A DNA stretch of 64,000 nt from Herbinix hemicellulosilytica (lineage in GTDB: Bacteria; Bacillota; Clostridia; Lachnospirales; Lachnospiraceae), in contig NZ_CVTD020000018.1 in assembly GCF_002904165.1 (NCBI RefSeq), positions 1-64,000 of the forward strand, read 5' to 3'. Below the pieces are notes generated by a model, which saw only the letters and a program-made list of their open reading frames with translations, had not been told where the DNA came from and searched no databases. Shown piece after piece: positions 1 through 64,000 of the stretch. A program made the position numbers and the translations under genes. Each line of letters starts with the position of its first letter. Position 1 is the first letter of the stretch.

Positions 1-18
1 CAAAGAGCCAATAATAAT

Positions 19-106
19 AAAGAAACTATCCCAAAATACATTTCATAATCCTCTTTTCCCTTAAAGTAATATGCTGCTTACGGATTATATTCGGGATAGT
101 TTCTTT
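19..106. repeat. Nested palindrome / possible terminator
   Basis: A 14-base arm at 19-32 (AAAGAAACTATCCC) is exactly inverted at 93-106, and a second pair (ATAATCC / GGATTAT) lies inside the loop. The rightward strand runs into a T-rich stretch after the right arm, so it could end a rightward transcript entering from the left. The long interior is unusual for a simple terminator. It lies just beyond the stop of the leftward deacetylase gene and may serve both directions. Confidence 0.5.
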
Positions 107-143
107 TTTATATTGGATATTAAATTAATTATGTACGGGCAAT

Positions 144-899
144 TTACAAGTTAGTGTTTATCCAAAGTTTGTTTTTTACATTGGGATCTATGCCCTTTAA
201 CTCAAATAACTTGCTTAAAGTTACAAGGGTATAACCGTCATCTAAAAGGCCTTGGATTATAGTATCCAAAGCTTTTACCGTGTTTATATTTCCGCTAAAG
301 TCATGAAGAAGAACTATATCTCCGTCTTTAACATTATCTAAAATACCCTTGGCCCTATCTTCAGAACTTACGGACGCATCCCAATCCATACAGTTTATAC
401 CGTTGATGAAAGGAAGGTCTATTACTTCAAACATAGTAGGGCTTGTAACAATATAAGGAGGTCTGAAGAATTTCGGGGTAATTCCTACCATCTCTTTAAT
501 AATATTGCTTGTCTTTTCGATTTCTTCCTTAATTTCTTCAGCCGTCATCCGGTCCATATAGCTGTGGCTAAAGGAATGATTGGCAATTTCACATCCCAGT
601 TGAAGTTGTCTTTCCATAACAGGCTTTGTTTCTTCATTTATATCTTTCCCTATCAGGAAGAATGTAGCTACCACTCCATGCTCCTCTAATATGTCCAATA
701 CCAAAGGCGTTGTATCAAGATTTGGGCCGTCATCAAAGGTCAAAGCTACCAGCTTTTTTCCGGTATAATCAAATTCAGATAATTCTGCAGGCGTATGTTT
801 TGGTATTGGGGCAGGGGTGCTTGTAGGAGCCTCTTTCTTAGCAGGAGCAATTTGCTTATAAGTTTCGATAGCTTCATTTTTTGAATTTGCGGTGTACAT
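144..899 (-). CDS. Polysaccharide deacetylase (NodB homology domain)
   Basis: A 251-residue carbohydrate esterase 4 protein, a family that removes N- or O-acetyl groups from sugar polymers such as peptidoglycan or chitin oligomers. The NodB motifs are present: TFDDG (about residues 54-58), the metal-binding HSFSH (108-112), RPPY (146-149) and LLHD near residue 200. I chose the ATG at 897-899 because a strong AAAGGAG sits 9 bases upstream. The frame stays open to 977, but that upstream ATG has a poorer site. Neither start gives a recognisable signal peptide or membrane anchor, only a Pro/Ala/Lys-rich N-terminus (about residues 18-40), which is odd for an enzyme family that usually acts outside the cell. 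The substrate cannot be read from the sequence. Confidence 0.85.
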   Translation of the reverse strand: MYTANSKNEAIETYKQIAPAKKEAPTSTPAPIPKHTPAELSEFDYTGKKLVALTFDDGPNLDTTPLVLDILEEHGVVATFFLIGKDINEETKPVMERQLQLGCEIANHSFSHSYMDRMTAEEIKEEIEKTSNIIKEMVGITPKFFRPPYIVTSPTMFEVIDLPFINGINCMDWDASVSSEDRAKGILDNVKDGDIVLLHDFSGNINTVKALDTIIQGLLDDGYTLVTLSKLFELKGIDPNVKNKLWINTNL

Positions 900-1113
900 T
901 ATATCTTTCTCCTTTGTGTACATGATATGAAAATAAGAACAATGATAAGGAACAGGCTTAAGATTCTTTATCATCATACTATTCCCTATCCCTTTCTTGT
1001 AGTTACAATCTTAAGCCAATTTTAGCAAATTCATACGGCTGAGACAAATAATTTTACAGTTATTAATACTATAAGCTACAAATTATATTTTCATATAAGC
1101 CGGCCATTACTTC

Positions 1114-1626
1114 TTATACTAAATTTATCTGTTCAAGCCGTTCGTTTATAAGATCTTCAACTTTATCCTTATCCATATCCAAAGCAATTGCCAACTCTCC
1201 GAAAAGACAGTTTTTTGCAATATTTAAATACTTTTCATCCGTGTATGTCATTTTTTTGCCCTGGGACATACGTTCCTGCCTTCTTGCATATAAGGTTTTT
1301 ATCATCTTGACCCAATCCGTATAATCATGGCTTCTTAATGCTTCCTTATATACTTCTTCCCTTTGCTTGTCGTTTTCTATCCAAAGCAAGGGTATATCCG
1401 GAATCTGTTCCATTAAATCCAGAGCCTCTTCATTGGACATTACCCTTCTCATTAGTACCTTATCATTATCAACAGGAGTATATAATGTGCTTGCTTTTGA
1501 AAATACCGGCTGAAGCGTATAACATTTCCGGCTTTTGTCCATTCCCGATATATCAAGACTTCCGATGTCCTCTACCCTGCATACGCCATGATTACCGTAA
1601 ACTATATATTCCCCTATTTCAAACAT
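1114..1626 (-). CDS. CarD-family transcriptional regulator
   Basis: A 170-residue protein. The first ~60 residues form a CarD/TRCF-type RNA polymerase interacting domain (start MFEIGEYIVYGNHGVCRVEDI; a YxxHGVCRV-like loop is typical), followed by a mostly helical basic C-terminal domain. Family members bind the RNA polymerase beta subunit and stabilise open promoter complexes. It is a monocistronic gene with a good AGGAGG site before the ATG. A leftward promoter may lie around 1670-1715 (a TTGACG-like element is visible) but I cannot fix its -10. No target genes can be inferred from the neighbours. Confidence 0.85.
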   Translation of the reverse strand: MFEIGEYIVYGNHGVCRVEDIGSLDISGMDKSRKCYTLQPVFSKASTLYTPVDNDKVLMRRVMSNEEALDLMEQIPDIPLLWIENDKQREEVYKEALRSHDYTDWVKMIKTLYARRQERMSQGKKMTYTDEKYLNIAKNCLFGELAIALDMDKDKVEDLINERLEQINLV

Positions 1627-1917
1627 GATAAACCTCCTAATGCCGTTTTTGTCGTTCTTTCTTCTTCTTTATATCTTACCAAAAGACCGTCAAAATTGTC
1701 AGTAATGGAATTTATTTTCGTTAATTTTGCAGGTTAATTATTTATTGTAAACTTTTATAGTTATATCTTTTGCACAACTAAATATTTTACAATTTACTTT
1801 ATATGTTCAAATTACATATTACAACTTTTTTGATTCCTATTTAGTTCTGTCCATATTTGTAAATTATTGCGTTTTAATATATACGCCAATTGCACTGTCA
1901 TCTACTACATAATTAAA

Positions 1918-1963
1918 GGTTGCCTGACGGTACCTTATTAACTATAAGGCCTTTGTGGCAACC
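1918..1963. other. Structured hairpin in the carD upstream gap
   Basis: Within the 400-base gap at 1627-2027, GGTTGCC (1918-1924) pairs with GGCAACC (1957-1963), and an inner CCTTAT (1933-1938) pairs with ATAAGG (1944-1949). Neither side is followed by a T-run, so it does not look like an intrinsic terminator. It lies about 290 bases upstream of carD and 65 bases after the oppC stop. It could be a small structured RNA, an mRNA 3'-end element or a repeat copy. I could not match it to any riboswitch class. The rest of the gap is AT-rich with no gene that I can see. Confidence 0.4.
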
Positions 1964-2027
1964 CCTCTGAATGTTATTCTATCCAGTTTTAGAAAATTTA
2001 AACATATTATGACTTTTTTTATACCTT

Positions 2028-2912
2028 TTATATTCTGTCTTCCTTGGCGGAAGGATCTATGGCATCTCTCAGTGCATCCCCGACAAAATTAATGCTTATT
2101 ACCAGCAATATAATCATCAGCCCTGCCGGTACCCATAACCACAACTTACCTGTTAGAACAGTTATAGATTCAGCTCCGTTTAAAATATTACCCAGACTGG
2201 CTTGCGGAGGCTGAACTCCCATACCTAAAAAGCTTAAAGCCGCTTCATCCAGTATTGATATGGCAAATACGGAAGTAGCGTATACAAGAACAGGACCTAC
2301 GGTGTTTGGAAGAATTTCGGAAAACAAAATATGGCGGCTTGGCATTCCGGCTACTATACTTCCTTTGACAAAGTTGCTTTCCCGAAGTGACAGAACATTT
2401 CCTCTGACCAATCTTGCGGCACCAGGCCAGTCCACAAAACCAAGGATTAGAATAATATTCCATAAACCCGGTTCAAATATGGCTGCAGCTACCAGTACCA
2501 GTAGGATATACGGAAATGACATGATAGTATCGGTAATTCGCATAATAACGGTATCTGCAATCCCGCCGAAATATCCTGCCACCAGGCCAAGTACAACACC
2601 GATTATTGTAGATATAACGGTTGCCGCAAATCCTACGAACAAGGAGATTCTCGTCGCATACAAAAGCCTGCTGAACATATCCCGTCCGATCTGATCTGTC
2701 CCCAGCCAATGTTTTGCCGAAGGGGGCTGAGAAAAGGATGTACTGACCTGATTGGGATCATACGGTACTATTAACGGCGCAAAGACTGCAAGTATCGTTA
2801 TAAAAATAAGAAAATAAAGACTCGCCACAGCCAGTTTATGTCTTTTAAACCGCTTTATAATCATCCTGATACTGTTATTTTTCTTTTCTGCCGAATCAGA
2901 AATTTTCTTCAT
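2028..2912 (-). CDS. Oligopeptide ABC transporter permease (OppC/DppC-like)
   Basis: A 294-residue inner-membrane permease with about six membrane segments. It has the OppC-type N-terminal region, including a VPYDPN...HWLGTDQIGRDMFSRLLYATR-like stretch split over residues ~50-80, and a binding-protein-dependent transport domain (EAA loop around residues 190-215). It is the last gene of the operon, 56 bases after the other permease. With OppB it forms the channel through which peptides or another OppA-family ligand (dipeptides, nickel complexes) enter. Confidence 0.9.
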   Translation of the reverse strand: MKKISDSAEKKNNSIRMIIKRFKRHKLAVASLYFLIFITILAVFAPLIVPYDPNQVSTSFSQPPSAKHWLGTDQIGRDMFSRLLYATRISLFVGFAATVISTIIGVVLGLVAGYFGGIADTVIMRITDTIMSFPYILLVLVAAAIFEPGLWNIILILGFVDWPGAARLVRGNVLSLRESNFVKGSIVAGMPSRHILFSEILPNTVGPVLVYATSVFAISILDEAALSFLGMGVQPPQASLGNILNGAESITVLTGKLWLWVPAGLMIILLVISINFVGDALRDAIDPSAKEDRI

Positions 2913-2968
2913 AATTAACTCCGTTTCCGTACCTTATATAAATGCTTAAATTATTTTATCAAATGTAT

Positions 2969-3916
2969 TTAATGGTATTTTATAGTAGGATCTATTAGTG
3001 CATATACAATATCTGTAATCAGATTTGCAGCCAATACTACTGCTGCCGTAAGCAGGGCCACACCCATAATAACAGGATAATCCCTGCCTATGATAGCGTT
3101 CATTGTAACTAAGCCAAGCCCCGGCCAACTGAAAATCTGTTCAATAATTACCGCACCTCCGAACAAAATAGGAAGATGCATTCCGATAACCGTTACAATA
3201 GGAATTAAGGCATTACGAAGGGCATGTTTGTTGATGGTAAGAAACCTGCCGATCCCCTTTGACTTTGCCGTACGTACATAATCTTTCTGCAATATTTCCA
3301 AAACCGCTCCTCTTACATAACGGATATTTGATCCGGCAATAGATACGGCAAGTACCATAACCGGCATTACCATATGCCTGACCAAATCTCCAAAGCCGCC
3401 GTCACCCCCTGTGGTTTTCATCCCCCCGGATGGCAGCCAGCCCAGTTTAACGTTGAATAAATATATAAATATCAAAGACAGAAAGAAACTGGGTATGCTG
3501 GACCCCAAAAAGGACAGGGTTACTAAAGCATAATCCCTTTTTGTGTACCTGTGAACCGCACTGTAAATGCCGAGCGGTATGGCTATCATAAGTCCGACAA
3601 TAAGGGACGTCCCCATAAGCAACAGTGTCGGTCCCAGATGCTCACGGATAATCTGGCTTACAGGCTGATAATTTTTTATGGAGTATCCCAGATTACCCTT
3701 AAGCACATTCTTCAGCCATACATAATACTGAACATATATGGGCTTATCAAGGCCCAACTGTATTGCCTTTGCTTCCAGTGCCGCCTGTGTAGTCTTAGGT
3801 CCCAACATCATTTCCAAAGGACTTCCTGCAAGGCTCATAATAGCATAGTCAAGTATTGTTATACCGATAAGAACAGGTATGGCTATAAGTATTCTTTTGA
3901 TTATATACTTAATCAT
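2969..3916 (-). CDS. Oligopeptide ABC transporter permease (OppB/DppB-like)
   Basis: A 315-residue integral membrane permease. It starts MIKYIIKRILIAIPVLIGIT, a typical OppB first membrane segment, and carries about six transmembrane helices with the transport-domain EAA loop in the second half. The frame is open further upstream to 4021, but the ATG at 3914-3916 has AAAGGAG just upstream and the extra residues do not belong to the family. It overlaps the stop of the preceding ATPase by 8 bases, indicating translational coupling. Confidence 0.9.
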   Translation of the reverse strand: MIKYIIKRILIAIPVLIGITILDYAIMSLAGSPLEMMLGPKTTQAALEAKAIQLGLDKPIYVQYYVWLKNVLKGNLGYSIKNYQPVSQIIREHLGPTLLLMGTSLIVGLMIAIPLGIYSAVHRYTKRDYALVTLSFLGSSIPSFFLSLIFIYLFNVKLGWLPSGGMKTTGGDGGFGDLVRHMVMPVMVLAVSIAGSNIRYVRGAVLEILQKDYVRTAKSKGIGRFLTINKHALRNALIPIVTVIGMHLPILFGGAVIIEQIFSWPGLGLVTMNAIIGRDYPVIMGVALLTAAVVLAANLITDIVYALIDPTIKYH

Positions 3917-4964
3917 GGTTCTCTCCTTTCGCCAACAGAACCGGACAGGCAACCTTATGGCTGCTTCCGGGCTTAACAGGCAAAAGCATAGGATCATTTG
4001 TCGTACAGGATTCCAAAGCATAAGGACATCTGGTATGGAATCTGCACCCCTGGGGCGGAGAAATGGCGGAAGGGATTTCCCCTTTTAATATTATCCTCTT
4101 CCTGTCCCTAAGCGTCGGAACAGGCAAAGGCGAGGCATCAAATAAAGCTTTGGTATAAGGATGAACGGGGTTTTCAAAAAGCTCTTTTGTATCCGCAATC
4201 TCAACGATTCTTCCCAGATACATAATAGCAATGCGATTGCTTATATAACGGACAGCCCCAAGTCCATGGGCAATAAATACATAAGTCAATTTTAACTCTT
4301 CTTGAAGTTCTTTTAACAGATTTAAAATCTGAGCCTGGACCGAAACATCCAGAGCACTTACCGGTTCGTCACACACTATCACTTTGGGATTTAATGAAAG
4401 AGCCTTTGCTATGCCGATTCTTTGCCTTTGTCCTCCGGAAAATTCATGAGGATATCTGTATTTCATTGCTTTAGGCAAACCTACCAAATCCAAAAGCCGA
4501 TCTATTTCATTATCAATATTTTCCTTTTTTACTGTCTTATGATAAAGCATGGGGGCAGCCAAAATCTCATAAACCTGTTTTCTGGGGTTTAAGGACGAAG
4601 TAGAATCCTGAAAAACCATCTGCAAATCGGTTCTGATTTTTCGAAGCTTACTTACAGGCATATGGGATATGTCCTCACCCCGATAAAGAATTCGCCCTGA
4701 AGTAGGTCTCTCCAGGGCTACTATCTGACGGCCGACAGTTGACTTGCCACATCCGGATTCACCGACAATCCCCAAGGTTTCTCCTTCATAAATTTCCAAA
4801 TCAACTCCGTCTACGGCATGAATAACAGGTTTGTTTCTCCCCAGGACCTGCCCTTTTACCGGGTAAAATTTCTTTAATCCCTCCACTATAATAAGAGGAT
4901 TTATATGCTGATTTTCCTGAAATTTTCCGTTAAACGAAAATTTCTTGCTGTCTGTATTATTCAT
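3909..4964 (-). CDS. Oligopeptide ABC transporter ATP-binding protein (OppF/DppF-like)
   Basis: A 351-residue ATPase with Walker A GESGCGKS, signature FSGGQRQR, Walker B VIVCDEP, and the C-terminal oligopeptide/dipeptide extension holding a Cys cluster (CRFHTRCPYALESC), which in related proteins can bind an Fe-S cluster. The ATG at 4962-4964 is preferred: it follows a G-rich AAAGGGGG site and overlaps the stop of the upstream ATPase gene by 8 bases. The longer reading to 5003 adds residues outside the family. It pairs with the OppD-like protein as the energy-coupling dimer. Confidence 0.9.
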   Translation of the reverse strand: MNNTDSKKFSFNGKFQENQHINPLIIVEGLKKFYPVKGQVLGRNKPVIHAVDGVDLEIYEGETLGIVGESGCGKSTVGRQIVALERPTSGRILYRGEDISHMPVSKLRKIRTDLQMVFQDSTSSLNPRKQVYEILAAPMLYHKTVKKENIDNEIDRLLDLVGLPKAMKYRYPHEFSGGQRQRIGIAKALSLNPKVIVCDEPVSALDVSVQAQILNLLKELQEELKLTYVFIAHGLGAVRYISNRIAIMYLGRIVEIADTKELFENPVHPYTKALFDASPLPVPTLRDRKRIILKGEIPSAISPPQGCRFHTRCPYALESCTTNDPMLLPVKPGSSHKVACPVLLAKGENHD

Positions 4965-5940
4965 AGGGTAATTCCCCCTTTCCCGCCCGGTGGCATCTGG
5001 CATAATGATTTTGCCCTATCTTGAAGTAAGGTTGGGCTTCTTTGCAGGATGGGATTTTGTAAGGACACCGGTCATAAAATCTGCAACATTCTATATCCTG
5101 ATACCTGTCGGGTACGGTACCCGGTATCGAAGGGAGTCTTTTTTCCAAATCACCGTAAATTGTAGGGACCGATTTAAGCAGTGCCCGGGTATACGGATGG
5201 GCAGGTTTTTCAAATATCTGATAAACCGAAGCCTCTTCCATAAAATGCCCTGCATACATAATAATTACCCTGTCAGCCAGTTCCGCTACAAGGCCAATAT
5301 CATGAGTAATCAAAATCATAGACATTTTAAATTCTTTCTGCAAATCCGCAAGAAGTTTCATAATCTGTAGCTGTATGGTGACATCCAGGGCGGTGGTAGG
5401 CTCGTCGGCAATAATCAGTTTTGGTTTGCAGGCCAGAGCCATGGCAATCATAACCCTCTGCTGCATCCCGCCAGACAGCATATGGGGATATTTTTTCATT
5501 ACGGCTTCTGCATCCGGCAAGCCAACTTTTTTTAAAATCTCTACAGCATAATCCTTTGCACTTTTTTTGTCGTAGCCCATATGAATCCTTATTGCCTCGG
5601 TCAGCTGGTTTCCTATGGTAAAGACGGGGTTTAAACTGTTCATAACGTCCTGAAATATCATGGCTATCTCATTACCCCGAATACGATCCAGCTCCTTTTC
5701 AGTCATTGAAAGAAGATCTCTTCCTTCAAATATAACTTGTCCGTTTAGGATTCTGGCATTTGGGCTTAACAGTCCAAGGATGGATAAGGCAGTAACGCTT
5801 TTGCCGCAGCCCGATTCTCCGACAATACATAAAATCTCTCCGGCATTTACAGTAAAATTAGCTGCATCTACAACCACGGTTTGCCTTTTGTCCTCTATAA
5901 AGGCTACGGTAAGGTCTTTTACCTGCAATAAGGGCTCCAT
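4957..5940 (-). CDS. Oligopeptide ABC transporter ATP-binding protein (OppD/DppD-like)
   Basis: A 327-residue ATPase. Walker A GESGCGKS lies at residues 41-48, followed by the signature LSGGMQQR, Walker B LIIADEP, and the OppD-type C-terminal segment with CRFYDRCPY. It is the second gene of the operon, about 100 bases after the binding-protein gene, and translationally coupled to the OppF-like gene. It supplies half of the ATP-driven motor of the importer. Confidence 0.9.
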   Translation of the reverse strand: MEPLLQVKDLTVAFIEDKRQTVVVDAANFTVNAGEILCIVGESGCGKSVTALSILGLLSPNARILNGQVIFEGRDLLSMTEKELDRIRGNEIAMIFQDVMNSLNPVFTIGNQLTEAIRIHMGYDKKSAKDYAVEILKKVGLPDAEAVMKKYPHMLSGGMQQRVMIAMALACKPKLIIADEPTTALDVTIQLQIMKLLADLQKEFKMSMILITHDIGLVAELADRVIIMYAGHFMEEASVYQIFEKPAHPYTRALLKSVPTIYGDLEKRLPSIPGTVPDRYQDIECCRFYDRCPYKIPSCKEAQPYFKIGQNHYARCHRAGKGELPYE

Positions 5941-6044
5941 CTGCCTTATCCTCCTTTCTGTATTATTAAACTCCGATCATATTGTATTTTTATGGCACTT
6001 ATATTCTTGTCCTATATTAATATAAATTTATAAGATATCTGTTA

Positions 6045-7706
6045 TTAGTTATTTACAAGTTCCCATTCATGGACATTGATGAAGGTTCCGTAAACGTCAG
6101 GTACCGCATTTTTAAGCCTATTGTTTACTGCTCCAATGGCACTTATTACATAAGCTGATATCACAGGTACTTCCTGCTGAACATGGTCGGTAACAATACG
6201 GTATTGCTTAATTATCTCATTTATATCTCCGGTTTTTTGAGTAAGGTCTAAAGCATTTGCCACCTGTTCATTATAATACCTGGTCCAGCCTCCTTTTGAC
6301 AATAACCAGCTTATGTCCGTATAAGGATCTACAGGCGCATAAGTGTACTGAACTGCCAGCAAATCAAATTCTCCCGAACCTGCGGTTGAAAGAAGGGATG
6401 AGATATCTACGGTATTTACCTTAATATTAAGACCAAGTTCCCCTAATTTTGCGGCAATAAAACTTGCTATCTGCGTAAATGTGGTATCTCCGCTGTTTAC
6501 ATAAAAAGTATATTGGGTTGATTTATCCCATCCGTCGGCTTCAGCCTCTTTAAGAAGCTGTGCGGCCTTTTCGGGATCATAAGGGGTCGGTACAACGCTT
6601 TCATCATAGAAAGGTCCTGCGCTGGCAAGGAAGCCGTCCACCACTTCTCCGCGCCCTTTAAGCAGATCTTTTAATATGGTTTCACGGTCTATTCCGTATA
6701 AAATTGCCTGACGGACCCTTACATCGGTAATGCGTTCGGTATTTATAAATATGGACTGATGAGTTATAGGTGTTCCGTCATATACGGTTATATTATCAAG
6801 GGCTCTAACAGAATCATAGTCTTCCTGCAGGATTGCACCGGTTGTCTGCTGTACCAGGTCGATTTCGCCGGTTTTAAGCTGAGCTAAAAGTTGGCTTGCT
6901 GTTACTACCTTTATATTCAAATTTTTTATTTTAGGCTCCCCTTTAAAATAATTATCGTTGGCTTCCAAAGTAACGTAATGGTTTAAATCCACATCTTTAA
7001 TAAAATAGGGACCGCTTACAACCGTCGGTGCATTGAACCAGTCATAAGAAAGCAGATTTTCCCTTGGCACATCTTTTAAAACATGCTTAGGAAGTATAAG
7101 AATGTAGCGGCCGTATATGTTTTGGAATGTATGCAGTGCCATCTCTGACTTTGTGGTAATCCTTACGGTATGTTCATCCAAAGCCACAACACCGCTTACC
7201 GAATCGGCTCCGGGCTCCACATATCCGTTATCTCCTGTACCCTCTATTTTCTCGATAGACATGCCTGTGCTGCCGATTTCGGGACTTGCCCAAAGCAAAA
7301 ATGTAAATACAACGTCATCGGCAGTTATAGGTGTACCGTCGGACCAAACTGCATTTTCATCAAGTTTTATAATGAAATTTCTGTTATCCTCAGTTGTAAT
7401 TTCCTTGGCAAGCATTCCTTCAAACTCAAGATTCCTATTAAGTTCAACCAAAGGTAAAAATACCAGGGATGTTGTATATTTAACCACCTCTGTTCCGTCC
7501 ATTAACAAGGGATTAACGGAGCTTAAATTATCGGTTACTCCAATATTGACTATATCTTTTACTGATGAGCTTTGTCCATTTTTAGACCCTTCATCTGAAC
7601 TTTCGCTGTTATTGCTGTTTACATTCTTTTTTGAACATGCCGCAAGTGATAAAGCAAAAATAACTGCACACAATGCGACTATAAATATTTTTCTTGTTTT
7701 TTTCAT
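6045..7706 (-). CDS. Oligopeptide-family ABC transporter substrate-binding lipoprotein (OppA/DppA-like)
   Basis: A 553-residue extracellular solute-binding protein of family 5. The N-terminus is a lipoprotein signal: KKTRK, a hydrophobic stretch and the lipobox LAAC with Cys24, followed by a Ser/Asn-rich linker. Family motifs are visible in the body, for example a DDVVFTF-like segment and the TD(V)RVRQAILYGIDR motif typical of the peptide-binding family. As the first gene of the operon it captures the ligand at the membrane surface. The exact ligand (peptide, heme, opine or nickel chelate) cannot be read from the sequence. Confidence 0.9.
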   Translation of the reverse strand: MKKTRKIFIVALCAVIFALSLAACSKKNVNSNNSESSDEGSKNGQSSSVKDIVNIGVTDNLSSVNPLLMDGTEVVKYTTSLVFLPLVELNRNLEFEGMLAKEITTEDNRNFIIKLDENAVWSDGTPITADDVVFTFLLWASPEIGSTGMSIEKIEGTGDNGYVEPGADSVSGVVALDEHTVRITTKSEMALHTFQNIYGRYILILPKHVLKDVPRENLLSYDWFNAPTVVSGPYFIKDVDLNHYVTLEANDNYFKGEPKIKNLNIKVVTASQLLAQLKTGEIDLVQQTTGAILQEDYDSVRALDNITVYDGTPITHQSIFINTERITDVRVRQAILYGIDRETILKDLLKGRGEVVDGFLASAGPFYDESVVPTPYDPEKAAQLLKEAEADGWDKSTQYTFYVNSGDTTFTQIASFIAAKLGELGLNIKVNTVDISSLLSTAGSGEFDLLAVQYTYAPVDPYTDISWLLSKGGWTRYYNEQVANALDLTQKTGDINEIIKQYRIVTDHVQQEVPVISAYVISAIGAVNNRLKNAVPDVYGTFINVHEWELVNN

Positions 7707-7836
7707 AAAATCACCTGTCCTTTCAAAAGTAAGCGTTAAGCATTCCGGTCACAGATCTTGATGTTTTGTGCTTATTATATGCTTATCTGTTTCATATACT
7801 CATAAGTAGAATACATACTATTTTGATATCTTTACT

Positions 7837-7865
7837 ATAATATAATTATACATTATATTTGTCAA
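7837..7865 (-). promoter_or_regulatory. Sigma-A-type promoter of the opp-like operon
   Basis: On the minus strand TTGACA (complement of 7860-7865) and TATTAT (complement of 7837-7842) are separated by exactly 17 bases. This is a near-consensus vegetative promoter about 130 bases before the binding-protein start. The -35 box overlaps the stop codon of the upstream acetyltransferase gene. Confidence 0.7.
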
Positions 7866-8356
7866 TTAATATTTGCGATCTTTTGATAAGCTAGCCTTTC
7901 CGAACCGTCCATAAGATAAATAATACCACACCGCTTGAATCCGTGCTTTTTAAGAAAATTTTGCATAATTAAATTATCTTTGTGGGTATCTATGCGGATA
8001 TTGGGCCATTTTTTAAAACACCAGTCCAGGCAAAAGGATGCAACACCCTTTTTACGTCTGGCGGAAGCTATCCTGTGTATAACACCGTAAGGTTCATCAT
8101 TAATCCAGCTTCCCTGATATATTTTTATATATGTCGGATCAGGCCCCATATCGAAATAAAACACTCCGACTATTTCTCCGTCGTCTATGCATACATAGCT
8201 TTTACCATCGGCAATGTCCTGCATAATCAACTCTCTTTCAGGATAATTGTCACCCCACTGGTAGGGATTTCCGTTTTCCCGCATGAATTTTTTGGCATCA
8301 TCATATATTTCCATTACTTTATCCAAATCTTTATATTCAGTTTCCCTTATAAGCAT
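7862..8356 (-). CDS. GNAT-family N-acetyltransferase
   Basis: A 164-residue protein with a GNAT layout: an N-terminal MLIRETEYKDLDKVMEIYDDA strand-helix, an acceptor-side beta sheet, and an acetyl-CoA binding region around IASARRKKGVASFCLDWCF, followed by a DTHKDNLIMQNFLKKHGF motif found in many small-molecule acetyltransferases. GGAGG lies 7 bases before the ATG. The substrate is unknown and it is not obviously co-transcribed with its neighbours. Confidence 0.85.
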   Translation of the reverse strand: MLIRETEYKDLDKVMEIYDDAKKFMRENGNPYQWGDNYPERELIMQDIADGKSYVCIDDGEIVGVFYFDMGPDPTYIKIYQGSWINDEPYGVIHRIASARRKKGVASFCLDWCFKKWPNIRIDTHKDNLIMQNFLKKHGFKRCGIIYLMDGSERLAYQKIANIN

Positions 8357-8567
8357 AAGTGCTCCTCCAGATTAGTTTGCTCTGTTTGCGATTTTCATAT
8401 CATAATTTTTTACATTATTAGCTTGCTTTTACTTAATTCTTAGCTTAAGTTGCTTAATAAGTATAGGCTTTATTTTACTTCCTTTTAAGACTTTAAAAAG
8501 TAATTTCTCCGTTTAATCTTTTTTCTACAGATATTAACCTGCTTTGCTTTTAAATTTCTTTATTTTC

Positions 8568-9914
8568 TTAAGGTTTTGCTTCATAATCCGGTTTACCAAG
8601 TCTAATCAATTCGTAAATTATAAAGCATAAGGCAATCAGACTTGCCAATCCATCGGATATGGCATTGCTTATATATACTCCTTTTGCCCCCATTCGTGGA
8701 GCCAGAATAATAATAGAAGGAATTATAATTATTCCGTATCTGAAAAAAGCTAAAAAGCTGCTTAACCTGGGTTTTCCTACAACCTGGAAATACTGGGCAC
8801 TTACGGTCTGTGGCCCAATTAACGGCAGCATAAGCAGATAATACCTGATACCTTTACAAGTCAAATCAACCAGTAAAGGATTGTCCGTCAGTCTTCCGAT
8901 TAAAGCCTGCGGGTACAGCATAATTACTAAAAACAAAGCAAATGACAGTAAAAACGAATACAAAAGCGAAAGTTTCAGCGATTTTTGCACTCTTTTGTAA
9001 AGTTTTGCACCCCAATTATATCCGCATATGGCATTGTTTCCCTGCACCAGACCTACCACAACCATATGATAAAAGCTGAATATGCCGGACATAAGTGTAA
9101 GGGCTGCCACATCCATATCCGAACCGTATTTAACCAGGCTGGTATTAAGAATCAAATTAACAACTGTTGCAAATATCTGAACAAAAAAAGACGGTATACC
9201 CAGTCTGATACTTTCCTTTAATAATATAAACTCATCCTTAACCTTTTTAAATTTCAGGTGTATGGCAAAATCTTCTCTTTTTATAAAAGCATATATCACA
9301 TATACTGTCAGGGTTGTCTGGGAAAGGACTGTTGCTAGGGCTGCTCCCGCTATACCCATCTTAAATGTAAATATAAATATAGGGTCCAAAATAATATTTA
9401 ACAGTGAAGTAACAGCAATAACTTTCATGGAAACGGAAGCCTTGCCTATGGAACGCAGGGAATTGTTAAGGCAATATCCCGGAATGCCCGGAATCGATCC
9501 TATAATGATTATTGTAATATACATTCTTGCATAATTCCAAACAAGCTTATCCTTTATAGAAAGCAGGCTTAATATCGGATCCAAAAATATTAAAAACAAC
9601 AAGGCAAAGGAAACCAAAAATATTACGATATATTTAAGCGCAAGCCAAAGTATGCTTTCCGCTTCCTTAGTCTTTCCCTCACCCAGTTTAATGGATATCA
9701 ACGATGACGTTCCTATTCCAAGCAGCAATATAAATGCCATCTGTAAAATTTGAACCGGCATCGTAATTCCCACCGCCGTAAGGGCTTCGGGACTTATTTT
9801 TGCCACGAAATACCTGTCGGCAAGATTAAAAATAGCGCTACTTAGCATCCCAAGTATGGCAGGTATACTAAGTTGCCATAGAAGTTTTGATATCTTTTCG
9901 GTACCAAGTTTCAA
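8568..9914 (-). CDS. MATE-family efflux transporter
   Basis: A 448-residue multidrug and toxin extrusion protein with about 12 hydrophobic segments in two MatE halves. The N-terminus (KISKLLWQLSIPAILGML...ADRYFVAKIS) is typical. The start is probably TTG at 9912-9914 behind a GAGGT site. Family members export cationic drugs or other small molecules in exchange for Na+ or H+. It stands alone between the acetyltransferase and the MFS gene. Confidence 0.88.
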   Translation of the reverse strand: MKLGTEKISKLLWQLSIPAILGMLSSAIFNLADRYFVAKISPEALTAVGITMPVQILQMAFILLLGIGTSSLISIKLGEGKTKEAESILWLALKYIVIFLVSFALLFLIFLDPILSLLSIKDKLVWNYARMYITIIIIGSIPGIPGYCLNNSLRSIGKASVSMKVIAVTSLLNIILDPIFIFTFKMGIAGAALATVLSQTTLTVYVIYAFIKREDFAIHLKFKKVKDEFILLKESIRLGIPSFFVQIFATVVNLILNTSLVKYGSDMDVAALTLMSGIFSFYHMVVVGLVQGNNAICGYNWGAKLYKRVQKSLKLSLLYSFLLSFALFLVIMLYPQALIGRLTDNPLLVDLTCKGIRYYLLMLPLIGPQTVSAQYFQVVGKPRLSSFLAFFRYGIIIIPSIIILAPRMGAKGVYISNAISDGLASLIALCFIIYELIRLGKPDYEAKP

Positions 9915-9994
9915 CCGTCCTACCTCTCTTTGCCAGTATCAATCGATACCCTATATTCTACTACTGTTTTTCCATAAACTCAACTATATAAACA

Positions 9995-10041
9995 AAGAAG
10001 CATCTTCCAAGAATTGCTTGTTCCCGGCAAGAATGCTCCTT
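9995..10041 (-). terminator. Probable terminator of the MFS gene
   Basis: On the minus strand an imperfect stem (AAGGAGCAT pairing with ATGCTTCTT, with an internal bulge) is followed by TTTGTTTAT. It lies about 30 bases past the MFS stop codon. Confidence 0.5.
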
Positions 10042-10070
10042 ATTTGTAAGCCTATTTTATTATTATAAAT

Positions 10071-11357
10071 CTAATTCTTTATTATAACATTTTTGTTACT
10101 GTTTTTAAAATAAATATAAGATAAAATAGCAACACATAGATAAGAAAAGACTCCGATAATAAATACCAGATCTATTGAATATTTTTCGGCCAATACTCCG
10201 CCTGCCAGCGAAGAAACGATATATAAAGGTGCCGAAACCAGCCCGGTTGTAGCAACTAAAATCGGTATATGACCTCCATCTGAATAATAAATTCCAGCGA
10301 CATTGGTTGAAAGGGTAATACCTTGCTGGGCAAAACTTACCAGGATAAACAACAGATATCCGAACTGATATCCCGGCATCAGTAATGCCAGGCCTGCCGC
10401 CAATACTCCGCTTACAGATCCGATTAATACCATGGCCATAGGTCCCAATTTGTCGCCTATATACCCCATAAATTTTCCTGCTATCATATTTGAAATCAGA
10501 AGTACCGTTGTCATTGTTCCGACAAAACCTGCCGTTACTCCTTCAAGCTTTCCGACTTTAATAATATAAAAAGGAATGGTCATTTCGGCTATCCCCAGTA
10601 TTATACGGGTTATAAGGAACCTTCTGTAAGGTATGTTTTTAGTAAAAAGGCCTTTAACGATAGCAGGCAAATCTGAAAATTTGATTTTTTCTTTTTCTTC
10701 CTCGCCTACAACTTCTTTCACCCCAAACACAACAATAAAGGTGGCTATAACGGCCATTACGGTTCCTATTATAAATATGGTCCTGTAATTAACCGGAAAC
10801 CCGTACTTGTCCAATATTTTTGTCATAATTCTTGAACTTATTACACCGGAAGCTGCACCTATAAGGGAATAAGAGCCCATAAAGCCTCCTATTTTCTTCG
10901 GTATAACGGTAGCAACCATATTGTAAAAGACCGGGCTTGACATACCGGCAGCCACCGCATAAACGGCAAAAGATAAAAAGAAAATAGTCAATGCAACAGC
11001 CGAATTACTGAATGCAAAATATGTAGAAATTATTATAGCGATAAATCCGATTCTCTGGGTACCGCAGATAATGATGCTGATCCATTTGGGGCTTTTTGCA
11101 TTTACACCCCATACACATGATAATATGCTCGAAAAATATGATAAGCCAAAATATATAACCGATACCAGGCTGATAAAAAAACTGTTTTCAGTTATATAAG
11201 AAACATAAACAGGAAATACGGTTGTATGAGAAAAAATAGAAAATGCAAAGCTTACAAAAAACCCTTCAAACATTAAGGCTATGTAATTTCGCCTGTAGTA
11301 TTTTTCCCTTTGTTTTATTATGTCATTCTTGCTGTTTGTTGTTTTCTCGTTTGTCAT
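10071..11357 (-). CDS. MFS transporter
   Basis: A 428-residue major facilitator protein with about 12 membrane segments and a charged central loop around residues 210-235. Segments such as GGFMGSYSLIGAASGVISS and AGKFMGYIGDKLGP (a variant of the A-type motif between helices) support the family. GGGGA lies 7 bases before the ATG. It follows the ECF operon in the same direction but a strong terminator stands 25 bases before it, so it may be expressed by read-through or by regulated antitermination. The substrate is unknown. Confidence 0.85.
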   Translation of the reverse strand: MTNEKTTNSKNDIIKQREKYYRRNYIALMFEGFFVSFAFSIFSHTTVFPVYVSYITENSFFISLVSVIYFGLSYFSSILSCVWGVNAKSPKWISIIICGTQRIGFIAIIISTYFAFSNSAVALTIFFLSFAVYAVAAGMSSPVFYNMVATVIPKKIGGFMGSYSLIGAASGVISSRIMTKILDKYGFPVNYRTIFIIGTVMAVIATFIVVFGVKEVVGEEEKEKIKFSDLPAIVKGLFTKNIPYRRFLITRIILGIAEMTIPFYIIKVGKLEGVTAGFVGTMTTVLLISNMIAGKFMGYIGDKLGPMAMVLIGSVSGVLAAGLALLMPGYQFGYLLFILVSFAQQGITLSTNVAGIYYSDGGHIPILVATTGLVSAPLYIVSSLAGGVLAEKYSIDLVFIIGVFSYLCVAILSYIYFKNSNKNVIIKN

Positions 11358-11381
11358 ATATTTATCCCCAATCTATTTCAT

Positions 11382-11415
11382 AAAAAGCAGACGGCAGTCG
11401 GCCGCCTGCTTTTTT
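11382..11415 (-). terminator. Strong intrinsic terminator between the ECF operon and the MFS gene
   Basis: AGCAGACGGC (11386-11395) and GCCGCCTGCT (11401-11410) form a near-perfect GC-rich stem flanked by A-runs on one side and T-runs on the other, so it could work in both directions. Leftward it ends the nucleoside/ECF operon just before the MFS ribosome binding site. Confidence 0.8.
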
Positions 11416-11526
11416 GTAGATTTGAAAGTCTTTTTTAGTGCTAAATTTTATTGGTTTTTAAAGTTATATAAACAGATAAATTTTTAATTCTTATATATTT
11501 TAAATATTTATATAATTGTATATGGA

Positions 11527-12309
11527 TTAAAAAAATGATTGAATAATCCTGTAAACTATTGAGCCGATTGATAAAAGTATGCTGCTCCATTTTAAGATAT
11601 GATCGGCTTTTGTTTTTGGCAAATCACGATATACCGTTTTCTTTGCCGATGAGTTAAAACCTTTAGTTTCCAAAGCAACCGCCTGATTACGTACCCTCAT
11701 TATTGAATTTGCCACCACAGGCACCATAACCGGCAAAAACGCCTTGAATCGTTTAATCAGGTTTCCTTCCGTATCCAGCCCACGGGCTCTTTGTGCATCC
11801 ATAATCTGATTCATATCTTTACCCAAAATAGGTATTGTCTGAAATGTGCTGATAAACATAAAGGATATGTTGTATGGAATGCCGCCTTCATACATTCCGA
11901 TACCCAAATCCGTCATGTTCATTGTTCTGAACAGTAAAAACAATGCACACATGAGAGGAGCAATTCGGCCAAAATATGTAAGTGCATATTCCAACCCTTC
12001 TTTATAAAATTTCCAGTTAAGCAAAGGCAGGATAAACACCGGATCATTAGTATAATTATTAACCGGGTTAAGAGTACCGTTAATGGCAAACATCATTACA
12101 GCCATAATAATAATACTTATCGATACCACTTTAAATTCCAGAATATACTTCTCATATGCAATCATTATTAGGCTTAAAATCATTACAGCCAATGAAAACC
12201 ATATGTTATTAAAGAATATGACCGCACATGATATACCCAGTGACATCCACAGTTTTGTGTTCGGATATAATTTGCGCAGAAAGGTTGGTTTATATCTTTC
12301 CTGTATCAT
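11527..12309 (-). CDS. ECF transporter transmembrane protein EcfT
   Basis: A 260-residue membrane protein of the energy-coupling factor T family. Hydrophobic helices fill the first two thirds. The coupling helices in the C-terminal third carry the two Ala-Arg-Gly type motifs (AQRARGLD near residue 170 and a degenerate copy, ALETKGF, near residue 215) that contact the ATPases. It lies 85 bases after the S component and is the last gene of the operon. Confidence 0.88.
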   Translation of the reverse strand: MIQERYKPTFLRKLYPNTKLWMSLGISCAVIFFNNIWFSLAVMILSLIMIAYEKYILEFKVVSISIIIMAVMMFAINGTLNPVNNYTNDPVFILPLLNWKFYKEGLEYALTYFGRIAPLMCALFLLFRTMNMTDLGIGMYEGGIPYNISFMFISTFQTIPILGKDMNQIMDAQRARGLDTEGNLIKRFKAFLPVMVPVVANSIMRVRNQAVALETKGFNSSAKKTVYRDLPKTKADHILKWSSILLSIGSIVYRIIQSFF

Positions 12310-12394
12310 TATGCTACCTCATTCCCCAATTAGTATTGTTAGCAATAATCCTCAAGCAAACTGATATACATTTCAGACGTTAACGCTTCTTATA

Positions 12395-13006
12395 TTAAGC
12401 ATCTGCATTTGCTCTCTTACCGCCGGTAAGATTGCGCATATTTTCAGGCAGTCTCTTTAAGATAAGCCATGCAGCAAAACATGCAATACCTTTGTCAGCC
12501 AGGTTGATAGGTAAACGTGCAAGGAATGCAGCGGAAAGAATATCATTTCCGAATGAAAGCAAACCTGCAACAAGAAGGTCAACGCCGCTACCCTGAATAC
12601 CGCCGTAAACTACAACAGCAATAGGTGCACCAAGTAAAGCATTGGCGACCGCTACAGCCACTGTTGCAATAATTGCGTGAACAATTGTCCTAAATTTGTC
12701 TGCTCTTGCCATAAAACCTACTATGAAAGCAGTTGCAATATTACAGATTCCGAACAGTGAACCCAAAATATTGCCGTTAACAATAGAAGAAATTATGTTA
12801 AAACCTACACCAGATACTGCACCTACAAACGGTCCCATTATCGCCGCAACAATTGCAGTACCTATGGAATCAAGAAACAGCGGTAAAGAAAGTTTTGATG
12901 CGATGGTTCCGCCTACAAAGTTTATGGCTATACCCAAAGGAATTAAAATAGCCATATAAGTGTTGCGCATTTTTCCTTTTGAACTATCAATAGTTTTCAT
13001 TCCCAT
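12395..13006 (-). CDS. ECF transporter substrate-specific (S) component
   Basis: A 203-residue, strongly hydrophobic protein with about six membrane helices, matching the ECF S-component fold (NFVGGTIASKLSLPLFLDSIGTA and FVGAVSGVGFNI-type Gly/Ala-rich helices). I place the start at the ATG at 13004-13006 because GGAGGG lies 8 bases upstream; the longer frame overlaps the previous gene. Being encoded with deoC and nucleoside phosphorylases suggests a nucleoside or nucleobase as ligand. That is inference from context, not from a binding motif. Confidence 0.82.
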   Translation of the reverse strand: MGMKTIDSSKGKMRNTYMAILIPLGIAINFVGGTIASKLSLPLFLDSIGTAIVAAIMGPFVGAVSGVGFNIISSIVNGNILGSLFGICNIATAFIVGFMARADKFRTIVHAIIATVAVAVANALLGAPIAVVVYGGIQGSGVDLLVAGLLSFGNDILSAAFLARLPINLADKGIACFAAWLILKRLPENMRNLTGGKRANADA

Positions 13007-13028
13007 TCTCTTTGCCCTCCTAAAAAAT

Positions 13029-13847
13029 TTATATATTTTTATATTTTTTAATAAAGTCCGAAACGCTAAGTATGGCTTCTTTTGGATAGCCATTTTCAAG
13101 ATATAAATCCAGTTGTGTTATCTGAGGTGGTTCTATCTGTGCTTTTCTTAAAACCTCAGCATTTAAGAAAATCTTTTCAGGAGATCCGTCATCTACCACT
13201 TCTCCCTGGCACATAACTATAATTCTGTCCGAGTTTTCCGCCACATAATCCATATCATGGGAAATCATGATAATGGTATGCCCGTTCTCAATCATCATGT
13301 CAATAATCTTTGTAAGCATTACCCTACCCGGTTCATCAAGGCCGCCCGTAGGCTCATCAAGAATTAAAACGTCCGGTTTGTAAGCCAGTACTGAAGCTAT
13401 AGATACGATCTTTTTCGTAGTATAATCCAGTGTCAGAGGATGGGTATTCAGAACACTTTGAATATTCATCAGCTCAACGACTTCATCAACCGCTTTTTTG
13501 GTTTCTTCCTCGGAAAAACCGAAATTCTTCGGTGCTGCCTCCAGCTCGTCTCTTACGGTTGTGCAGAAAATTTGATGATTTGGATTCTGAAATACGTAAC
13601 CGACTTTTCTGGCCATTTGACCGATTTTTTGCTTAGTCGTATCCTCTCCGAACAGTAACACCCTTCCGGATGTGGGTTTCAATAAACCGTTGAAATGTCT
13701 TACGATAGTCGTTTTTCCGCTTCCGTTTTGGCCTACTATAGATATCTTGTCATTCTTGTAAATTTTTAAATTTACACCTTTTAAAGCAGTAACGCCGGTG
13801 GGATATGTATGAACCAAATCCTGGGTCTCAATTATACATTCTCTCAA
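13029..13847 (-). CDS. ECF transporter ATPase (EcfA2-like)
   Basis: A 272-residue ATPase with Walker A GQNGSGKTT, Q-loop FQNPNHQ (the PNHQ form is common in ECF ATPases), and Walker B VLILDEP. The expected LSGG signature appears degenerate (LDYTTKKIVSIASVL), so this subunit may be the asymmetric partner with only one competent site. Translation probably begins at TTG (13845-13847), coupled to the stop of the preceding ATPase gene 3 bases away. Confidence 0.85.
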   Translation of the reverse strand: MRECIIETQDLVHTYPTGVTALKGVNLKIYKNDKISIVGQNGSGKTTIVRHFNGLLKPTSGRVLLFGEDTTKQKIGQMARKVGYVFQNPNHQIFCTTVRDELEAAPKNFGFSEEETKKAVDEVVELMNIQSVLNTHPLTLDYTTKKIVSIASVLAYKPDVLILDEPTGGLDEPGRVMLTKIIDMMIENGHTIIMISHDMDYVAENSDRIIVMCQGEVVDDGSPEKIFLNAEVLRKAQIEPPQITQLDLYLENGYPKEAILSVSDFIKKYKNI

Positions 13848-13850
13848 CTT

Positions 13851-14705
13851 CTACTTCCCCTCCTTCTTATATCCGGCAAACACCGATTTTGCCTGTTCAA
13901 GAGTAATCGGTGCCTCTTTAAAACCTAGCTTATCTTTAAGCTGCAGAGCCGCGTCAGTAACTTGCGGCACCCTGACGTCATGGGCATTCAGTTTATCCTT
14001 CTTCTGAAATACCTTGCCGGCGTCATCAAATTCAATTACTTTTCCGTCATGTAACACAAGAACTTTATTTACATATTCGGCTATTTTTTCAATGTTGTGG
14101 TCTACCATAATTACGGTTGAACCGGCAGCATGAAGTTTTGTTATAAGGCCGAATACTTCGTCCCGTCCAATAGGATCAAGCTGGGAAGTAGACTCGTCCA
14201 ATATAATAACTTTGGGCTGCAGCGCAAGAATACATGCTATGGCAAGACGCTGCTGCTGCCCGCCGGAAAGTTTGAAGGGGGAGCGGTCCAGCATATTTCT
14301 GAGACCGCAAGCTTCAGAGGCATAAAGTATACGCTCTCTCATCAGTTCGCGACTATAACCAAAATTGCACATAGCAAAGGCAATCTCATCTTCCACTGTT
14401 TCCTGAGTAAATTGGCTTTCTGCATCCTGAAATACAATGCCGATAATGTCCGTTACACCGGCACCTTTAGTCTCATTAAGACTTTTTCCGTCGATTACAA
14501 TTTCACCGTCCCAGGAACCTCCCATGGTAAACGGCAGCAATCCGACTAAGGACTCACATAGCGTAGATTTACCGGCTTTGTTACGGCCGATAATACCTAC
14601 AAAATCTCCTTCATTAATAGTAAAACTGACACTATCAAGTACTTTTTTATCGGTATTTTCATATGCAAAACTGTAATTTTTTACTTCAATAATCGGTTTT
14701 TTCAT
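13851..14705 (-). CDS. ECF transporter ATPase (EcfA1-like)
   Basis: A 284-residue ATPase with Walker A GRNKAGKST (Lys instead of the usual Gly or Ser in the loop), Q-loop FQDAESQ, signature LSGGQQQR and Walker B VIILDES, where the usual Pro after Glu is Ser. It pairs with the following ATPase as the energising heterodimer of the ECF importer. The start ATG follows AGGTGG. Confidence 0.87.
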   Translation of the reverse strand: MKKPIIEVKNYSFAYENTDKKVLDSVSFTINEGDFVGIIGRNKAGKSTLCESLVGLLPFTMGGSWDGEIVIDGKSLNETKGAGVTDIIGIVFQDAESQFTQETVEDEIAFAMCNFGYSRELMRERILYASEACGLRNMLDRSPFKLSGGQQQRLAIACILALQPKVIILDESTSQLDPIGRDEVFGLITKLHAAGSTVIMVDHNIEKIAEYVNKVLVLHDGKVIEFDDAGKVFQKKDKLNAHDVRVPQVTDAALQLKDKLGFKEAPITLEQAKSVFAGYKKEGK

Positions 14706-14721
14706 TTAAATTCCACCTGTT

Positions 14722-15459
14722 TCATTTTTTTGAGTCTTCTTTAATCAGCAATCTCACGGCATCACAGGCAACCTGAATGGTATCAGCCATGTTTCCCCAG
14801 TTTACAATTGCTCCGGCCCTTGCGCCACGAATTGAAGAGATTACAAATATGGCGGCAGCCTCCATTTCACTGCAAACTACATTACCCATTTGCCAAGCTT
14901 TCCAGCGTTCTTTTAATCTGTCTGCTAAAGGTGCACAATCAGGATCAACTTCTCCATAGAAGGAATCCTTTGAATGGGTGATACCCTCCAGATAATTTAA
15001 TCCTCTTGCTTTTGCTGCTTTTGACAAGGCATCTACCACATGCCTGTCGGCAACAGCAGGATATTCAATAGGAATATAATGAATAGTGGTTCCTTCGTCT
15101 CTTACCGCCGCAGTGCAGATAGCTCCGTCATACTTGTCGGGAGCTTCTGGATCACATACAGGCCCTGCCGTACCTATTCTTATAAAGGTATCAGCTCCTA
15201 TTTTAATTAACTCTTCCACACAAATCGCCGTTGACGGACATCCCATTCCGGTTGAGGTTACAGATACCTTTACCCCATCCAGATATCCTGTCCATGTTTT
15301 ATGCTCTCTGTTATGAGCAACCAAAACTGCATCATCAAGGAAACTTGCTATATAATCGGTTCTGAAAGGATCTCCGGGAAGAAATACATATCTTCCGACG
15401 TCACCTTTTTTCATCTTAATGTGGTATTGAAGTTCATTTCCCAGTTCAAAATTTGCCAT
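14722..15459 (-). CDS. Uridine phosphorylase-family nucleoside phosphorylase, copy 2
   Basis: A 245-residue PNP/UDP-family enzyme that would split a nucleoside with phosphate into base and (deoxy)ribose 1-phosphate. The phosphate-binding FLPGDPFRT segment, the STGMGCPS glycine-rich motif, and a nucleoside-binding SEMEAAAIF motif are all present. It is very similar along its whole length to the next gene upstream, a tandem duplication. AAGGAG lies 8 bases before the ATG. Confidence 0.88.
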   Translation of the reverse strand: MANFELGNELQYHIKMKKGDVGRYVFLPGDPFRTDYIASFLDDAVLVAHNREHKTWTGYLDGVKVSVTSTGMGCPSTAICVEELIKIGADTFIRIGTAGPVCDPEAPDKYDGAICTAAVRDEGTTIHYIPIEYPAVADRHVVDALSKAAKARGLNYLEGITHSKDSFYGEVDPDCAPLADRLKERWKAWQMGNVVCSEMEAAAIFVISSIRGARAGAIVNWGNMADTIQVACDAVRLLIKEDSKK

Positions 15460-15491
15460 ATCAATTTCTCCTTCAATAGTTTTTAGTTAAA

Positions 15492-16226
15492 TCACTTAAT
15501 CACTCCGTCTTCTTTTGCTAAAATTCTTACGGCATCACAGGCAACCTGAATTGTATCTTCCATGTTTTTGAAGTTCATGATAGCACCGGCACGTACGCCG
15601 CGGATAGAAGATATTACGAATAAAGCTGCCGCTTCCATTTCACTGCATAGCACATTTCCTTTAATCCAGGCATTCCAGCGCTCATGAAGCCTTGCTGCCG
15701 CAGGCATTAAATCCGGCTCGTGCTGGCCATAGAAGGAATCTTTGGATTGTGTAATTCCTTCCAGGTAATTTAACCCTCTTGCCTTTGCCGCCCTTGCCAA
15801 TGCATCAACAACATGCCTGTCGGCAACAGCCGGATATTCAACAGGTATGTATTGTATGGTTGTACCTTCATCACGGACCGCTGCGGTACATATAATACCG
15901 TCCAGGCTTTCATCAAAAGCTTTCGGGCTTACCCTGCCGGCTGTTCCTATTCTGATAAAGGTATCCGCACCTATTTTTATTAATTCCTCAAGGCAAATCG
16001 CCGTTGACGGACATCCCATTCCGGTTGAAGTGACAGACACCTTTACTCCGTCCAGGTATCCCGTCCATGTTTTATGCTCGCGATTATGGGCTACCAGTTT
16101 TGCATCTTCAAAAAAGCTGGCTATTAAATCTGTACGGAAAGGATCTCCGGGTAAGAAAACATATCTTCCGACATCCCCTTCCTTCATTCGAATATGATAT
16201 TGCAACCCGTCTGTAGTTAATGCCAT
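15492..16226 (-). CDS. Uridine phosphorylase-family nucleoside phosphorylase, copy 1
   Basis: A 244-residue paralogue of the neighbouring enzyme, with the same FLPGDPFRT, STGMGCPS and SEMEAAALF motifs. The differences cluster around residues 100-115 and 165-185, near where substrate-contacting loops usually lie, so the two copies may differ in base preference (uridine, thymidine or deoxyuridine). It lies 17 bases after deoC. With DeoC it would carry deoxyribose 1-phosphate, after isomerisation by a mutase not seen here, to glyceraldehyde 3-phosphate and acetaldehyde. Confidence 0.88.
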   Translation of the reverse strand: MALTTDGLQYHIRMKEGDVGRYVFLPGDPFRTDLIASFFEDAKLVAHNREHKTWTGYLDGVKVSVTSTGMGCPSTAICLEELIKIGADTFIRIGTAGRVSPKAFDESLDGIICTAAVRDEGTTIQYIPVEYPAVADRHVVDALARAAKARGLNYLEGITQSKDSFYGQHEPDLMPAAARLHERWNAWIKGNVLCSEMEAAALFVISSIRGVRAGAIMNFKNMEDTIQVACDAVRILAKEDGVIK

Positions 16227-16243
16227 CTTTTTACCTCCAGTTT

Positions 16244-16900
16244 TTATTTTTTCTCTTGCTCAAAGAGCTTTATGGCAGAACTTGTCCCAAGTCTGGAACT
16301 TCCTTCCAAAATAAATCTCTCCATATCTTCTATTGTCCTGATACCTCCGGACGCTTTTATCTTGACATCCGGACCGATATGTTCTTTAAAAAGCCTTACA
16401 TCTTCTATTGTTGCCCCACCAGTACCAAAACCGGTAGAGGTCTTTATGTAATCTGCTTTAGCTTCGGTTACCGCTTTGCATAAAGCTATCTTTTCATCCT
16501 GTGTGAGATAACAAGTTTCAATAATTACTTTTAATACTTTATTACCGATGCATTTTTTGATTGCTTTGATCTCATCGGTAACTTTGTCAAAATCTCCGTT
16601 TTTCACATCGGTTATATTGATAACCATGTCAACTTCGTCTGCTCCGTCTTCTATTGCGGCCCTTGCCTCTTCTATTTTCGCGCTGGTTACGCTGTATCCC
16701 AGAGGAAAACCTATAACCACACATATTCTGATTTTATCTCCAAATTCTTTTTTTACCCTCGCGGTATAGCACGGAGGAACACATACTGACGCCGTCTTGT
16801 TTTCTATTGCTTCCAGGCATAGCTGCTTTATTTCCTCCCAGCTTGCATATGGTTTTAAAAGCGTATGATCTACTCTAGCCAGAATTTCATTTTTATCCAT
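16244..16900 (-). CDS. deoC: Deoxyribose-phosphate aldolase DeoC
   Basis: A 218-residue class I aldolase that splits 2-deoxyribose 5-phosphate into glyceraldehyde 3-phosphate and acetaldehyde. The Schiff-base lysine motif VLKVIIETCYL and the second lysine motif DYIKTSTGFGTGGAT are intact, and VDHTLLKPYA is the usual N-terminus. It is the first gene of the nucleoside operon, directly behind a consensus promoter. Confidence 0.95.
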   Translation of the reverse strand: MDKNEILARVDHTLLKPYASWEEIKQLCLEAIENKTASVCVPPCYTARVKKEFGDKIRICVVIGFPLGYSVTSAKIEEARAAIEDGADEVDMVINITDVKNGDFDKVTDEIKAIKKCIGNKVLKVIIETCYLTQDEKIALCKAVTEAKADYIKTSTGFGTGGATIEDVRLFKEHIGPDVKIKASGGIRTIEDMERFILEGSSRLGTSSAIKLFEQEKK

Positions 16901-16943
16901 ACTTTTATCCTTCCTGTATCTGGTAATTTCATAACATGTGATA

Positions 16944-16985
16944 TATTTCTAACTCTATTTGTTGTTATTTTAACACCACTTGTTG
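16944..16985 (-). promoter_or_regulatory. Direct-repeat operator candidate for the DeoR-type regulator
   Basis: On the minus strand two 21-base units lie head to tail (complements of 16965-16985 and 16944-16964). Both begin CAACAA and share GTT and a following A-rich end, about 15 of 21 positions. The 21-base period places both on the same DNA face. One copy covers the deoC -10 box and the other lies just downstream, as expected for repression. DeoR-family proteins often bind direct repeats. Confidence 0.5.
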
Positions 16986-16995
16986 CTTTTGTCAA
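16967..16995 (-). promoter_or_regulatory. deoC operon promoter
   Basis: On the minus strand TTGACA (complement of 16990-16995) and TAAAAT (complement of 16967-16972) are spaced by 17 bases, 67 bases upstream of the deoC start. Confidence 0.7.
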
Positions 16996-17150
16996 TATTT
17001 CATTAAAATAATAATTTTTTTATATTTTTTTTGTTAAAAAAATCGACCAACCTGGTATTATTTTGATTTTACATTCGTTTATTTTTCTAATTTTTATTTA
17101 ATTCTAAAAATTTTTTATAAATCATATAGAAAAATTTGTATTTTTATATC

Positions 17151-17179
17151 TTTACAAAAAAATTTAAATATGTTATAAT
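17151..17179 (+). promoter_or_regulatory. Promoter of the DeoR-family regulator gene
   Basis: TTTACA (17151-17156) and TATAAT (17174-17179) lie 17 bases apart, about 50 bases before the regulator start. The 328-base divergent gap (16901-17228) holds this promoter and the opposing deoC promoter and is otherwise AT-rich. Confidence 0.65.
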
Positions 17180-17228
17180 CCTTTCGCAAAATGAAAAAAT
17201 GTTATTAAACTAACAGGTAGGATGACAA

Positions 17229-18005
17229 ATGAATAAAATAGGCAGATTAAATAACATTGTATTATATTTAAAAGAACATAACGGGGCTTCAATCAAAGAA
17301 CTGGCTACCGCTTTCAATGTATCGGAAATGACCATAAGACGTGACTTAACATTACTGGAAAGTAAGCATGTAATAAAACTGGTACATGGAGCAGCTATTT
17401 TTAACAATGATGATTCCGTATCTTTCGGCGAAGTGGATTATGATCTGCTTAACGAATCGTCAAAGCAATCTTTGGAGAAGCTGAAAATAGGGCAATTTGC
17501 CGCATCATTGGTTGAGCCTAATGACACTATCATTCTCGATACGGGTACAACTACAGAACAAATTGCTCACTATCTACCTACCAATATGCCCTTAACAGTA
17601 CTTTGTTATAATATGAACACTTTAATGGCTATCAGCAACAAGCCGAATATAAATATTATTTTTGCAGGCGGTTATTATTATAAAAATCTTCAGTTATTCC
17701 AAAGCCCCGAAGGTGTCAAAATGATACGCCGCATCCGGGCAAACAAGGCATTTATTTCAGCATCCGGTGTAAGCCAAAAATTAGGCGTAACCTGTGTTGA
17801 GCAGATCGAAGTGGATACCAAACAGGCAGCGATAAGTTCTTCTCTTTCTAAAATACTCGTATTCGACTCAAGTAAACTAGATAAAATAGGACCTTCATAT
17901 TTCGCTCAGATTACCGATTTTGATGCAATAATAACAGACAATAATATTCCTGAAGACTGGATTGAATTTCTTAAAACAACAAATATAAAATTATACACCG
18001 TTTAG
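17229..18005 (+). CDS. DeoR/GlpR-family transcriptional regulator
   Basis: A 258-residue repressor-type protein. Residues ~5-60 form the DeoR winged helix (SIKELATAFNVSEMTIRRDLTLLES) and residues ~75-235 the DeoRC sensor domain (IILDTGTTTEQIAHYL, a sugar-phosphate binding loop). It is divergent from deoC and is likely to sense a (deoxy)ribose phosphate and control the nucleoside operon. The ligand is inferred from context. Confidence 0.88.
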   Translation: MNKIGRLNNIVLYLKEHNGASIKELATAFNVSEMTIRRDLTLLESKHVIKLVHGAAIFNNDDSVSFGEVDYDLLNESSKQSLEKLKIGQFAASLVEPNDTIILDTGTTTEQIAHYLPTNMPLTVLCYNMNTLMAISNKPNINIIFAGGYYYKNLQLFQSPEGVKMIRRIRANKAFISASGVSQKLGVTCVEQIEVDTKQAAISSSLSKILVFDSSKLDKIGPSYFAQITDFDAIITDNNIPEDWIEFLKTTNIKLYTV

Positions 18006-18154
18006 TCAGATCGATATTTCGAAATTTGCCTTTGTAATATTCTTGCTGTGAAAGTTTTATTTTCTATTTTATGAGATTTTTCAAATTTTATCTCTGTTAC
18101 ATAATGCAAATAAACTTGTTCTTCTTGTTTTAAACTAATGCTTTAATATATCTC

Positions 18155-18186
18155 AAAAAGCCCTTAATCTAAAGGGGCTTTTTTTA
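18155..18186 (+). terminator. Terminator of the DeoR-family gene
   Basis: AAAAAGCCC pairs with GGGGCTTTTTTT across a short AT loop, followed by a T-run. It lies about 150 bases past the stop. Together with the downstream promoter this accounts for most of the 18006-18317 gap. Confidence 0.8.
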
Positions 18187-18245
18187 TCTGTAAATATGTC
18201 TTTATTTAACCCCAATAAATTTTGCAGGAATTATTCGATTCTTGT

Positions 18246-18274
18246 TTGTAGCTTATAACACTATATGCTAAAAT
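18246..18274 (+). promoter_or_regulatory. Candidate promoter of the LytTR regulator gene
   Basis: TTGTAG (18246-18251) and TAAAAT (18269-18274) are spaced by 17 bases, 43 bases upstream of the start codon. Confidence 0.5.
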
Positions 18275-18317
18275 GTTATTATATTGGTTATTCATACACT
18301 GTTTGGGGGAAAAATTC

Positions 18318-19160
18318 ATGCACATAGCAGTTTGCGATGATAATATTGAAGAGCTAACACGTATCGCCATAATACTTGAAAATTATAGAAATGAACTCGA
18401 CAGCACGGTTACATACGAAACTTTTACCAATGCCCTGGATCTTATTGAAACTATGAGAACAAGGCGTTTTGATTTACTGCTCTTAGATATTTTAATGCCC
18501 GGTATTACAGGAATAGATGCAGCCAAAGAAATCCGCGGCAAAGGCAGTGAAATCCCTATTATTTTTCTTACTTCATCCCGTGAATTTGCCGTGGAAAGCT
18601 ACCGAGTGGAGGCCAATGATTATATTCTAAAACCTGTACGAAAGGAAGAAATATTCCCTTCCATCACCAAACTTCTTGCTAAATATAATAAAGAAGCTGC
18701 ATACCTGACTATAAAAACAAGCAATGGCATACTAAAATTAACGTTTTCGCAAATTGTCTATGTGGAAGTCATAAACCGCACGGTTCAATTTATACTGACC
18801 AACGGTGAATTAAAAAAGGCCTATGGATATCTTGCCGATTATGAAAGTGCCTTGTTATCCGATCCTAACTTTTTTAAACCCCATCGGTCGTACATAGTTA
18901 ATTTGCGCCATGTAAGCGAGTTAAATAAGGAAGGTTTTATCACCAGAAACGGTCAAACTGTTCCTGTAGCCAGAGATTCTTTTTCAAAAGCAAAATCCAC
19001 ATATATGAAACATCTGCTGTCGCCAAAAGAATCGTGTTTTATACCGTACGAATTGTATTTTCCTGATACTGTTTATTTGATATGTCAAGAACAGGATAAA
19101 AGGGGCTATCTCAGAAAAAAATGTATGGGGCATGAAGATATATCCATAATGCACCGTTAG
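18318..19160 (+). CDS. LytTR-family response regulator with a 3' end overrun by a palindromic element
   Basis: A 280-residue protein. It has a receiver domain (residues 1-~120; acidic pocket DD near residues 7-8, phosphoacceptor Asp57 in LLLLDILMPG, Lys105) and a LytTR DNA-binding domain (~130-235). The ATG at 18318 follows GGGGGA; the longer frame has no site. No histidine kinase lies beside it. About 45 residues follow the usual family end, and the last 22 (259-280) are encoded by the left arm of the palindrome at 19092-19304, suggesting that insertion replaced the original C-terminus. LytTR regulators commonly control peptide, bacteriocin or cell-surface genes. Confidence 0.85.
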   Translation: MHIAVCDDNIEELTRIAIILENYRNELDSTVTYETFTNALDLIETMRTRRFDLLLLDILMPGITGIDAAKEIRGKGSEIPIIFLTSSREFAVESYRVEANDYILKPVRKEEIFPSITKLLAKYNKEAAYLTIKTSNGILKLTFSQIVYVEVINRTVQFILTNGELKKAYGYLADYESALLSDPNFFKPHRSYIVNLRHVSELNKEGFITRNGQTVPVARDSFSKAKSTYMKHLLSPKESCFIPYELYFPDTVYLICQEQDKRGYLRKKCMGHEDISIMHR

Positions 19161-19304
19161 AAGAACAGCTGCCGTGATTTGTACAGTCATAGGCGGACAT
19201 TTATGTCCGAATATGACGTATAAATCACGGCAGCTGTTCTTCTAACGGTGTGTGAGGATATATCTTCATGCCTAAGATTATTCTGAGACAGCCCTTTTAT
19301 CCTG
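19092..19304. mobile_element. ~213-bp palindromic element (MITE-like)
   Basis: The sequence from 19092 (CAGGATAAAAGGGGCTATC) to 19304 is a long imperfect inverted repeat. Its two ~100-base arms match closely, including an exact run at least 25 bases long around the CCGTTAGAAGAACAGCTGCC core, and the tip is GGACAT-TT-ATGTCC at 19195-19208. The outer ends contain a CTGTCTCAGA-type sequence reminiscent of IS1182-group terminal repeats (from memory, unverified). No transposase is encoded. It lies between convergent genes, overlaps the LytTR gene's 3' end and ends 9 bases from the stop of the permease gene, so it may now also end both transcripts. Confidence 0.75.
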
Positions 19305-19312
19305 CTAACACC

Positions 19313-20353
19313 CTATACTTGATTTATCTTCTTTCTTTTATTCCATTTTAAATTCATTAGGACACTTTGCAATATAATAAACAGACAAAGGAGAACGGCG
19401 ATTACTATTTTTGTCCACCAGGAAGATAATGTTCCCTGGAATGTTATAAAGGTTTCTATAGTACCTTTTATTAATACCCCAAACAGGCTGCCGATTACAT
19501 TTCCTACCCCACCGGTCAGCAAAGTACCTCCTATTACGGCAGCAGCTATGGCTTCCATCTCAAATCCCTTTGCCTGTTCTACGAAACCTCCGGTTGTATT
19601 TAGGCAAAATACAAATCCGGCTAAGGCTGAAAGGAAGCCGTTCAATACATATACTTTTATCTTTGTCTTCTTTACATTTAACCCCATAAGCAATGCCGAT
19701 TGTTCGTTTCCTCCAACTGCATAAATGGATCTGCCAAACTTGGTGTATTTCATTACAAAAAACAGAACTATAAGCACCAGAATACAGATAATAACACTAG
19801 GATATATATACGGCCGGATTAATACACCCCTTTTATTCACCGAACCTCCGAAGGGCAAATTTATTTTTGACTTAGCCATGGCAAGGAATACTTCATTTTT
19901 AATTGTAATCATATCAACGCTGATTACAGCAGTCATCCCCCTTGCGAAAAACATTCCTGCCAGAGTAACAATAAAGGGCTGTATTTTTAAGTATGAAATC
20001 AGCCATCCCTGTACAAAGCCAAAAACAATACCGACTATCAGGACGACAATTACTGCAGTGACAGCGTTGATGCCTTTATTCTCCATCATCCAGGCCAGCA
20101 GCATACAAGTCATTGCTACAACCGAGCCTACCGAAATATCTATCCCGCCGGAAATCAGCACAACGGTCATACCGGCAGCCGCTACTATAAGTCCGGCATT
20201 ACTGATGAACAGATTCAAAAAAACCTGCATCCTGCCGAAGTTCTTATCTTTAAAAATAATGACTCCTCCTATGTACATAAGCAGAAATAGTAATATTGTT
20301 ATAATGATCAGAAAGGAGTTTGAGCTTAAGCGGTTTTTTAGTTTCTTAATCAT
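19313..20353 (-). CDS. yjfF: Galactofuranose-type sugar ABC transporter permease (YjfF-like)
   Basis: A 346-residue CUT2/ribose-type permease with about ten hydrophobic segments. GGIDISVGSVVAM and the GGTLLTGGVGNVIGSLFG motif near the C-terminal third are typical of the RbsC/YjfF group. Its start overlaps the preceding permease stop by 4 bases (ATGA). It forms the channel with the other permease. Confidence 0.88.
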   Translation of the reverse strand: MIKKLKNRLSSNSFLIIITILLFLLMYIGGVIIFKDKNFGRMQVFLNLFISNAGLIVAAAGMTVVLISGGIDISVGSVVAMTCMLLAWMMENKGINAVTAVIVVLIVGIVFGFVQGWLISYLKIQPFIVTLAGMFFARGMTAVISVDMITIKNEVFLAMAKSKINLPFGGSVNKRGVLIRPYIYPSVIICILVLIVLFFVMKYTKFGRSIYAVGGNEQSALLMGLNVKKTKIKVYVLNGFLSALAGFVFCLNTTGGFVEQAKGFEMEAIAAAVIGGTLLTGGVGNVIGSLFGVLIKGTIETFITFQGTLSSWWTKIVIAVLLCLFIILQSVLMNLKWNKRKKINQV

Positions 20354-21414
20354 GCCTTCACCTTCTTTCTGTTGCCGGATAAAGCATTCTTATGCCTGAC
20401 AGCTTTCATCCACCGTTTCACTACCGGCGATTGAATAGCTACTATTATAACAACAACTATTGCCTTATAAACCGGAAGCTGGTCTGCCGTAACTTTCATT
20501 GCATAAAGGGAAGTGGTCAATGCCTGGATGGTAATCGCTCCGATTACGCTGCCTATTAATGTGAATTTACCTCCGCCAAGGCTATTTCCGCCTATGGCCA
20601 CTGCCAGGATGGCATCCAGCTCAATATTAAGTCCTGCATTATTGGCATCAATAGAATAGACTCTGGATGTTATTATCATCCCTGCTATACCTGCACAAAA
20701 TCCGCTGAATACATAGACAAGAAATATTATCAATGAAGAATTCAGGCCGACCAGCCTTGAAGCTATACGGTTTACACCCACCGATTGAATGTATAGTCCA
20801 AGGGATGTTCTCTTAAGCAATAAAATGGTTAATATAACAACAAGGGCTGCAATAAATATGGGAGTCGGTACAGGGATTCCGGGAAGGAAGTTGCCAAGGT
20901 ATTTAAAGGATTCTTTTCTTACATAAAGGATAAATCCTTGTGTAAGTACCTGAGCAATACCCCTTCCTGCCGTAAACAGGATTAAGGTTGCAACCATAGG
21001 CTGTATATGCAGTTTTGCAACCAAAAATCCGTTAAAAACTCCGCAGGCAGTACCCGCCAGTATTCCCAAAACTAAAGCCAGCACATAAGGAATCCGGTAA
21101 ACATCACTGCTGGCACCGCCGATTAAGGAATATATACAAACCGCACCGGCTACCGCACTGACTGCGCCGACAGATATATCCGTCCCTCCGGATGCCGCCA
21201 CTACAAGCGTCATGCCTGTTGCCAAAATTATCAGTTCACTGGACCGGTTTAGAATATCAATCACATAGCCATAGAGAACTCCGTTATTCATTGAGATCCT
21301 AAAAAAGTCGGGAGTTCTTATAAGGTTAATTACCAAAACCACTGCAAGGCATAACAGGGGGAAAAACAAAGAGAAACCGGTAATTTTCATCCAAATATGC
21401 TTTATCTTATTCAT
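20350..21414 (-). CDS. ytfT: Galactofuranose-type sugar ABC transporter permease (YtfT-like)
   Basis: A 354-residue CUT2-type permease with the AASGGTDISVGAVSAVAG and GGNSLGGGKFTLIGSVIGA motifs. I place the start at the ATG at 21412-21414, which overlaps the ATPase stop by 8 bases and has GGAGGT 10 bases upstream. A GTG at 21426 is an alternative. Confidence 0.88.
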   Translation of the reverse strand: MNKIKHIWMKITGFSLFFPLLCLAVVLVINLIRTPDFFRISMNNGVLYGYVIDILNRSSELIILATGMTLVVAASGGTDISVGAVSAVAGAVCIYSLIGGASSDVYRIPYVLALVLGILAGTACGVFNGFLVAKLHIQPMVATLILFTAGRGIAQVLTQGFILYVRKESFKYLGNFLPGIPVPTPIFIAALVVILTILLLKRTSLGLYIQSVGVNRIASRLVGLNSSLIIFLVYVFSGFCAGIAGMIITSRVYSIDANNAGLNIELDAILAVAIGGNSLGGGKFTLIGSVIGAITIQALTTSLYAMKVTADQLPVYKAIVVVIIVAIQSPVVKRWMKAVRHKNALSGNRKKVKA

Positions 21415-22939
21415 CCCCCGTCTCACCTCCCGCTATTGCTTTCATAATGTTGCTCTGGGAAAGATCATCTCCTTTTAGTTCACTTACCATTCTGCGGTCT
21501 CTTAATACGGCAATTTTATTGCACACCCGAAGCATTTCATCAATTTCAGATGAGATAAATAATACGGTTTTTCCCTCTTCTGCCAACTTCAGCACCAATT
21601 TTTGAATTTCCGTTTTTGTGCCAACATCTATTCCCCTCGTAGGTTCATCCAGTATGAGAAAGTCCGGATTTGTAAGCAGCCACCTTCCCAGGATTACTTT
21701 TTGCTGGTTGCCGCCGCTAAGTTGTTTTATTGGTATATCTTTACCGGATGTTTTAATCTGCAAAAGATCAATAATCCTGTCTGCAAATTCTTCCTGTTCC
21801 TTCCGCCTGATCATCTTAAATATGCCCTGCCTTGCCTGAAGGGCTATTATAATATTTTCCCTGACGGACAAATCCTCGATAATCCCTTCTTCCTTCCTGT
21901 TTTCAGGAAGATATGCCATTCCGGCTTTCATTGCATCCAAAGGGGTTTTGACCTGCAGCTTCTTTCCCTTAAAATAAAGTTCACCCTGGTCAGGCTTATC
22001 TGCCCCATAGACGGCTCTTGCAAGCTCAGACCGTCCGGAACCTAGAAGTCCTGACAATCCTATTACTTCACCTTTATGTATCTTCAAATTAAAGGGATTA
22101 ATCGTACCTGTATGACCCAGTTCTCTGGCTTCTACAATAATCTCCTTTTTACCGTTATTATCATCATTTTCTTCTTTCCTTAACTTTGCCAGGTCATCTA
22201 TTTCTTTTCCTATCATTAATTCTACTAATTCTACACTTGGAAGCTTATCGGTTTCATACTCCCCTACCAAACACCCGTTTCTTAATACTGTAATTCTGTC
22301 ACTTATTTTATAAACCTGGTCTAAAAAATGGGTTACAAATATAATGCCTATTCCCGATTCCTTTAGCTTTTGCATTACGGCAAACAGTTTTTCAACTTCC
22401 TGCTCATCCAGGCTTGATGTGGGTTCATCCAGAATCAATACTTTAGACGAAATATCTACCGCCCTTGCTATGGCGACCATTTGTTGAATAGCCACAGAGT
22501 AATTACTGAGAGGTTTCGATACATCAATATGGATGTTTAAATTACTTAATAAATCACCGGCTTTCCTGTTCATGGTCTTCCAGTCTATTCTTCCAAACTT
22601 TTTTGGTTCCCTGCCAATAAAAATGTTCTCTGCTACCGACAGGTTAGGACACAGGTTTATTTCCTGATAAACCGTACTAATTCCGATTGCCTGAGCTTCC
22701 TGTGGTGACCGGTTTATTATCGTATGATCTATCCCATCCATATATATCTCACCATTATCCATCTCTTCTACACCGGTCAAGACCTTTATTAACGTGGACT
22801 TTCCCGCTCCGTTCTCACCCATCAGGGCATGGATTTCACCGTATCTTAGGGTAAAATCCACATCAGATAAAGCCCTAACCCCGGGAAAAGTCTTAGTAAT
22901 ATGCCGCATCGTAAGAAGTATTTTTTTATCACTCATCAC
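21407..22939 (-). CDS. ytfR: Sugar ABC transporter ATP-binding protein with two ATPase domains (YtfR/RbsA-like)
   Basis: A 510-residue protein with two fused nucleotide-binding domains, as in RbsA/MglA/YtfR. The first has Walker A GENGAGKST and Walker B VLILDEP, with a signature diverged to NYSVAIQQM. The second has a non-canonical loop GLLGSGRSE, the signature LSGGNQQK and FLILDEP. The asymmetry is normal for this family. The start could be GTG at 22939 or the adjacent ATG at 22936. It follows the binding-protein gene by ~180 bases containing a hairpin. Confidence 0.9.
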   Translation of the reverse strand: MMSDKKILLTMRHITKTFPGVRALSDVDFTLRYGEIHALMGENGAGKSTLIKVLTGVEEMDNGEIYMDGIDHTIINRSPQEAQAIGISTVYQEINLCPNLSVAENIFIGREPKKFGRIDWKTMNRKAGDLLSNLNIHIDVSKPLSNYSVAIQQMVAIARAVDISSKVLILDEPTSSLDEQEVEKLFAVMQKLKESGIGIIFVTHFLDQVYKISDRITVLRNGCLVGEYETDKLPSVELVELMIGKEIDDLAKLRKEENDDNNGKKEIIVEARELGHTGTINPFNLKIHKGEVIGLSGLLGSGRSELARAVYGADKPDQGELYFKGKKLQVKTPLDAMKAGMAYLPENRKEEGIIEDLSVRENIIIALQARQGIFKMIRRKEQEEFADRIIDLLQIKTSGKDIPIKQLSGGNQQKVILGRWLLTNPDFLILDEPTRGIDVGTKTEIQKLVLKLAEEGKTVLFISSEIDEMLRVCNKIAVLRDRRMVSELKGDDLSQSNIMKAIAGGETGDE

Positions 22940-23006
22940 AAGGAATCAATCCTTTCTATTTTATACAGCAATTCCGATTCATTATCACAGCTTTGTAAGT
23001 TTTACA

Positions 23007-23044
23007 AAAGGCTGCTGCAAACCTTAGTATTGCAGCAGCCCTTT
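23007..23044 (-). terminator. Intercistronic hairpin between binding-protein and ATPase genes
   Basis: GGCTGCTGCAA (23010-23020) pairs exactly with TTGCAGCAGCC (23030-23040), followed on the minus strand by TTTTGT. It lies inside the operon, so it probably acts as a partial terminator or 3'-end stabiliser that raises binding-protein transcript relative to the rest. Confidence 0.65.
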
Positions 23045-23117
23045 GTCATATCAGTCATAACTAAAGAAGCTGGCATTAACTCCATACGGACTTTATAAAT
23101 TATTACTATCCCTGTTA

Positions 23118-24137
23118 TTAATATTCTCTTGTATTAATAAGTTCTGCTGCTGTTTCTGCAGGATATACTCCCTCTTCTACGTATTGTAATTTTTCTACCT
23201 GTTCACCTTTTTCTAACTTCTGAATAATTTCAGCAACCCTGGGTCCGTGAAGAGGGTTACATTCTACAGAAACATTCATATCTCCGGCTATCATAGCTTC
23301 AAATGCAGCCTTAACAGCATCAAATGAAACTATAATAATATCTTTTCCGGGTACTTTACCTGCTGCTTTAATGGCATCGATTGCACCAAATGCCATATTG
23401 TCATTTTCAGCAATTACAACATCAATATCATCATAGGATTTAAGGAAAGATTCCATAACTTCCTGACCTTTTGACTGAGTAAATTCTCCTGTTTGTCTGT
23501 CTAACATAACCCAATTAGGATGTTCTTTCATTTTTTCTGCAAAACCTTCGGTACGCCCGATCTGTGCGGAGGAACCGATGGTTCCCTGAAGGGTTACAAT
23601 ATTAATTGTCTCTTCACTTCTTCCCTGTTTCTCAAGGTACTCTGCCAACCAGTCGGCTGCGTCATACCCTTCCTGCTTGAAGTTAGAACCTACCCAGCAG
23701 GTAAATAAACTGTCATCGGAAACATTAATCATACGGTCAACTATAATTACAGGAATTCCGGCTTCCTTTGCCTCACCAAGGACTGTTTCCCAGCCGGTTT
23801 CCACAACCGGGGCGATAACTATGTAATCTACGTCCTGCTGAATAAAGTTACGGATTGCTTTTATCTGATTTTCCTGTTTTTGCTGAGCATCGTCAAACAG
23901 TAACTTATATCCGGCTTCTTCTGTAAATGTCGACTGGAATGATTTTGTATTGGCTGTACGCCAGTCAGATTCGGCACCAACTTGTGAAAAACCTACTACA
24001 ATCAGATCTCCCTCATCTTTAGAAGAAGCATCTTTTCCTGAGGTTTGAGTATTCGTATCTTTCTTACCGCATCCTATGAAAGTGAGTCCAAGTGCAAGAA
24101 TTAAAAGAAGAACCAACAACTGTTTCATTCTTTTCAT
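23118..24137 (-). CDS. ytfQ: Sugar-binding lipoprotein of galactofuranose type (YtfQ-like)
   Basis: A 339-residue periplasmic-binding-protein type I domain with a lipoprotein signal (KRMKQLLVLLLILALGLTFIGC, Cys ~23). The stretch DDAQQKQENQIKAIRNFI and the IAPVVETGW motif closely resemble E. coli YtfQ, which binds galactofuranose. The closeness of that resemblance is from memory. GGGGGA precedes the ATG. As in other CUT2 systems it feeds a permease pair and a two-domain ATPase, all encoded downstream. Confidence 0.88.
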   Translation of the reverse strand: MKRMKQLLVLLLILALGLTFIGCGKKDTNTQTSGKDASSKDEGDLIVVGFSQVGAESDWRTANTKSFQSTFTEEAGYKLLFDDAQQKQENQIKAIRNFIQQDVDYIVIAPVVETGWETVLGEAKEAGIPVIIVDRMINVSDDSLFTCWVGSNFKQEGYDAADWLAEYLEKQGRSEETINIVTLQGTIGSSAQIGRTEGFAEKMKEHPNWVMLDRQTGEFTQSKGQEVMESFLKSYDDIDVVIAENDNMAFGAIDAIKAAGKVPGKDIIIVSFDAVKAAFEAMIAGDMNVSVECNPLHGPRVAEIIQKLEKGEQVEKLQYVEEGVYPAETAAELINTREY

Positions 24138-24319
24138 TTTCGTTCCCCCATCCTTATTTTTATCATCACCAATACATCTCTAATGCAATAATATTTTTAC
24201 ACATATTAGGAATAAATGCGATTAATATTCTTATGAGAAAAGGTTGATATTTTAAGCATTATTTATTCTCTTTAATTCAAATGTTTATTTTTTTTTGATA
24301 TACTTATAAAATTTTTTGC

Positions 24320-25774
24320 TTAATTATCTTCTTTAATAACTTTAGGCAAGCACACAGTTACTTCTGTTCCGACTTCATAAGTACTTTGCAAGGATAAACC
24401 GTAATCCGGGCCAAAAATCATTCTGATACGTTCATTTACATTGTATAAACCATAGGACTCTTTTTCATTCTCCGATTTCCTCTGCATACTTTCTAATACT
24501 TGCTTAAGCCTATCGGGAGTCATTCCTAAACCGTTGTCAGTAACTTTGATAATAACCTTATCGTTTTCCATTCTGCCTATTAACTTAATCTTACCCTTTG
24601 TCCTTTTATTTTTTATACCGTGATATAAAGCATTTTCAACAAGGGGCTGCAAAGTTATTTTGGGAATTCTGCATAAGGATAATTCCTTTGGAAGATCAAT
24701 CTCGTACTCAAGGATATCCCCATATCTTATCTTCTGGATTTGCAGATAGCTGCATACATGAGTTTCTTCATCTTTTAACGTAACCAAATCCTTGCCTTTG
24801 CTAAGTGAAGTCCTGAAATATTTCGAAAGGGAACCAACCACCTCTACTACATCATCCTGCTTGCCTGATTCTGCTAACCAGATAATAGTATCAAGGGTAT
24901 TATAAAGGAAGTGGGGGTTTATTTGCTCCTGAAGCAGTTTTATTTCCGTTTCCCTAAGATTACTTTGTTCTTTCTTAACAGTTTCAATTAAATCACTAAG
25001 CTTTTCTATCATTATATTTAAAGAATCGCTAAGTATTTTAAGTTCAGCTCCGTTTTTTATGTGGGAACGGACCGTCAAATCTCCCTGGGCTACCTGATTT
25101 GTAATAAAGCTTAATTCTTTAACAGGTCTTGAAATACTGTTGGATATGAAAATAGCAATAAATAAACCAACTAAAATCATTGCTATTACCATGATTACCA
25201 TAAGTTCCATGTTCTTTAACATTTCAACTTCCATTGCAGCCCGGACATTTTCCATTTCCATAGTTTCATAATATATGTACTCTAAGATGGTATCCTGTAT
25301 TAAAGACGTAACTACATGAATGTCATTATAAAGAATAGTGATATTTTCATCGTAATGGCCGGTCTCTTTCAGATTATCTTCTATTTTACGGACATGTTTT
25401 TTTAGATTAAGCAAATATTTTTGGATAGCTTGTGCTCTTTCCACATTTCCTTTTGACCAGGATGAAGCCTGTAATTTTTCTGCTATTGCTTGCGCTTCTT
25501 CGATGTCCTTATAGGGGTCCTCATCATAGAATTCTTTACTTCCGATAATAATACGGTACATTTTATAGTCGAAGTCTTTTTTGAAATCAATACTAAAACT
25601 GCTGGCTATGGTGGCACTTTTTATAATTTCGTTATATTCCTGATTGTATTTGACTGTAGTGGTAAAAAACATAAAAAAAACAGTACAAAAGATTAATAAA
25701 ACAATAGAATAATATAAGCTGATTTTTACATTCAGCCTTAAATTTGAGAACTTCTTTTTTAAGAATTGAAACAC
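24320..25774 (-). CDS. Sensor histidine kinase (YesM-like)
   Basis: A 484-residue membrane kinase with an N-terminal transmembrane helix (~residues 18-35), an extracellular domain of ~150 residues, a second helix (~190-210), a HAMP linker, a His_kinase domain with the phospho-acceptor in EQINPHFLYNTLD, and an HATPase_c domain (DNGLGM). It starts at GTG (25772-25774) behind GGGAGG and overlaps the regulator gene by 16 bases. It is likely to sense a sugar or the loaded binding protein and to control the transporter just downstream. Confidence 0.9.
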   Translation of the reverse strand: MFQFLKKKFSNLRLNVKISLYYSIVLLIFCTVFFMFFTTTVKYNQEYNEIIKSATIASSFSIDFKKDFDYKMYRIIIGSKEFYDEDPYKDIEEAQAIAEKLQASSWSKGNVERAQAIQKYLLNLKKHVRKIEDNLKETGHYDENITILYNDIHVVTSLIQDTILEYIYYETMEMENVRAAMEVEMLKNMELMVIMVIAMILVGLFIAIFISNSISRPVKELSFITNQVAQGDLTVRSHIKNGAELKILSDSLNIMIEKLSDLIETVKKEQSNLRETEIKLLQEQINPHFLYNTLDTIIWLAESGKQDDVVEVVGSLSKYFRTSLSKGKDLVTLKDEETHVCSYLQIQKIRYGDILEYEIDLPKELSLCRIPKITLQPLVENALYHGIKNKRTKGKIKLIGRMENDKVIIKVTDNGLGMTPDRLKQVLESMQRKSENEKESYGLYNVNERIRMIFGPDYGLSLQSTYEVGTEVTVCLPKVIKEDN

Positions 25775-27408
25775 CCCGAGTCCTCCCTTTTCTTAATGCT
25801 GTTACGGTATTGCTTGGGCGAACAATTAAATGTCTTCTTAAAAAGATAGGAAAAATAGTGAGGATCCTTATATCCTACGGCATAGCCGATCTCTGAAGTC
25901 TTCATGTCGGTAAATTTGAGCAGTTCTTTAGCTTTATTCATCCTTAAATCTGTTAAATATTTTATGAAGGTTTGACCTGTTTTTTGGGAAAATACTGCGC
26001 TGAAATGACTGGGAGTAACATATACACTGGCAGCCACCTGATTTAGAGATAAGTCTTCCCTGCAGAAATTTTCTTGAATGTAGATTTTAGCTTTGCTTAC
26101 AATGTCATTGTACTCCTTTGTTGTTATATTGTCTCTTAACTCAATAGCTTTTTCTAAAATTCGTTTTATGTAGTCTTTTGTATTATTAAAATCAGTTATA
26201 AGCCGGCTATACTGATTCTCATTATGAAGGGGCTTTTCCAGTTCATAATCTTCAATACCTATTTCCTTGCAAAAACCGGCAACAATAGAATACATATCAA
26301 TCACAACGTATTGCCTAAACAAAATAGAATTACGGTTTTCACTGCCAATGGACTGCAAATATTCGTCTACAAAGTTGCTTACATCTTCTTTACTGCCGGA
26401 TTTTAAGAAGATTTCTACTTTACGTTTATCTAGCTTTACTATATTATCCATATTTAAACGGTTTGTCCGTCTAAGCAGTTCCCTGGTTTTAGAAATAGCA
26501 CTGCTATCCAAAATCAGATTTTCTTCCCAGATATACCGGTAAGAAAATGCCCTGCTTGCTTCATGATAGCTACGGCTTAACTCGCCCAACCTGTTAACCG
26601 CAACCCCTATACCTCCAAAATAAGAAATTCCTTTATAATTATCCATAATCTCCCGTATACGGTTTATGTAATACTCCTGCTTTCTTTGCAAATCTTCCAA
26701 ACTGTTTCCCTTCAAAAGTAAAGCCATTCCGTCCATAAATAAATCAAATTTAATTATATCTTCACTAATGTCAAATAATTGCTTCAGTTCCCGGTTAACA
26801 GCATTTAGTTGCATGGTTTCACGATGATTTTTTCGTGTATGGTCTATGGTAAACAAAATAATATTATAAACAACCGCGCTTAATTTGAGATTCAATTCAT
26901 TGCCCCGTTCAAGTATGCTGCCAAGCGGCTGGCTGTTATTAACCAAATCATAAAAAATCCGTCTTTTCTCATCTTCTTCATATTCCTGAATTTCTTTTTT
27001 AAACCGTTCTATATTAGCCTTTTCTCTCCGCTCATTTAAAATATTCTCTTTGACCTTAAGTAAAGATTTCATAAGTTCAGTACCATTAATAGGCTTTAAT
27101 AAGTACTCTGTCACTCCGATATTAATAGCTTCTTTCGCATATTCAAATTCCCCGTATCCGCTTAAAATAATTATTTTTATCCAAGGCATTTCTTTTTTTA
27201 TTAACCTGCTAAGTTCCAGCCCATCCATAAAAGGCATACGGATATCTGTAATCACAATATCCGGTTTATGTTTCTGAATCAGAGGGTAAGCAAGTTCCCC
27301 GTCACTGGCTTCCCCACAGAAAATAAAATCATTTTCTTCCCAATTTAATGTATTACGTATTCCCTCTCTAACCACTACCTCATCTTCAACTAAAAAAATT
27401 TTTAACAA
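25759..27408 (-). CDS. AraC-type response regulator (YesN-like)
   Basis: A receiver domain (VITDIRMPFMDG with the acceptor Asp; conserved Lys in YLLKPINGTE) is joined through a ~250-residue linker to a C-terminal AraC double helix-turn-helix (LSLNQVAASVYVTPSHFSAVF and the KTSEIGYAVGYKDPHYFS copy). I prefer the TTG at 27406-27408: it has GGGGGTG 6 bases upstream and gives the family-like start MLKIFLVEDE. An ATG at 27441 has no ribosome binding site. It is the partner of the following kinase. Confidence 0.88.
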   Translation of the reverse strand: MLKIFLVEDEVVVREGIRNTLNWEENDFIFCGEASDGELAYPLIQKHKPDIVITDIRMPFMDGLELSRLIKKEMPWIKIIILSGYGEFEYAKEAINIGVTEYLLKPINGTELMKSLLKVKENILNERREKANIERFKKEIQEYEEDEKRRIFYDLVNNSQPLGSILERGNELNLKLSAVVYNIILFTIDHTRKNHRETMQLNAVNRELKQLFDISEDIIKFDLFMDGMALLLKGNSLEDLQRKQEYYINRIREIMDNYKGISYFGGIGVAVNRLGELSRSYHEASRAFSYRYIWEENLILDSSAISKTRELLRRTNRLNMDNIVKLDKRKVEIFLKSGSKEDVSNFVDEYLQSIGSENRNSILFRQYVVIDMYSIVAGFCKEIGIEDYELEKPLHNENQYSRLITDFNNTKDYIKRILEKAIELRDNITTKEYNDIVSKAKIYIQENFCREDLSLNQVAASVYVTPSHFSAVFSQKTGQTFIKYLTDLRMNKAKELLKFTDMKTSEIGYAVGYKDPHYFSYLFKKTFNCSPKQYRNSIKKREDSGCFNS

Positions 27409-27551
27409 AGGTAACACCCCCAAATTATCGGACTTTCTCATCAACTAAATTTATTCTACCATACCCCAGCCGGAAATAAAAACAAGGAATTTGAATTATT
27501 TTCCTTCCGTTTATAAAATAAAAAGTTTGCAGAATAAATTTAAAATAAAAA

Positions 27552-27580
27552 TAGCCTGCATTCTTTAAAGATGCAGGCTA
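27552..27580 (-). terminator. Terminator after the small membrane protein gene
   Basis: TAGCCTGCAT (27552-27561) pairs with ATGCAGGCTA (27571-27580) and is followed on the minus strand by TTTTTATTTT. The rest of the 27409-27776 gap is AT-rich and should hold the promoter of the response regulator gene, which I could not place with confidence. Confidence 0.8.
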
Positions 27581-27776
27581 CTTTACTACCGCCAATACTC
27601 TATTTTAAATACTTCCCCTATATTTAAACCTTAATTTATACCGATCCGGCATCTGTTTTTCACTCCCGAACCATATCCGGATTAACAGTCACCTGTCACT
27701 CAGACTAAAAGTATCATAGATTATGCCTGGTATAATTTTACCTAAGGCAAATATTTTGATTAATCCGTAAATTTTA

Positions 27777-28103
27777 TCATGAATCATGCTCCTTACCTGT
27801 GGGGTGAAATCCTAAAATATAGGCAGGAATTCGGTTTATAGGTTTTTTTATCAGGGAGTTATAGCTTTTTTCCACCTCTCTGTAAACCATAAGTTTATTT
27901 TCAAGAATTTTCAATGCTGCCGCGTCATTTTCACCGCCTCGCTCCTGCATATATAATTTGCGATGCATTTCTACTTGCTCCCTGATTAACTCAAGGCTCT
28001 TTCGCCTGGCTGACAGCTCATTGAAACTGCCTGCAAACCACAGTGTAACAAAGGCAGAAATAAAAATTCCTGCTATAAACCAGCCTAATGAGACTGATGT
28101 CAT
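27777..28103 (-). CDS. Small membrane-anchored protein with a LemA-like tail
   Basis: A 108-residue protein. One N-terminal membrane helix (residues ~6-26) is followed by a charged helical region (~30-80) and a conserved-looking end, YNSLIKKPINRIPAYILGFHP. That end resembles the C-terminal YN...P.N..A...GF pattern of LemA proteins, but the rest is too short for LemA and I do not assign it. GGGGTGA precedes the ATG. Confidence 0.65.
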   Translation of the reverse strand: MTSVSLGWFIAGIFISAFVTLWFAGSFNELSARRKSLELIREQVEMHRKLYMQERGGENDAAALKILENKLMVYREVEKSYNSLIKKPINRIPAYILGFHPTGKEHDS

Positions 28104-28257
28104 ATAAAATCACCCCTTATTTGAGCTTATATAATACAATCATAATACTGATAAATTTATCAGCCTTATAATCACTTGAAACCGATTCGTAAAAATATAT
28201 TTACTCTGTAATAACAGGATAAATACACATTGGCATTATTAAGATTATCAATCAATC

Positions 28258-29136
28258 TTAATGTATCTCGACTATTTCAATATCATTTTCAAGCGCTAAA
28301 TCAATATACTTATCATCACAATTGACCAAAGGTTTTGATATATTTTTAAGATTAATTGAAGCTATGTATCCAAGGCGTCCATTATTTAACAGAACTTCTC
28401 TGTCACAATAGTAGTTGATCATATGCATAACAAAAATCCTGCAGATTTCCTGATCCAAACCAATACTGTTCTCCATAATTTCCTGAATTGCCTGCAAGGG
28501 AAAGTATTTTTTTCCGTATGCTTTATCTGAAGTTATAGCATCATACGTGTCAGCTACTGCAATAATCCTGCTAATCAAATTAATATTCTCTCCTTTAAGT
28601 CCTATAGGATAACCTGAACCGTCCATTCTTTCGTGATGAAATAAGACCCCACTTAATACTTCCTTACCAAATTTTCCTGTGCTGTGTAATATTTTATAAC
28701 CGGTGACAGGATGTGCCTTTAATTTTTCTGCTTCTGCCAATGTTAATTCCTCAGGCTTGTTTAACAAACTGTCTTTAATCTTTGCTTTCCCTATATCAAG
28801 TAAAAGCGCCGCCTTCACCAAATTTGACAGTTTTGTCTCTATTAAATCAAGCCATATCCCTATAACAAAAGAAATAAAAGCCACATTTACGGGATGAGAA
28901 ATTAAATAAGGGTATTTGTCCTTAAAGTTGTTCAGCAATATTAAAATGTTCGCATCCTCATTACGATACTTACATATTTGGGCTGATATTGTATCTATAG
29001 GATCCAGATACAGTTTCCTGCCAAATCTGATATCTTCCACTACGTTTTGCGATATTTTTATCGCCTGACAATATGTCCCCTCCAAACTTAACATAACATC
29101 CTCCTTTTTCACAAATACTCTATTTATATCAGCCAC
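28258..29136 (-). CDS. HD-GYP-like domain protein with a degenerate HD dyad
   Basis: A 292-residue cytosolic protein. The C-terminal half is an HD-GYP domain, the family that hydrolyses cyclic di-GMP: HPVTGYKIL, FHHERMDGSGYPIGLKGE, ARI-like ISRIIAVADTYDAITSDKAYGKK and the GYP triad are all there. The usual HDIGK motif reads LDIGK (within ALLLDIGKAKI), so the metal-binding His of the HD pair is missing. The family's other histidines are visible (HPVNVAF, HP, HH). Activity could be lost or altered, or the domain may act as a sensor. The first ~80 residues are unassigned. Confidence 0.82.
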   Translation of the reverse strand: MADINRVFVKKEDVMLSLEGTYCQAIKISQNVVEDIRFGRKLYLDPIDTISAQICKYRNEDANILILLNNFKDKYPYLISHPVNVAFISFVIGIWLDLIETKLSNLVKAALLLDIGKAKIKDSLLNKPEELTLAEAEKLKAHPVTGYKILHSTGKFGKEVLSGVLFHHERMDGSGYPIGLKGENINLISRIIAVADTYDAITSDKAYGKKYFPLQAIQEIMENSIGLDQEICRIFVMHMINYYCDREVLLNNGRLGYIASINLKNISKPLVNCDDKYIDLALENDIEIVEIH

Positions 29137-29287
29137 CCCTTTTTATATTGATCAAATCGTGCGTTTGGGTAAACTTTTTTATAAATTTAATTATTCCTTT
29201 TTAGATCCTGTATTGGTATATTTTAATTTCTGACTTAATATGGTTATGCTTTGTATATTATCACTTTTTTTATAAAAGAACCGTTTA

Positions 29288-29323
29288 CCGCATGAATCGT
29301 ATCTCTGTCCGCACGAATCGTAT
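29288..29323. repeat. Tandem 15-base sites at 21-base spacing upstream of the HD-GYP-like gene
   Basis: CCGCATGAATCGTAT (29288-29302) and CCGCACGAATCGTAT (29309-29323) differ at one position and start 21 bases apart, two helical turns. They lie in the 316-base gap 29137-29452, 150-190 bases upstream of the HD-GYP-like start and 130 bases past the transporter operon end. Part of the motif (TCGTGCG) recurs inverted near 29157. This looks like a regulator-binding pair. No other feature is visible in the gap. Confidence 0.5.
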
Positions 29324-29452
29324 ATATAAACCAAATTTAGCCAGGGTTTCAACTATTTTACCTTTAGCAGCTTTTAAAGCTATATACAATAATTTACTAA
29401 CAAATTGATTATCTCCTATTGCCTCTGCAAGATTTACCACAAATTTAAAGAT

Positions 29453-32005
29453 TTAATATTCCGCTTCCCTTAATCTCTCAACTAATGATGATTTGATAAC
29501 AGTACGATACATTTTTTCGGGTGTTATTATGCAAACCGCCAAAATCGTAAGACTGGCCAGAAAAACAGGTATAAACGGATAGCTAAATATTGCATAAGTG
29601 GCTTGTTTTCTAAATAAATTAAAAATCCCTACGGTAACGGCACTTCCTGCCGTAAAAACTAAAATTAGAATTAATGTTGCATACCAAAGTCCTTCGTATA
29701 TTAACATTTTTCTGACCTGTCTTCGGCTCATTCCCACACATTCAAGATTTGCCAGTTCTTGCCTCCGTACTGTGATACCTACTGACATTACATTTATAAA
29801 ATTGAGAATGCCAACAAAAGCAAGAATTAATGAAATACCTCCCCCAAGGATATACATTATTATTTTGCCTTCGCGTAATTCTTCTCTTGCTTCAGCCTTT
29901 GACCTGCGCGATATTTCATAATCCTTGTCCGTTAATTGCTTTATAGTTTCAAGAGTTTGCTTTTCATATTCTTTTGCCACATCAATACAAATTTTATATA
30001 TTACAGGTTCTTCATATATGGAATCCATTAAAGCATTTGACACAAAAACGGTAGGAGCCGCACTAAAACCTACTCTTTCAAAAAACAGAGGCACATAACC
30101 TCCAACCGGAACCTTCACAGGTTTTCCTTCCGTTTCTTTATGCATCTTTGTTTCATCGGTATTTTTTATCGGGTAAATAGTCAGTTCATCAACATTTTCA
30201 AACAGTTCCGGAGTATCGGTGGAAATCAGGGCTATTTCTCCCCTGTCAAATGCATCAATATCTATAGGGTTTCCCGAAGAATAATCCAGACTAGCAAGAG
30301 CTTCCTTATCTATACCCACCAAAATTCCCGAGAAGTTATCTTTCAGGTAATCTTCGCCCAGTCCTTCGCCTCCATATTTTTTAATGTACATGTCTGCATA
30401 TTTACCAAAGTCCTTTTGCGTATAATCAAGCCGCATCCATTCCCGGCTTGTTATGCGCAAACTTTCAAATCCGGATAAAGTTTTTATTTTTTCAATAAAT
30501 GAGGAGTCAAATTTTTGCTTTGGTTCTAAACCACCGGAAACAGTGTTATTTATCAGCACGATATCACTTTCCAAATAGGAATCAACATAATTATCCGTAT
30601 CCATGCTTGTTATAAGGGTTGTTACGCAAGTAAATGTTGTCATTCCCAAAAACAGGCTTATTATGACTATCGCTGCCCTCTTACCGTCTCTGAAAATATT
30701 ACGGAATGCCATTTTGAACGGTTTTCCGTTGGCAAACGAAAATATCCTTCCCGGATAAATCCGTTCCGGACGAACCATTCTTTTCTTAATCTTTAGCTTT
30801 ACACCGATATACTTCACCGCTTCTATCGGAGTAATACCCGCAGCTTTTTTGGCAGGTTTGAAGGCTCCGAGTAAAGCTGTAAGCAGGGCAAAAAGCGCTG
30901 CTCCTATATAAATTATGGGAGAAAAGGATATGACAGTCCCCGTTTTTGTGTCTTCATATATTGAAAGAGCCATGGGAACGGCAGCAAAAGAGACAAGAAA
31001 TGCTGCCGTTTCTCCGACCGGAATGCCTATTATACATAACTTAAGGATCTGTCCTGTGACAATCCGTTTAATTTGCCTTGGCGTTGTTCCGATGGTTTTA
31101 AGCAGGCCATAAAAACGTATATCCCGTGAAACCGAGATATAAAGTACATTATATATCAAAAGATAGCCCGTCAAAATCAGAAATATAACAATACAGGATA
31201 ATGCCAGTATGGAGTTTTTTATAGTCGAGGCATCCACATTATAAACCGGAACAGGCTTTACATTCTGGTTTTCGGATAAATTCAAATCTGAAACTAACAG
31301 ATCACAATACTCAGAAACTTTCTTTGAATTATCAAAAACCACCGATGCGGCACCGTCGGTTTCGGCTGTTTTACCAAGCCTTTTAGAAAACTCTTCCGAT
31401 ACCAAAATAAAATCTATATTACCGGACCTGATATGCATATAACTGGTAAACCACCCGGACAAACTAAATATTTTATCAACCGGTAAACCATCATTTACAT
31501 TTTTGTCATGATAAGTGAGAGGTATTTCCATGCCTATCTTTGGATTATCAACACCCATTTTTTCAAGTACCCATAACGGAACCATGATTTCATTTTCTTT
31601 CTGCGGATAGGTTCCGACTATATTTGTATAAGCAGGGGCGCGCAAATTCTCCCATTCGGTAGTATCAAAGTAATGTAGTGTTAAGCTCATATCGCCCATT
31701 TGCGGTGTGTTTTTTACTGTGGCAACATAATTTCCTGTACCGACTTCTTTTACGTAACTTAACTTTTTAAGTTTTTCCACTTGTATATCGGTAGGCCGAG
31801 TTATTGCCGCATGGGCTAAAGTCCCCATAAGGCGGGTTTCATGCATTTTCATTGTTTCCATAATACTCATACCGATGCTGAAAACTGAAGCAATGAGCAG
31901 TGTCGTAAGAGCAATAGCTGTCGTGATAAAAAAATTTCTTTTTTTATTTGATTTTAGGCTTCTGTTTATGATTTTTTTAATAACAGCTTTGTTGTTATTT
32001 TTCAT
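29453..32005 (-). CDS. ABC transporter permease with two FtsX domains (BceB/MacB-like)
   Basis: An 850-residue membrane protein. The N-terminal helix is followed by a large extracellular domain (~residues 45-265), three helices forming the first FtsX domain (~270-390), a linker and helix, a second extracellular domain (~470-720), and a final three-helix FtsX domain (~730-845). Such permeases pair with a small ATPase to expel or detach peptide antibiotics from the membrane or cell wall. The start overlaps the ATPase stop by 11 bases. Which peptide it handles is unknown. Confidence 0.88.
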   Translation of the reverse strand: MKNNNKAVIKKIINRSLKSNKKRNFFITTAIALTTLLIASVFSIGMSIMETMKMHETRLMGTLAHAAITRPTDIQVEKLKKLSYVKEVGTGNYVATVKNTPQMGDMSLTLHYFDTTEWENLRAPAYTNIVGTYPQKENEIMVPLWVLEKMGVDNPKIGMEIPLTYHDKNVNDGLPVDKIFSLSGWFTSYMHIRSGNIDFILVSEEFSKRLGKTAETDGAASVVFDNSKKVSEYCDLLVSDLNLSENQNVKPVPVYNVDASTIKNSILALSCIVIFLILTGYLLIYNVLYISVSRDIRFYGLLKTIGTTPRQIKRIVTGQILKLCIIGIPVGETAAFLVSFAAVPMALSIYEDTKTGTVISFSPIIYIGAALFALLTALLGAFKPAKKAAGITPIEAVKYIGVKLKIKKRMVRPERIYPGRIFSFANGKPFKMAFRNIFRDGKRAAIVIISLFLGMTTFTCVTTLITSMDTDNYVDSYLESDIVLINNTVSGGLEPKQKFDSSFIEKIKTLSGFESLRITSREWMRLDYTQKDFGKYADMYIKKYGGEGLGEDYLKDNFSGILVGIDKEALASLDYSSGNPIDIDAFDRGEIALISTDTPELFENVDELTIYPIKNTDETKMHKETEGKPVKVPVGGYVPLFFERVGFSAAPTVFVSNALMDSIYEEPVIYKICIDVAKEYEKQTLETIKQLTDKDYEISRRSKAEAREELREGKIIMYILGGGISLILAFVGILNFINVMSVGITVRRQELANLECVGMSRRQVRKMLIYEGLWYATLILILVFTAGSAVTVGIFNLFRKQATYAIFSYPFIPVFLASLTILAVCIITPEKMYRTVIKSSLVERLREAEY

Positions 32006-32684
32006 TTATGCCCCGTCCTTCCCCAACAATTTTACCATCCTCTATACGGACAATGCGGTCCGAAAGCTGGGCAATGTGTTCGTTATGGGTAATCATAACA
32101 ATAGTCTGGTGGAATTTGGCAGATGTCATCTTAAGAACTCCCAGTACATCCTGGCTGGTTTTCGTATCCAGGTTACCGGTAGGCTCGTCCGCCAGTAATA
32201 TTGACGGTTTAGTCGCAAGAGCACGGGCAATGGCTACCCGCTGCTGCTGGCCGCCTGATAACATATTTGGAAGACTGTTTCGCTTCTCTTTAAGCCCCAG
32301 CAGATCAATTATTTCATCTATGAATGCTTTGTCCGGCCGGTTGCCGTCAAGTTCAATCGGAAGCACAATATTTTCATATACGCTTAAAATAGGAACCAGA
32401 TTAAAACTCTGAAATACAAATCCGACATTTCGCCTTCTGAATATGGTAAGTTCCTCATCCGACATTTTATCAAGTTCATGTCCGTCAACTGTTACTTTGC
32501 CCTCTGTCGGTTTATCAAGACCTCCCAACATATGAAGAAGCGTACTCTTTCCCGACCCGGATGCTCCAACTACCGTAACGAATTCTCCGGCTTCCACCTC
32601 CAGATCGACACCGTCCAAGGCCCGGACAATATTCGGTTCTTCTCCATAATATTTTTTTAGTCCCTGTGCAGACAAAATCGGCAT
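31995..32684 (-). CDS. ABC transporter ATP-binding protein (MacB/BceA-like)
   Basis: A 229-residue ATPase with Walker A GASGSGKST, Q-loop FQSFNLVP, signature LSGGQQQR, Walker B LLADEPTGNLD and switch His in MITHNE, all typical of the LolD/MacB/BceA group. GGGGAG precedes the ATG. It is encoded directly upstream of the FtsX permease and downstream of a two-component system, a layout typical of antimicrobial-peptide resistance modules. Confidence 0.9.
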   Translation of the reverse strand: MPILSAQGLKKYYGEEPNIVRALDGVDLEVEAGEFVTVVGASGSGKSTLLHMLGGLDKPTEGKVTVDGHELDKMSDEELTIFRRRNVGFVFQSFNLVPILSVYENIVLPIELDGNRPDKAFIDEIIDLLGLKEKRNSLPNMLSGGQQQRVAIARALATKPSILLADEPTGNLDTKTSQDVLGVLKMTSAKFHQTIVMITHNEHIAQLSDRIVRIEDGKIVGEGRGINEK

Positions 32685-32799
32685 TTTATCTCCCCTTCCG
32701 AATCCTGTTCATGCTGAACCAGATTTTTTTAAAGTTAAATAATATCTACGGCTTTATATAATACAGGGCAATTCTTACAGGGTCATGACAAAGATATAC

Positions 32800-33717
32800 T
32801 TATTTCTTACAGTTTTGTAAGAAAATTGAGAAAGTCGTATATTGTCCCGGCCTGGAGTCTGCATATATATATCCGCCTTGTTTTTGCAGGATTAAATTTG
32901 CCAGATAAAGCCCCAGCCCTACGCCATCCGTGTCTTTTGCGTTTCTTCCCCTGTAAAAACGCTTAAATATGGAATTAAGTTCGTCGGGATAAATGCCGAT
33001 GCCATTGTCGGTTATAATTATTTTTGTGTAGACAGGAAGAGTTTCCACAGATATATAAATTTCACTGTCAGGTGGGGAATATTTGATTGCATTATCCAGA
33101 ATATTTGTTATAGCCTCACTTGTCCATTTACGGTCATGTAACAGGGAAATATCCTCAAATTCTGCCGTTTTAACAGATATGTTTTTCCTTGATGCCTCCA
33201 TATAAACGGTATTGATACTGTCTGAAATGGTTTTCTTGATTTTTGCAGGAACGGGATTTAGTTCTATTACTCCCGCTTCCAGCCTTGATATCTTAACCAG
33301 GCAGTCCATCATCCATTGAAGCTTTTCTGTTCCCGTTTTTATACGGGATAAAAATTCCTGTCTTTCAATTTCGGTTATGTTGCCTTCAAGAAGCAAGTCT
33401 GTATACATGGCTATACTTGACAGTGGTGTTTTCATCTGATGAGCCATATCTGAAATGTACCTTTGTATAATCTCTTTCTCCTGCCTGGTTTTTTCAATAT
33501 CCATTGTACTTGTCTTTAAAATTCTTACAGCTTTATGCGTTAATTTTGATAAGCGGCTTTCTTTTGCCGTTTCCGACAAATTGTCATATTTTCCTGCCAT
33601 CATACTGTCAAAAACCATGTCAATGGCATCATACGTTCTTTTTACATACAGATAACATAATAAAGCGGTCAGGCCACATAATAATACACTTACAACAGAT
33701 ATAACTATTAGTGCCAT
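32800..33717 (-). CDS. Sensor histidine kinase of the ABC transporter module (BceS-like)
   Basis: A 305-residue kinase with almost no sensor domain. One clear N-terminal membrane helix (~residues 3-25) is followed directly by a linker, a HisKA domain (SDMAHQMKTPLSSI, phospho-acceptor His) and HATPase_c (DNGIGIYPDEL, GVGLGLYLA). Small, sensor-poor kinases beside FtsX-type exporters usually read the state of the transporter itself. It starts 2 bases after the regulator stop. Confidence 0.88.
   Translation of the reverse strand: MALIVISVVSVLLCGLTALLCYLYVKRTYDAIDMVFDSMMAGKYDNLSETAKESRLSKLTHKAVRILKTSTMDIEKTRQEKEIIQRYISDMAHQMKTPLSSIAMYTDLLLEGNITEIERQEFLSRIKTGTEKLQWMMDCLVKISRLEAGVIELNPVPAKIKKTISDSINTVYMEASRKNISVKTAEFEDISLLHDRKWTSEAITNILDNAIKYSPPDSEIYISVETLPVYTKIIITDNGIGIYPDELNSIFKRFYRGRNAKDTDGVGLGLYLANLILQKQGGYIYADSRPGQYTTFSIFLQNCKK
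32804..32823. promoter_or_regulatory. Inverted-repeat operator candidate upstream of the ABC transporter
   Basis: TTCTTACA and TGTAAGAA form a perfect palindrome with a 4-base centre, across the end of the histidine kinase gene and about 120 bases before the ATPase start. A second copy of the left half (TTCTTACA at 32772-32779) lies 32 bases closer to the ATPase gene. It is a plausible binding site for the adjacent OmpR-type regulator. Confidence 0.45.
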
Positions 33718-33719
33718 TT

Positions 33720-34403
33720 TTAAGCCTCCCCGTTCCAGATATACCCTATGCCGTGTACGGTTTTTATGGTTCTAGGATTTTTAGGGTCATCTTCAATCTT
33801 TGCCCGCAAACGGCTGATATTAACCGGCAGGGTATTATCGTCCACAAAATTTCCGTCCTTATCCCATAGAGCAGAGATAATTTGATCTTTTGAAAGGACT
33901 TGTCCGGCGTTTTTCATTAAGTATGAAAGCAATCTGAGTTCCGTAGCGCTGACCAAAATTTCCTTATCATCCCGGTAAAATTTGCATGTATCCATGTCAA
34001 GTTTGTATTTGCCTGAAATAATTACATTCCCTTTTCCCGCTTCCGTCCGGCGCATCAGGGCTTCAACCCTTGCCCGTAATACGGAGAGTGAAAACGGCTT
34101 GGTAATATAATCGTCAGCGCCTGCCATAAGACCGGATACTTCGTCCGTTTCCAAATCACATACTGTAAGCATAATAATGGGAACGTTTGAATAAGTCCTG
34201 ATATCTTTGCAAAAATCAAGCCCGCTTCCGTCCGGCAGCATCAGATCCAATATTATCAGATCAACCTTATGTTGTTTTATCAGTCTTTTTCCTTCATTTA
34301 TAGATTTTGCCGAAAGAATCTGATAGCCGTCTTTCTCAAAAATAAATCCTATTCCACGGTTTAAATGTTCATCATCTTCCAATATCAGAATCGTTTTTTT
34401 CAT
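33720..34403 (-). CDS. OmpR-family response regulator of the ABC transporter module
   Basis: A 227-residue protein with a receiver domain (acidic DD at the start, acceptor Asp in VDLIILDLMLPDGSG, Lys in YITKPFSLSVL) and a C-terminal winged helix (trans_reg_C, ending KTVHGIGYIWN). GGAGGT precedes the ATG. It is the first gene of the leftward regulator-kinase-ATPase-permease block and is divergent from the peptide cluster. Confidence 0.9.
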   Translation of the reverse strand: MKKTILILEDDEHLNRGIGFIFEKDGYQILSAKSINEGKRLIKQHKVDLIILDLMLPDGSGLDFCKDIRTYSNVPIIMLTVCDLETDEVSGLMAGADDYITKPFSLSVLRARVEALMRRTEAGKGNVIISGKYKLDMDTCKFYRDDKEILVSATELRLLSYLMKNAGQVLSKDQIISALWDKDGNFVDDNTLPVNISRLRAKIEDDPKNPRTIKTVHGIGYIWNGEA

Positions 34404-34556
34404 TATGTACCTCCGTTATCAGTAAAATTTTATATAATAACCGAGATCTAATTACTAAAGAATCTAAACATATTATAATAAAAGATACCAAATCTGCTTT
34501 TGTTTAACAATATAACAACTTACAATTTATACTATTTATTTCAAAAAATTAATTTT

Positions 34557-34566
34557 GTGGTATAAT
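34557..34566 (+). promoter_or_regulatory. Extended -10 promoter of the peptide cluster
   Basis: TATAAT at 34561-34566 is preceded by TG at the extended -10 position. No good -35 box is visible. It lies 79 bases before the regulator start. Confidence 0.45.
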
Positions 34567-34644
34567 TATAGCGAGTAATATACATTTATTTCTAAATATC
34601 ATTAATTAATGTATAAATTTACTATAATTAGAAAGGAGATTGCC

Positions 34645-35316
34645 TTGGATAGTATTGTTATTGTTGATGACGAAAAAGATATTGCAGATTTAATATCTTT
34701 ATATATTGAAAATGCCGGATATAAACCTATTGTCTTTTATAATTCCCGGGAAGCTGAAAAGTATTTGGATAATAATATACCGTCTGCTTTAATATTGGAT
34801 ATAATGATGCCTGAAATTGACGGTTTATCCGTTTTAAAAAAGTTAAGAGAAAATCATAATTATCCTATAATTCTGCTTACTGCAAAAACCGGCCAGGCCG
34901 ATGTACTAAAAGGCCTGTATTCAGGGGCAGACGATTATATTAAAAAGCCCTTCGATCCTCTGGAACTTATTGCCAGACTCAATGTTCATCTAAGAAAAGT
35001 CCCTAAGCAAATATCAAATGAGATTACTTACAGAAATGTAAGTTTAAATAAAGCAAAACATGAGTGCAAATTAAACAATATAGACCTCCAGCTTACACCG
35101 ATAGAGTTTAAGATAATGGAAATCTTGATGGAGCAGGTAGGAAGTGTGGTCAGTTCTGAAGAAATTTTTAAAAAAGTTTGGAAAGAGGATTATTTTGAAA
35201 AAGACTCTAACACTGTCAGTGTACATATTAGAAATATAAGATATAAAATGAATAAAATATCAAAAAACACCGATATAATAAAAACTATATGGGGAGTAGG
35301 ATATAAAATTGAATAG
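34645..35316 (+). CDS. OmpR-family response regulator of the peptide cluster
   Basis: A 223-residue regulator with a receiver domain (IVIVDDEKDIADL, acceptor Asp in ALILDIMMPEIDG, Lys in YIKKPFDPLEL) and a winged-helix DNA-binding domain (TPIEFKIMEIL...KTIWGVGYKIE). I chose TTG at 34645 because AAAGGAG lies 6 bases upstream. A longer frame from 34609 lacks a site. It overlaps the kinase gene by 8 bases. It heads a rightward, AT-rich gene set and probably controls the maturase, precursor and export genes. Confidence 0.88.
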   Translation: MDSIVIVDDEKDIADLISLYIENAGYKPIVFYNSREAEKYLDNNIPSALILDIMMPEIDGLSVLKKLRENHNYPIILLTAKTGQADVLKGLYSGADDYIKKPFDPLELIARLNVHLRKVPKQISNEITYRNVSLNKAKHECKLNNIDLQLTPIEFKIMEILMEQVGSVVSSEEIFKKVWKEDYFEKDSNTVSVHIRNIRYKMNKISKNTDIIKTIWGVGYKIE

Positions 35317-36463
35317 TAAAATTTTTTGGATAAAAAAGGCAGTAAAAGCAATAACGGTTGTTTTAATAATTTCCTTTATTCTATTAATTATAAAATATTT
35401 CTTCTCTATAAAAATAGGTGATTTATTTGTTGACCTTTTTATGTCAGATGTAGAATTACCGGATAATATCCCATTAAGCAGGGGTACTCTGTTATGGCCT
35501 AAATTAAAAACAGCTATAATAATTTCCCTCATTTTCATAGTATTATCGGCAATTTTTATATATATTTATACGGGATATCAGGTTGAGAAAAAAACAAAAG
35601 ATAGGGTTGAAAAAGACTGTTCCAAAGTATTGGCTGAAATTATAAGATCCAACGAACTTCCAAATGATTATGATAAAATTCGCGATTACAATATCTTTTT
35701 TAATACTCTTAAAATATTTTTCAGTAAATATTATCGCATAGAAGATGAAATAGAAAAAAATAAAATTAAAGACGAACTTATAACTAATTTTACACACGAT
35801 ATAAAAACTCCCTTAACATCAGTTATTGGATATTTAAACTTACTTGATACAGATACGGATTTATCGGAAAAATCCAAAAATAAATATATTAAAATAGCTC
35901 TTTTGAAAGCTTTATATTTGGAAAAGCTGTTGGATGATTTGTTTTATCTGACCAAATATGATTCAGATTATAATAACAAATTAAAAGAACAAGTCAATCT
36001 CGCAATACTTCTTAATCAACTAAAAGATGAATTTTATCCGCAGCTGACAGATAAAAATATGGATATTAATCTACTTATAGAAAAAGATGTGTATATAATT
36101 ACATTTGTTGAAGAATTTTCCAAAGCTCTAGGAAATATTATAAAAAATGCCATAAATTACGGATACGAAAATTCCAGTATCACATTGGAAGCATTAATTA
36201 AGGACAATATGTTAACTCTTAATATTTCTAATTATACCGATGAATTAACAAAAAACGAATTGTCATTAATTTTTGAAAGGTTTTACAGAGGCAAGAACTC
36301 AAGATCATCAAGTCAAGAAGGGTCAGGTTTAGGACTAGCGATCGCAAAAAAAATAATTACAGATTTAGGCGGTAATATTAAGGCACACAGTAATAACAAT
36401 CAATTTACTGTTTCAATTAGCCTGCCTAATATAGTAAATGAAAAAACCGATATAAAATCTTAA
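35309..36463 (+). CDS. Sensor histidine kinase of the peptide cluster
   Basis: A 384-residue kinase with a membrane helix at ~residues 10-28, a short (~40-residue) external loop, a second helix at ~70-90, then HisKA (THDIKTPLTSVIGYL) and HATPase_c (SGLGLAIAKKII). It begins at TTG (35309), coupled to the regulator stop. The N-box asparagine region reads ALGNIIKNAINYG. The short external loop suggests a membrane or peptide signal, similar to VanS-type kinases of about this length. Confidence 0.87.
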   Translation: MNSKIFWIKKAVKAITVVLIISFILLIIKYFFSIKIGDLFVDLFMSDVELPDNIPLSRGTLLWPKLKTAIIISLIFIVLSAIFIYIYTGYQVEKKTKDRVEKDCSKVLAEIIRSNELPNDYDKIRDYNIFFNTLKIFFSKYYRIEDEIEKNKIKDELITNFTHDIKTPLTSVIGYLNLLDTDTDLSEKSKNKYIKIALLKALYLEKLLDDLFYLTKYDSDYNNKLKEQVNLAILLNQLKDEFYPQLTDKNMDINLLIEKDVYIITFVEEFSKALGNIIKNAINYGYENSSITLEALIKDNMLTLNISNYTDELTKNELSLIFERFYRGKNSRSSSQEGSGLGLAIAKKIITDLGGNIKAHSNNNQFTVSISLPNIVNEKTDIKS

Positions 36464-36508
36464 GAAAATCTTCATATTTTCTTGCAATAATATACATAAA
36501 TTACAATT

Positions 36509-36551
36509 CCGTATTTAGTACACTATATCAAAGTACTAAATACGGATTTTT
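36509..36551 (+). terminator. Perfect-stem terminator or attenuator just before the maturase gene
   Basis: CCGTATTTAGTAC (36509-36521) pairs exactly with GTACTAAATACGG (36533-36545), followed by ATTTTTATA. Only 20 bases separate it from the maturase start, leaving no room for a separate promoter. It either ends the regulator-kinase transcript or attenuates a read-through transcript. Confidence 0.75.
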
Positions 36552-36571
36552 ATATAAAGGGGGGAATATTC

Positions 36572-38122
36572 TTGATAGATAATATAATAGAAAAAATAGA
36601 ATCTGTTATACATTGCACCAACTTTTCCAGATTGGGCAGATGCTTTAGAACCAGAAAAAATTATTATTTTTATGACTTAGGTACAGGAAAAGTCTTTCAA
36701 GTAAATAAAGTAACATTTGATATATTAAATAACATGTTAAATTATAATGGTTTTTCTCATATAGACGAAATTAATTACTCAGAATCGGAAAAAATGTCAG
36801 CTCTAGAAGAATTATATGATGTAATTATAAAAGAAAATATATTACAAGCTCCTGAACTAACAGAATTTATCGGGCCTCAAATTAGTGAACTAGATGAATT
36901 CCTTAGATCAAAAAGAAAACAAATAACTCTGGAATTAACAGAAAAATGTAATATGAGATGTAAATATTGTATATATCATGAAAACCAAGGTGGATACAGA
37001 AGATTTGGAAATGCAGACATGACATTTGACATTGCTAAGAAGGCTATAGATGACCTTGTTATAAATAGTGGAGAAGAGACAATACATGTTACATTTTACG
37101 GTGGTGAGCCATTACTAAAATTTAATTTGATAAAAAATTGTATTGATTATTGCAAAAATTTTAAAGATAAGAAAATATCATATGCAATAACAACAAATTG
37201 TACATTAGTAACTAAAGAAATTGCAGAATATTTTTCAAAGTTAAAAAATCTTCATATCACAGCTAGTTTAGACGGCCCTAAAGATATTAATGATAAATAT
37301 AGAGTATATATTAACGGAAAAGGTACATTTAAAGATGCAATAGCCGGCTTAAAATTGCTTGTTGATATGTGCAGACATGAAAATTCTATAACATTTGGAA
37401 TCAACTGTGTATTACCAGAGCACGATATTAGCACACTTGAAAAAATTGATAACTTCTTCTCGAGTTTGGAATGGTTGCCTGAGAATGTGATATTCACATC
37501 ATCGTTTGTTTCAAGTGGAGAAAGAGAAATGGATTATATGGGTGTTGATAGTGAAATTGAAAAAGAAATCATGGAAAATAGCAAAAAAATTAAAGGATAT
37601 TTTGATCCTTTGTATGAATGGGCAACTAGTGATATCAATAAAAGTGAATTTGCATTTAGAAATATAGCAAAAGATAACATAATAAAAGATTTGGCGTTGA
37701 TCCACAAAAGGCATCTCTTTCATCATCCAATGAAATTTTATTATATGAATGGTTGTTGTGTTCCCGGTGCCAGACGAGTTTATGTAACAGCTAAAGGCGA
37801 ATATCTTATTTGCGAAAAATTAGGGGAAGCCCCATCTATAGGAGATGTTTATTCCGGTTTAGATATAGAAAAAATAAAAAAACATTATGTTAACGACTAT
37901 TGTAATGAGGCACTAAAATATTGCAAAGACTGCTGGGCAATACATTTGTGCGGAATGTGTTATATGAACTGCTATGATAAAAATGGAATTCATATTAGCT
38001 ATAGGCACAGCCATTGTATAATGAACAGAATTTATATTGAAAAAAACTTATCACTTTACCATGAGTTACTTGAAAATAATCCAAAAATAATTGAAGGATT
38101 AAATGATTATGTTTTTACATAA
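36572..38122 (+). CDS. Radical SAM/SPASM peptide maturase
   Basis: A 516-residue enzyme. Residues ~1-110 form an N-terminal peptide-recognition-like region. The radical SAM core begins near residue 115, with the [4Fe-4S] motif CNMRCKYC (CxxxCxxC) and a GGEPLL motif. The C-terminal SPASM region is Cys-rich (CCVPGARR, ICEKLG, CKDCWAIHLCGMC, NCYD, HC), enough for auxiliary clusters. Such enzymes install thioether or other radical links in peptides, and its partner is the Cys-rich peptide just downstream. The layout resembles the Cys-rich-peptide maturase CcpM group (from memory). The start is TTG behind GGGGGG. Confidence 0.9.
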   Translation: MIDNIIEKIESVIHCTNFSRLGRCFRTRKNYYFYDLGTGKVFQVNKVTFDILNNMLNYNGFSHIDEINYSESEKMSALEELYDVIIKENILQAPELTEFIGPQISELDEFLRSKRKQITLELTEKCNMRCKYCIYHENQGGYRRFGNADMTFDIAKKAIDDLVINSGEETIHVTFYGGEPLLKFNLIKNCIDYCKNFKDKKISYAITTNCTLVTKEIAEYFSKLKNLHITASLDGPKDINDKYRVYINGKGTFKDAIAGLKLLVDMCRHENSITFGINCVLPEHDISTLEKIDNFFSSLEWLPENVIFTSSFVSSGEREMDYMGVDSEIEKEIMENSKKIKGYFDPLYEWATSDINKSEFAFRNIAKDNIIKDLALIHKRHLFHHPMKFYYMNGCCVPGARRVYVTAKGEYLICEKLGEAPSIGDVYSGLDIEKIKKHYVNDYCNEALKYCKDCWAIHLCGMCYMNCYDKNGIHISYRHSHCIMNRIYIEKNLSLYHELLENNPKIIEGLNDYVFT

Positions 38123-38170
38123 ATGTTTAAACATAAAGCAATAAATTTATATTATGAAGGAGGTGTAAAA

Positions 38171-38395
38171 ATGAAACTAATTAACCCTTTAGGCAGAACC
38201 CCTGCAAGCAGCTTGTTTGAAGGAAATGAAATTCTTCCTATGGCTTGTATGTGTTCTACCGAGACAGCTTTTGTTACTACAAGGGGCGATGACAGTTGTT
38301 TCAAATGTGGCTGTTCATGTTCATCAACTACATACAGCGCAGGTAATTCTCAAGCAGCTTTTTGGACAATTAGAAAGTCTGGCTCAATTGAGTAA
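38171..38395 (+). CDS. Cys-rich RiPP precursor peptide
   Basis: A 74-residue peptide. AAGGAGGTG lies 6 bases before the ATG at 38171; the frame also runs open from 38123 but without a site. The first ~25 residues (KLINPLGRTPASS...NEILPMA) look like a leader. The rest holds six cysteines at residues 26, 28, 43, 46, 48 and 50 (CMC and CFKCGCSC), a TTRGDD turn, and a Ser/Thr-rich stretch. The peptide lies directly after a radical SAM/SPASM maturase and before an ABC exporter. Cys-to-residue thioether (sactipeptide or ranthipeptide) crosslinks are the expected product. The layout resembles the CLI_3235-class putative bacteriocin precursors, which I cannot verify here. Confidence 0.8.
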   Translation: MKLINPLGRTPASSLFEGNEILPMACMCSTETAFVTTRGDDSCFKCGCSCSSTTYSAGNSQAAFWTIRKSGSIE

Positions 38396-38420
38396 CGTAA
38401 TTATGTTATTATGTAAGGAA

Positions 38421-38461
38421 AAAGAGTTCATAAGCAAACATTTAACTCATGAACTCTTTTA
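38421..38461 (+). terminator. Internal terminator between precursor and exporter genes
   Basis: AAAGAGTTCAT (38421-38431) pairs with ATGAACTCTTT (38449-38459), followed by a short T stretch. It lies 26 bases after the precursor stop and ends just before the exporter ribosome binding site. Partial termination here would give more precursor than transporter. Confidence 0.75.
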
Positions 38462-38484
38462 CAAAGTATATCCGGAGGAAATAA

Positions 38485-39369
38485 ATGAATGTAATGTATA
38501 TAAATAACATATCCATGAATTACGGGAAAATAAAGGCTTTGAATAATATTAATTTAACAATAAGTAAAGGATTATACGGTTTACTGGGTGAAAATGGTGC
38601 AGGAAAAAGCTCATTAATCCGAATAATTACGGGCAGGCAAAAGCCAACAAACGGAGAAGTTATTTTTAATAATGCTTCAGTAAAAAGAAACAAAGAATTC
38701 CATCAGGCTTTGGGGTATATGCCGCAAAATTTTAAAGCCCCGGAAGATATGAGATGTTATGAATATCTTACTTATGTAGGAATGTATAAAGGCCTGTCTA
38801 TGAATCAAATAAACGAAAATATTGATTGGCTGGTCAATATTTTAAATTTAAATGATCATATCAATAAAAAAATAAAGAATCTTTCAGGCGGAACATTGCG
38901 GCGGCTCGGTATCGCACAAGCTTTTATAAATCAACCAAGCTTTGTAATTTTAGATGAGCCCACTGCCGGATTAGATATTACTGAAAGAAGAAATTTTCGG
39001 GATTTTGTATCACGTTACAGCGAGAAAAACACTGTTATTATATCAACACATATTGTTTCCGATATAGAGTATATTGCAAGCGATCTGATACTTTTAAAAA
39101 AAGGTAACGTAATATCAAACGGAAAATATAAAGACCAACTGAACGAAATACAGGGAATGGTCTGGGAATGCAAGGACAGGGAAGATAAAATATTAAGTTT
39201 AAGAAAACTAGTTGAGAATTATGGTGGCATTATCACTAATTATAAAGGCGAAGATCCAATGGAAAATCAGCTCAGATATATTAGCAGTATCAAATTGAGT
39301 GATACATCAGTAAGTGCAATTCCAAATTTAAATGATTATTATCTTTGGAAAATGTGGAGGCAGCAATGA
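38485..39369 (+). CDS. ABC transporter ATP-binding protein of the peptide cluster
   Basis: A 294-residue ATPase with Walker A GENGAGKSS, Q-loop MPQNFKAPEDM, signature LSGGTLRRLG, Walker B FVILDEPTAGLD and switch STHIVSDIEYIAS. It belongs to the ABC-2 exporter/immunity ATPase type with a C-terminal regulatory tail (~residues 225-294). GGAGG lies 6 bases before the ATG. It is coupled to the permease by a 4-base overlap and would drive peptide export or self-protection. Confidence 0.9.
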   Translation: MNVMYINNISMNYGKIKALNNINLTISKGLYGLLGENGAGKSSLIRIITGRQKPTNGEVIFNNASVKRNKEFHQALGYMPQNFKAPEDMRCYEYLTYVGMYKGLSMNQINENIDWLVNILNLNDHINKKIKNLSGGTLRRLGIAQAFINQPSFVILDEPTAGLDITERRNFRDFVSRYSEKNTVIISTHIVSDIEYIASDLILLKKGNVISNGKYKDQLNEIQGMVWECKDREDKILSLRKLVENYGGIITNYKGEDPMENQLRYISSIKLSDTSVSAIPNLNDYYLWKMWRQQ

Positions 39370-40595
39370 AATTTATAAAAATATTTAAATTGGAATTATG
39401 CTATTTTTTTAAGAAAAAAATTAACTTCATTATTTTAATTCTTGCTGTTGTAGCAGGCTCTTTAACCGGCTATTTCTTCTTAAGGGGAATTATGGCTGAT
39501 AAGATAACAGAAACCGGTGACGTAGAAATAATTAAAGGAAAAGAAGCAATTAAATTGACTGCAGAATATAATCGGGCATTTGAAGGGGAAGTTACTGTAG
39601 AAAAACTTCAGAAAGCCCGAGAAATATATATCAATCATTATGACTTTATTAAGGAAAAATTAATATATACCTGCGAACTTTTTGAAGCTACTCCTTTATT
39701 AGGTATTATGCAAGGACTTACCTTCCCTCCCAAAGGAGATATGATCATTATTCCTTGGAACTCCCATATTCCGCCTACTGAATATGCCGACCAATATTAT
39801 TCATTAAGAAAAAAAATGATCCAAAAATATATAGATGCACTAAGTGACAAAAAAATTGGCAGGAAAATTGCAGATATGGAAGACAAAATAAAAAAGCCAT
39901 TTGTTTATTATGAGAACTATGATAATTGGGGCGATTCAATCGAATGGCTGACTATGCTTATAATTTTAATAACCGTTATGGTTATTATAGTTTCTTCTAC
40001 GGCATTTTCAGAAACCGTTGAAAATGGTACTAAAGATATTATATCAATTACAATAGAGGGAGAAAGAAAGTTTCCGTTAGCAAGATCCCTTTCTTTGTTT
40101 ATCTTAAATACATTACTTTATATTATTCCTATATCAATCTACTTAATTTCAATTTATGTTTCATTAGGCGGAAAAGGACTTCAAACAAGTTTACAGGTTA
40201 ATACCCCATTTTCTCCTGCCAATTATACGTTGGGAAAAGCTATGCTATTAGAAGTAACAGGAGGTTATATTGGGGTAATCGCAATAGGATTTCTTAGTCT
40301 TCTTATTTCTTCTATTTCAAAGAAAAGTGGTACGTCAATAATAATTTCAGTAGGAATGTTTTTAATATATATGATTATGGAGATTTTTATAAGACCTCAG
40401 GGCAAATTTATGAACTTATTAGTGTCGTTATTTCCTGCAGGAATTAGTCAAATATTTTATAATATTTTTTCATACAGATTTGTTAATATTGCCGGTTTTG
40501 CTGTATGGTTGCCATATTTAATGATACCGGCAGGAATTTTTCAAATTTTCTTTTATTGGTACATTTCGATAAAAATGTATCGATTGTACAAATAG
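39366..40595 (+). CDS. ABC-2 type permease of the peptide cluster
   Basis: A 409-residue membrane protein with a first helix at residues ~17-40, a ~150-residue mostly charged external domain (~41-190), and then about five to six helices in the C-terminal half. The ATG at 39366 follows GGAGG and overlaps the ATPase stop; the longer frame from 39345 is less likely. No C39 peptidase domain is present in either transporter gene, so leader removal must be done by another protease. It may export the mature peptide or give immunity. Confidence 0.85.
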   Translation: MKFIKIFKLELCYFFKKKINFIILILAVVAGSLTGYFFLRGIMADKITETGDVEIIKGKEAIKLTAEYNRAFEGEVTVEKLQKAREIYINHYDFIKEKLIYTCELFEATPLLGIMQGLTFPPKGDMIIIPWNSHIPPTEYADQYYSLRKKMIQKYIDALSDKKIGRKIADMEDKIKKPFVYYENYDNWGDSIEWLTMLIILITVMVIIVSSTAFSETVENGTKDIISITIEGERKFPLARSLSLFILNTLLYIIPISIYLISIYVSLGGKGLQTSLQVNTPFSPANYTLGKAMLLEVTGGYIGVIAIGFLSLLISSISKKSGTSIIISVGMFLIYMIMEIFIRPQGKFMNLLVSLFPAGISQIFYNIFSYRFVNIAGFAVWLPYLMIPAGIFQIFFYWYISIKMYRLYK

Positions 40596-40744
40596 GAGTC
40601 GGATATAAACATGAAAAAACTATTACCGGAGCCTTGAAAACTGCATATGATTACTCTAAAATACTGTCTATTTTAAATACTTACATTATTTTTCATTACT
40701 ATTAGCAAAAGCAATATATTCAAATATTATAATCATATTTAAAA

Positions 40745-40806
40745 AATGCTCTGTATCCGGTGATTTCATGTTTTAATGTTTATAATCACACCTGACACAG
40801 AGCATT
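40745..40806. terminator. Bidirectional terminator between the peptide cluster and malQ
   Basis: AATGCTCTGT (40745-40754) pairs with ACAGAGCATT (40797-40806), and an inner GGTGATT pairs with AATCAC-CC. The right side continues ATTTTAC. It lies in the 380-base gap between convergent genes (40596-40976), which shows no gene that I can support apart from a negligible 8-codon frame at 40611. Confidence 0.75.
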
Positions 40807-40976
40807 ATTTTACTTATATTTTTGATTATTCTTCTTAAAACCCTCTTTAATAACGGCTGATATCAATATTTATTATGCCATTAATAATATCTGATAAGAC
40901 ATAACTTTTCTCATGAGCATTTCATTCATTTTTTCTGAATTTCCGTCAATTATAATGTATCAGTATTTTTGTGTCC

Positions 40977-42458
40977 TTACCTTCTTCCATAAAGTAAGGT
41001 AATTTCTTTTATTTTCATTAACAATTCATCCGTTATTTCCCCTTCCAAAAGCCTCCATCTCCAGTTTGAGCCTACGGTGGAAGGGATATTGATCCGGCCT
41101 TCGCTTCCAAGTCCCAGATAGTCCTGTATCGGTATTATACATATATCAGCCACACTCTGCATGGCAAGCCGTATAAAATCCCAATGTATATTGTCCGGAT
41201 TTTTACCGTCATTATTCAGGTATCTTAGTGCATAATTTCTGTCTTCCTGAGGAATGCTGCTAAACCATCCCTTAATTGTATCGTTATCATGGGTTCCTGT
41301 ATATACCACACAGTTTCTGTCATAATTATGAGGCAGGTAGTCACTTTCTTCCCTGGAATCAAAGGCAAATTCAAGAACTTTCATACCGGGATACCGGGTT
41401 TTCTCAAGAAGTTTTCTTGTACTTTCCGTAATGAAACCTAAATCTTCTGCTATAATATTTAATTTCCCCAGCTGTCTTTCTAACGCTTCAAAAAAGTCAT
41501 AACCCGGTCCCTTTTCCCAGTGCCCGTTCACTGCCGTTTTCTCGCCGAACGGTATAGAATAATATTCATCAAAACCCTTAAAATGATCTATTCTTACCAC
41601 ATCATACAGTTTAAAACTGTAAGCTATCCTTTTTATCCACCATTCATATCCGGTTTTCTTATGATATCCCCAATTATACAAGGGATTTCCCCATAACTGT
41701 CCTGTAGGTGCAAATGCATCCGGAGGACAGCCGGCTACGGCTATAGGGTTGCAATCTTCGTCCAGTTGAAACAGTTCGGGATTAGCCCATGTATCCGCGC
41801 TGTCAAATGCCACATATATCGGAATATCTCCAATAATCTTTATTCCGTTATTGTTGGCATATGTTTTTAAACTGCTCCATTGACTGCTGAATAAAAATTG
41901 AATAAATTTGTGATATTCAATATCGTCTTTTAGCTTTTCCTTGTATTTTTTTAAGCCTTCCGGCTTTCTTAATCTGATATCCTCTTCCCATTCTATGAAG
42001 CTCTTTCCGCCAAAATGGTCTTTTATTGCCATATATAAGGCATAATCATCAAGCCAATAGGCATTTTCCGAAGCAAATTCATAAAACTTAATGTTTTTGT
42101 CTATGTTACTTCTTTGATAAGCTTTTCTTAAAAGAGCAAATCGGTATTTATATAATTTACCGTAATCTATATACCTCGGATCATCTCCAAAATCACATTC
42201 TTCGCATTCTTCCGTGGTTAACAAGCCTTCTTCTGTCAATTTTTCCAAATCAATAAAGTAAGGATTTCCGGCAAAAGTCGAAAATAACTGATATGGAGAA
42301 TCTCCAAAACCGGTAGGTCCAATGGGCAGGATTTGCCAATATTTCTGACCGGCCATTCTTAACTGATCAATAAATTTATATGCACTTTTTGAAAAGGCAC
42401 CTATTCCATATTTTGAAGGCAAACTGGCAACAGGTAATAGTATGCCGCTGGCTCGCAT
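40977..42458 (-). CDS. malQ: 4-alpha-glucanotransferase MalQ (amylomaltase)
   Basis: A 493-residue GH77 enzyme. The family start RASGILLPVASLPSKYGIG, the nucleophile region DVVRIDHFKGF, the acid/base region IIAEDLG and GTHDNDTIKGW are all intact. It disproportionates maltodextrins, releasing glucose and lengthening chains for the phosphorylase. It is the last gene of the maltodextrin set, 195 bases after the amylase gene. Confidence 0.95.
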   Translation of the reverse strand: MRASGILLPVASLPSKYGIGAFSKSAYKFIDQLRMAGQKYWQILPIGPTGFGDSPYQLFSTFAGNPYFIDLEKLTEEGLLTTEECEECDFGDDPRYIDYGKLYKYRFALLRKAYQRSNIDKNIKFYEFASENAYWLDDYALYMAIKDHFGGKSFIEWEEDIRLRKPEGLKKYKEKLKDDIEYHKFIQFLFSSQWSSLKTYANNNGIKIIGDIPIYVAFDSADTWANPELFQLDEDCNPIAVAGCPPDAFAPTGQLWGNPLYNWGYHKKTGYEWWIKRIAYSFKLYDVVRIDHFKGFDEYYSIPFGEKTAVNGHWEKGPGYDFFEALERQLGKLNIIAEDLGFITESTRKLLEKTRYPGMKVLEFAFDSREESDYLPHNYDRNCVVYTGTHDNDTIKGWFSSIPQEDRNYALRYLNNDGKNPDNIHWDFIRLAMQSVADICIIPIQDYLGLGSEGRINIPSTVGSNWRWRLLEGEITDELLMKIKEITLLYGRR

Positions 42459-42653
42459 GTTTGCTCACTTCCTTTATGTATTATTATGTCGGTTCTTTAC
42501 TGCCTGCAATTATCTTCTCGTACAATAATTTGTAACAGATTTAATTATTTACTTTCCGGTTTATATTAGAATGTCAATATATAAATCATAATTATAATAA
42601 GTCTGACATTTACCGTATAAACTCTGTAGCAAAAACAGATTTGCAACTTTACT

Positions 42654-44417
42654 TTATTTTAAAATCACAATTGAATACGGAGGCAAAGTTACTGTTTCCC
42701 CATCCAGTTTTACTTCCTCTCCGTTTGCACTTAAGTAACCCCTGATTTCCTCATACGGATAGGTTGATTTTTTTACAGTAATTACTTTTTTCTCATCCGA
42801 AATATTATAAAGCATATAAATCGTACTGTTCTGATAAGTTTTAGCTATGGCACAGATATCCCGGTCTGTTATATCCGTCATATATGTTATTACTCCCCTT
42901 GCAATTTCAGGATTTTCATTTCTCAGCCGGATTGCTCTTTTGTAATAATTATAGATAGACAGCGGATCTTTCATCTGGATTTCGACAGAACCGAAACTAT
43001 GCTCTAAGTTGTCCATATTTTCAGGCCCTTTTGTCATACCTTCCCTGTAGGTGTCTGACCAGTACATCGGAGCTCTCTTATTTTCATCTCTTCCGGATCC
43101 GCTCATGCCCAGTTCCTCACCGTAATAAACAAACACATTCCCGCTCATCATAAGATTCATACCGCCGGCCATTTTTATTTTTTCGGAATTTCTTGCAAAA
43201 TACCCGGCTGCCCTGGCAGTATCATGATTTGTAAAAAACGGGGCATCTATAGCCGTATCGGAATACTTTTTCAATTCGTCCTGCACTTGTATCATGGCCT
43301 CTCCGAAGGCCTTGGCCGAATAAGTGCTGCCTTTATTATTCAGTGTTTTTGCAATTACTCCGCTTTCGGTGGCAAAAGCAAAGTTAAATACACTGTCTAT
43401 ATTGCTTAAATAGTATTTCGAGTAAGTACCAAAATTCGTCCAGACTTCGGCCACCAAATAGTTTTTCTCATTATAATTTTTTACAAAGTCATTCAGCCAT
43501 GCCAGAACCTCACAGTTCTTTTCGGTATTGTCTGAAAAATAATGAAGGGCCGCATCCAGCCTAAATCCCCCAACACCGAGCTCCAGCCAATATTTCATAA
43601 TATCTTCTATATCCCCTCTTAAATCCATATTATCAAGATTTAAATCGGGCATATCCGGGCTGAATACAGCTTCATAATACCAGTCCCCTATTCCGGTATG
43701 GCAGTAGTTCCCCCTGTCCGGCTTTCCTTCTGTAAAATTGTAATAGCTTACATAAGGATTGTGTTCTCTGCATAAATCCTCATAAGTGCAGATTTCTTTT
43801 CCGCAAGGTTCAATCCCAAGACTTTTAAGCGCCGATAAAAACCAGGGATGCTGATTCGAGGTGTGATTAATAACAAGATCAATAATAAGTTTTATTCCCC
43901 TTTTATTGCACTCTTCAACAAGTCTTTTAAAATCATCGATAATCCCGTATTGGGGATCAATATCATAATAGTCTAAAACATCATACTTATGATAAGACCT
44001 TGCCGGCATTACAGGCATCAGCCATATACCGTTAAAGCCCAGACTGTAATCACTGTCGTAATTTCCGTCGTTTATATAATCCAGTTTTTCTATCAATCCG
44101 TTGATATCGCCTATTCCGTCCCCGTTACTGTCATAAAATGAATACAAAAACACCTCATAATATGTACGGTAATTATCATCGATGATATTTACCTTGCGCC
44201 GGTATTTATATTCCGGTATATCATTATAATTACCGCTGTCTTTACCGTCTGTTGATATCATGGATTGCTCAAAGTCCGGCTGATCCGATTTCTCCGATGT
44301 CGCAGTCTCCGTATGGTTTTTCATATTTACAGACTTAACTTGACCGCATCCGGTCAGTACAAAAGCAAAAATAAGTACCACCCCAAAAATTTTAAGATAC
44401 TTCATAGCCAAACTCAC
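42654..44417 (-). CDS. Alpha-amylase-family lipoprotein (GH13)
   Basis: A 587-residue surface lipoprotein with the signal YLKIFGVVLIFAFVLTGC (lipobox LTGC) and a Ser/Asp-rich linker, then a GH13 catalytic barrel: DLVINH, GFRLDAALH (nucleophile Asp), LVAEVW (acid Glu) and FFTNHD. A C-terminal beta domain ends in a PPYSIVIL-type strand. It probably trims starch or long maltodextrins at the cell surface for the adjacent importer. Both GTG at 44417 and ATG at 44405 are possible starts. It begins right after the malG stop. Confidence 0.9.
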   Translation of the reverse strand: MSLAMKYLKIFGVVLIFAFVLTGCGQVKSVNMKNHTETATSEKSDQPDFEQSMISTDGKDSGNYNDIPEYKYRRKVNIIDDNYRTYYEVFLYSFYDSNGDGIGDINGLIEKLDYINDGNYDSDYSLGFNGIWLMPVMPARSYHKYDVLDYYDIDPQYGIIDDFKRLVEECNKRGIKLIIDLVINHTSNQHPWFLSALKSLGIEPCGKEICTYEDLCREHNPYVSYYNFTEGKPDRGNYCHTGIGDWYYEAVFSPDMPDLNLDNMDLRGDIEDIMKYWLELGVGGFRLDAALHYFSDNTEKNCEVLAWLNDFVKNYNEKNYLVAEVWTNFGTYSKYYLSNIDSVFNFAFATESGVIAKTLNNKGSTYSAKAFGEAMIQVQDELKKYSDTAIDAPFFTNHDTARAAGYFARNSEKIKMAGGMNLMMSGNVFVYYGEELGMSGSGRDENKRAPMYWSDTYREGMTKGPENMDNLEHSFGSVEIQMKDPLSIYNYYKRAIRLRNENPEIARGVITYMTDITDRDICAIAKTYQNSTIYMLYNISDEKKVITVKKSTYPYEEIRGYLSANGEEVKLDGETVTLPPYSIVILK

Positions 44418-44420
44418 GCC

Positions 44421-45278
44421 TTATCCTTTTATTGCACCGCTTGCACCCTCAGCGTAGTATCTTTGCATGATAATAAATAATATTGAAATCGGAATAGATA
44501 CTATAACCGCACCTGCAGCAAATCTGTTATACCAGGTAGTTATAAATTCTTTTTCCAGCATTTTGTATAATCCGAGAGCTATCGTATATTTATCGTAATT
44601 ATCACCCATTATGACACTTACAAAAATGTAATCAGTCCAGGGAGCCAAAAAAGAAGTTAAAACCGTATATATAATTATCGGTCTTGATAAAGGTATTGTA
44701 ATTTTGGTAAATACCTTCCACCTGGAAGCTCCGTCAATGACTGCCGCTTCATCTATAGCTTTTGGAATGGTATCAAAAAAACCTTTGGCAATATAGAAGT
44801 TTAAGCCTGCTCCGGCAGAGTAAACCAGTATTAAAGCTAGAAGCGACTGGGTCATATTGAGCCCCTTTAAAATATAGTAAACTGCTATCATCGACATAAA
44901 CCCCGGAAACATTCCGAGTATCAGGGCTACATTCATAAAAGGTTTTCTCATCTTAAATCGCATTCTTGACAGGGCATAAGATATTCCCAGAACATACAAC
45001 GTCGACAATAAACATGAAAATACAGCTACTATTAAGGTATTCATAAACCACTTTGCATAATAAAACTGCTGAGTATCGGTAAACAACTGAACATAGTTAT
45101 TAATAGTGAAAGATTTAGGCCAAAAATACGGAACAAATGACCCTTTTTCACCGCGAAAGGAGGTTAAAACAATCCAAAATACTGGAAACAACCATATTAC
45201 TGACAGTACAAAAAGCAAAATATGAGCAAAAACATTCCTGACAAACTTATTAAAACTCATTCTGCGGTACCTGCTCAT
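44421..45278 (-). CDS. malG: Maltodextrin ABC transporter permease (MalG-like)
   Basis: A 285-residue CUT1 permease with six membrane helices and the EAA loop EAAVIDGASRWKVFTKITIP. The C-terminal segment (YAEGASGAIKG) is a MalG hallmark. The start overlaps the malF stop by 4 bases (ATGA). Confidence 0.92.
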   Translation of the reverse strand: MSRYRRMSFNKFVRNVFAHILLFVLSVIWLFPVFWIVLTSFRGEKGSFVPYFWPKSFTINNYVQLFTDTQQFYYAKWFMNTLIVAVFSCLLSTLYVLGISYALSRMRFKMRKPFMNVALILGMFPGFMSMIAVYYILKGLNMTQSLLALILVYSAGAGLNFYIAKGFFDTIPKAIDEAAVIDGASRWKVFTKITIPLSRPIIIYTVLTSFLAPWTDYIFVSVIMGDNYDKYTIALGLYKMLEKEFITTWYNRFAAGAVIVSIPISILFIIMQRYYAEGASGAIKG

Positions 45279-46654
45279 TGCTGAAAATCCTCCTCTCTCT
45301 TGTATGACGCGGTAAACCTATATGATATTAATGAGAATGTTGCCGATAATATGAATACCATAATACCTATGGCAGATGCATAGGAATAATCCTTAACGGA
45401 ACCGGTTGTCAGCCTATACAGCCATGTAACCAGTAAATCTGTTTTTCCTGCCTGATAATAATCTAAGCTTAAAGGTCCACCTGCAGTTAGGAAGTATATG
45501 ACATTAAAGTTATTTATATTTCCTATAAACTGAGTAATCAAATATGGTGATGTAACAAACAACACATAAGGCATTGTAATTTTGATAAATGTTACAAAGG
45601 CATTGGCACCGTCAACCTTTGCCGATTCATACAGTTCTTTCGGAATATTTTGCAGTATTCCTGTAACAATCAGCATCGTATAAGGAATACCTATCCACAG
45701 ATTTACTATAACAACGGTAAATCTGGCCCAAGTCGGGTCTGACAAAAAAGGCAAAAATTTGTCCCGGCTGATAATACCCAGGTCCTGTAGCAGACTGTTC
45801 ATGGCTCCGTTATCATTTAGCATTATCCGTATAACAAGTAAGGAAACAAACTGAGGAATGGCTATAGATGTGACAAATATGGTTCTCCAAAAACCTTTGA
45901 GTTTGGTACCTTCTCTATTTATAAGCAATGCAAGCAATATCCCACCTATGTAGTTTAGGAATGTGGCCAGTACCGCCCAGATAAGAGTCCAGCCCAATAC
46001 ACCCCAAAAAGTTTTTCCTATTTTTTCTCCTGTTAAAAGAAGAGCCTTAAAATTATCCAGTCCAACCCATGTAAAGAGTTTGCCCGGGGGCTGATGCTCA
46101 TGGTCAAAATTGGTAAATCCTATTAATATCATGAACATTAAAGGTAATATATTGAAAAGTAAAATTCCTATAAGGGGAAATGACATCAGAGTTCTGTACA
46201 GCTTCTTATCAAAATAGGATGCCACATCCATAGCAAAAGTCGGCAGTTTTTTGCCTTGCTGTTTTAAATTTTTCGCCTCATATGCCGCATTAATATTGGC
46301 TTTCCATATAACCAAAAAGAGCATGGTTACAGCTATAGCCACTACACCGGCAAGAAGCATGAGCATGGAATTGTCGCCCTTTTGAACTACAAAAATCCCC
46401 TGACTTTCATCAAAGACCATACTCTGCTCTTTTGTTCCAAGAGTCCGAAGCCCCCTTAAGGCAGATATCCCGGCAGAGGTTAAATAATATATATAAGCAA
46501 GCTCAGTAAAGAGAAACAGCAATCCTTTAATTATTTGCCCTCTGAAAAGGTTGGATGCTCCCATGATAAGAAAAGATAATTTGGTGAGAAAATCCCCTCT
46601 TAAAAAAGCACTTATAATTGAATATCTTTCATTTTTTTCTTTAATTTTTGCCAT
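45275..46654 (-). CDS. malF: Maltodextrin ABC transporter permease (MalF-like)
   Basis: A 459-residue permease with an extended N-terminal part carrying extra helices (~residues 20-110), as in other Clostridial MalF proteins, then the CUT1 core with EAA loop ESAKVDGANAFVTFIKITMP. I chose the ATG at 46652-46654, with TAGGAG upstream; the frame runs open to 46702 without a site. No ATPase (MsmX/MalK) is encoded nearby, so a shared one from elsewhere is presumably used. Confidence 0.9.
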   Translation of the reverse strand: MAKIKEKNERYSIISAFLRGDFLTKLSFLIMGASNLFRGQIIKGLLFLFTELAYIYYLTSAGISALRGLRTLGTKEQSMVFDESQGIFVVQKGDNSMLMLLAGVVAIAVTMLFLVIWKANINAAYEAKNLKQQGKKLPTFAMDVASYFDKKLYRTLMSFPLIGILLFNILPLMFMILIGFTNFDHEHQPPGKLFTWVGLDNFKALLLTGEKIGKTFWGVLGWTLIWAVLATFLNYIGGILLALLINREGTKLKGFWRTIFVTSIAIPQFVSLLVIRIMLNDNGAMNSLLQDLGIISRDKFLPFLSDPTWARFTVVIVNLWIGIPYTMLIVTGILQNIPKELYESAKVDGANAFVTFIKITMPYVLFVTSPYLITQFIGNINNFNVIYFLTAGGPLSLDYYQAGKTDLLVTWLYRLTTGSVKDYSYASAIGIMVFILSATFSLISYRFTASYKREEDFQQ

Positions 46655-46758
46655 AATGATATACTCTCCTACACTAATCTCTCCGGCACTTAGAATTTGC
46701 AAATATCAATAAATAATTGCTTTTAAAAGCTTATCTGATTATTTTGCTCAATTGAAAG

Positions 46759-46795
46759 TGTATACAAGTACCGATTAAATCGGTACTTGTATACA
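46759..46795. promoter_or_regulatory. Near-perfect 37-base palindrome between malE and malF
   Basis: TGTATACAAGTACCGAT and ATCGGTACTTGTATACA form a stem of about 17 pairs with a 3-base centre, without a T-run on either side. It lies 54 bases past the binding-protein stop, inside the operon. It may protect the upstream message from exonucleases, or be a regulator site. Confidence 0.7.
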
Positions 46796-46848
46796 AATGG
46801 AGAATACTTAATTAAATTACATAAGGTTATAATGCGACAATCAAAATT

Positions 46849-48162
46849 TTAATTAAGAGTAGATAAAATGCTTGCTACAAAACTGTCCAGTTTTTCTTTG
46901 ACATTATCTTTTGTAATAGTTCCGTTTATAAGTTCGTTACCGAAGGCTTCTGCAGGAGCCCAGTAATTGCCCATCTGAGGGATTGATGACTGAACTGTAG
47001 AGAATGTTGTCTGAAGGCTTAAGGCAGCCACTGCAGGATTTTTAAGCACTTCTGGATCACTGGCAAGATTAATATTGGTAGGAGCAATACTTCTTACTTC
47101 AAAACGTAGTTTCTGATTTTCCTCATTTGCCAAAAACTCGGCAAGCTGCATAGCAGCCAAAGGATGCTTGGTCTGCGAGTTAACACCTATCAGCTTAAAA
47201 TCGGCAAAGTTTCTTAATTGCAGGTCCTGACCGTTTATTTTTATAGTAGGAAGCTTAGTTGCCGCATAGTTTTCTCCGAGAGCATCTTTAATGCTTTGTG
47301 CGTTCCATGTACCGGAACAAGCTGCTCCTAAAGTACCGTTTTCAAAAGCATTTATCATATTACCCTGATCTTCTTCCAGGAACTTGGGATTAGATACCAA
47401 ATCAATTAAATATTTCGTAACTTCCACACCGGCTTCGTTATTAAAAGTTACGGTATTGGGATCTCTTCCGTCTTCACCGAACAAGGTACAACCGGCAGCA
47501 AAATAAAATGCCGACAGGTACCAGCCGTTATTGATATCTACCGAGAAATTCTTTACTCCTTCGCCGAGATCCTTAGCCATCATTGTTTCAAGAGATTTTA
47601 CTTCTTCTTCGGTAAATTTGCTCTTGTCATAGTACATAAACCATGAATTGGGTGTAAACGGATATGCATATAACTGGCCGTCTATAGTTGCAGACTGTAT
47701 GGATGCTTCCGAATTGGCAGCCTTTACGGCATCCACGTTATAAGTAATCGGATACAGAAGTCCAGCTTCAACGAGCCTTGCCGTCTGGTCTGATGCAAAT
47801 GCAAACACGTCAGCAGCAGCCTCCGGGTCTTTGGTTAATTCTGTTGCGGCATCCCCTTCGGATACTACGCCGTATTCAAATGTGATATTATACTCCGGAT
47901 GAGCCTTGGCAAAGGCTTCTGTCATTTGCTTAAGAAGTTCCTGTTCTTCCTGGGGTCCCCAAACCTTTAAGGTGATATCTTCCGGTTCTTTTTCTTCAGC
48001 TTTGTCTTCTTTTTTCTCCTCAGTCTTATTTTCTGCCGAAGAATTTGCCTGTTTGTTATCTACAGAAGTATTTTCTGCTTCTTTCTTACCGCATGCCCCA
48101 AAAGCGGTAATTACCATAACTGTAATCATAAGTAGAATTATAAGTTTTTTGCTTATCTTCAT
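46849..48162 (-). CDS. malE: Maltodextrin-binding lipoprotein (MalE-like)
   Basis: A 437-residue CUT1 solute-binding protein (SBP_bac family 1/8). The signal runs KKLIILLMITVMVITAFGAC (lipobox FGAC), followed by a Glu/Lys/Asn-rich linker of ~30 residues and the binding domain starting LKVWGPQEEQELL. I chose the ATG at 48160-48162 behind GGAGAGG; the frame is open to 48204, overlapping glgP. It lies 32 bases after the glgP stop. Confidence 0.92.
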   Translation of the reverse strand: MKISKKLIILLMITVMVITAFGACGKKEAENTSVDNKQANSSAENKTEEKKEDKAEEKEPEDITLKVWGPQEEQELLKQMTEAFAKAHPEYNITFEYGVVSEGDAATELTKDPEAAADVFAFASDQTARLVEAGLLYPITYNVDAVKAANSEASIQSATIDGQLYAYPFTPNSWFMYYDKSKFTEEEVKSLETMMAKDLGEGVKNFSVDINNGWYLSAFYFAAGCTLFGEDGRDPNTVTFNNEAGVEVTKYLIDLVSNPKFLEEDQGNMINAFENGTLGAACSGTWNAQSIKDALGENYAATKLPTIKINGQDLQLRNFADFKLIGVNSQTKHPLAAMQLAEFLANEENQKLRFEVRSIAPTNINLASDPEVLKNPAVAALSLQTTFSTVQSSIPQMGNYWAPAEAFGNELINGTITKDNVKEKLDSFVASILSTLN

Positions 48163-48194
48163 TTCCTCCACCTCTCCTTTATATTTAAAATTAA

Positions 48195-50528
48195 TTAATT
48201 CCATATTTCATTAAAATAATCTCTTATAGTTCTGTCGCTGGAAAACTTTCCGGCATTAACCATATTAATAAAGCATTTCTTCCTGAATGACAGCCGGTCT
48301 TTGTAGTCAGTGTTTACTTGCATCTTCGTTTCACAGTAGGACATAAAATCAAGTAACAGATAATACTGATCCGGCTTATGCCAGCTTGCCCCTTTAAGTA
48401 GCGAATCATAAAGTTCTTTAAAAATACCTGTCCCGTTATCGTCAAAGGTATTGTCAATTAAAGTGTCCACTACTCTCTTAATTCTAGGGTTATTTTGATA
48501 TATGCCAAGCGGGTCATATGTATCCTTTATCTTCTCGATGTCTTCCACTCTTGCACCGAAGATGTAGTTGTTTTCCATACCGGCCTGCCCGACAATTTCT
48601 ATATTAGCCCCGTCGAAAGTACCAAGCGTAACCGCCCCGTTAAGCATAAATTTCATATTGCCGGTTCCGGATGCTTCCGTTCCTGCTGTGGAAATCTGCT
48701 CTGAAACATCTGCTGCCGGTATTATCTTTTCGGCATAGGAAACATTATAGTTTGATACAAATACCACTTTAAGTCTATCTCTTACCTCGGGGTCTGCCGC
48801 TATCATCCCGGCTATTTCATTAATGTATTTAATAATGGCTTTGGCTCTGTAATAACCCGGGGCAGCCTTTCCCCCGAAAATAAATACCGTAGGATAAAAG
48901 TCTTTGATTCTTCCTTCTTTTAATCCGAAATAAATATCCAGAACAGAAAATGCATTTAAAAGCTGCCTTTTATATTCATGAAGCCTTTTTACCTGGATAT
49001 CAAATATAAAGTCAGGATCTATCTTAACCCCCTCATGTTTTAAAATATAATCTGCCAGCTGCCTTTTCTTAACCTGCTTGATTTTTTCAAATTCTTTTAT
49101 CACATCTGTTTCAAAAGCAAACATCTCCAACCTCTTTAACTGGTCAAGGTCGGTAATCCAGGCATCACCAATTTTATCTGTAATAAAGTCAGACAGTTCC
49201 TTGTTTGAAAGAGCCAGCCATCTTCTCTGGCTGATACCGTTGGTTTTATTATTAAAACGTTCCGGATATAGCTGACACCATTCCTTCAATTCCCTGCTCT
49301 TAAGAATTTCAGTATGTAATTCTGCAACACCGTTGACCGAATGACTTACATATATGGCCAGCCGTGCCATATGGACGGTATCATCTTCTATAATCAGATA
49401 TTTTTTCTTTTCTGCGTCAGATATACCCGCCTCATTGAGTTCTTTTACCAGTTCCTTGTTTATCAGAACAATATATTCATAGATATGAGGAATAACGGAC
49501 TGTATTAATGAAACATTCCATTTTTCTAAAGCTTCCGCCATAATAGTATGATTCGTATAAGCAAAAGTTTTTTTGGCGATACGAAATGCATCTTCAAAAG
49601 ATACGCCTTCCTTTTCAACTAACAGCCTTATAAACTCCGGTATAGCAAAAACCGGATGGGTATCGTTCAACTGGAAAGCATATTCCTTTGGAATATTGCA
49701 AAATGCCGTACCATGTTTTTCCTTAAATCTTCTTATTACATCCTGCATTGTGGCGCTGGTAAAGAAATACTCCTGCTTAATTCTTAATTTTTTACCCTCT
49801 TCGGTACTGTCATTGGGATATAAAAGGCTTGATATTGCTTCAGCTTCATTTTTATTTTTTGCAGCTTCCGTATATTGCTGATTATTAAACAGCTCAAAAT
49901 CAAAAGGTTTTGTGGCTTCCGCCTGCCACAATCTCAGGGTATTGACAGTTTTTCCTCCGTATCCTATTACCGGCATGTCATATGGTACTGCATATACGGA
50001 CTGGTCCTTAAATTCAATCCGTACCTTTTCTTCTTCTCTTCTTACAGACCACGGATCACCGAAACTTTGCCAGTCATCGGGAAGTTCCTTTTGAAAGCCG
50101 TTTTCAAACTCCTGCTTAAATAAGCCGTATTTATACCTGATACCATAACCGTTTAATACATATCCCAGTGTTGCTGCTGAATCAAGAAAACACGCAGCCA
50201 GTCTTCCCAGACCGCCGTTACCCAATGCCGCATCTTCAATATCTTCAAATATATTAATGTCTATATTATTCTCATTCATTAACTCCTTAAATTCGTCCAG
50301 CAAACCTAAGTTGTATAAATTGTTGTATATCATACGGCCGATAAGAAATTCCATTGAAAGATAACTGACCTTCTTTTTATCCGTATTCAATCCCCAGTCT
50401 TTACCCAAAGTTTTCATTGCCGCCTTTGATACGGCATTATATAATTCAATCTTATCGGCCTTATTTATTGTCTTTCCATAATCCAGATCTAGAATTAACT
50501 TCACATTTGCCTTAAATCCGAAATCCAT
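48195..50528 (-). CDS. glgP: Glycogen/maltodextrin phosphorylase
   Basis: A 777-residue GT35 enzyme that releases glucose 1-phosphate from alpha-1,4-glucans. The PLP-binding site EASGTGNMKFMLNG and KTNGISQRRWL are intact, as is GNGGLGRLAACFLDS. It is slightly short for the family (usually 790-850). It heads the leftward maltodextrin operon, opposite the LacI-type gene, so imported dextrins are phosphorolysed inside the cell. GGGGGA precedes the ATG. Confidence 0.93.
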   Translation of the reverse strand: MDFGFKANVKLILDLDYGKTINKADKIELYNAVSKAAMKTLGKDWGLNTDKKKVSYLSMEFLIGRMIYNNLYNLGLLDEFKELMNENNIDINIFEDIEDAALGNGGLGRLAACFLDSAATLGYVLNGYGIRYKYGLFKQEFENGFQKELPDDWQSFGDPWSVRREEEKVRIEFKDQSVYAVPYDMPVIGYGGKTVNTLRLWQAEATKPFDFELFNNQQYTEAAKNKNEAEAISSLLYPNDSTEEGKKLRIKQEYFFTSATMQDVIRRFKEKHGTAFCNIPKEYAFQLNDTHPVFAIPEFIRLLVEKEGVSFEDAFRIAKKTFAYTNHTIMAEALEKWNVSLIQSVIPHIYEYIVLINKELVKELNEAGISDAEKKKYLIIEDDTVHMARLAIYVSHSVNGVAELHTEILKSRELKEWCQLYPERFNNKTNGISQRRWLALSNKELSDFITDKIGDAWITDLDQLKRLEMFAFETDVIKEFEKIKQVKKRQLADYILKHEGVKIDPDFIFDIQVKRLHEYKRQLLNAFSVLDIYFGLKEGRIKDFYPTVFIFGGKAAPGYYRAKAIIKYINEIAGMIAADPEVRDRLKVVFVSNYNVSYAEKIIPAADVSEQISTAGTEASGTGNMKFMLNGAVTLGTFDGANIEIVGQAGMENNYIFGARVEDIEKIKDTYDPLGIYQNNPRIKRVVDTLIDNTFDDNGTGIFKELYDSLLKGASWHKPDQYYLLLDFMSYCETKMQVNTDYKDRLSFRKKCFINMVNAGKFSSDRTIRDYFNEIWN

Positions 50529-50644
50529 ATGTACTTTCCCCCTGAAATCCCCGCATTTTATGTATTAATTTTCTATAAACTGTTTTATTATATAGCACTT
50601 ATATAAAGCCCTATCTTTTTAATATGCTAATATACGCTCATTTA

Positions 50645-50861
50645 TTTTCGCAATTTTTCGAAACTATTAATATAATAACATCTGCTTCCTTTTTTGTCAA
50701 TTACTATATGTTGAAATTTTATATTTTAACTAGTAATAAGTTTAATTTATTGTTCATTTTTTATATATTTTAAATAAAATTATTATTTTCATAAAAATAC
50801 ATACTTGATTTTATAAATAATAAGTTTTATAATTTTTTATATGAATTTTCGCATTTTTTCG
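50645..50861. promoter_or_regulatory. Paired repeat in the glgP-lacI divergent gap, operator candidates
   Basis: The 447-base gap 50529-50975 is very AT-rich. Two copies of a 16-base motif stand out: TTTTCGCAATTTTTCG (50645-50660) and TTTTCGCATTTTTTCG (50846-50861), differing at one base and starting 201 bases apart. The core CGCAATTTTTCG is an imperfect palindrome (CGnAAnnTTnCG), the sort of CG-containing site LacI proteins bind. One copy is nearer each gene. Confidence 0.45.
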
Positions 50862-50924
50862 TATTTATATATATTAATTCCCGAAATAACATCTTAGTTT
50901 TTCTGTAAAAGTAAAATATTGCAT

Positions 50925-50954
50925 TTGAAAACAAGAAGGTTTATACTTTATAAA
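50925..50954 (+). promoter_or_regulatory. Candidate promoter of the LacI-family gene
   Basis: TTGAAA (50925-50930) and TATAAA (50949-50954) are spaced by 18 bases, just upstream of the GGGGG ribosome binding site. Confidence 0.5.
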
Positions 50955-50975
50955 TAAAAATCAGGGGGTTAATCC

Positions 50976-51971
50976 ATGGTTACAATTAAAGACATAGCAA
51001 ACAAATTAGGGATATCCGTAAGTACCGTATCCAAAGGGCTTAATAATGCCAGCGATATCAGTGATGAAATGAGGCAGCTGGTTCTGGATACGGCTATTGA
51101 GATGGGTTATACCTCTAAGAAAATGAAAAGCCAGGATTCAAAAAAAGTTTGCATTTTTATCGAAAATATGGGATATGAAAGCATTGAGCAATTCGGTTAT
51201 GAGATAATAGTCGGCTTTAAATTATCTGCCGCCAGAAGAAAATGGGAAGTGACGGTAGTTCCGACAAATCTGAATATGCAAACGGAAGAAAAATATGATA
51301 CATATATGTTAAGAAACGGTTACAGCGGTGCATTTTTATTAGGTTTTACCTTACATGATGATTGGGTAAAACAGCTAAATAAAACAACTATCCCTACCGT
51401 ACTGCTCGATAATTATATAGAAAATAACCCCCACGTCGGATATGTGGGAACAGACAGTTTTGAAGGAATAGATCAGGCTGTAAATCACTTATGCAACCTC
51501 GGACATAAAAGAATTGCCTTTTTGAACGGTACAAAGAATTCCATGGTATCGGAACAGCGCAGACAGGCATTTATAAACAGTATGATTAAATACAGCCTTG
51601 AACCCGATGAAAATCTTATCCGGTACGGATACTATGTACCCGACTGTGCCAAAGATCATGTGCCCGAATTTTTAGAACATGGTGCTACCGCCATAATGTG
51701 TGCCAGTGACCTTATAGCTACCGGTGTAATTGCCGAACTGACAAGGCTCGGTGTAAAAATTCCTCATGATGTAAGTGTTATCGGTTTTGACGATCTTCCT
51801 ATTGCCTCACAGTTATCCCCGTCCTTAACTACTATCAGGCAGGACCGAAGAGACTTGGGAAAGAGTGCATTTTTGCTGCTTGACGGTCTGGTAAACGGTG
51901 TTTCGATAAGCAAACTATTACTAAGGGCAAAATTCATTGCCAGGGAATCAACCGGTCCGGTTAAGAAATAA
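50976..51971 (+). CDS. LacI-family transcriptional regulator (MalR-like)
   Basis: A 331-residue repressor with an N-terminal LacI helix-turn-helix (VTIKDIANKLGISVSTVSKGLNN) and a hinge, then a sugar-binding type I domain (residues ~60-330; GYVGTDSFEGIDQAVNHL and VIGFDDLPIASQL). It is divergent from glgP and probably controls the maltodextrin operon in response to maltose or a maltodextrin. Confidence 0.9.
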   Translation: MVTIKDIANKLGISVSTVSKGLNNASDISDEMRQLVLDTAIEMGYTSKKMKSQDSKKVCIFIENMGYESIEQFGYEIIVGFKLSAARRKWEVTVVPTNLNMQTEEKYDTYMLRNGYSGAFLLGFTLHDDWVKQLNKTTIPTVLLDNYIENNPHVGYVGTDSFEGIDQAVNHLCNLGHKRIAFLNGTKNSMVSEQRRQAFINSMIKYSLEPDENLIRYGYYVPDCAKDHVPEFLEHGATAIMCASDLIATGVIAELTRLGVKIPHDVSVIGFDDLPIASQLSPSLTTIRQDRRDLGKSAFLLLDGLVNGVSISKLLLRAKFIARESTGPVKK

Positions 51972-52052
51972 AAAAGGCTCTATAGCAATGTCATTAACTT
52001 AAGATAACTTTCATAAATTTAGCGGATATATACGTATATTTTCTTTGATATA

Positions 52053-52120
52053 AAAACAGGTTGTGATTTGTGCATAGCCATCAATAATTTGATTATTATG
52101 CACAAGTCACAACCTGTTTT
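52053..52120. repeat. Long palindrome after the LacI gene (repeat copy A)
   Basis: AAAACAGGTTGTGA (52053-52066) and TTGTGCATA pair with TATGCACAA and TCACAACCTGTTTT (52107-52120) to make a ~24-pair stem with a ~20-base loop, followed by CTTTTATTTT. It can act as a terminator for the LacI-family gene. Its core motifs recur, inverted, at 54041-54118, on the far side of the PIN/ImmA pair. Confidence 0.7.
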
Positions 52121-52227
52121 CTTTTATTTTATCAATTTAGTTCCGAATTATTTTAATTTAATGATTTGGCCAAATTCTTAAATTATTTTCAGTCAATAAA
52201 TAATTCTCATTCTGTTATATATGTACA

Positions 52228-52737
52228 TTATATTTTAATTCCTAATTGTCTCATCATATAAAATATATTATTGGTTTTAACGCCAAAAGCCCTGGCCACA
52301 TCCGGTATCTTTACTTTCCCACTCTTATTCATAGGACTTAATCTCCCTGCCGATCCTTCCAATGTAATAATTGTATATCCGTAAACTGCGGCAGCTGCGA
52401 TTAACCATGGATCTGCTACATTAATTTGGGCCCATGAATGTAATGCATTTTCATTATATAATCCACAAGTTTGAACATATTGTATAACTTCCTGCCATTT
52501 GTCTACAATTTCTTGAGATAAATGATAGCAAATCTCAAAACCCTTTAGACTATTTACCCAAACAGTCAAATCGTCATTTCCTTTGTCAATCTCACTTTTT
52601 ACCATATCAAGCAACACAATTTTGCCAATATTCTCTGACAGTCTATCCCAAAAAGACGGTACCAAATCGAACGCATAATATAATCTGTATGGTGTTATCA
52701 GGGAGTTTGCATCAACTAAAAATTTCTCTTCTACCAT
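52228..52737 (-). CDS. DUF4411-family PIN-like protein
   Basis: A 169-residue protein. FLVDANSLITPY at the N-terminus and the DPWLIAAAAVYGYTIITLE stretch (residues ~108-127), with further acidic residues, fit the PIN nuclease fold, DUF4411 variant. Asp and Glu residues at the expected places (Asp8, Asp46 region, Asp108) could bind metal. It overlaps the metallopeptidase gene by 7 bases, and this pairing resembles putative toxin-antitoxin modules. RNase activity is inferred from the fold, not shown. Confidence 0.78.
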   Translation of the reverse strand: MVEEKFLVDANSLITPYRLYYAFDLVPSFWDRLSENIGKIVLLDMVKSEIDKGNDDLTVWVNSLKGFEICYHLSQEIVDKWQEVIQYVQTCGLYNENALHSWAQINVADPWLIAAAAVYGYTIITLEGSAGRLSPMNKSGKVKIPDVARAFGVKTNNIFYMMRQLGIKI

Positions 52738-53897
52738 AGCATACCTCCAAGACGCTGTGCCACCTCAGCAAATGTCTTAGGGCTGGTATTTGTCAGACGA
52801 TATGCCTCTGTATAAGAGGTTCTTCCTATATTAATACTTTCACATAGTGCCCTTACAAAGCAACCGTCCAAGCGGGAAATCATTGTATTATAGTAATTAC
52901 CTCCATTATCCTCTTGTTTCTCTTTTATCTTATTGTAGTTTTCAATCGCTGTCTCCACAACATGATTATATACATCCTGATTTATTTTATTGCAGTCTTT
53001 TGCTCTTCTTGCAATAACAACCTCTCCGCAGCGAAAATATTTAGCCAATCTTGTAATAGTATCAAAAACATCTGTTTCATTAATTTCATTCCATTTATTT
53101 ATAAAGATGTCTTTAGGAACCATTAATTCCGCAGTAACGGCATTGCATAATTTTTCCGTAGAACTCACACCGTTGGTTATGTCGTACCTGTCATTAAACA
53201 AATCATCTTTGCCAATCCATATATGCACTGCTTCATGTAATAAAGAAAATAACCTGGCTCCGTCAGAATCTGTTGCATTTATAAATATAATAGGAGCCCA
53301 CTTATCTACCATAACAAACGCTCTAAACTCATTTATATCCAGCAGACGATGGGTATTACTACCTACAATACCGCTCATCATAACAATTATCCCACATGCT
53401 TCCAACCGATCTCTAATGAAATTAAAAGCTTCTCTTGTATTACTGCATAGCTCATACCATGTTTCATTTAGTTCCAAATCATTACGAATCCTTTTTGTAA
53501 TAGTACTTATATCGTCGACATTTTCCATACATCCAACAACAGGTAATATATCGAACCCCATTTCCAGTCTGTAATCTTTCATCCAATCTCTGATTCTCTC
53601 CATATGATAAATTGTATCAATAAGATTACGGCTGGGTTTTGCAAGCTGAATACTGTCAATTGTGCGATATTCCAGTAAATCAATTTTCTCTTCCGGTGGT
53701 GTTTGTAAAAAGAAATATCCCAAAGGTATATTGGTCTTCCTGCTAAGATCTTCAATTTGATTAAAAGTCGGAGTTTTAGTACCATTGAGCCAAGCTTTTA
53801 TATTATTTATCATATTTTCTTCAAGTATATCATCCTGTATCTGGTTCAAAACCCAGTTAATTATTTCCGGTTTTATATTAACATACACTGACGGCAT
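52731..53897 (-). CDS. ImmA/IrrE-family metallopeptidase with N-terminal HTH-like domain
   Basis: A 388-residue protein. Residues ~1-75 resemble an XRE-type helix-turn-helix (IKAWLNGTKTPTFNQIEDLSRKTNIPLGYFF). The ImmA/IrrE (DUF955) peptidase domain carries the zinc motif HEAVH (in LFSLLHEAVHIWIG), with NAVTAELMVP further on supplying a Glu. Proteins of this type cleave repressors to switch on mobile elements or stress genes, or act as antitoxin-like partners. It is coupled to the DUF4411 gene by a 7-base overlap, with AGGAGG before its start. Confidence 0.85.
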   Translation of the reverse strand: MPSVYVNIKPEIINWVLNQIQDDILEENMINNIKAWLNGTKTPTFNQIEDLSRKTNIPLGYFFLQTPPEEKIDLLEYRTIDSIQLAKPSRNLIDTIYHMERIRDWMKDYRLEMGFDILPVVGCMENVDDISTITKRIRNDLELNETWYELCSNTREAFNFIRDRLEACGIIVMMSGIVGSNTHRLLDINEFRAFVMVDKWAPIIFINATDSDGARLFSLLHEAVHIWIGKDDLFNDRYDITNGVSSTEKLCNAVTAELMVPKDIFINKWNEINETDVFDTITRLAKYFRCGEVVIARRAKDCNKINQDVYNHVVETAIENYNKIKEKQEDNGGNYYNTMISRLDGCFVRALCESINIGRTSYTEAYRLTNTSPKTFAEVAQRLGGMLW

Positions 53898-54040
53898 AGG
53901 TACTACCTCCTTTCAAATAAAGTTTTACTGATACAATCCTATACTTTTACATTATTATATATATTATACCATAATTAAACAGGATAACAATAAACATTAT
54001 CAGATTATATATAATATTTAATTATATTATATCATATATG

Positions 54041-54118
54041 CCATACCGGCTAAAATTTGTGCATCATATATCAAACAATTTAGATGTTCGATTTTAACAC
54101 AAATTACAACCGGTATCT
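54041..54118. repeat. Palindrome upstream of the ImmA gene (repeat copy B)
   Basis: ATACCGG and AAATTTGTG on the left pair with CACAAATT and ACCGGTAT on the right. On the minus strand it carries GGTTGTAATTTGTG and GATGCACAAAT, close to the GGTTGTGATTTGTG and TATGCACAA of the palindrome at 52053-52120. The two related palindromes bracket the PIN/ImmA pair. Confidence 0.55.
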
Positions 54119-54163
54119 TATAGTAAAACATTATAGTTATATATTCTTAGCACTTTCAAAAAT

Positions 54164-54514
54164 TTATGCCAGCAAATCTTCCTTGTATTTCAATATTTCC
54201 AAAGCCGCAGTACAAGCCGGGCAATCGCACCATTTTGCTCCCTTTGCTTTAACCTCTTTTGCATGATTAGCTATCTCTTCTGCTTTTTCACGTCCAAATT
54301 TTTCAATACCGAAATCGCTTGAAAACAGATTTATAACAGCATCAATGTCTACTATGGATTCTTGCAACATATCCACATACTTTTTGCCGGCTTCTTTTTC
54401 TTTATCTGTTCCTAATGATTCAAGCCATTCTTTTGCCGCATTTCTTAAGCCTTCATAGCAATGGGTGTTTAAAAGTTCATTGGTTTTTTCAATAATAACG
54501 TTTTTATTACTCAT
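54164..54514 (-). CDS. Small conserved protein with CDCPAC motif (not a true Hsp90)
   Basis: A 116-residue, mostly helical protein with a C-terminal CDCPACTAALEIL motif whose Cys-x-Cys-x-x-Cys set could bind metal. Similar small Clostridial proteins are often labelled 'molecular chaperone Hsp90' in databases (from memory). This protein has no GHKL ATPase motifs and is far too short, so I do not use that name. GGAAGGA precedes the ATG. Function unknown. Confidence 0.75.
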   Translation of the reverse strand: MSNKNVIIEKTNELLNTHCYEGLRNAAKEWLESLGTDKEKEAGKKYVDMLQESIVDIDAVINLFSSDFGIEKFGREKAEEIANHAKEVKAKGAKWCDCPACTAALEILKYKEDLLA

Positions 54515-54691
54515 AAAACATCCTTCCTTTGCTTTTCCTATAATATTTTATACTTAAATTCTACTTATTATAGTCTTGTTTATCAATAAAGCAAATATAA
54601 AAAATATATTAGGTATTTCCATTCATTCTTCATTAGCGTTTTTAAAGATAATTTTTTATAGATAATATAGTTGTTATCCTAATATGTTCTA

Positions 54692-54730
54692 AAGCCCCTA
54701 TACCGGCTTATGCAGCCGATATAAGGGCTT
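54692..54730 (-). terminator. Hairpin after ppdK
   Basis: AAGCCCCTATACCGGCT (54692-54708) pairs with AGCCGATATAAGGGCTT (54714-54730), a long stem with a 5-base loop, 48 bases past the ppdK stop. The following T content is weak on both strands, so it may be a 3'-end stabiliser as much as a terminator. Confidence 0.65.
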
Positions 54731-54777
54731 CTGATTTATTTTCAGTAAAGACTATATATCACAAAGCAATTTAGATC

Positions 54778-57399
54778 TTATTTATTGTTTAATGCAGACT
54801 GAGCGGCAGCCAGTCTTGCGATAGGAACTCTGAACGGTGAGCAGGATACATAGTTCAGACCTACCTTATGGCAGAACTCGATGGTTGAAGGATCTCCGCC
54901 ATGCTCACCGCAGATACCGAGCTTAAGATCAGGTCTTGTAGCACGGCCTTTTTCTGCAGCCATCTTAACAAGCTGACCTACACCGTTCTGGTCAAGTCTT
55001 GCAAACGGATCAAATTCATAAATCTTATTCTTGTAGTAGTCCTCAAGGAACTTGCCGGCATCGTCACGGGAGAAACCGAATGTCATCTGTGTCAGGTCGT
55101 TGGTACCGAAGGAGAAGAATTCAGCTTCCTCTGCAATCTCATCGGCAAGAAGTGCAGCACGAGGAATTTCAATCATTGTTCCTACATGGTACTCGATATC
55201 GGAACCCATTTCCTTCTTAACTTCTTCTGCGGTTTCAACTACTACCTGCTTAACAAATGCAAGCTCTTTCTTGTCTCCTACCAAAGGAATCATGATTTCA
55301 GGAACGATATCATAACCCTTTTCTTTTTTAACTTCGATAGCTGCTTCCATAACGGCTCTGGTCTGCATTCTTGCGATTTCAGGATAAGTAACCGCAAGAC
55401 GGCATCCTCTGTGACCCATCATCGGGTTGAACTCATGAAGTGCAGCACAAGTTTCTTTTACTTCCTCTACAGTAAGGCCCATATCTTTTGCTAATGCTGC
55501 GATATCGCCTTCATCTGTAGGAAGGAACTCATGCAACGGCGGATCTAAGAAACGGATGGTAACAGGTCTTCCCTCCATAACTTCGTAAATCGCCTTAAAG
55601 TCGCCTTTCTGATAAGGAATCAGTTCGTTAAGAGCAGCTTCTCTTGCTTCCTTGCTCTTACTTAAGATCATCTTTCTGATCTTAGGAATTCTCTCAGCCT
55701 CAAAGAACATATGCTCTGTGCGGCACAAACCGATACCTTCAGCACCGAATTTAACAGCATTTGCTGCGTCAACAGGGTTATCGGCATTGGTTCTTACCTT
55801 TAATGTTCTGATTTCGTCGGCCCACTTCATTATTCTTTCGAAGTTACCGCTAATTTCAGCATCTACTGTAGGGATGTCGCCAAGATAGATGTTACCGGTA
55901 GAACCGTCAAGGGAGATGTAATCTCCTTCTTTAATTGTATATCCTCCTAATGTGAAGTAATTTTCTTCTTCGTTAATTACAATATCACCACAGCCGGATA
56001 CACAGCAGGTTCCCATACCACGGGCAACAACCGCAGCGTGAGAAGTCATACCGCCGCGAACGGTAAGGATACCTTCGGATGCATGCATACCTTCGATATC
56101 CTCAGGTGATGTCTCAAGACGAACAAGAATAACTCTTTCACCCATATCATGATGGTTCTTTGCATCCTCAGCGGTAAAGTATACTCTACCTGCAGCAGCA
56201 CCGGGTGATGCAGGAAGACCTTTTCCGATAACTTTTGCCTCTTTTAAGGCCTTATCGTCAAATCTAGGATGCAGGAGCTGATCAAGGGATTTTGCATCAA
56301 TTCTCTTGATTGCTTCTTCTTTGGTAATCTTGCCTTCGTCAACCAGGTCGCAGGCAATCTTTAATGCAGCCTGAGCTGTTCTCTTACCGTTTCTGGTCTG
56401 CAGGAAGTAAAGTTTTCTGTCTTCAATAGTAAACTCCATATCCTGCATATCTTTATAGTGATTCTCAAGGAGATTGGCTATTCTTATGAATTCCTCATAT
56501 ACTTCAGGCATATCCTCAGCAAGTTTATCGATAGGGCTAGGAGTTCTGATACCTGCAACAACGTCTTCACCCTGAGCATTGATCAGGTACTCACCATAAA
56601 TCTTAGCTTCACCGGTGGACGGGTTACGGGTAAATGCAACACCGGTACCGGATGTGTTGCCCATATTACCGAATACCATGGCTTGAACGTTAACTGCTGT
56701 ACCCCAGTCGCCGGGTATATCGTTCATTCTTCTATAATAAATAGCACGAGGGTTATCCCATGAACGGAATACTGCCTTAACGGCTTCCATCAGCTGCACC
56801 TTCGGATCCTGAGGGAAGTCTGCATTCTTTTCTGCTTTATATAATGCTTTGAACTTAACAACGATTTCTTTCAAATCTTCTGCATCAAGGTCACTGTCAG
56901 CCTTAACGCCTTTCTTTTCCTTTGCCTCATCCAGTATCTCCTCGAACTTGGACTTAGGAACTTCCATAACAACATCGGAGAACATCTGGATAAATCTTCT
57001 GTAAGAGTCATATGCGAATCTTGGATTGTTGGTCTTCTTTGCAAAACCTTCAACAACGACATCGTTTAAGCCAAGGTTAAGAATGGTATCCATCATACCC
57101 GGCATGGATACTCTTGCACCGGAACGAACAGAAACAAGCAAGGGATTTTCAGGATCCCCAAATTTCTTGCCCTGTATTTCTTCAAGCTGCTTTAAAGCAT
57201 CGAAGATCTGGTCCTTAATTTCATCTCTTATTTGTCTACCGTTATTGTAATAGTCGGTACAAGCTTCGGTCGTAACAGTAAATCCTTGGGGAATGGGGAG
57301 CCCCAGGTTGGTCATTTCTGCCAAGTTGGCACCTTTGCCGCCGAGCAGGTTTCTCATGTCGGCGCTGCCTTCCTTAAACATATAAACCCATTTTTTCAT
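54778..57399 (-). CDS. ppdK: Pyruvate, phosphate dikinase
   Basis: An 873-residue enzyme that interconverts pyruvate and PEP with ATP/AMP and phosphate/PPi. The N-terminal ATP-grasp domain (KGANLAEMTNLGLPIPQGFTVT), the phosphohistidine swivel domain (GGMTSHAAVVARGMGTCC, catalytic His) and the C-terminal PEP-binding barrel (IGLCRTEHMFF, FFSFGTNDLTQMTFGFSRDD, GICGEHGG with the catalytic Cys) are complete. Length is as usual. In anaerobic Clostridia it often works in a PPi-linked glycolysis. AGGAGGG precedes the ATG. A hairpin-like leader (GTATG-GTGTTT with AAACAC-CATAC) lies in the gap to glyS. Confidence 0.96.
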   Translation of the reverse strand: MKKWVYMFKEGSADMRNLLGGKGANLAEMTNLGLPIPQGFTVTTEACTDYYNNGRQIRDEIKDQIFDALKQLEEIQGKKFGDPENPLLVSVRSGARVSMPGMMDTILNLGLNDVVVEGFAKKTNNPRFAYDSYRRFIQMFSDVVMEVPKSKFEEILDEAKEKKGVKADSDLDAEDLKEIVVKFKALYKAEKNADFPQDPKVQLMEAVKAVFRSWDNPRAIYYRRMNDIPGDWGTAVNVQAMVFGNMGNTSGTGVAFTRNPSTGEAKIYGEYLINAQGEDVVAGIRTPSPIDKLAEDMPEVYEEFIRIANLLENHYKDMQDMEFTIEDRKLYFLQTRNGKRTAQAALKIACDLVDEGKITKEEAIKRIDAKSLDQLLHPRFDDKALKEAKVIGKGLPASPGAAAGRVYFTAEDAKNHHDMGERVILVRLETSPEDIEGMHASEGILTVRGGMTSHAAVVARGMGTCCVSGCGDIVINEEENYFTLGGYTIKEGDYISLDGSTGNIYLGDIPTVDAEISGNFERIMKWADEIRTLKVRTNADNPVDAANAVKFGAEGIGLCRTEHMFFEAERIPKIRKMILSKSKEAREAALNELIPYQKGDFKAIYEVMEGRPVTIRFLDPPLHEFLPTDEGDIAALAKDMGLTVEEVKETCAALHEFNPMMGHRGCRLAVTYPEIARMQTRAVMEAAIEVKKEKGYDIVPEIMIPLVGDKKELAFVKQVVVETAEEVKKEMGSDIEYHVGTMIEIPRAALLADEIAEEAEFFSFGTNDLTQMTFGFSRDDAGKFLEDYYKNKIYEFDPFARLDQNGVGQLVKMAAEKGRATRPDLKLGICGEHGGDPSTIEFCHKVGLNYVSCSPFRVPIARLAAAQSALNNK

Positions 57400-57569
57400 A
57401 CTGCATTAGCCCTCCTAAAATTAATTTTGTGGTTAATCCGTATGTTCTGTGTTTATATTTCGTTTTTGTAAAAACACGGATGCATACCTTAAAATTAAAA
57501 AAATTTTACAATTTTTAAGTCACCAAATTGCATTATAACACAATTATCCCAAATAAGGAAAGTACTTTT

Positions 57570-58958
57570 TTAAAAACTAATTCTTTCCTCAAAATAGGCT
57601 TTTAATCCTTCAATGGGAACTCTTTCCTGTTTCATAGTATCACGGTCACGGACAGTTACACATCCGTCGGTTTCCGAATCAAAATCATATGTGACACAGA
57701 AAGGTGTTCCAATTTCGTCCTGTCTGCGATAACGTCTTCCGATATTGCCTCTGTCATCATACTCGCAGTTGTAATATTTACATAACTCCATATAAATCTT
57801 CTCTGCAGGCTCAGAAAGTTTCTTGGACAGAGGAAGCACACCGATTTTAACCGGAGCCAGGGCCGGATGGAAACGAAGTACGGTCCGTACATCCCCGTCT
57901 TCCAGTTCTTCTTCGTCGTAGGCAGAACATAAGAATGCCAAAGTCAGGCGTTCCACACCTACTGAAGGCTCGATTACATAAGGAACATATTTAATCTTCT
58001 TTTCGTCGTCAAAGTAGCTTAAATCTTCACCGGAAACGTTCTGATGCTGAGAAAGGTCATAGTCTGTTCTGTCAGCTATGCCCCATAACTCACCCCAACC
58101 GAAGGGGAATAAAAACTCAATATCGGTGGTCGCTTTACTATAGAAAGCCAGCTCAGCGGGATCATGGTCCCTTACCCTTAGCTCTTCATCCTTAAGGCCA
58201 AGAGTTTTTAACCAGTCAATACAGAATTTTTTCCAGTATGCAAACCACTCCAAATCCGTATCCGGTTCACAGAAGAATTCCAGCTCCATCTGCTCAAACT
58301 CTCTTGTACGGAATATAAAGTTTCCGGGAGTGATTTCATTACGGAATGATTTGCCGATTTGGCCGATACCGAAAGGTATCTTCTTACGGGAGGTTCTTTG
58401 CACATTTTTGAAGTTTACGAATATACCCTGTGCCGTTTCAGGCCTTAAATAAACTTCGTTTTTGGAGTCCTCGGTAACCCCTTGATAAGTTTTGAACATC
58501 AGATTAAATTTACGGATTTCAGTAAAATTGTGTTTTCCGCAAGTGGGGCAAGGAATATTATTGTCTTTAATATATTTCATCATTTCTTCATGGGACCAGG
58601 CGTCAACGGAGCCTTCTATGGTAATGCCATGTTCTTTATTATAATCTTCGATAATTTTGTCCGCACGGAAACGTTCATGACATTCCTTGCAGTCCATAAG
58701 GGGATCGGAAAAGCTCTTTAAATGGCCGGAAGCCACCCAGGTCTGGGTATTCATAAGTATGGCACTGTCTATACCTACATTGTAGGGATTTTCCTGGATA
58801 AACTTCTTCCACCATGCTTTTTTAACATTATTTTTAAGCTCTACCCCCAGGTTGCCATAATCCCACGTATTTGCCAAACCTCCGTATATCTCCGAACCGG
58901 GATATACGAACCCCCTTGCTTTTGCTAAAGCTACAATCTTGTCCATCGTTTTTTCCAT
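57570..58958 (-). CDS. glyS: Glycyl-tRNA synthetase, single-chain type
   Basis: A 462-residue class II alpha2 enzyme, with motif 1 around [24 protein letters not shown], motif 2 near [25 protein letters not shown], motif 3 [13 protein letters not shown] and the anticodon-binding domain at the end (~350-462). It is the archaeal/eukaryote-like form rather than the alpha2beta2 bacterial type. I chose ATG at 58956-58958, which has GAGG 9 bases upstream and gives [16 protein letters not shown]; other in-frame starts are 6 and 15 bases upstream. No T-box leader fits in the 70-base gap upstream. Confidence 0.95.
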
Positions 58959-59030
58959 ACTTTCCATCCTCACATATCTTATAGTATTTGCATATTAATA
59001 GACATTTTAATTGACGGTTTCGGTACAATC

Positions 59031-59630
59031 TTACGGCCTGTATATTACAACAGTCATATTCTCATCCGCACTGCGGATTCTATTTTTGTCAACCAATGTT
59101 GCGTTCTCGCTGTAGTACTTTATATCGCCTTCCACAATGATTTCATATGGCTCGTAAAGTACCAGTACCTTGTTTTTCCCGTTTTTCAAGGCAGTATCTT
59201 TATCAACCACCTCATTCTTTTTTGCATCCAAATATTGCGATGGAAGTTCCAGGGCCACGTCTTTAGTGTCTGCTCCGAAATATGCCGCAGGCATGTTGTT
59301 AAATGCACTGTAATGTGCCATCTTTGAATATCCGAGTATCATAACGACTCTACCGTTTTTTAATTCTAGTTTTTCTATGTTTATTTCCTTGCCTCCGGCT
59401 TTCTCATTATAGGCATTTACCTCTTTTGCAACAAATTCATTAAGCTCGGATAAATTATAATAATTTTTGTCAAAATCTTCAATTATGGCAACATATAAAC
59501 TGCCGTCCCTTTTTAGCAAAAATGTATTTGCAGTAATGTCATCAACAGAAAGGAATATTTCTTCCTTTTTGCATCCGTTCATAAGTACAAAACTTAACAG
59601 AATAAATAAATAAAGCAGAACTTTTTTCAT
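59031..59630 (-). CDS. Predicted lipoprotein of unknown function
   Basis: A 199-residue protein with a lipoprotein signal (KKVLLYLFILLSFVLMNGCKK, lipobox MNGC near Cys20). The mature part alternates beta strands (DGSLYVAIIEDFDK; VLVLYEPYEIIVEGD) with no catalytic motif that I recognise. It lies between recO and glyS in the same direction. No function is assigned. Confidence 0.75.
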   Translation of the reverse strand: MKKVLLYLFILLSFVLMNGCKKEEIFLSVDDITANTFLLKRDGSLYVAIIEDFDKNYYNLSELNEFVAKEVNAYNEKAGGKEINIEKLELKNGRVVMILGYSKMAHYSAFNNMPAAYFGADTKDVALELPSQYLDAKKNEVVDKDTALKNGKNKVLVLYEPYEIIVEGDIKYYSENATLVDKNRIRSADENMTVVIYRP

Positions 59631-59785
59631 ATATTTCCCTCCACCGCAATTTACTGAGTTATATCATTTTAACCTTTAAGGAAGATAATTTCAACTAATA
59701 TTTATAACTTGAAAGGAAGAATATTTCAACAGATAATTTAAAAGATTTTTGTTTTGTGTGCAAATTTATCGCATAATTTGCCATA

Positions 59786-60550
59786 TCAGTCTTGTAAAGA
59801 GTTGATAAGCTCAACAGACTTGAACTCATGTCCCAAATAATGGGTGAGATACTGCCTGGCACATGCGGTAAGCTCATTTAATACCTCGCCGCTTACCCTA
59901 AAAGTATAAAGCTTCTCTACTTCTTTTGATATTATGTACTGTAAAGCATAAACCGACGATGTATTTAACCGGAGGGACTTTTTATCAAAATCTGCACAAT
60001 TTTCGCAAAGTAAACCACCGGATGCAGCAGAAAACCTGTATTTATCGCTTGTCCTTTCACACTTTACGCATTTAAATACCTGTGGTGCCATTCCGCTTAA
60101 TGCCATTATTTTAAATTCAAATACCAGGCGTATCAGGGGAAAATCTATGGTTTTCTTTGCCAATGCCCTTAAAGTCTGATAAAGAAGTTTAAGTATTTCC
60201 TTTTCATCGTTGTTTTCCTTTGTAATATACTCCGAAAATTCACAAAAGTACATTCCGTAGTATACACTGTTTATATCATCCCTCAGTTCCGGAAAATAAT
60301 TGGATATATCGGCTGATATTACTGTATATGATGATCTTCCAGCATAAAGGGAAAACTCTCCGAAAGAAAAAGGTTGGCTGCATGCCAATAAGGCGCTGTT
60401 GGGTTTCCTAGCGCCTTTGGCAAATGCAGATATTTTTCCAAGTTCCTTAGTCAAAAGAACTATGCGTTTATCGTATTCACCAACCGGCATGGCTGACAGT
60501 ACCATCCCCGTCACGACTGTTGACGCCGGCACTAAAACCACCTTCTTCAT
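59786..60550 (-). CDS. recO: DNA repair protein RecO
   Basis: A 254-residue protein with an N-terminal OB fold (VVTGMVLSAMPVGEYDKRIVLLTKELGKISAFAKGARK, a RecO signature) and a C-terminal zinc finger of two CxxC pairs (CVKC ... CENC, residues ~150-180). It helps load RecA on SSB-coated DNA with RecR. The ATG at 60550 has no clear site. A GTG at 60532 with AAGGTGG 5 bases upstream is an attractive alternative start, shortening the protein by six residues. It overlaps the upstream yqzL-like gene. Confidence 0.93.
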   Translation of the reverse strand: MKKVVLVPASTVVTGMVLSAMPVGEYDKRIVLLTKELGKISAFAKGARKPNSALLACSQPFSFGEFSLYAGRSSYTVISADISNYFPELRDDINSVYYGMYFCEFSEYITKENNDEKEILKLLYQTLRALAKKTIDFPLIRLVFEFKIMALSGMAPQVFKCVKCERTSDKYRFSAASGGLLCENCADFDKKSLRLNTSSVYALQYIISKEVEKLYTFRVSGEVLNELTACARQYLTHYLGHEFKSVELINSLQD

Positions 60551-60665
60551 TACTGCTTACGGCTTTATCATACTCATCCACATTTTCATCCCTTGTGCAA
60601 GCAATGTAATTAAGATAATCATCAATTCTCCCGGTTTTTATAAAACGTTCCCAATATCTGTTCAT
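60477..60665 (-). CDS. yqzL: YqzL-like small protein
   Basis: A 62-residue protein. NRYWERFIKTGRIDDYLNYI matches the W..F..TG.I..YL pattern of the YqzL family, known between era and recO in Firmicutes. It is longer than usual (~45-50 residues), with a low-complexity acidic/Gly tail that runs 70 bases into recO in another frame. GGGGG lies 7 bases before the ATG. Function unknown. Confidence 0.7.
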   Translation of the reverse strand: MNRYWERFIKTGRIDDYLNYIACTRDENVDEYDKAVSSNEEGGFSAGVNSRDGDGTVSHAGW

Positions 60666-60842
60666 AAACCAGCCCCCTAACCAATTTGATATGTTCCATA
60701 AATGCCGGATAGAATTAAGTCAGTAATAATTTTCATTTTATATTATTATGTTTCCCATCTGGCACCATATCTAAACTGGTTAGAATATACCATCTAAAAT
60801 TTTCAAATTCCCTCTTGACAAATCATCAAAACATACTATGGG

Positions 60843-61760
60843 TTATTCCATATCAGTAAAGCCGTAATTTTTCAGCAGAAAATCGCTGTCTCTCCAGTCC
60901 TTTTTAACTTTTACCCAAAGCTGAAGATTAACCTGGCAATCAAGAAGATTTTCTATTTCAGTTCTGGCATGGGTTCCGATCTTTTTAAGCATTGAGCCGC
61001 CCTTACCGATGATTATGCCCTTATGACTGTCTTTTTCACATATAATAGTCGCATGAATATCTATAATGTCCTTATTATTTCCTTCTTTTTTACGCTCCAC
61101 CATCTGTTCTATGCTAACGGCTATACCGTGAGGTATTTCTTCATCAAGGAAATGAAGGGCTTTTTCCCGGATTAGTTCCGCCACGATTTGCCTTTCCGGC
61201 TGATCGGTAACGGTATCTTCATCATAATATATAGGGCCGTAAGGCAGATACTTGAACAAAACGTTAAGAAGTTCATCGGTATTGTCCCCTTTTATGGCGG
61301 AAACCGGAACAATTTCCGCAAAATCCAAAATATCCTTATATGCATCGATAACAGACAGTATTTCAGTTTTATTTACCGTATCAACCTTATTAATTACCAA
61401 AATAACCGGGGTTTTTATCTTCGACAACTGCTCGGCTATATATCGTTCTCCCTGCCCGATAAAGGTAGTTGGCTCTACAAGCCAAAGAACTATATCGACT
61501 TCCCGGAGAGTTTTTTCCGCCACATTAACCATAAATTGTCCCAGTTTATTCTTTGCCTTATGGATACCGGGGGTGTCGACAAATATAATCTGCCCCCGCT
61601 CATCCGTAAAAATGGCCCTTATTCTGTTTCTTGTGGTTTGCGGCTTATTGGATGTTATGGCTATTTTTTGTCCTATCAGATGATTCATTAAAGTGGATTT
61701 GCCTACATTCGGCCTTCCGATTAATGTAACAAATCCGGATTTTTTATTATTATCGTACAT
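60843..61760 (-). CDS. era: GTPase Era
   Basis: A 305-residue ribosome-assembly GTPase. G1 GRPNVGKST, G3 DTPG, G4 NKVD and a C-terminal KH domain (GIIIGKGGSMLKKIG) that binds 16S rRNA are all present. I prefer ATG at 61758-61760 with GGGTG 9 bases upstream; a GTG 12 bases further up also exists. It is the first of the era-yqzL-recO set. Confidence 0.96.
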   Translation of the reverse strand: MYDNNKKSGFVTLIGRPNVGKSTLMNHLIGQKIAITSNKPQTTRNRIRAIFTDERGQIIFVDTPGIHKAKNKLGQFMVNVAEKTLREVDIVLWLVEPTTFIGQGERYIAEQLSKIKTPVILVINKVDTVNKTEILSVIDAYKDILDFAEIVPVSAIKGDNTDELLNVLFKYLPYGPIYYDEDTVTDQPERQIVAELIREKALHFLDEEIPHGIAVSIEQMVERKKEGNNKDIIDIHATIICEKDSHKGIIIGKGGSMLKKIGTHARTEIENLLDCQVNLQLWVKVKKDWRDSDFLLKNYGFTDME

Positions 61761-61826
61761 AATCTTCCTCACCCTTATGCTTTCATATATATTTCAATAG
61801 TCAGATATTATTATATTTTTATAACA

Positions 61827-64000
61827 TTACATCAGGTTCTTGACATCATTGAATAATTCACTGTTTTCCTCTACCGCAGTTTCGTTACCGATAACGCATA
61901 TATAACCTTGATCAAGGACTGCCCTGATTAAGCCGGATAGGGCACGTATATCTTCCTGCGTTACATTTATAATTTCATCTCTCTCTTTAACTAAATCATC
62001 ATAAGTTTGGCCTGCAAGATATATGCTTAATGATCTTGCGCCACTAGCCTGAGGAGTCAATGGAGTATCAAGGGTGCTTATGGTACCGATTATGCGCTTT
62101 AATAATTCCTTTTCATCTATAGTAAAATTCTTTAAGTATTCGGGAATGTTTTCATATACCGTATTGGTTTCTTCAAGTTTTGGATCCCTGTAGGAAACAA
62201 AATATACATCCCCGTCAACAGCCGAAAATCCGCACATGCACCCGTAAGCTCCCCCTTTAATCCTTATATGGTTCCACAAATAATCATAACTTAAGATAGT
62301 TCTAAGAACTTTAAGAGCCCCGGTGTATTTATAACCTTTACTCAGAAAATTCCCTGCCCTGGCCACATACTGCACCTGCATGGCAGCTTTAAAGCCTTCA
62401 TTCAAACATTTAGGCGAAAGAGGCGCACATTTATATCCTTTAAGTAGGTTCTTAGGTGTTTCTTCCTTAAGCCCTCTTGTAAACTGCATAAAGCTTTGTG
62501 AAAACAGCTTAAAGCCCTCGTCTTCTGCAGTAATGCTTACCATAAGCCTGTTTTTAGCAAAAATTATTTCTATAAGTTCTTTTAATTTGGCAATTATGGT
62601 ATCCTTCATCAGGCCAAAATTTACGCTTATATCATCTATAAATTTGTAAAACGATATTCCCTGGGTCAATTCTTTAAACAAACCATGTTCAGAATAATAA
62701 GACATGGCTCTGTTTACTGCTACAGAATGGCCTGAAGACTTAAATCTCATTTGCATCCGGGATTTAACTTCATCGATAATTTCTTTAAGCCGCTTATAGT
62801 CTCTCAAATCGGTACGATATATCATTTCTTCCGTAAGCCTGAATGATTCAGGTATCTTTTCGTACAGAACTTTGGTTCCGATTTCAAACATTGGCAAATA
62901 ATCGTTGGTACCGCCTTTTTTAGCAAAACTTACAACGTTGGTATACAGTCCGCCGGTATGCAGATTAATCTCATTTGTAAATTCCGGATAGCTATAATTT
63001 TCGGTATCCACATATCCCAGTACAAAAGACAATAATGACACATAAGGCAGAAGCTCTTCAGGTATATCTTTTATATCAAACAAAAGCCTGATATAAGCTA
63101 TTTCATTGGTAAATAAATTGTGATGGATAACCTTAACCCCGTCTATATCCTTTTCTTCATTATATATAGGCTGGGGTTTTGGTTCTATATCTTCTCTTGT
63201 AAGCATAGGAATTTTCTCAAGTTCATCCTTGCCCAAAGGCTCCTCCTGGTATTCCTTTAATCTGACGGTTTCTTTTATTATTCTTTGAATTTCGCCCTTA
63301 GACAAGCCTTTTTTATATTCGGCAAGTTCTTCTTTTAATTTACCCTCACGAATCTTATTGTAACCTGCCTTAGGTTTAAGCACGACAAGAGAAGCATGAT
63401 TATTGTCAAGCAGATAGTCTTTGATTAATTTTTCAAAAAAGCCCGAATTTATTTTTTCCTTTAGGCTGGAATAATGAACAGAATCTTTCAGATTTTGGAA
63501 CAGGTCGCTGTCATCATAAAGCCAGCTGCTAAGCACACGAAGGCCGTATATCAGCCCTTTTGGCAACTGGCCATAATCAGCTTCACGGTACTGGAATTCA
63601 AAGTAGTTAATGGCTGCCTGAAGGGATCTTTCATTCAGTCTGTCAGAAGCAAGCCTAGATAAAGTTTCCCTGATAACCGATAAAAATTCATGCTTTTTAT
63701 CTTCATCCGCATTTTTTGCTACAATGGAAAGCACCGACTGAAGGTACTCCACCCCAAATTGACTGAATATGTCTTTGCCAATACCCTTATCAAGCAGGGC
63801 CTGCTTGACCGGAGCCCCCGGTGCATCAAAAAGAACATAGTCAAGTATCTGAAACGCCAGGTTAAGCTCCTTTGACTTTGAGTTTCCTATGGCTACGTTA
63901 AGGCTCAGATAAGTTTTTTCATCTGGGCTTTCTTCCTCACTCAAAGAATAAAATGCTTCTATTTCTTTTAGAGAATCAAATCCCTTTTGTAGGGGTATCT
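61827..64000 (-). CDS. M16C-family zinc peptidase (presequence-protease-like), N-terminus cut by the window edge
   Basis: At least 724 residues, with the frame still open at base 64000, so the start and the N-terminal catalytic domain with the expected HxxEH zinc site lie outside the window. The visible part shows repeated M16 halves and C-terminal motifs KGGAYGCMCGFSAVDGDVYFVSYRDPKLEETN and a late Gly/Ala/Arg-rich region, matching the PreP/Cym1/HypA-like group of ~970 residues. These enzymes degrade peptides inside a closed chamber. It ends 66 bases before era. Confidence 0.85.
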   Translation of the reverse strand, partial: IPLQKGFDSLKEIEAFYSLSEEESPDEKTYLSLNVAIGNSKSKELNLAFQILDYVLFDAPGAPVKQALLDKGIGKDIFSQFGVEYLQSVLSIVAKNADEDKKHEFLSVIRETLSRLASDRLNERSLQAAINYFEFQYREADYGQLPKGLIYGLRVLSSWLYDDSDLFQNLKDSVHYSSLKEKINSGFFEKLIKDYLLDNNHASLVVLKPKAGYNKIREGKLKEELAEYKKGLSKGEIQRIIKETVRLKEYQEEPLGKDELEKIPMLTREDIEPKPQPIYNEEKDIDGVKVIHHNLFTNEIAYIRLLFDIKDIPEELLPYVSLLSFVLGYVDTENYSYPEFTNEINLHTGGLYTNVVSFAKKGGTNDYLPMFEIGTKVLYEKIPESFRLTEEMIYRTDLRDYKRLKEIIDEVKSRMQMRFKSSGHSVAVNRAMSYYSEHGLFKELTQGISFYKFIDDISVNFGLMKDTIIAKLKELIEIIFAKNRLMVSITAEDEGFKLFSQSFMQFTRGLKEETPKNLLKGYKCAPLSPKCLNEGFKAAMQVQYVARAGNFLSKGYKYTGALKVLRTILSYDYLWNHIRIKGGAYGCMCGFSAVDGDVYFVSYRDPKLEETNTVYENIPEYLKNFTIDEKELLKRIIGTISTLDTPLTPQASGARSLSIYLAGQTYDDLVKERDEIINVTQEDIRALSGLIRAVLDQGYICVIGNETAVEENSELFNDVKNLM

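Follow-up and report, generated by a model that had tools for sequence, protein, structure and literature searches.

The DNA analysed here, a 64,000-nucleotide stretch of Herbinix hemicellulosilytica contig NZ_CVTD020000018.1 (the window), carries between positions 34645 and 40595 six genes on the + strand, encoding in order a response regulator, a sensor kinase, a radical SAM/SPASM enzyme, a Cys-rich peptide, an ABC ATPase and an ABC-2-type permease (Table 1). The gene set and order proposed in the first-pass annotation were borne out by open reading frames and HMM matches, and its remark that no leader peptidase is encoded is correct within the six-gene stretch. Each cluster component is present in one copy in the genome. 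Identical six-gene orders occur in Peptoniphilus lacrimalis (L002), in Finegoldia magna (L003) and at locus L033; judged from this recurrence, the arrangement is more than chance.

Table 1. Features of the six-gene cluster and adjoining DNA, in window coordinates
Feature	Position	Strand	Basis
Response regulator, OmpR-type	34645..35316	+	Response_reg 92.1 bits, Trans_reg_C 84.8 bits
Sensor histidine kinase	35309..36463	+	HisKA, HATPase_c matches
Candidate regulator box AAATCTTAA	36455..36463	+	Extreme 3' end of kinase gene, 117 bp upstream of maturase start
Perfect 14-bp hairpin, kinase-maturase gap	36508..36546 (arms 36508-36521/36533-36546)	+	-18.8 kcal/mol
Radical SAM/SPASM peptide maturase, 516 aa, RumMC-like	36572..38122	+	Radical_SAM match, RumMC 494 bits
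Precursor peptide, 74 aa	38171..38395	+	TIGR04067 match; RBS read from sequence
Hairpin, precursor-ATPase gap	38420..38460	+	15-nt arms, 93% complementary
ABC ATPase of ABC-2 pair	38485..39369	+	ABC_tran 104.2 bits; 46% identity to L002
ABC-2-type permease, membrane partner	39366..40595	+	43% identity to L002 permease
N-terminal stub of lost ABC exporter gene, broken	40616..40690	+	tblastn and shuffle test; stop 40703-40705

Comparisons were made with 25 related loci, which are not 25 genomes since L002 and L034 share one genome, as do L072 and L074. L002 and L003 carry almost the same cluster; with L003 removed, the counts given below for the peptide (25/25) and the exporter (22/25) become 24/24 and 21/24. 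Left out of the counts were L029 (same plasmid stretch as L017); L004 (24% identity); L015 (below cut-off); L005-L013 (genus matches at most 169.5 bits, three of which served as tree outgroups); L020, matches H5 and H6 (28-30% identity, peptides not sought); and L001, L014, L016, L021-L028, L036-L045 and L065-L069, which are short duplicates of places covered, flanks included, by other rows. A second L002 maturase (1267-2838) is in the tree and not in the counts, while the tree omits L019, whose maturase lies in two frames, and L070-L074.

The two-component system is VanRS-like. The regulator, whose start was read as a TTG codon preceded by a Shine-Dalgarno sequence (34609 is where the mechanical ORF begins), scores 260.5 bits against vanR_ACDEGLN, below the family cut-off of 350, and the kinase 240.1 bits against HK_VanS, under the cut-off of 400. 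Hydropathy predicts two transmembrane helices in the kinase (residues 14-32 and 68-86) separated by a short outer loop. The 9-mer AAATCTTAA, picked after inspection of the sequences, is a candidate regulator box: it has a single copy within the 64-kb window and lies 100-152 bp upstream of the first biosynthetic gene in L017 and L030-L033, and is missing at the corresponding position in L002. A test for an 11-bp direct repeat as regulator site upstream of the maturase was not significant (equalled by 22 of 300 shuffles), and eight other stretches did no better (38 to 297 of 300). A repeat pattern written after viewing the window and L002 was dropped, as it occurs three times in the 64 kb, counting both strands. 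The stretches 3' of the kinase stop in the window, L017 and L033 have no common 9-mer; they do share an 8-mer, as did 477 of 2000 shuffle sets. A promoter scan was uninformative (46 found, 43.6 expected). The perfect hairpin between kinase and maturase is followed by T-rich DNA and is a candidate terminator or attenuator, which makes a single plain operon uncertain; a terminator scan with a loop limit of 8 did not call it.

The precursor gene begins 48 bp downstream of the maturase gene. Its product matches TIGR04067, the NCBIfam "Apre_1838 family putative sactipeptide bacteriocin" (Apre_1838 / CLOSPO_01332), at 60.4 bits against a cut-off of 45, covering positions 1-57 of 59, and consists of a leader beginning MKLINPLGR and a core that holds CMC and CFKCGCSC, six cysteines in all. 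The first-pass annotation had raised the prospect of maturase orthologues that always occur without a Cys-rich peptide, or of a peptide frame not conserved in relatives. Neither is the case: all 25 loci have a Cys-rich peptide close to the maturase (16 identified by similarity, nine by Cys pattern only), and leader, Cys pattern and frame are kept across 16 aligned rows, the window among them. Membership in the RumC and CA_C0660 precursor families was rejected, the former model (NF035950, cut-off 40 bits) giving no match at E up to 1 and the latter (NF035954) 31.2 bits, short of its cut-off of 60. Among solved structures the precursor found three chance-level matches (E 1 or more). RumC1 is activated by trypsin at the leader-core junction. 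Because Arg9 is the only Lys or Arg between residue 3 and the first cysteine (residue 26), activation of this kind is not expected here.

The maturase contains CX3CX2C and CX13GX4CX36CX2CX5CX2CX18C, both exact, and this radical SAM and SPASM cysteine spacing is identical to that given for RumMC2, the ruminococcin C maturase, in PMC8188230. It scores 494 bits against the RumMC family (NF035951), short of the cut-off of 720, where seven relatives' maturases score 412-526. The comparison with SPASM and CcpM families suggested by the first-pass annotation places the enzyme closer to RumMC than to CcpM (TIGR04068, 263.5 bits, cut-off 500), though below both cut-offs. CcpM membership was rejected on this score, as was SCIFF membership (TIGR03974, 126.8 bits, cut-off 425); PapB (NF047865) gave 139.9 bits, cut-off 340. 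Foldseek with a weak model (pLDDT 52.5) returned 5WHY/5WGG as the nearest solved structure, the enzyme of which has been reassigned to non-alpha thioethers. In a check for an RRE domain, model residues 1-90 formed a helix, three strands and two helices with a block pLDDT of 67-88, the remainder being mostly poor. Earlier assignment of the locus to thioether-forming RiPP systems stands as to the radical SAM pathway, and with a Cys-rich peptide near the maturase at 25/25 loci a thioether-linked product is very likely. The predicted bond type is the joining of core Cys sulfurs to alpha-carbons, and the product is likely a small cross-linked antibacterial peptide.

Downstream, the permease shows six hydrophobic segments by hydropathy, the first of them followed by a large loop, and has no significant Pfam match; against ABC2_membrane_3 the L002 permease reaches 19.2 bits, below the cut-off of 31.6, and the L017 permease 37.8, above it. 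A structure model of the window permease (pLDDT 36.6) was unusable. Directly 3' of the permease gene lies the exporter stub, which matches the L034 exporter at a tblastn E of 0.009 (8 of the 22 exporters used as queries); compared with 19 exporter N-termini, its top two matches are L034 and L002, both of the window's own clade. Its summed score over five exporters was matched by none of 1000 shuffles and none of 508 other window segments; the stub was first noticed in the tblastn listing and the five exporters were the analyst's choice. The best single score alone was equalled by one of 1000 shuffles and one of 508 segments, and blastn of the DNA 3' of the permease gave no convincing match. 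An ABC exporter of 546-632 aa lies within the cluster in 22 of the 25 relatives, among them each of the three that belong to the window's clade; carrying one is usual for relatives but does not enter into the definition of the TIGR04067 HMM. The cluster had been described as complete; with the exporter gene that most relatives examined carry surviving as a short stub, it is not. The idea of a dedicated exporter at another place in the genome was rejected, the top of 86 matches being a C39 peptidase ABC transporter (124.6 bits, 25% identity), which may serve as a stand-in.

The five long cluster genes have lower GC than the 45 other long ORFs of the window, and the maturase tree groups the window with Peptoniphilaceae (95/99). 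These data suggest an imported island, and the gene set was probably acquired horizontally. A search of 34 genomes of the genus gave 169.5 bits as the best other match, against 1197.8 for the own copy. No phage setting was seen: six short patterns gave five pattern matches in viral contigs and no relative, and the precursor matched no phage.

The TIGR04067 precursor, SPASM maturase, ABC-2 pair, VanRS-like system and exporter stub have led us to favor, as the probable explanation, a horizontally acquired RumC-like sactipeptide set under VanRS-like control whose dedicated exporter was lost by deletion. The kinase would sense the peptide or envelope stress, and the regulator would switch on the maturase-precursor-ABC-2 unit, perhaps via the AAATCTTAA box. 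The maturase would bind the conserved MKxINPxGR leader and link core Cys sulfurs to alpha-carbons in an N-terminal CMC hairpin and a C-terminal CxxCGCSC hairpin, with up to six bridges of -2 Da each, and the ABC-2 pair would chiefly protect the producer. With its exporter deleted, the peptide would stay in the cell or exit by way of the ABC-2 pair or of an exporter not linked to the cluster, for example the C39-type ABC protein encoded at another place in the genome.

Two other readings turn on what exporter loss meant. Production may be dead since that loss, with the ABC-2 pair and two-component system kept against producing relatives; the stub, the island-like composition and the rarity in the genus fit such decay, but the maturase and precursor frames are unbroken and every motif Cys is retained, and we regard it as somewhat unlikely. 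The favored explanation has a difficulty of its own in that the maturase, precursor and ABC-2 genes are all intact, which would be odd had export been lost long ago. Alternatively, a minimal cluster could be fully working, the ABC-2 pair itself exporting and the extra exporter dispensable, so that its loss was harmless. All six genes are intact, the exporter is not universal, since maturase and precursor are present in L070 and L074 with no exporter in the stretch fetched, and for thuricin CD the available text of PMC8172795 names no transporters besides TrnF/TrnG. Against this, the exporter is kept in most relatives, and in L019, L046, L048, L050 and L051 it is present with no ABC-2 ATPase match in the stretch fetched, so that the exporter looks like the basic transporter; we consider this reading unlikely. 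It is highly improbable that, once the exporter was gone, the ABC-2 pair came to serve for export, for self-protection and, together with the short-loop kinase, for flux sensing; if so, one transporter would both move and report a sactipeptide in a compact self-regulating circuit, of which no description for sactipeptides was found in the literature examined.

As to the product, a signalling peptide or a ranthipeptide with non-alpha thioethers, in place of an antibacterial sactipeptide, appears quite improbable. The cluster's own two-component system, the sub-cut-off PapB and SCIFF matches and 5WGG/5WHY as the nearest solved structure would suit it; however, the RumMC score is far higher and the SPASM spacing equals that of RumMC2. 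In addition, VanZ-like and ABC-2 genes occur in several relatives, and three lie on plasmids, a setting typical of bacteriocins.

The locus had also been put forward as an undescribed system. This does not hold, as the precursor passes the NCBIfam equivalog cut-off and a related cluster of Anaerococcus prevotii was described in 2011 in PMC3132745, where it was filed as thuricin CD-like by TrnC similarity; its maturase is listed in PMC4289311. That Apre_1838 cluster, on plasmid pAPRE01, likewise joins a two-component system, ABC-2 genes, a radical SAM enzyme (41% identical to the window's) and a precursor (47%), but its gene order differs, and it includes an additional permease, a full exporter and a VanZ gene, none of which the window cluster has. 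The L002/L003 cluster shares the six-gene order of the window cluster (maturase 60%, precursor 66% identical), but continues with a seventh gene, for an intact 576-aa exporter, and lies near genes resembling, by eye, relaxase/mobilisation genes. Ruminococcin C (RumC1, RumMC1/2) is a thioether peptide of similar size whose RumMC2 has the window's SPASM cysteine spacing; it has five precursors with four Cys each (PMC6779426), whereas the window cluster, its maturase below the RumMC cut-off and its precursor without a RumC match, has one precursor with six Cys and, where leader and core meet, no Lys or Arg for trypsin. SacP23 of Paenibacillus polymyxa (CLI_3235 family, CcpM-type), antibacterial according to the authors of PMC10731318, also pairs a Cys-rich peptide with a radical SAM maturase, but belongs to another precursor family, and its cluster has a CcpM maturase, a subtilisin-like protease and TIGR04066/04069 proteins. 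The window cluster is mostly an instance of a kind catalogued since 2011. To these systems it adds a TIGR04067 sactipeptide cluster from outside Peptoniphilaceae with a predicted six-Cys product, a link by exact cysteine spacing between this little-studied family and the maturase of ruminococcin C, and a natural case of exporter loss in which the role of the ABC-2 pair can be asked.

All six rightward genes that the first-pass annotation had placed in the order regulator, kinase, radical SAM/SPASM maturase, Cys-rich precursor, ABC ATPase and ABC-2 permease are present as described, and the cluster, real and well formed, belongs to a known type. Among NCBIfam families, the precursor matches TIGR04067 (Apre_1838 family putative sactipeptide bacteriocin) at 60.4 bits against a cut-off of 45, and the maturase comes closest to the ruminococcin C maturase family RumMC (494 bits, under the cut-off of 720), followed by the maturase family CcpM (263.5 bits, under the cut-off of 500). 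Four ORFs of 35-120 aa on the two strands of the whole window carry five or more Cys arranged as two spaced pairs, the ORF holding the precursor included.

Start sites of the cluster genes and position of the exporter stub
Feature	Position	Strand	Start codon	Preceded by	Basis or remark
Response regulator	34645	+	TTG	GAAAGGAG	read from sequence
Maturase	36572	+	TTG	AAGGGGGG	read from sequence
Precursor	38171	+	ATG	GAAGGAGG	read from sequence
ABC ATPase	38485	+	ATG		read from sequence
Permease	39366	+	ATG		read from sequence; overlaps ATPase stop codon
Exporter stub	40616-40690	+			matches positions 4-27 of the L034 exporter, 54% identity, E 0.009 (queries: 8 of the 22 exporters)

The pairing of maturase orthologues with a Cys-rich peptide also holds: all 25 relatives with flanks (fetched loci, designated by L-numbers) have a small Cys-rich ORF close to the maturase and on its strand, 16 tagged through similarity to the window peptide (15 plus L072) and nine on the weaker ground of Cys pattern only (L035, L051-L054, L070, L071, L073 and L074). 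The L070 candidate lies ~2.4 kb upstream of its maturase. Ten of these peptides were scanned; four pass the TIGR04067 cut-off (L002, L018, L033 and L047) and six pass no family cut-off (L019, L046, L048, L051, L052 and L072). The aligned peptides mostly share an MKxINPxGR-like leader, a CxC and a C-terminal CxC-rich group. A Gly lies 6 residues ahead of the first Cys in the L002, L017, L018, L033 and L034 peptides; in the window precursor Gly18 lies 8 residues ahead.

A genome scan with the maturase returned L002 (Peptoniphilus lacrimalis) and L003 (Finegoldia magna) at 60% identity plus one remote match, and a plasmid search returned six records, of which those from Sarcina, Paraclostridium and Anaerococcus were examined (41-46% identity). 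Across 34 genomes of the window's genus, the top match beyond the own genome reaches 169.5 bits (32% identity, residues 25-497), with shorter matches at up to 37% identity. At 1e-60 the maturase has matches in 5 of the 299 family genomes and in 2 of the 398 phylum genomes, own included in both, and in 10 of the 296 genomes from the order of search hit G055. TIGR04067 is above cut-off in one of the 398 phylum genomes, the own genome, and in 7 of 130 Peptoniphilus-family genomes, including the two already known. In the Paraclostridium bifermentans plasmid record (L019, 6932-8487) the maturase is split across two annotated genes.

The five long cluster genes have a GC content of 0.267-0.324, and the 45 other window ORFs (at least 150 aa, retained by a simple overlap filter) of at least 0.335; mean GC3 is 0.248 versus 0.368. 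The maturase tree, which drew a program warning about long outgroup branches, groups the window with L002, L003 and L034 (support 95/99) and with L002/L003 alone (94/93). Genes resembling relaxase genes by eye lie near L002/L003, and three relatives are on plasmids. The simplest reading is a recent gain from Peptoniphilaceae-like donors, a direction of transfer that we infer.

Of the 25 relatives, 22 (20 plus L071 and L073) carry, close to the maturase, an ABC exporter of 546-632 aa that resembles the L002 protein; none is found in the fetched stretches of L070 and L074, and L072, whose stretch stops 1.1 kb past the maturase, is counted in the 25 without an exporter call. In the window, 381 bp separate the permease from the convergent 4-alpha-glucanotransferase gene. 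Here lies the stub, whose coding stretch is in a different reading frame from the nearest ATG. Compared with 19 of the 22 exporter N-termini, it scores highest with L034 (51) and L002 (49), both of the window's own clade, the next score of 33 being at noise level. Over five exporters, hand-picked as closest, none of 1000 first-order shuffles and none of 508 other segments (six frames) equalled its summed score; its maximum score alone was equalled in 1 of 1000 and 1 of 508. Most likely, a deletion removed all but the first codons of the exporter gene; the apparent loss might conceivably be an assembly error. A search of the own genome with the exporter gives 86 matches, chiefly in ATPase domains; the top-scoring is a C39 peptidase ABC transporter at 25% identity. 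The cluster was probably imported and its exporter deleted. Between the operon end and the glucanotransferase gene, a hairpin at about 40745-40806 (arms AATGCTCTGT/ACAGAGCATT) is likely a two-way terminator.

Peptidase_M16 is above cut-off at three places in the own genome. Some relatives' clusters also contain M16-like genes, and Pfam scans of three of these put L052 and L071 over the cut-off and L002 below it. M16 peptidase genes adjoin the exporter in L052 (9904-11151) and L071 (10876-11880), with similar-looking genes, judged by eye only, in L047-L050 and L053. An M16 peptidase next to the exporter is a candidate leader peptidase for the family. Upstream of the Peptoniphilus cluster (L002, 1267-3883) stands a second maturase, 35% identical, followed by an M16-like gene with a Pfam match under cut-off; therefore two related systems lie close together there.

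Nine of 25 relatives (L002, L003, L017, L030-L033, L047 and L049) carry a comparable regulator-kinase pair in their fetched cluster stretch. The 9-mer AAATCTTAA, at the end of the kinase gene, is single-copy in the 64 kb (36455), is followed 3' by a strong hairpin, and in L017 and L030-L033 precedes the first biosynthetic gene by 100-152 bp; it is absent from that position in L002. Two copies each occur in the fetched stretches of L002, L031 and L032. As a putative regulator box it is a lead only, because it was selected after looking, four of the five loci are close kin, and repeat and k-mer tests for a regulator site failed. Directly to the left, and divergent, 29453-34403 has normal GC and encodes an FtsX-type permease with its ABC ATPase plus a histidine kinase and a regulator, an arrangement seen in Bce-type peptide-resistance modules; two two-component/ABC modules stand back to back. 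VanZ-family genes occur in several clusters (L017 11935-12456, Pfam-tested for this one only; L030-L032; L019 5999-6715), a hint that the peptide may act on the cell envelope.

The closest solved relative of the maturase by sequence is 5WGG, presumably CteB, which is also among the first Foldseek matches of a weak model (mean pLDDT 52.5). Literature naming family loci, in the portions available, yielded no characterised TIGR04067 peptide. The accessible text of PMC3132745 describes, in A. prevotii, a cluster in which Apre_1838 might be the structural gene and which also encodes a histidine kinase and two ABC transporters; that of PMC4289311 lists Apre_1837, and that of PMC10731318 reports SacP23, a CLI_3235-family peptide, as active against MRSA. 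The maturase carries CX3CX2C and a SPASM spacing, CX13GX4CX36CX2CX5CX2CX18C, exactly that given for RumMC1/2 in the available part of PMC8188230. The exact spacing is found in 23 of 27 tested maturases, the window's among them, and is missing in the L002 second copy, L035, L054 and L073. By way of RumMC, we infer the probable chemistry and function of the peptide. RumC1, according to the accessible part of PMC6779426, is activated by trypsin after Lys19; this activation is not transferable to the window precursor, because Arg9 is its sole basic residue between Lys2 and Cys26.
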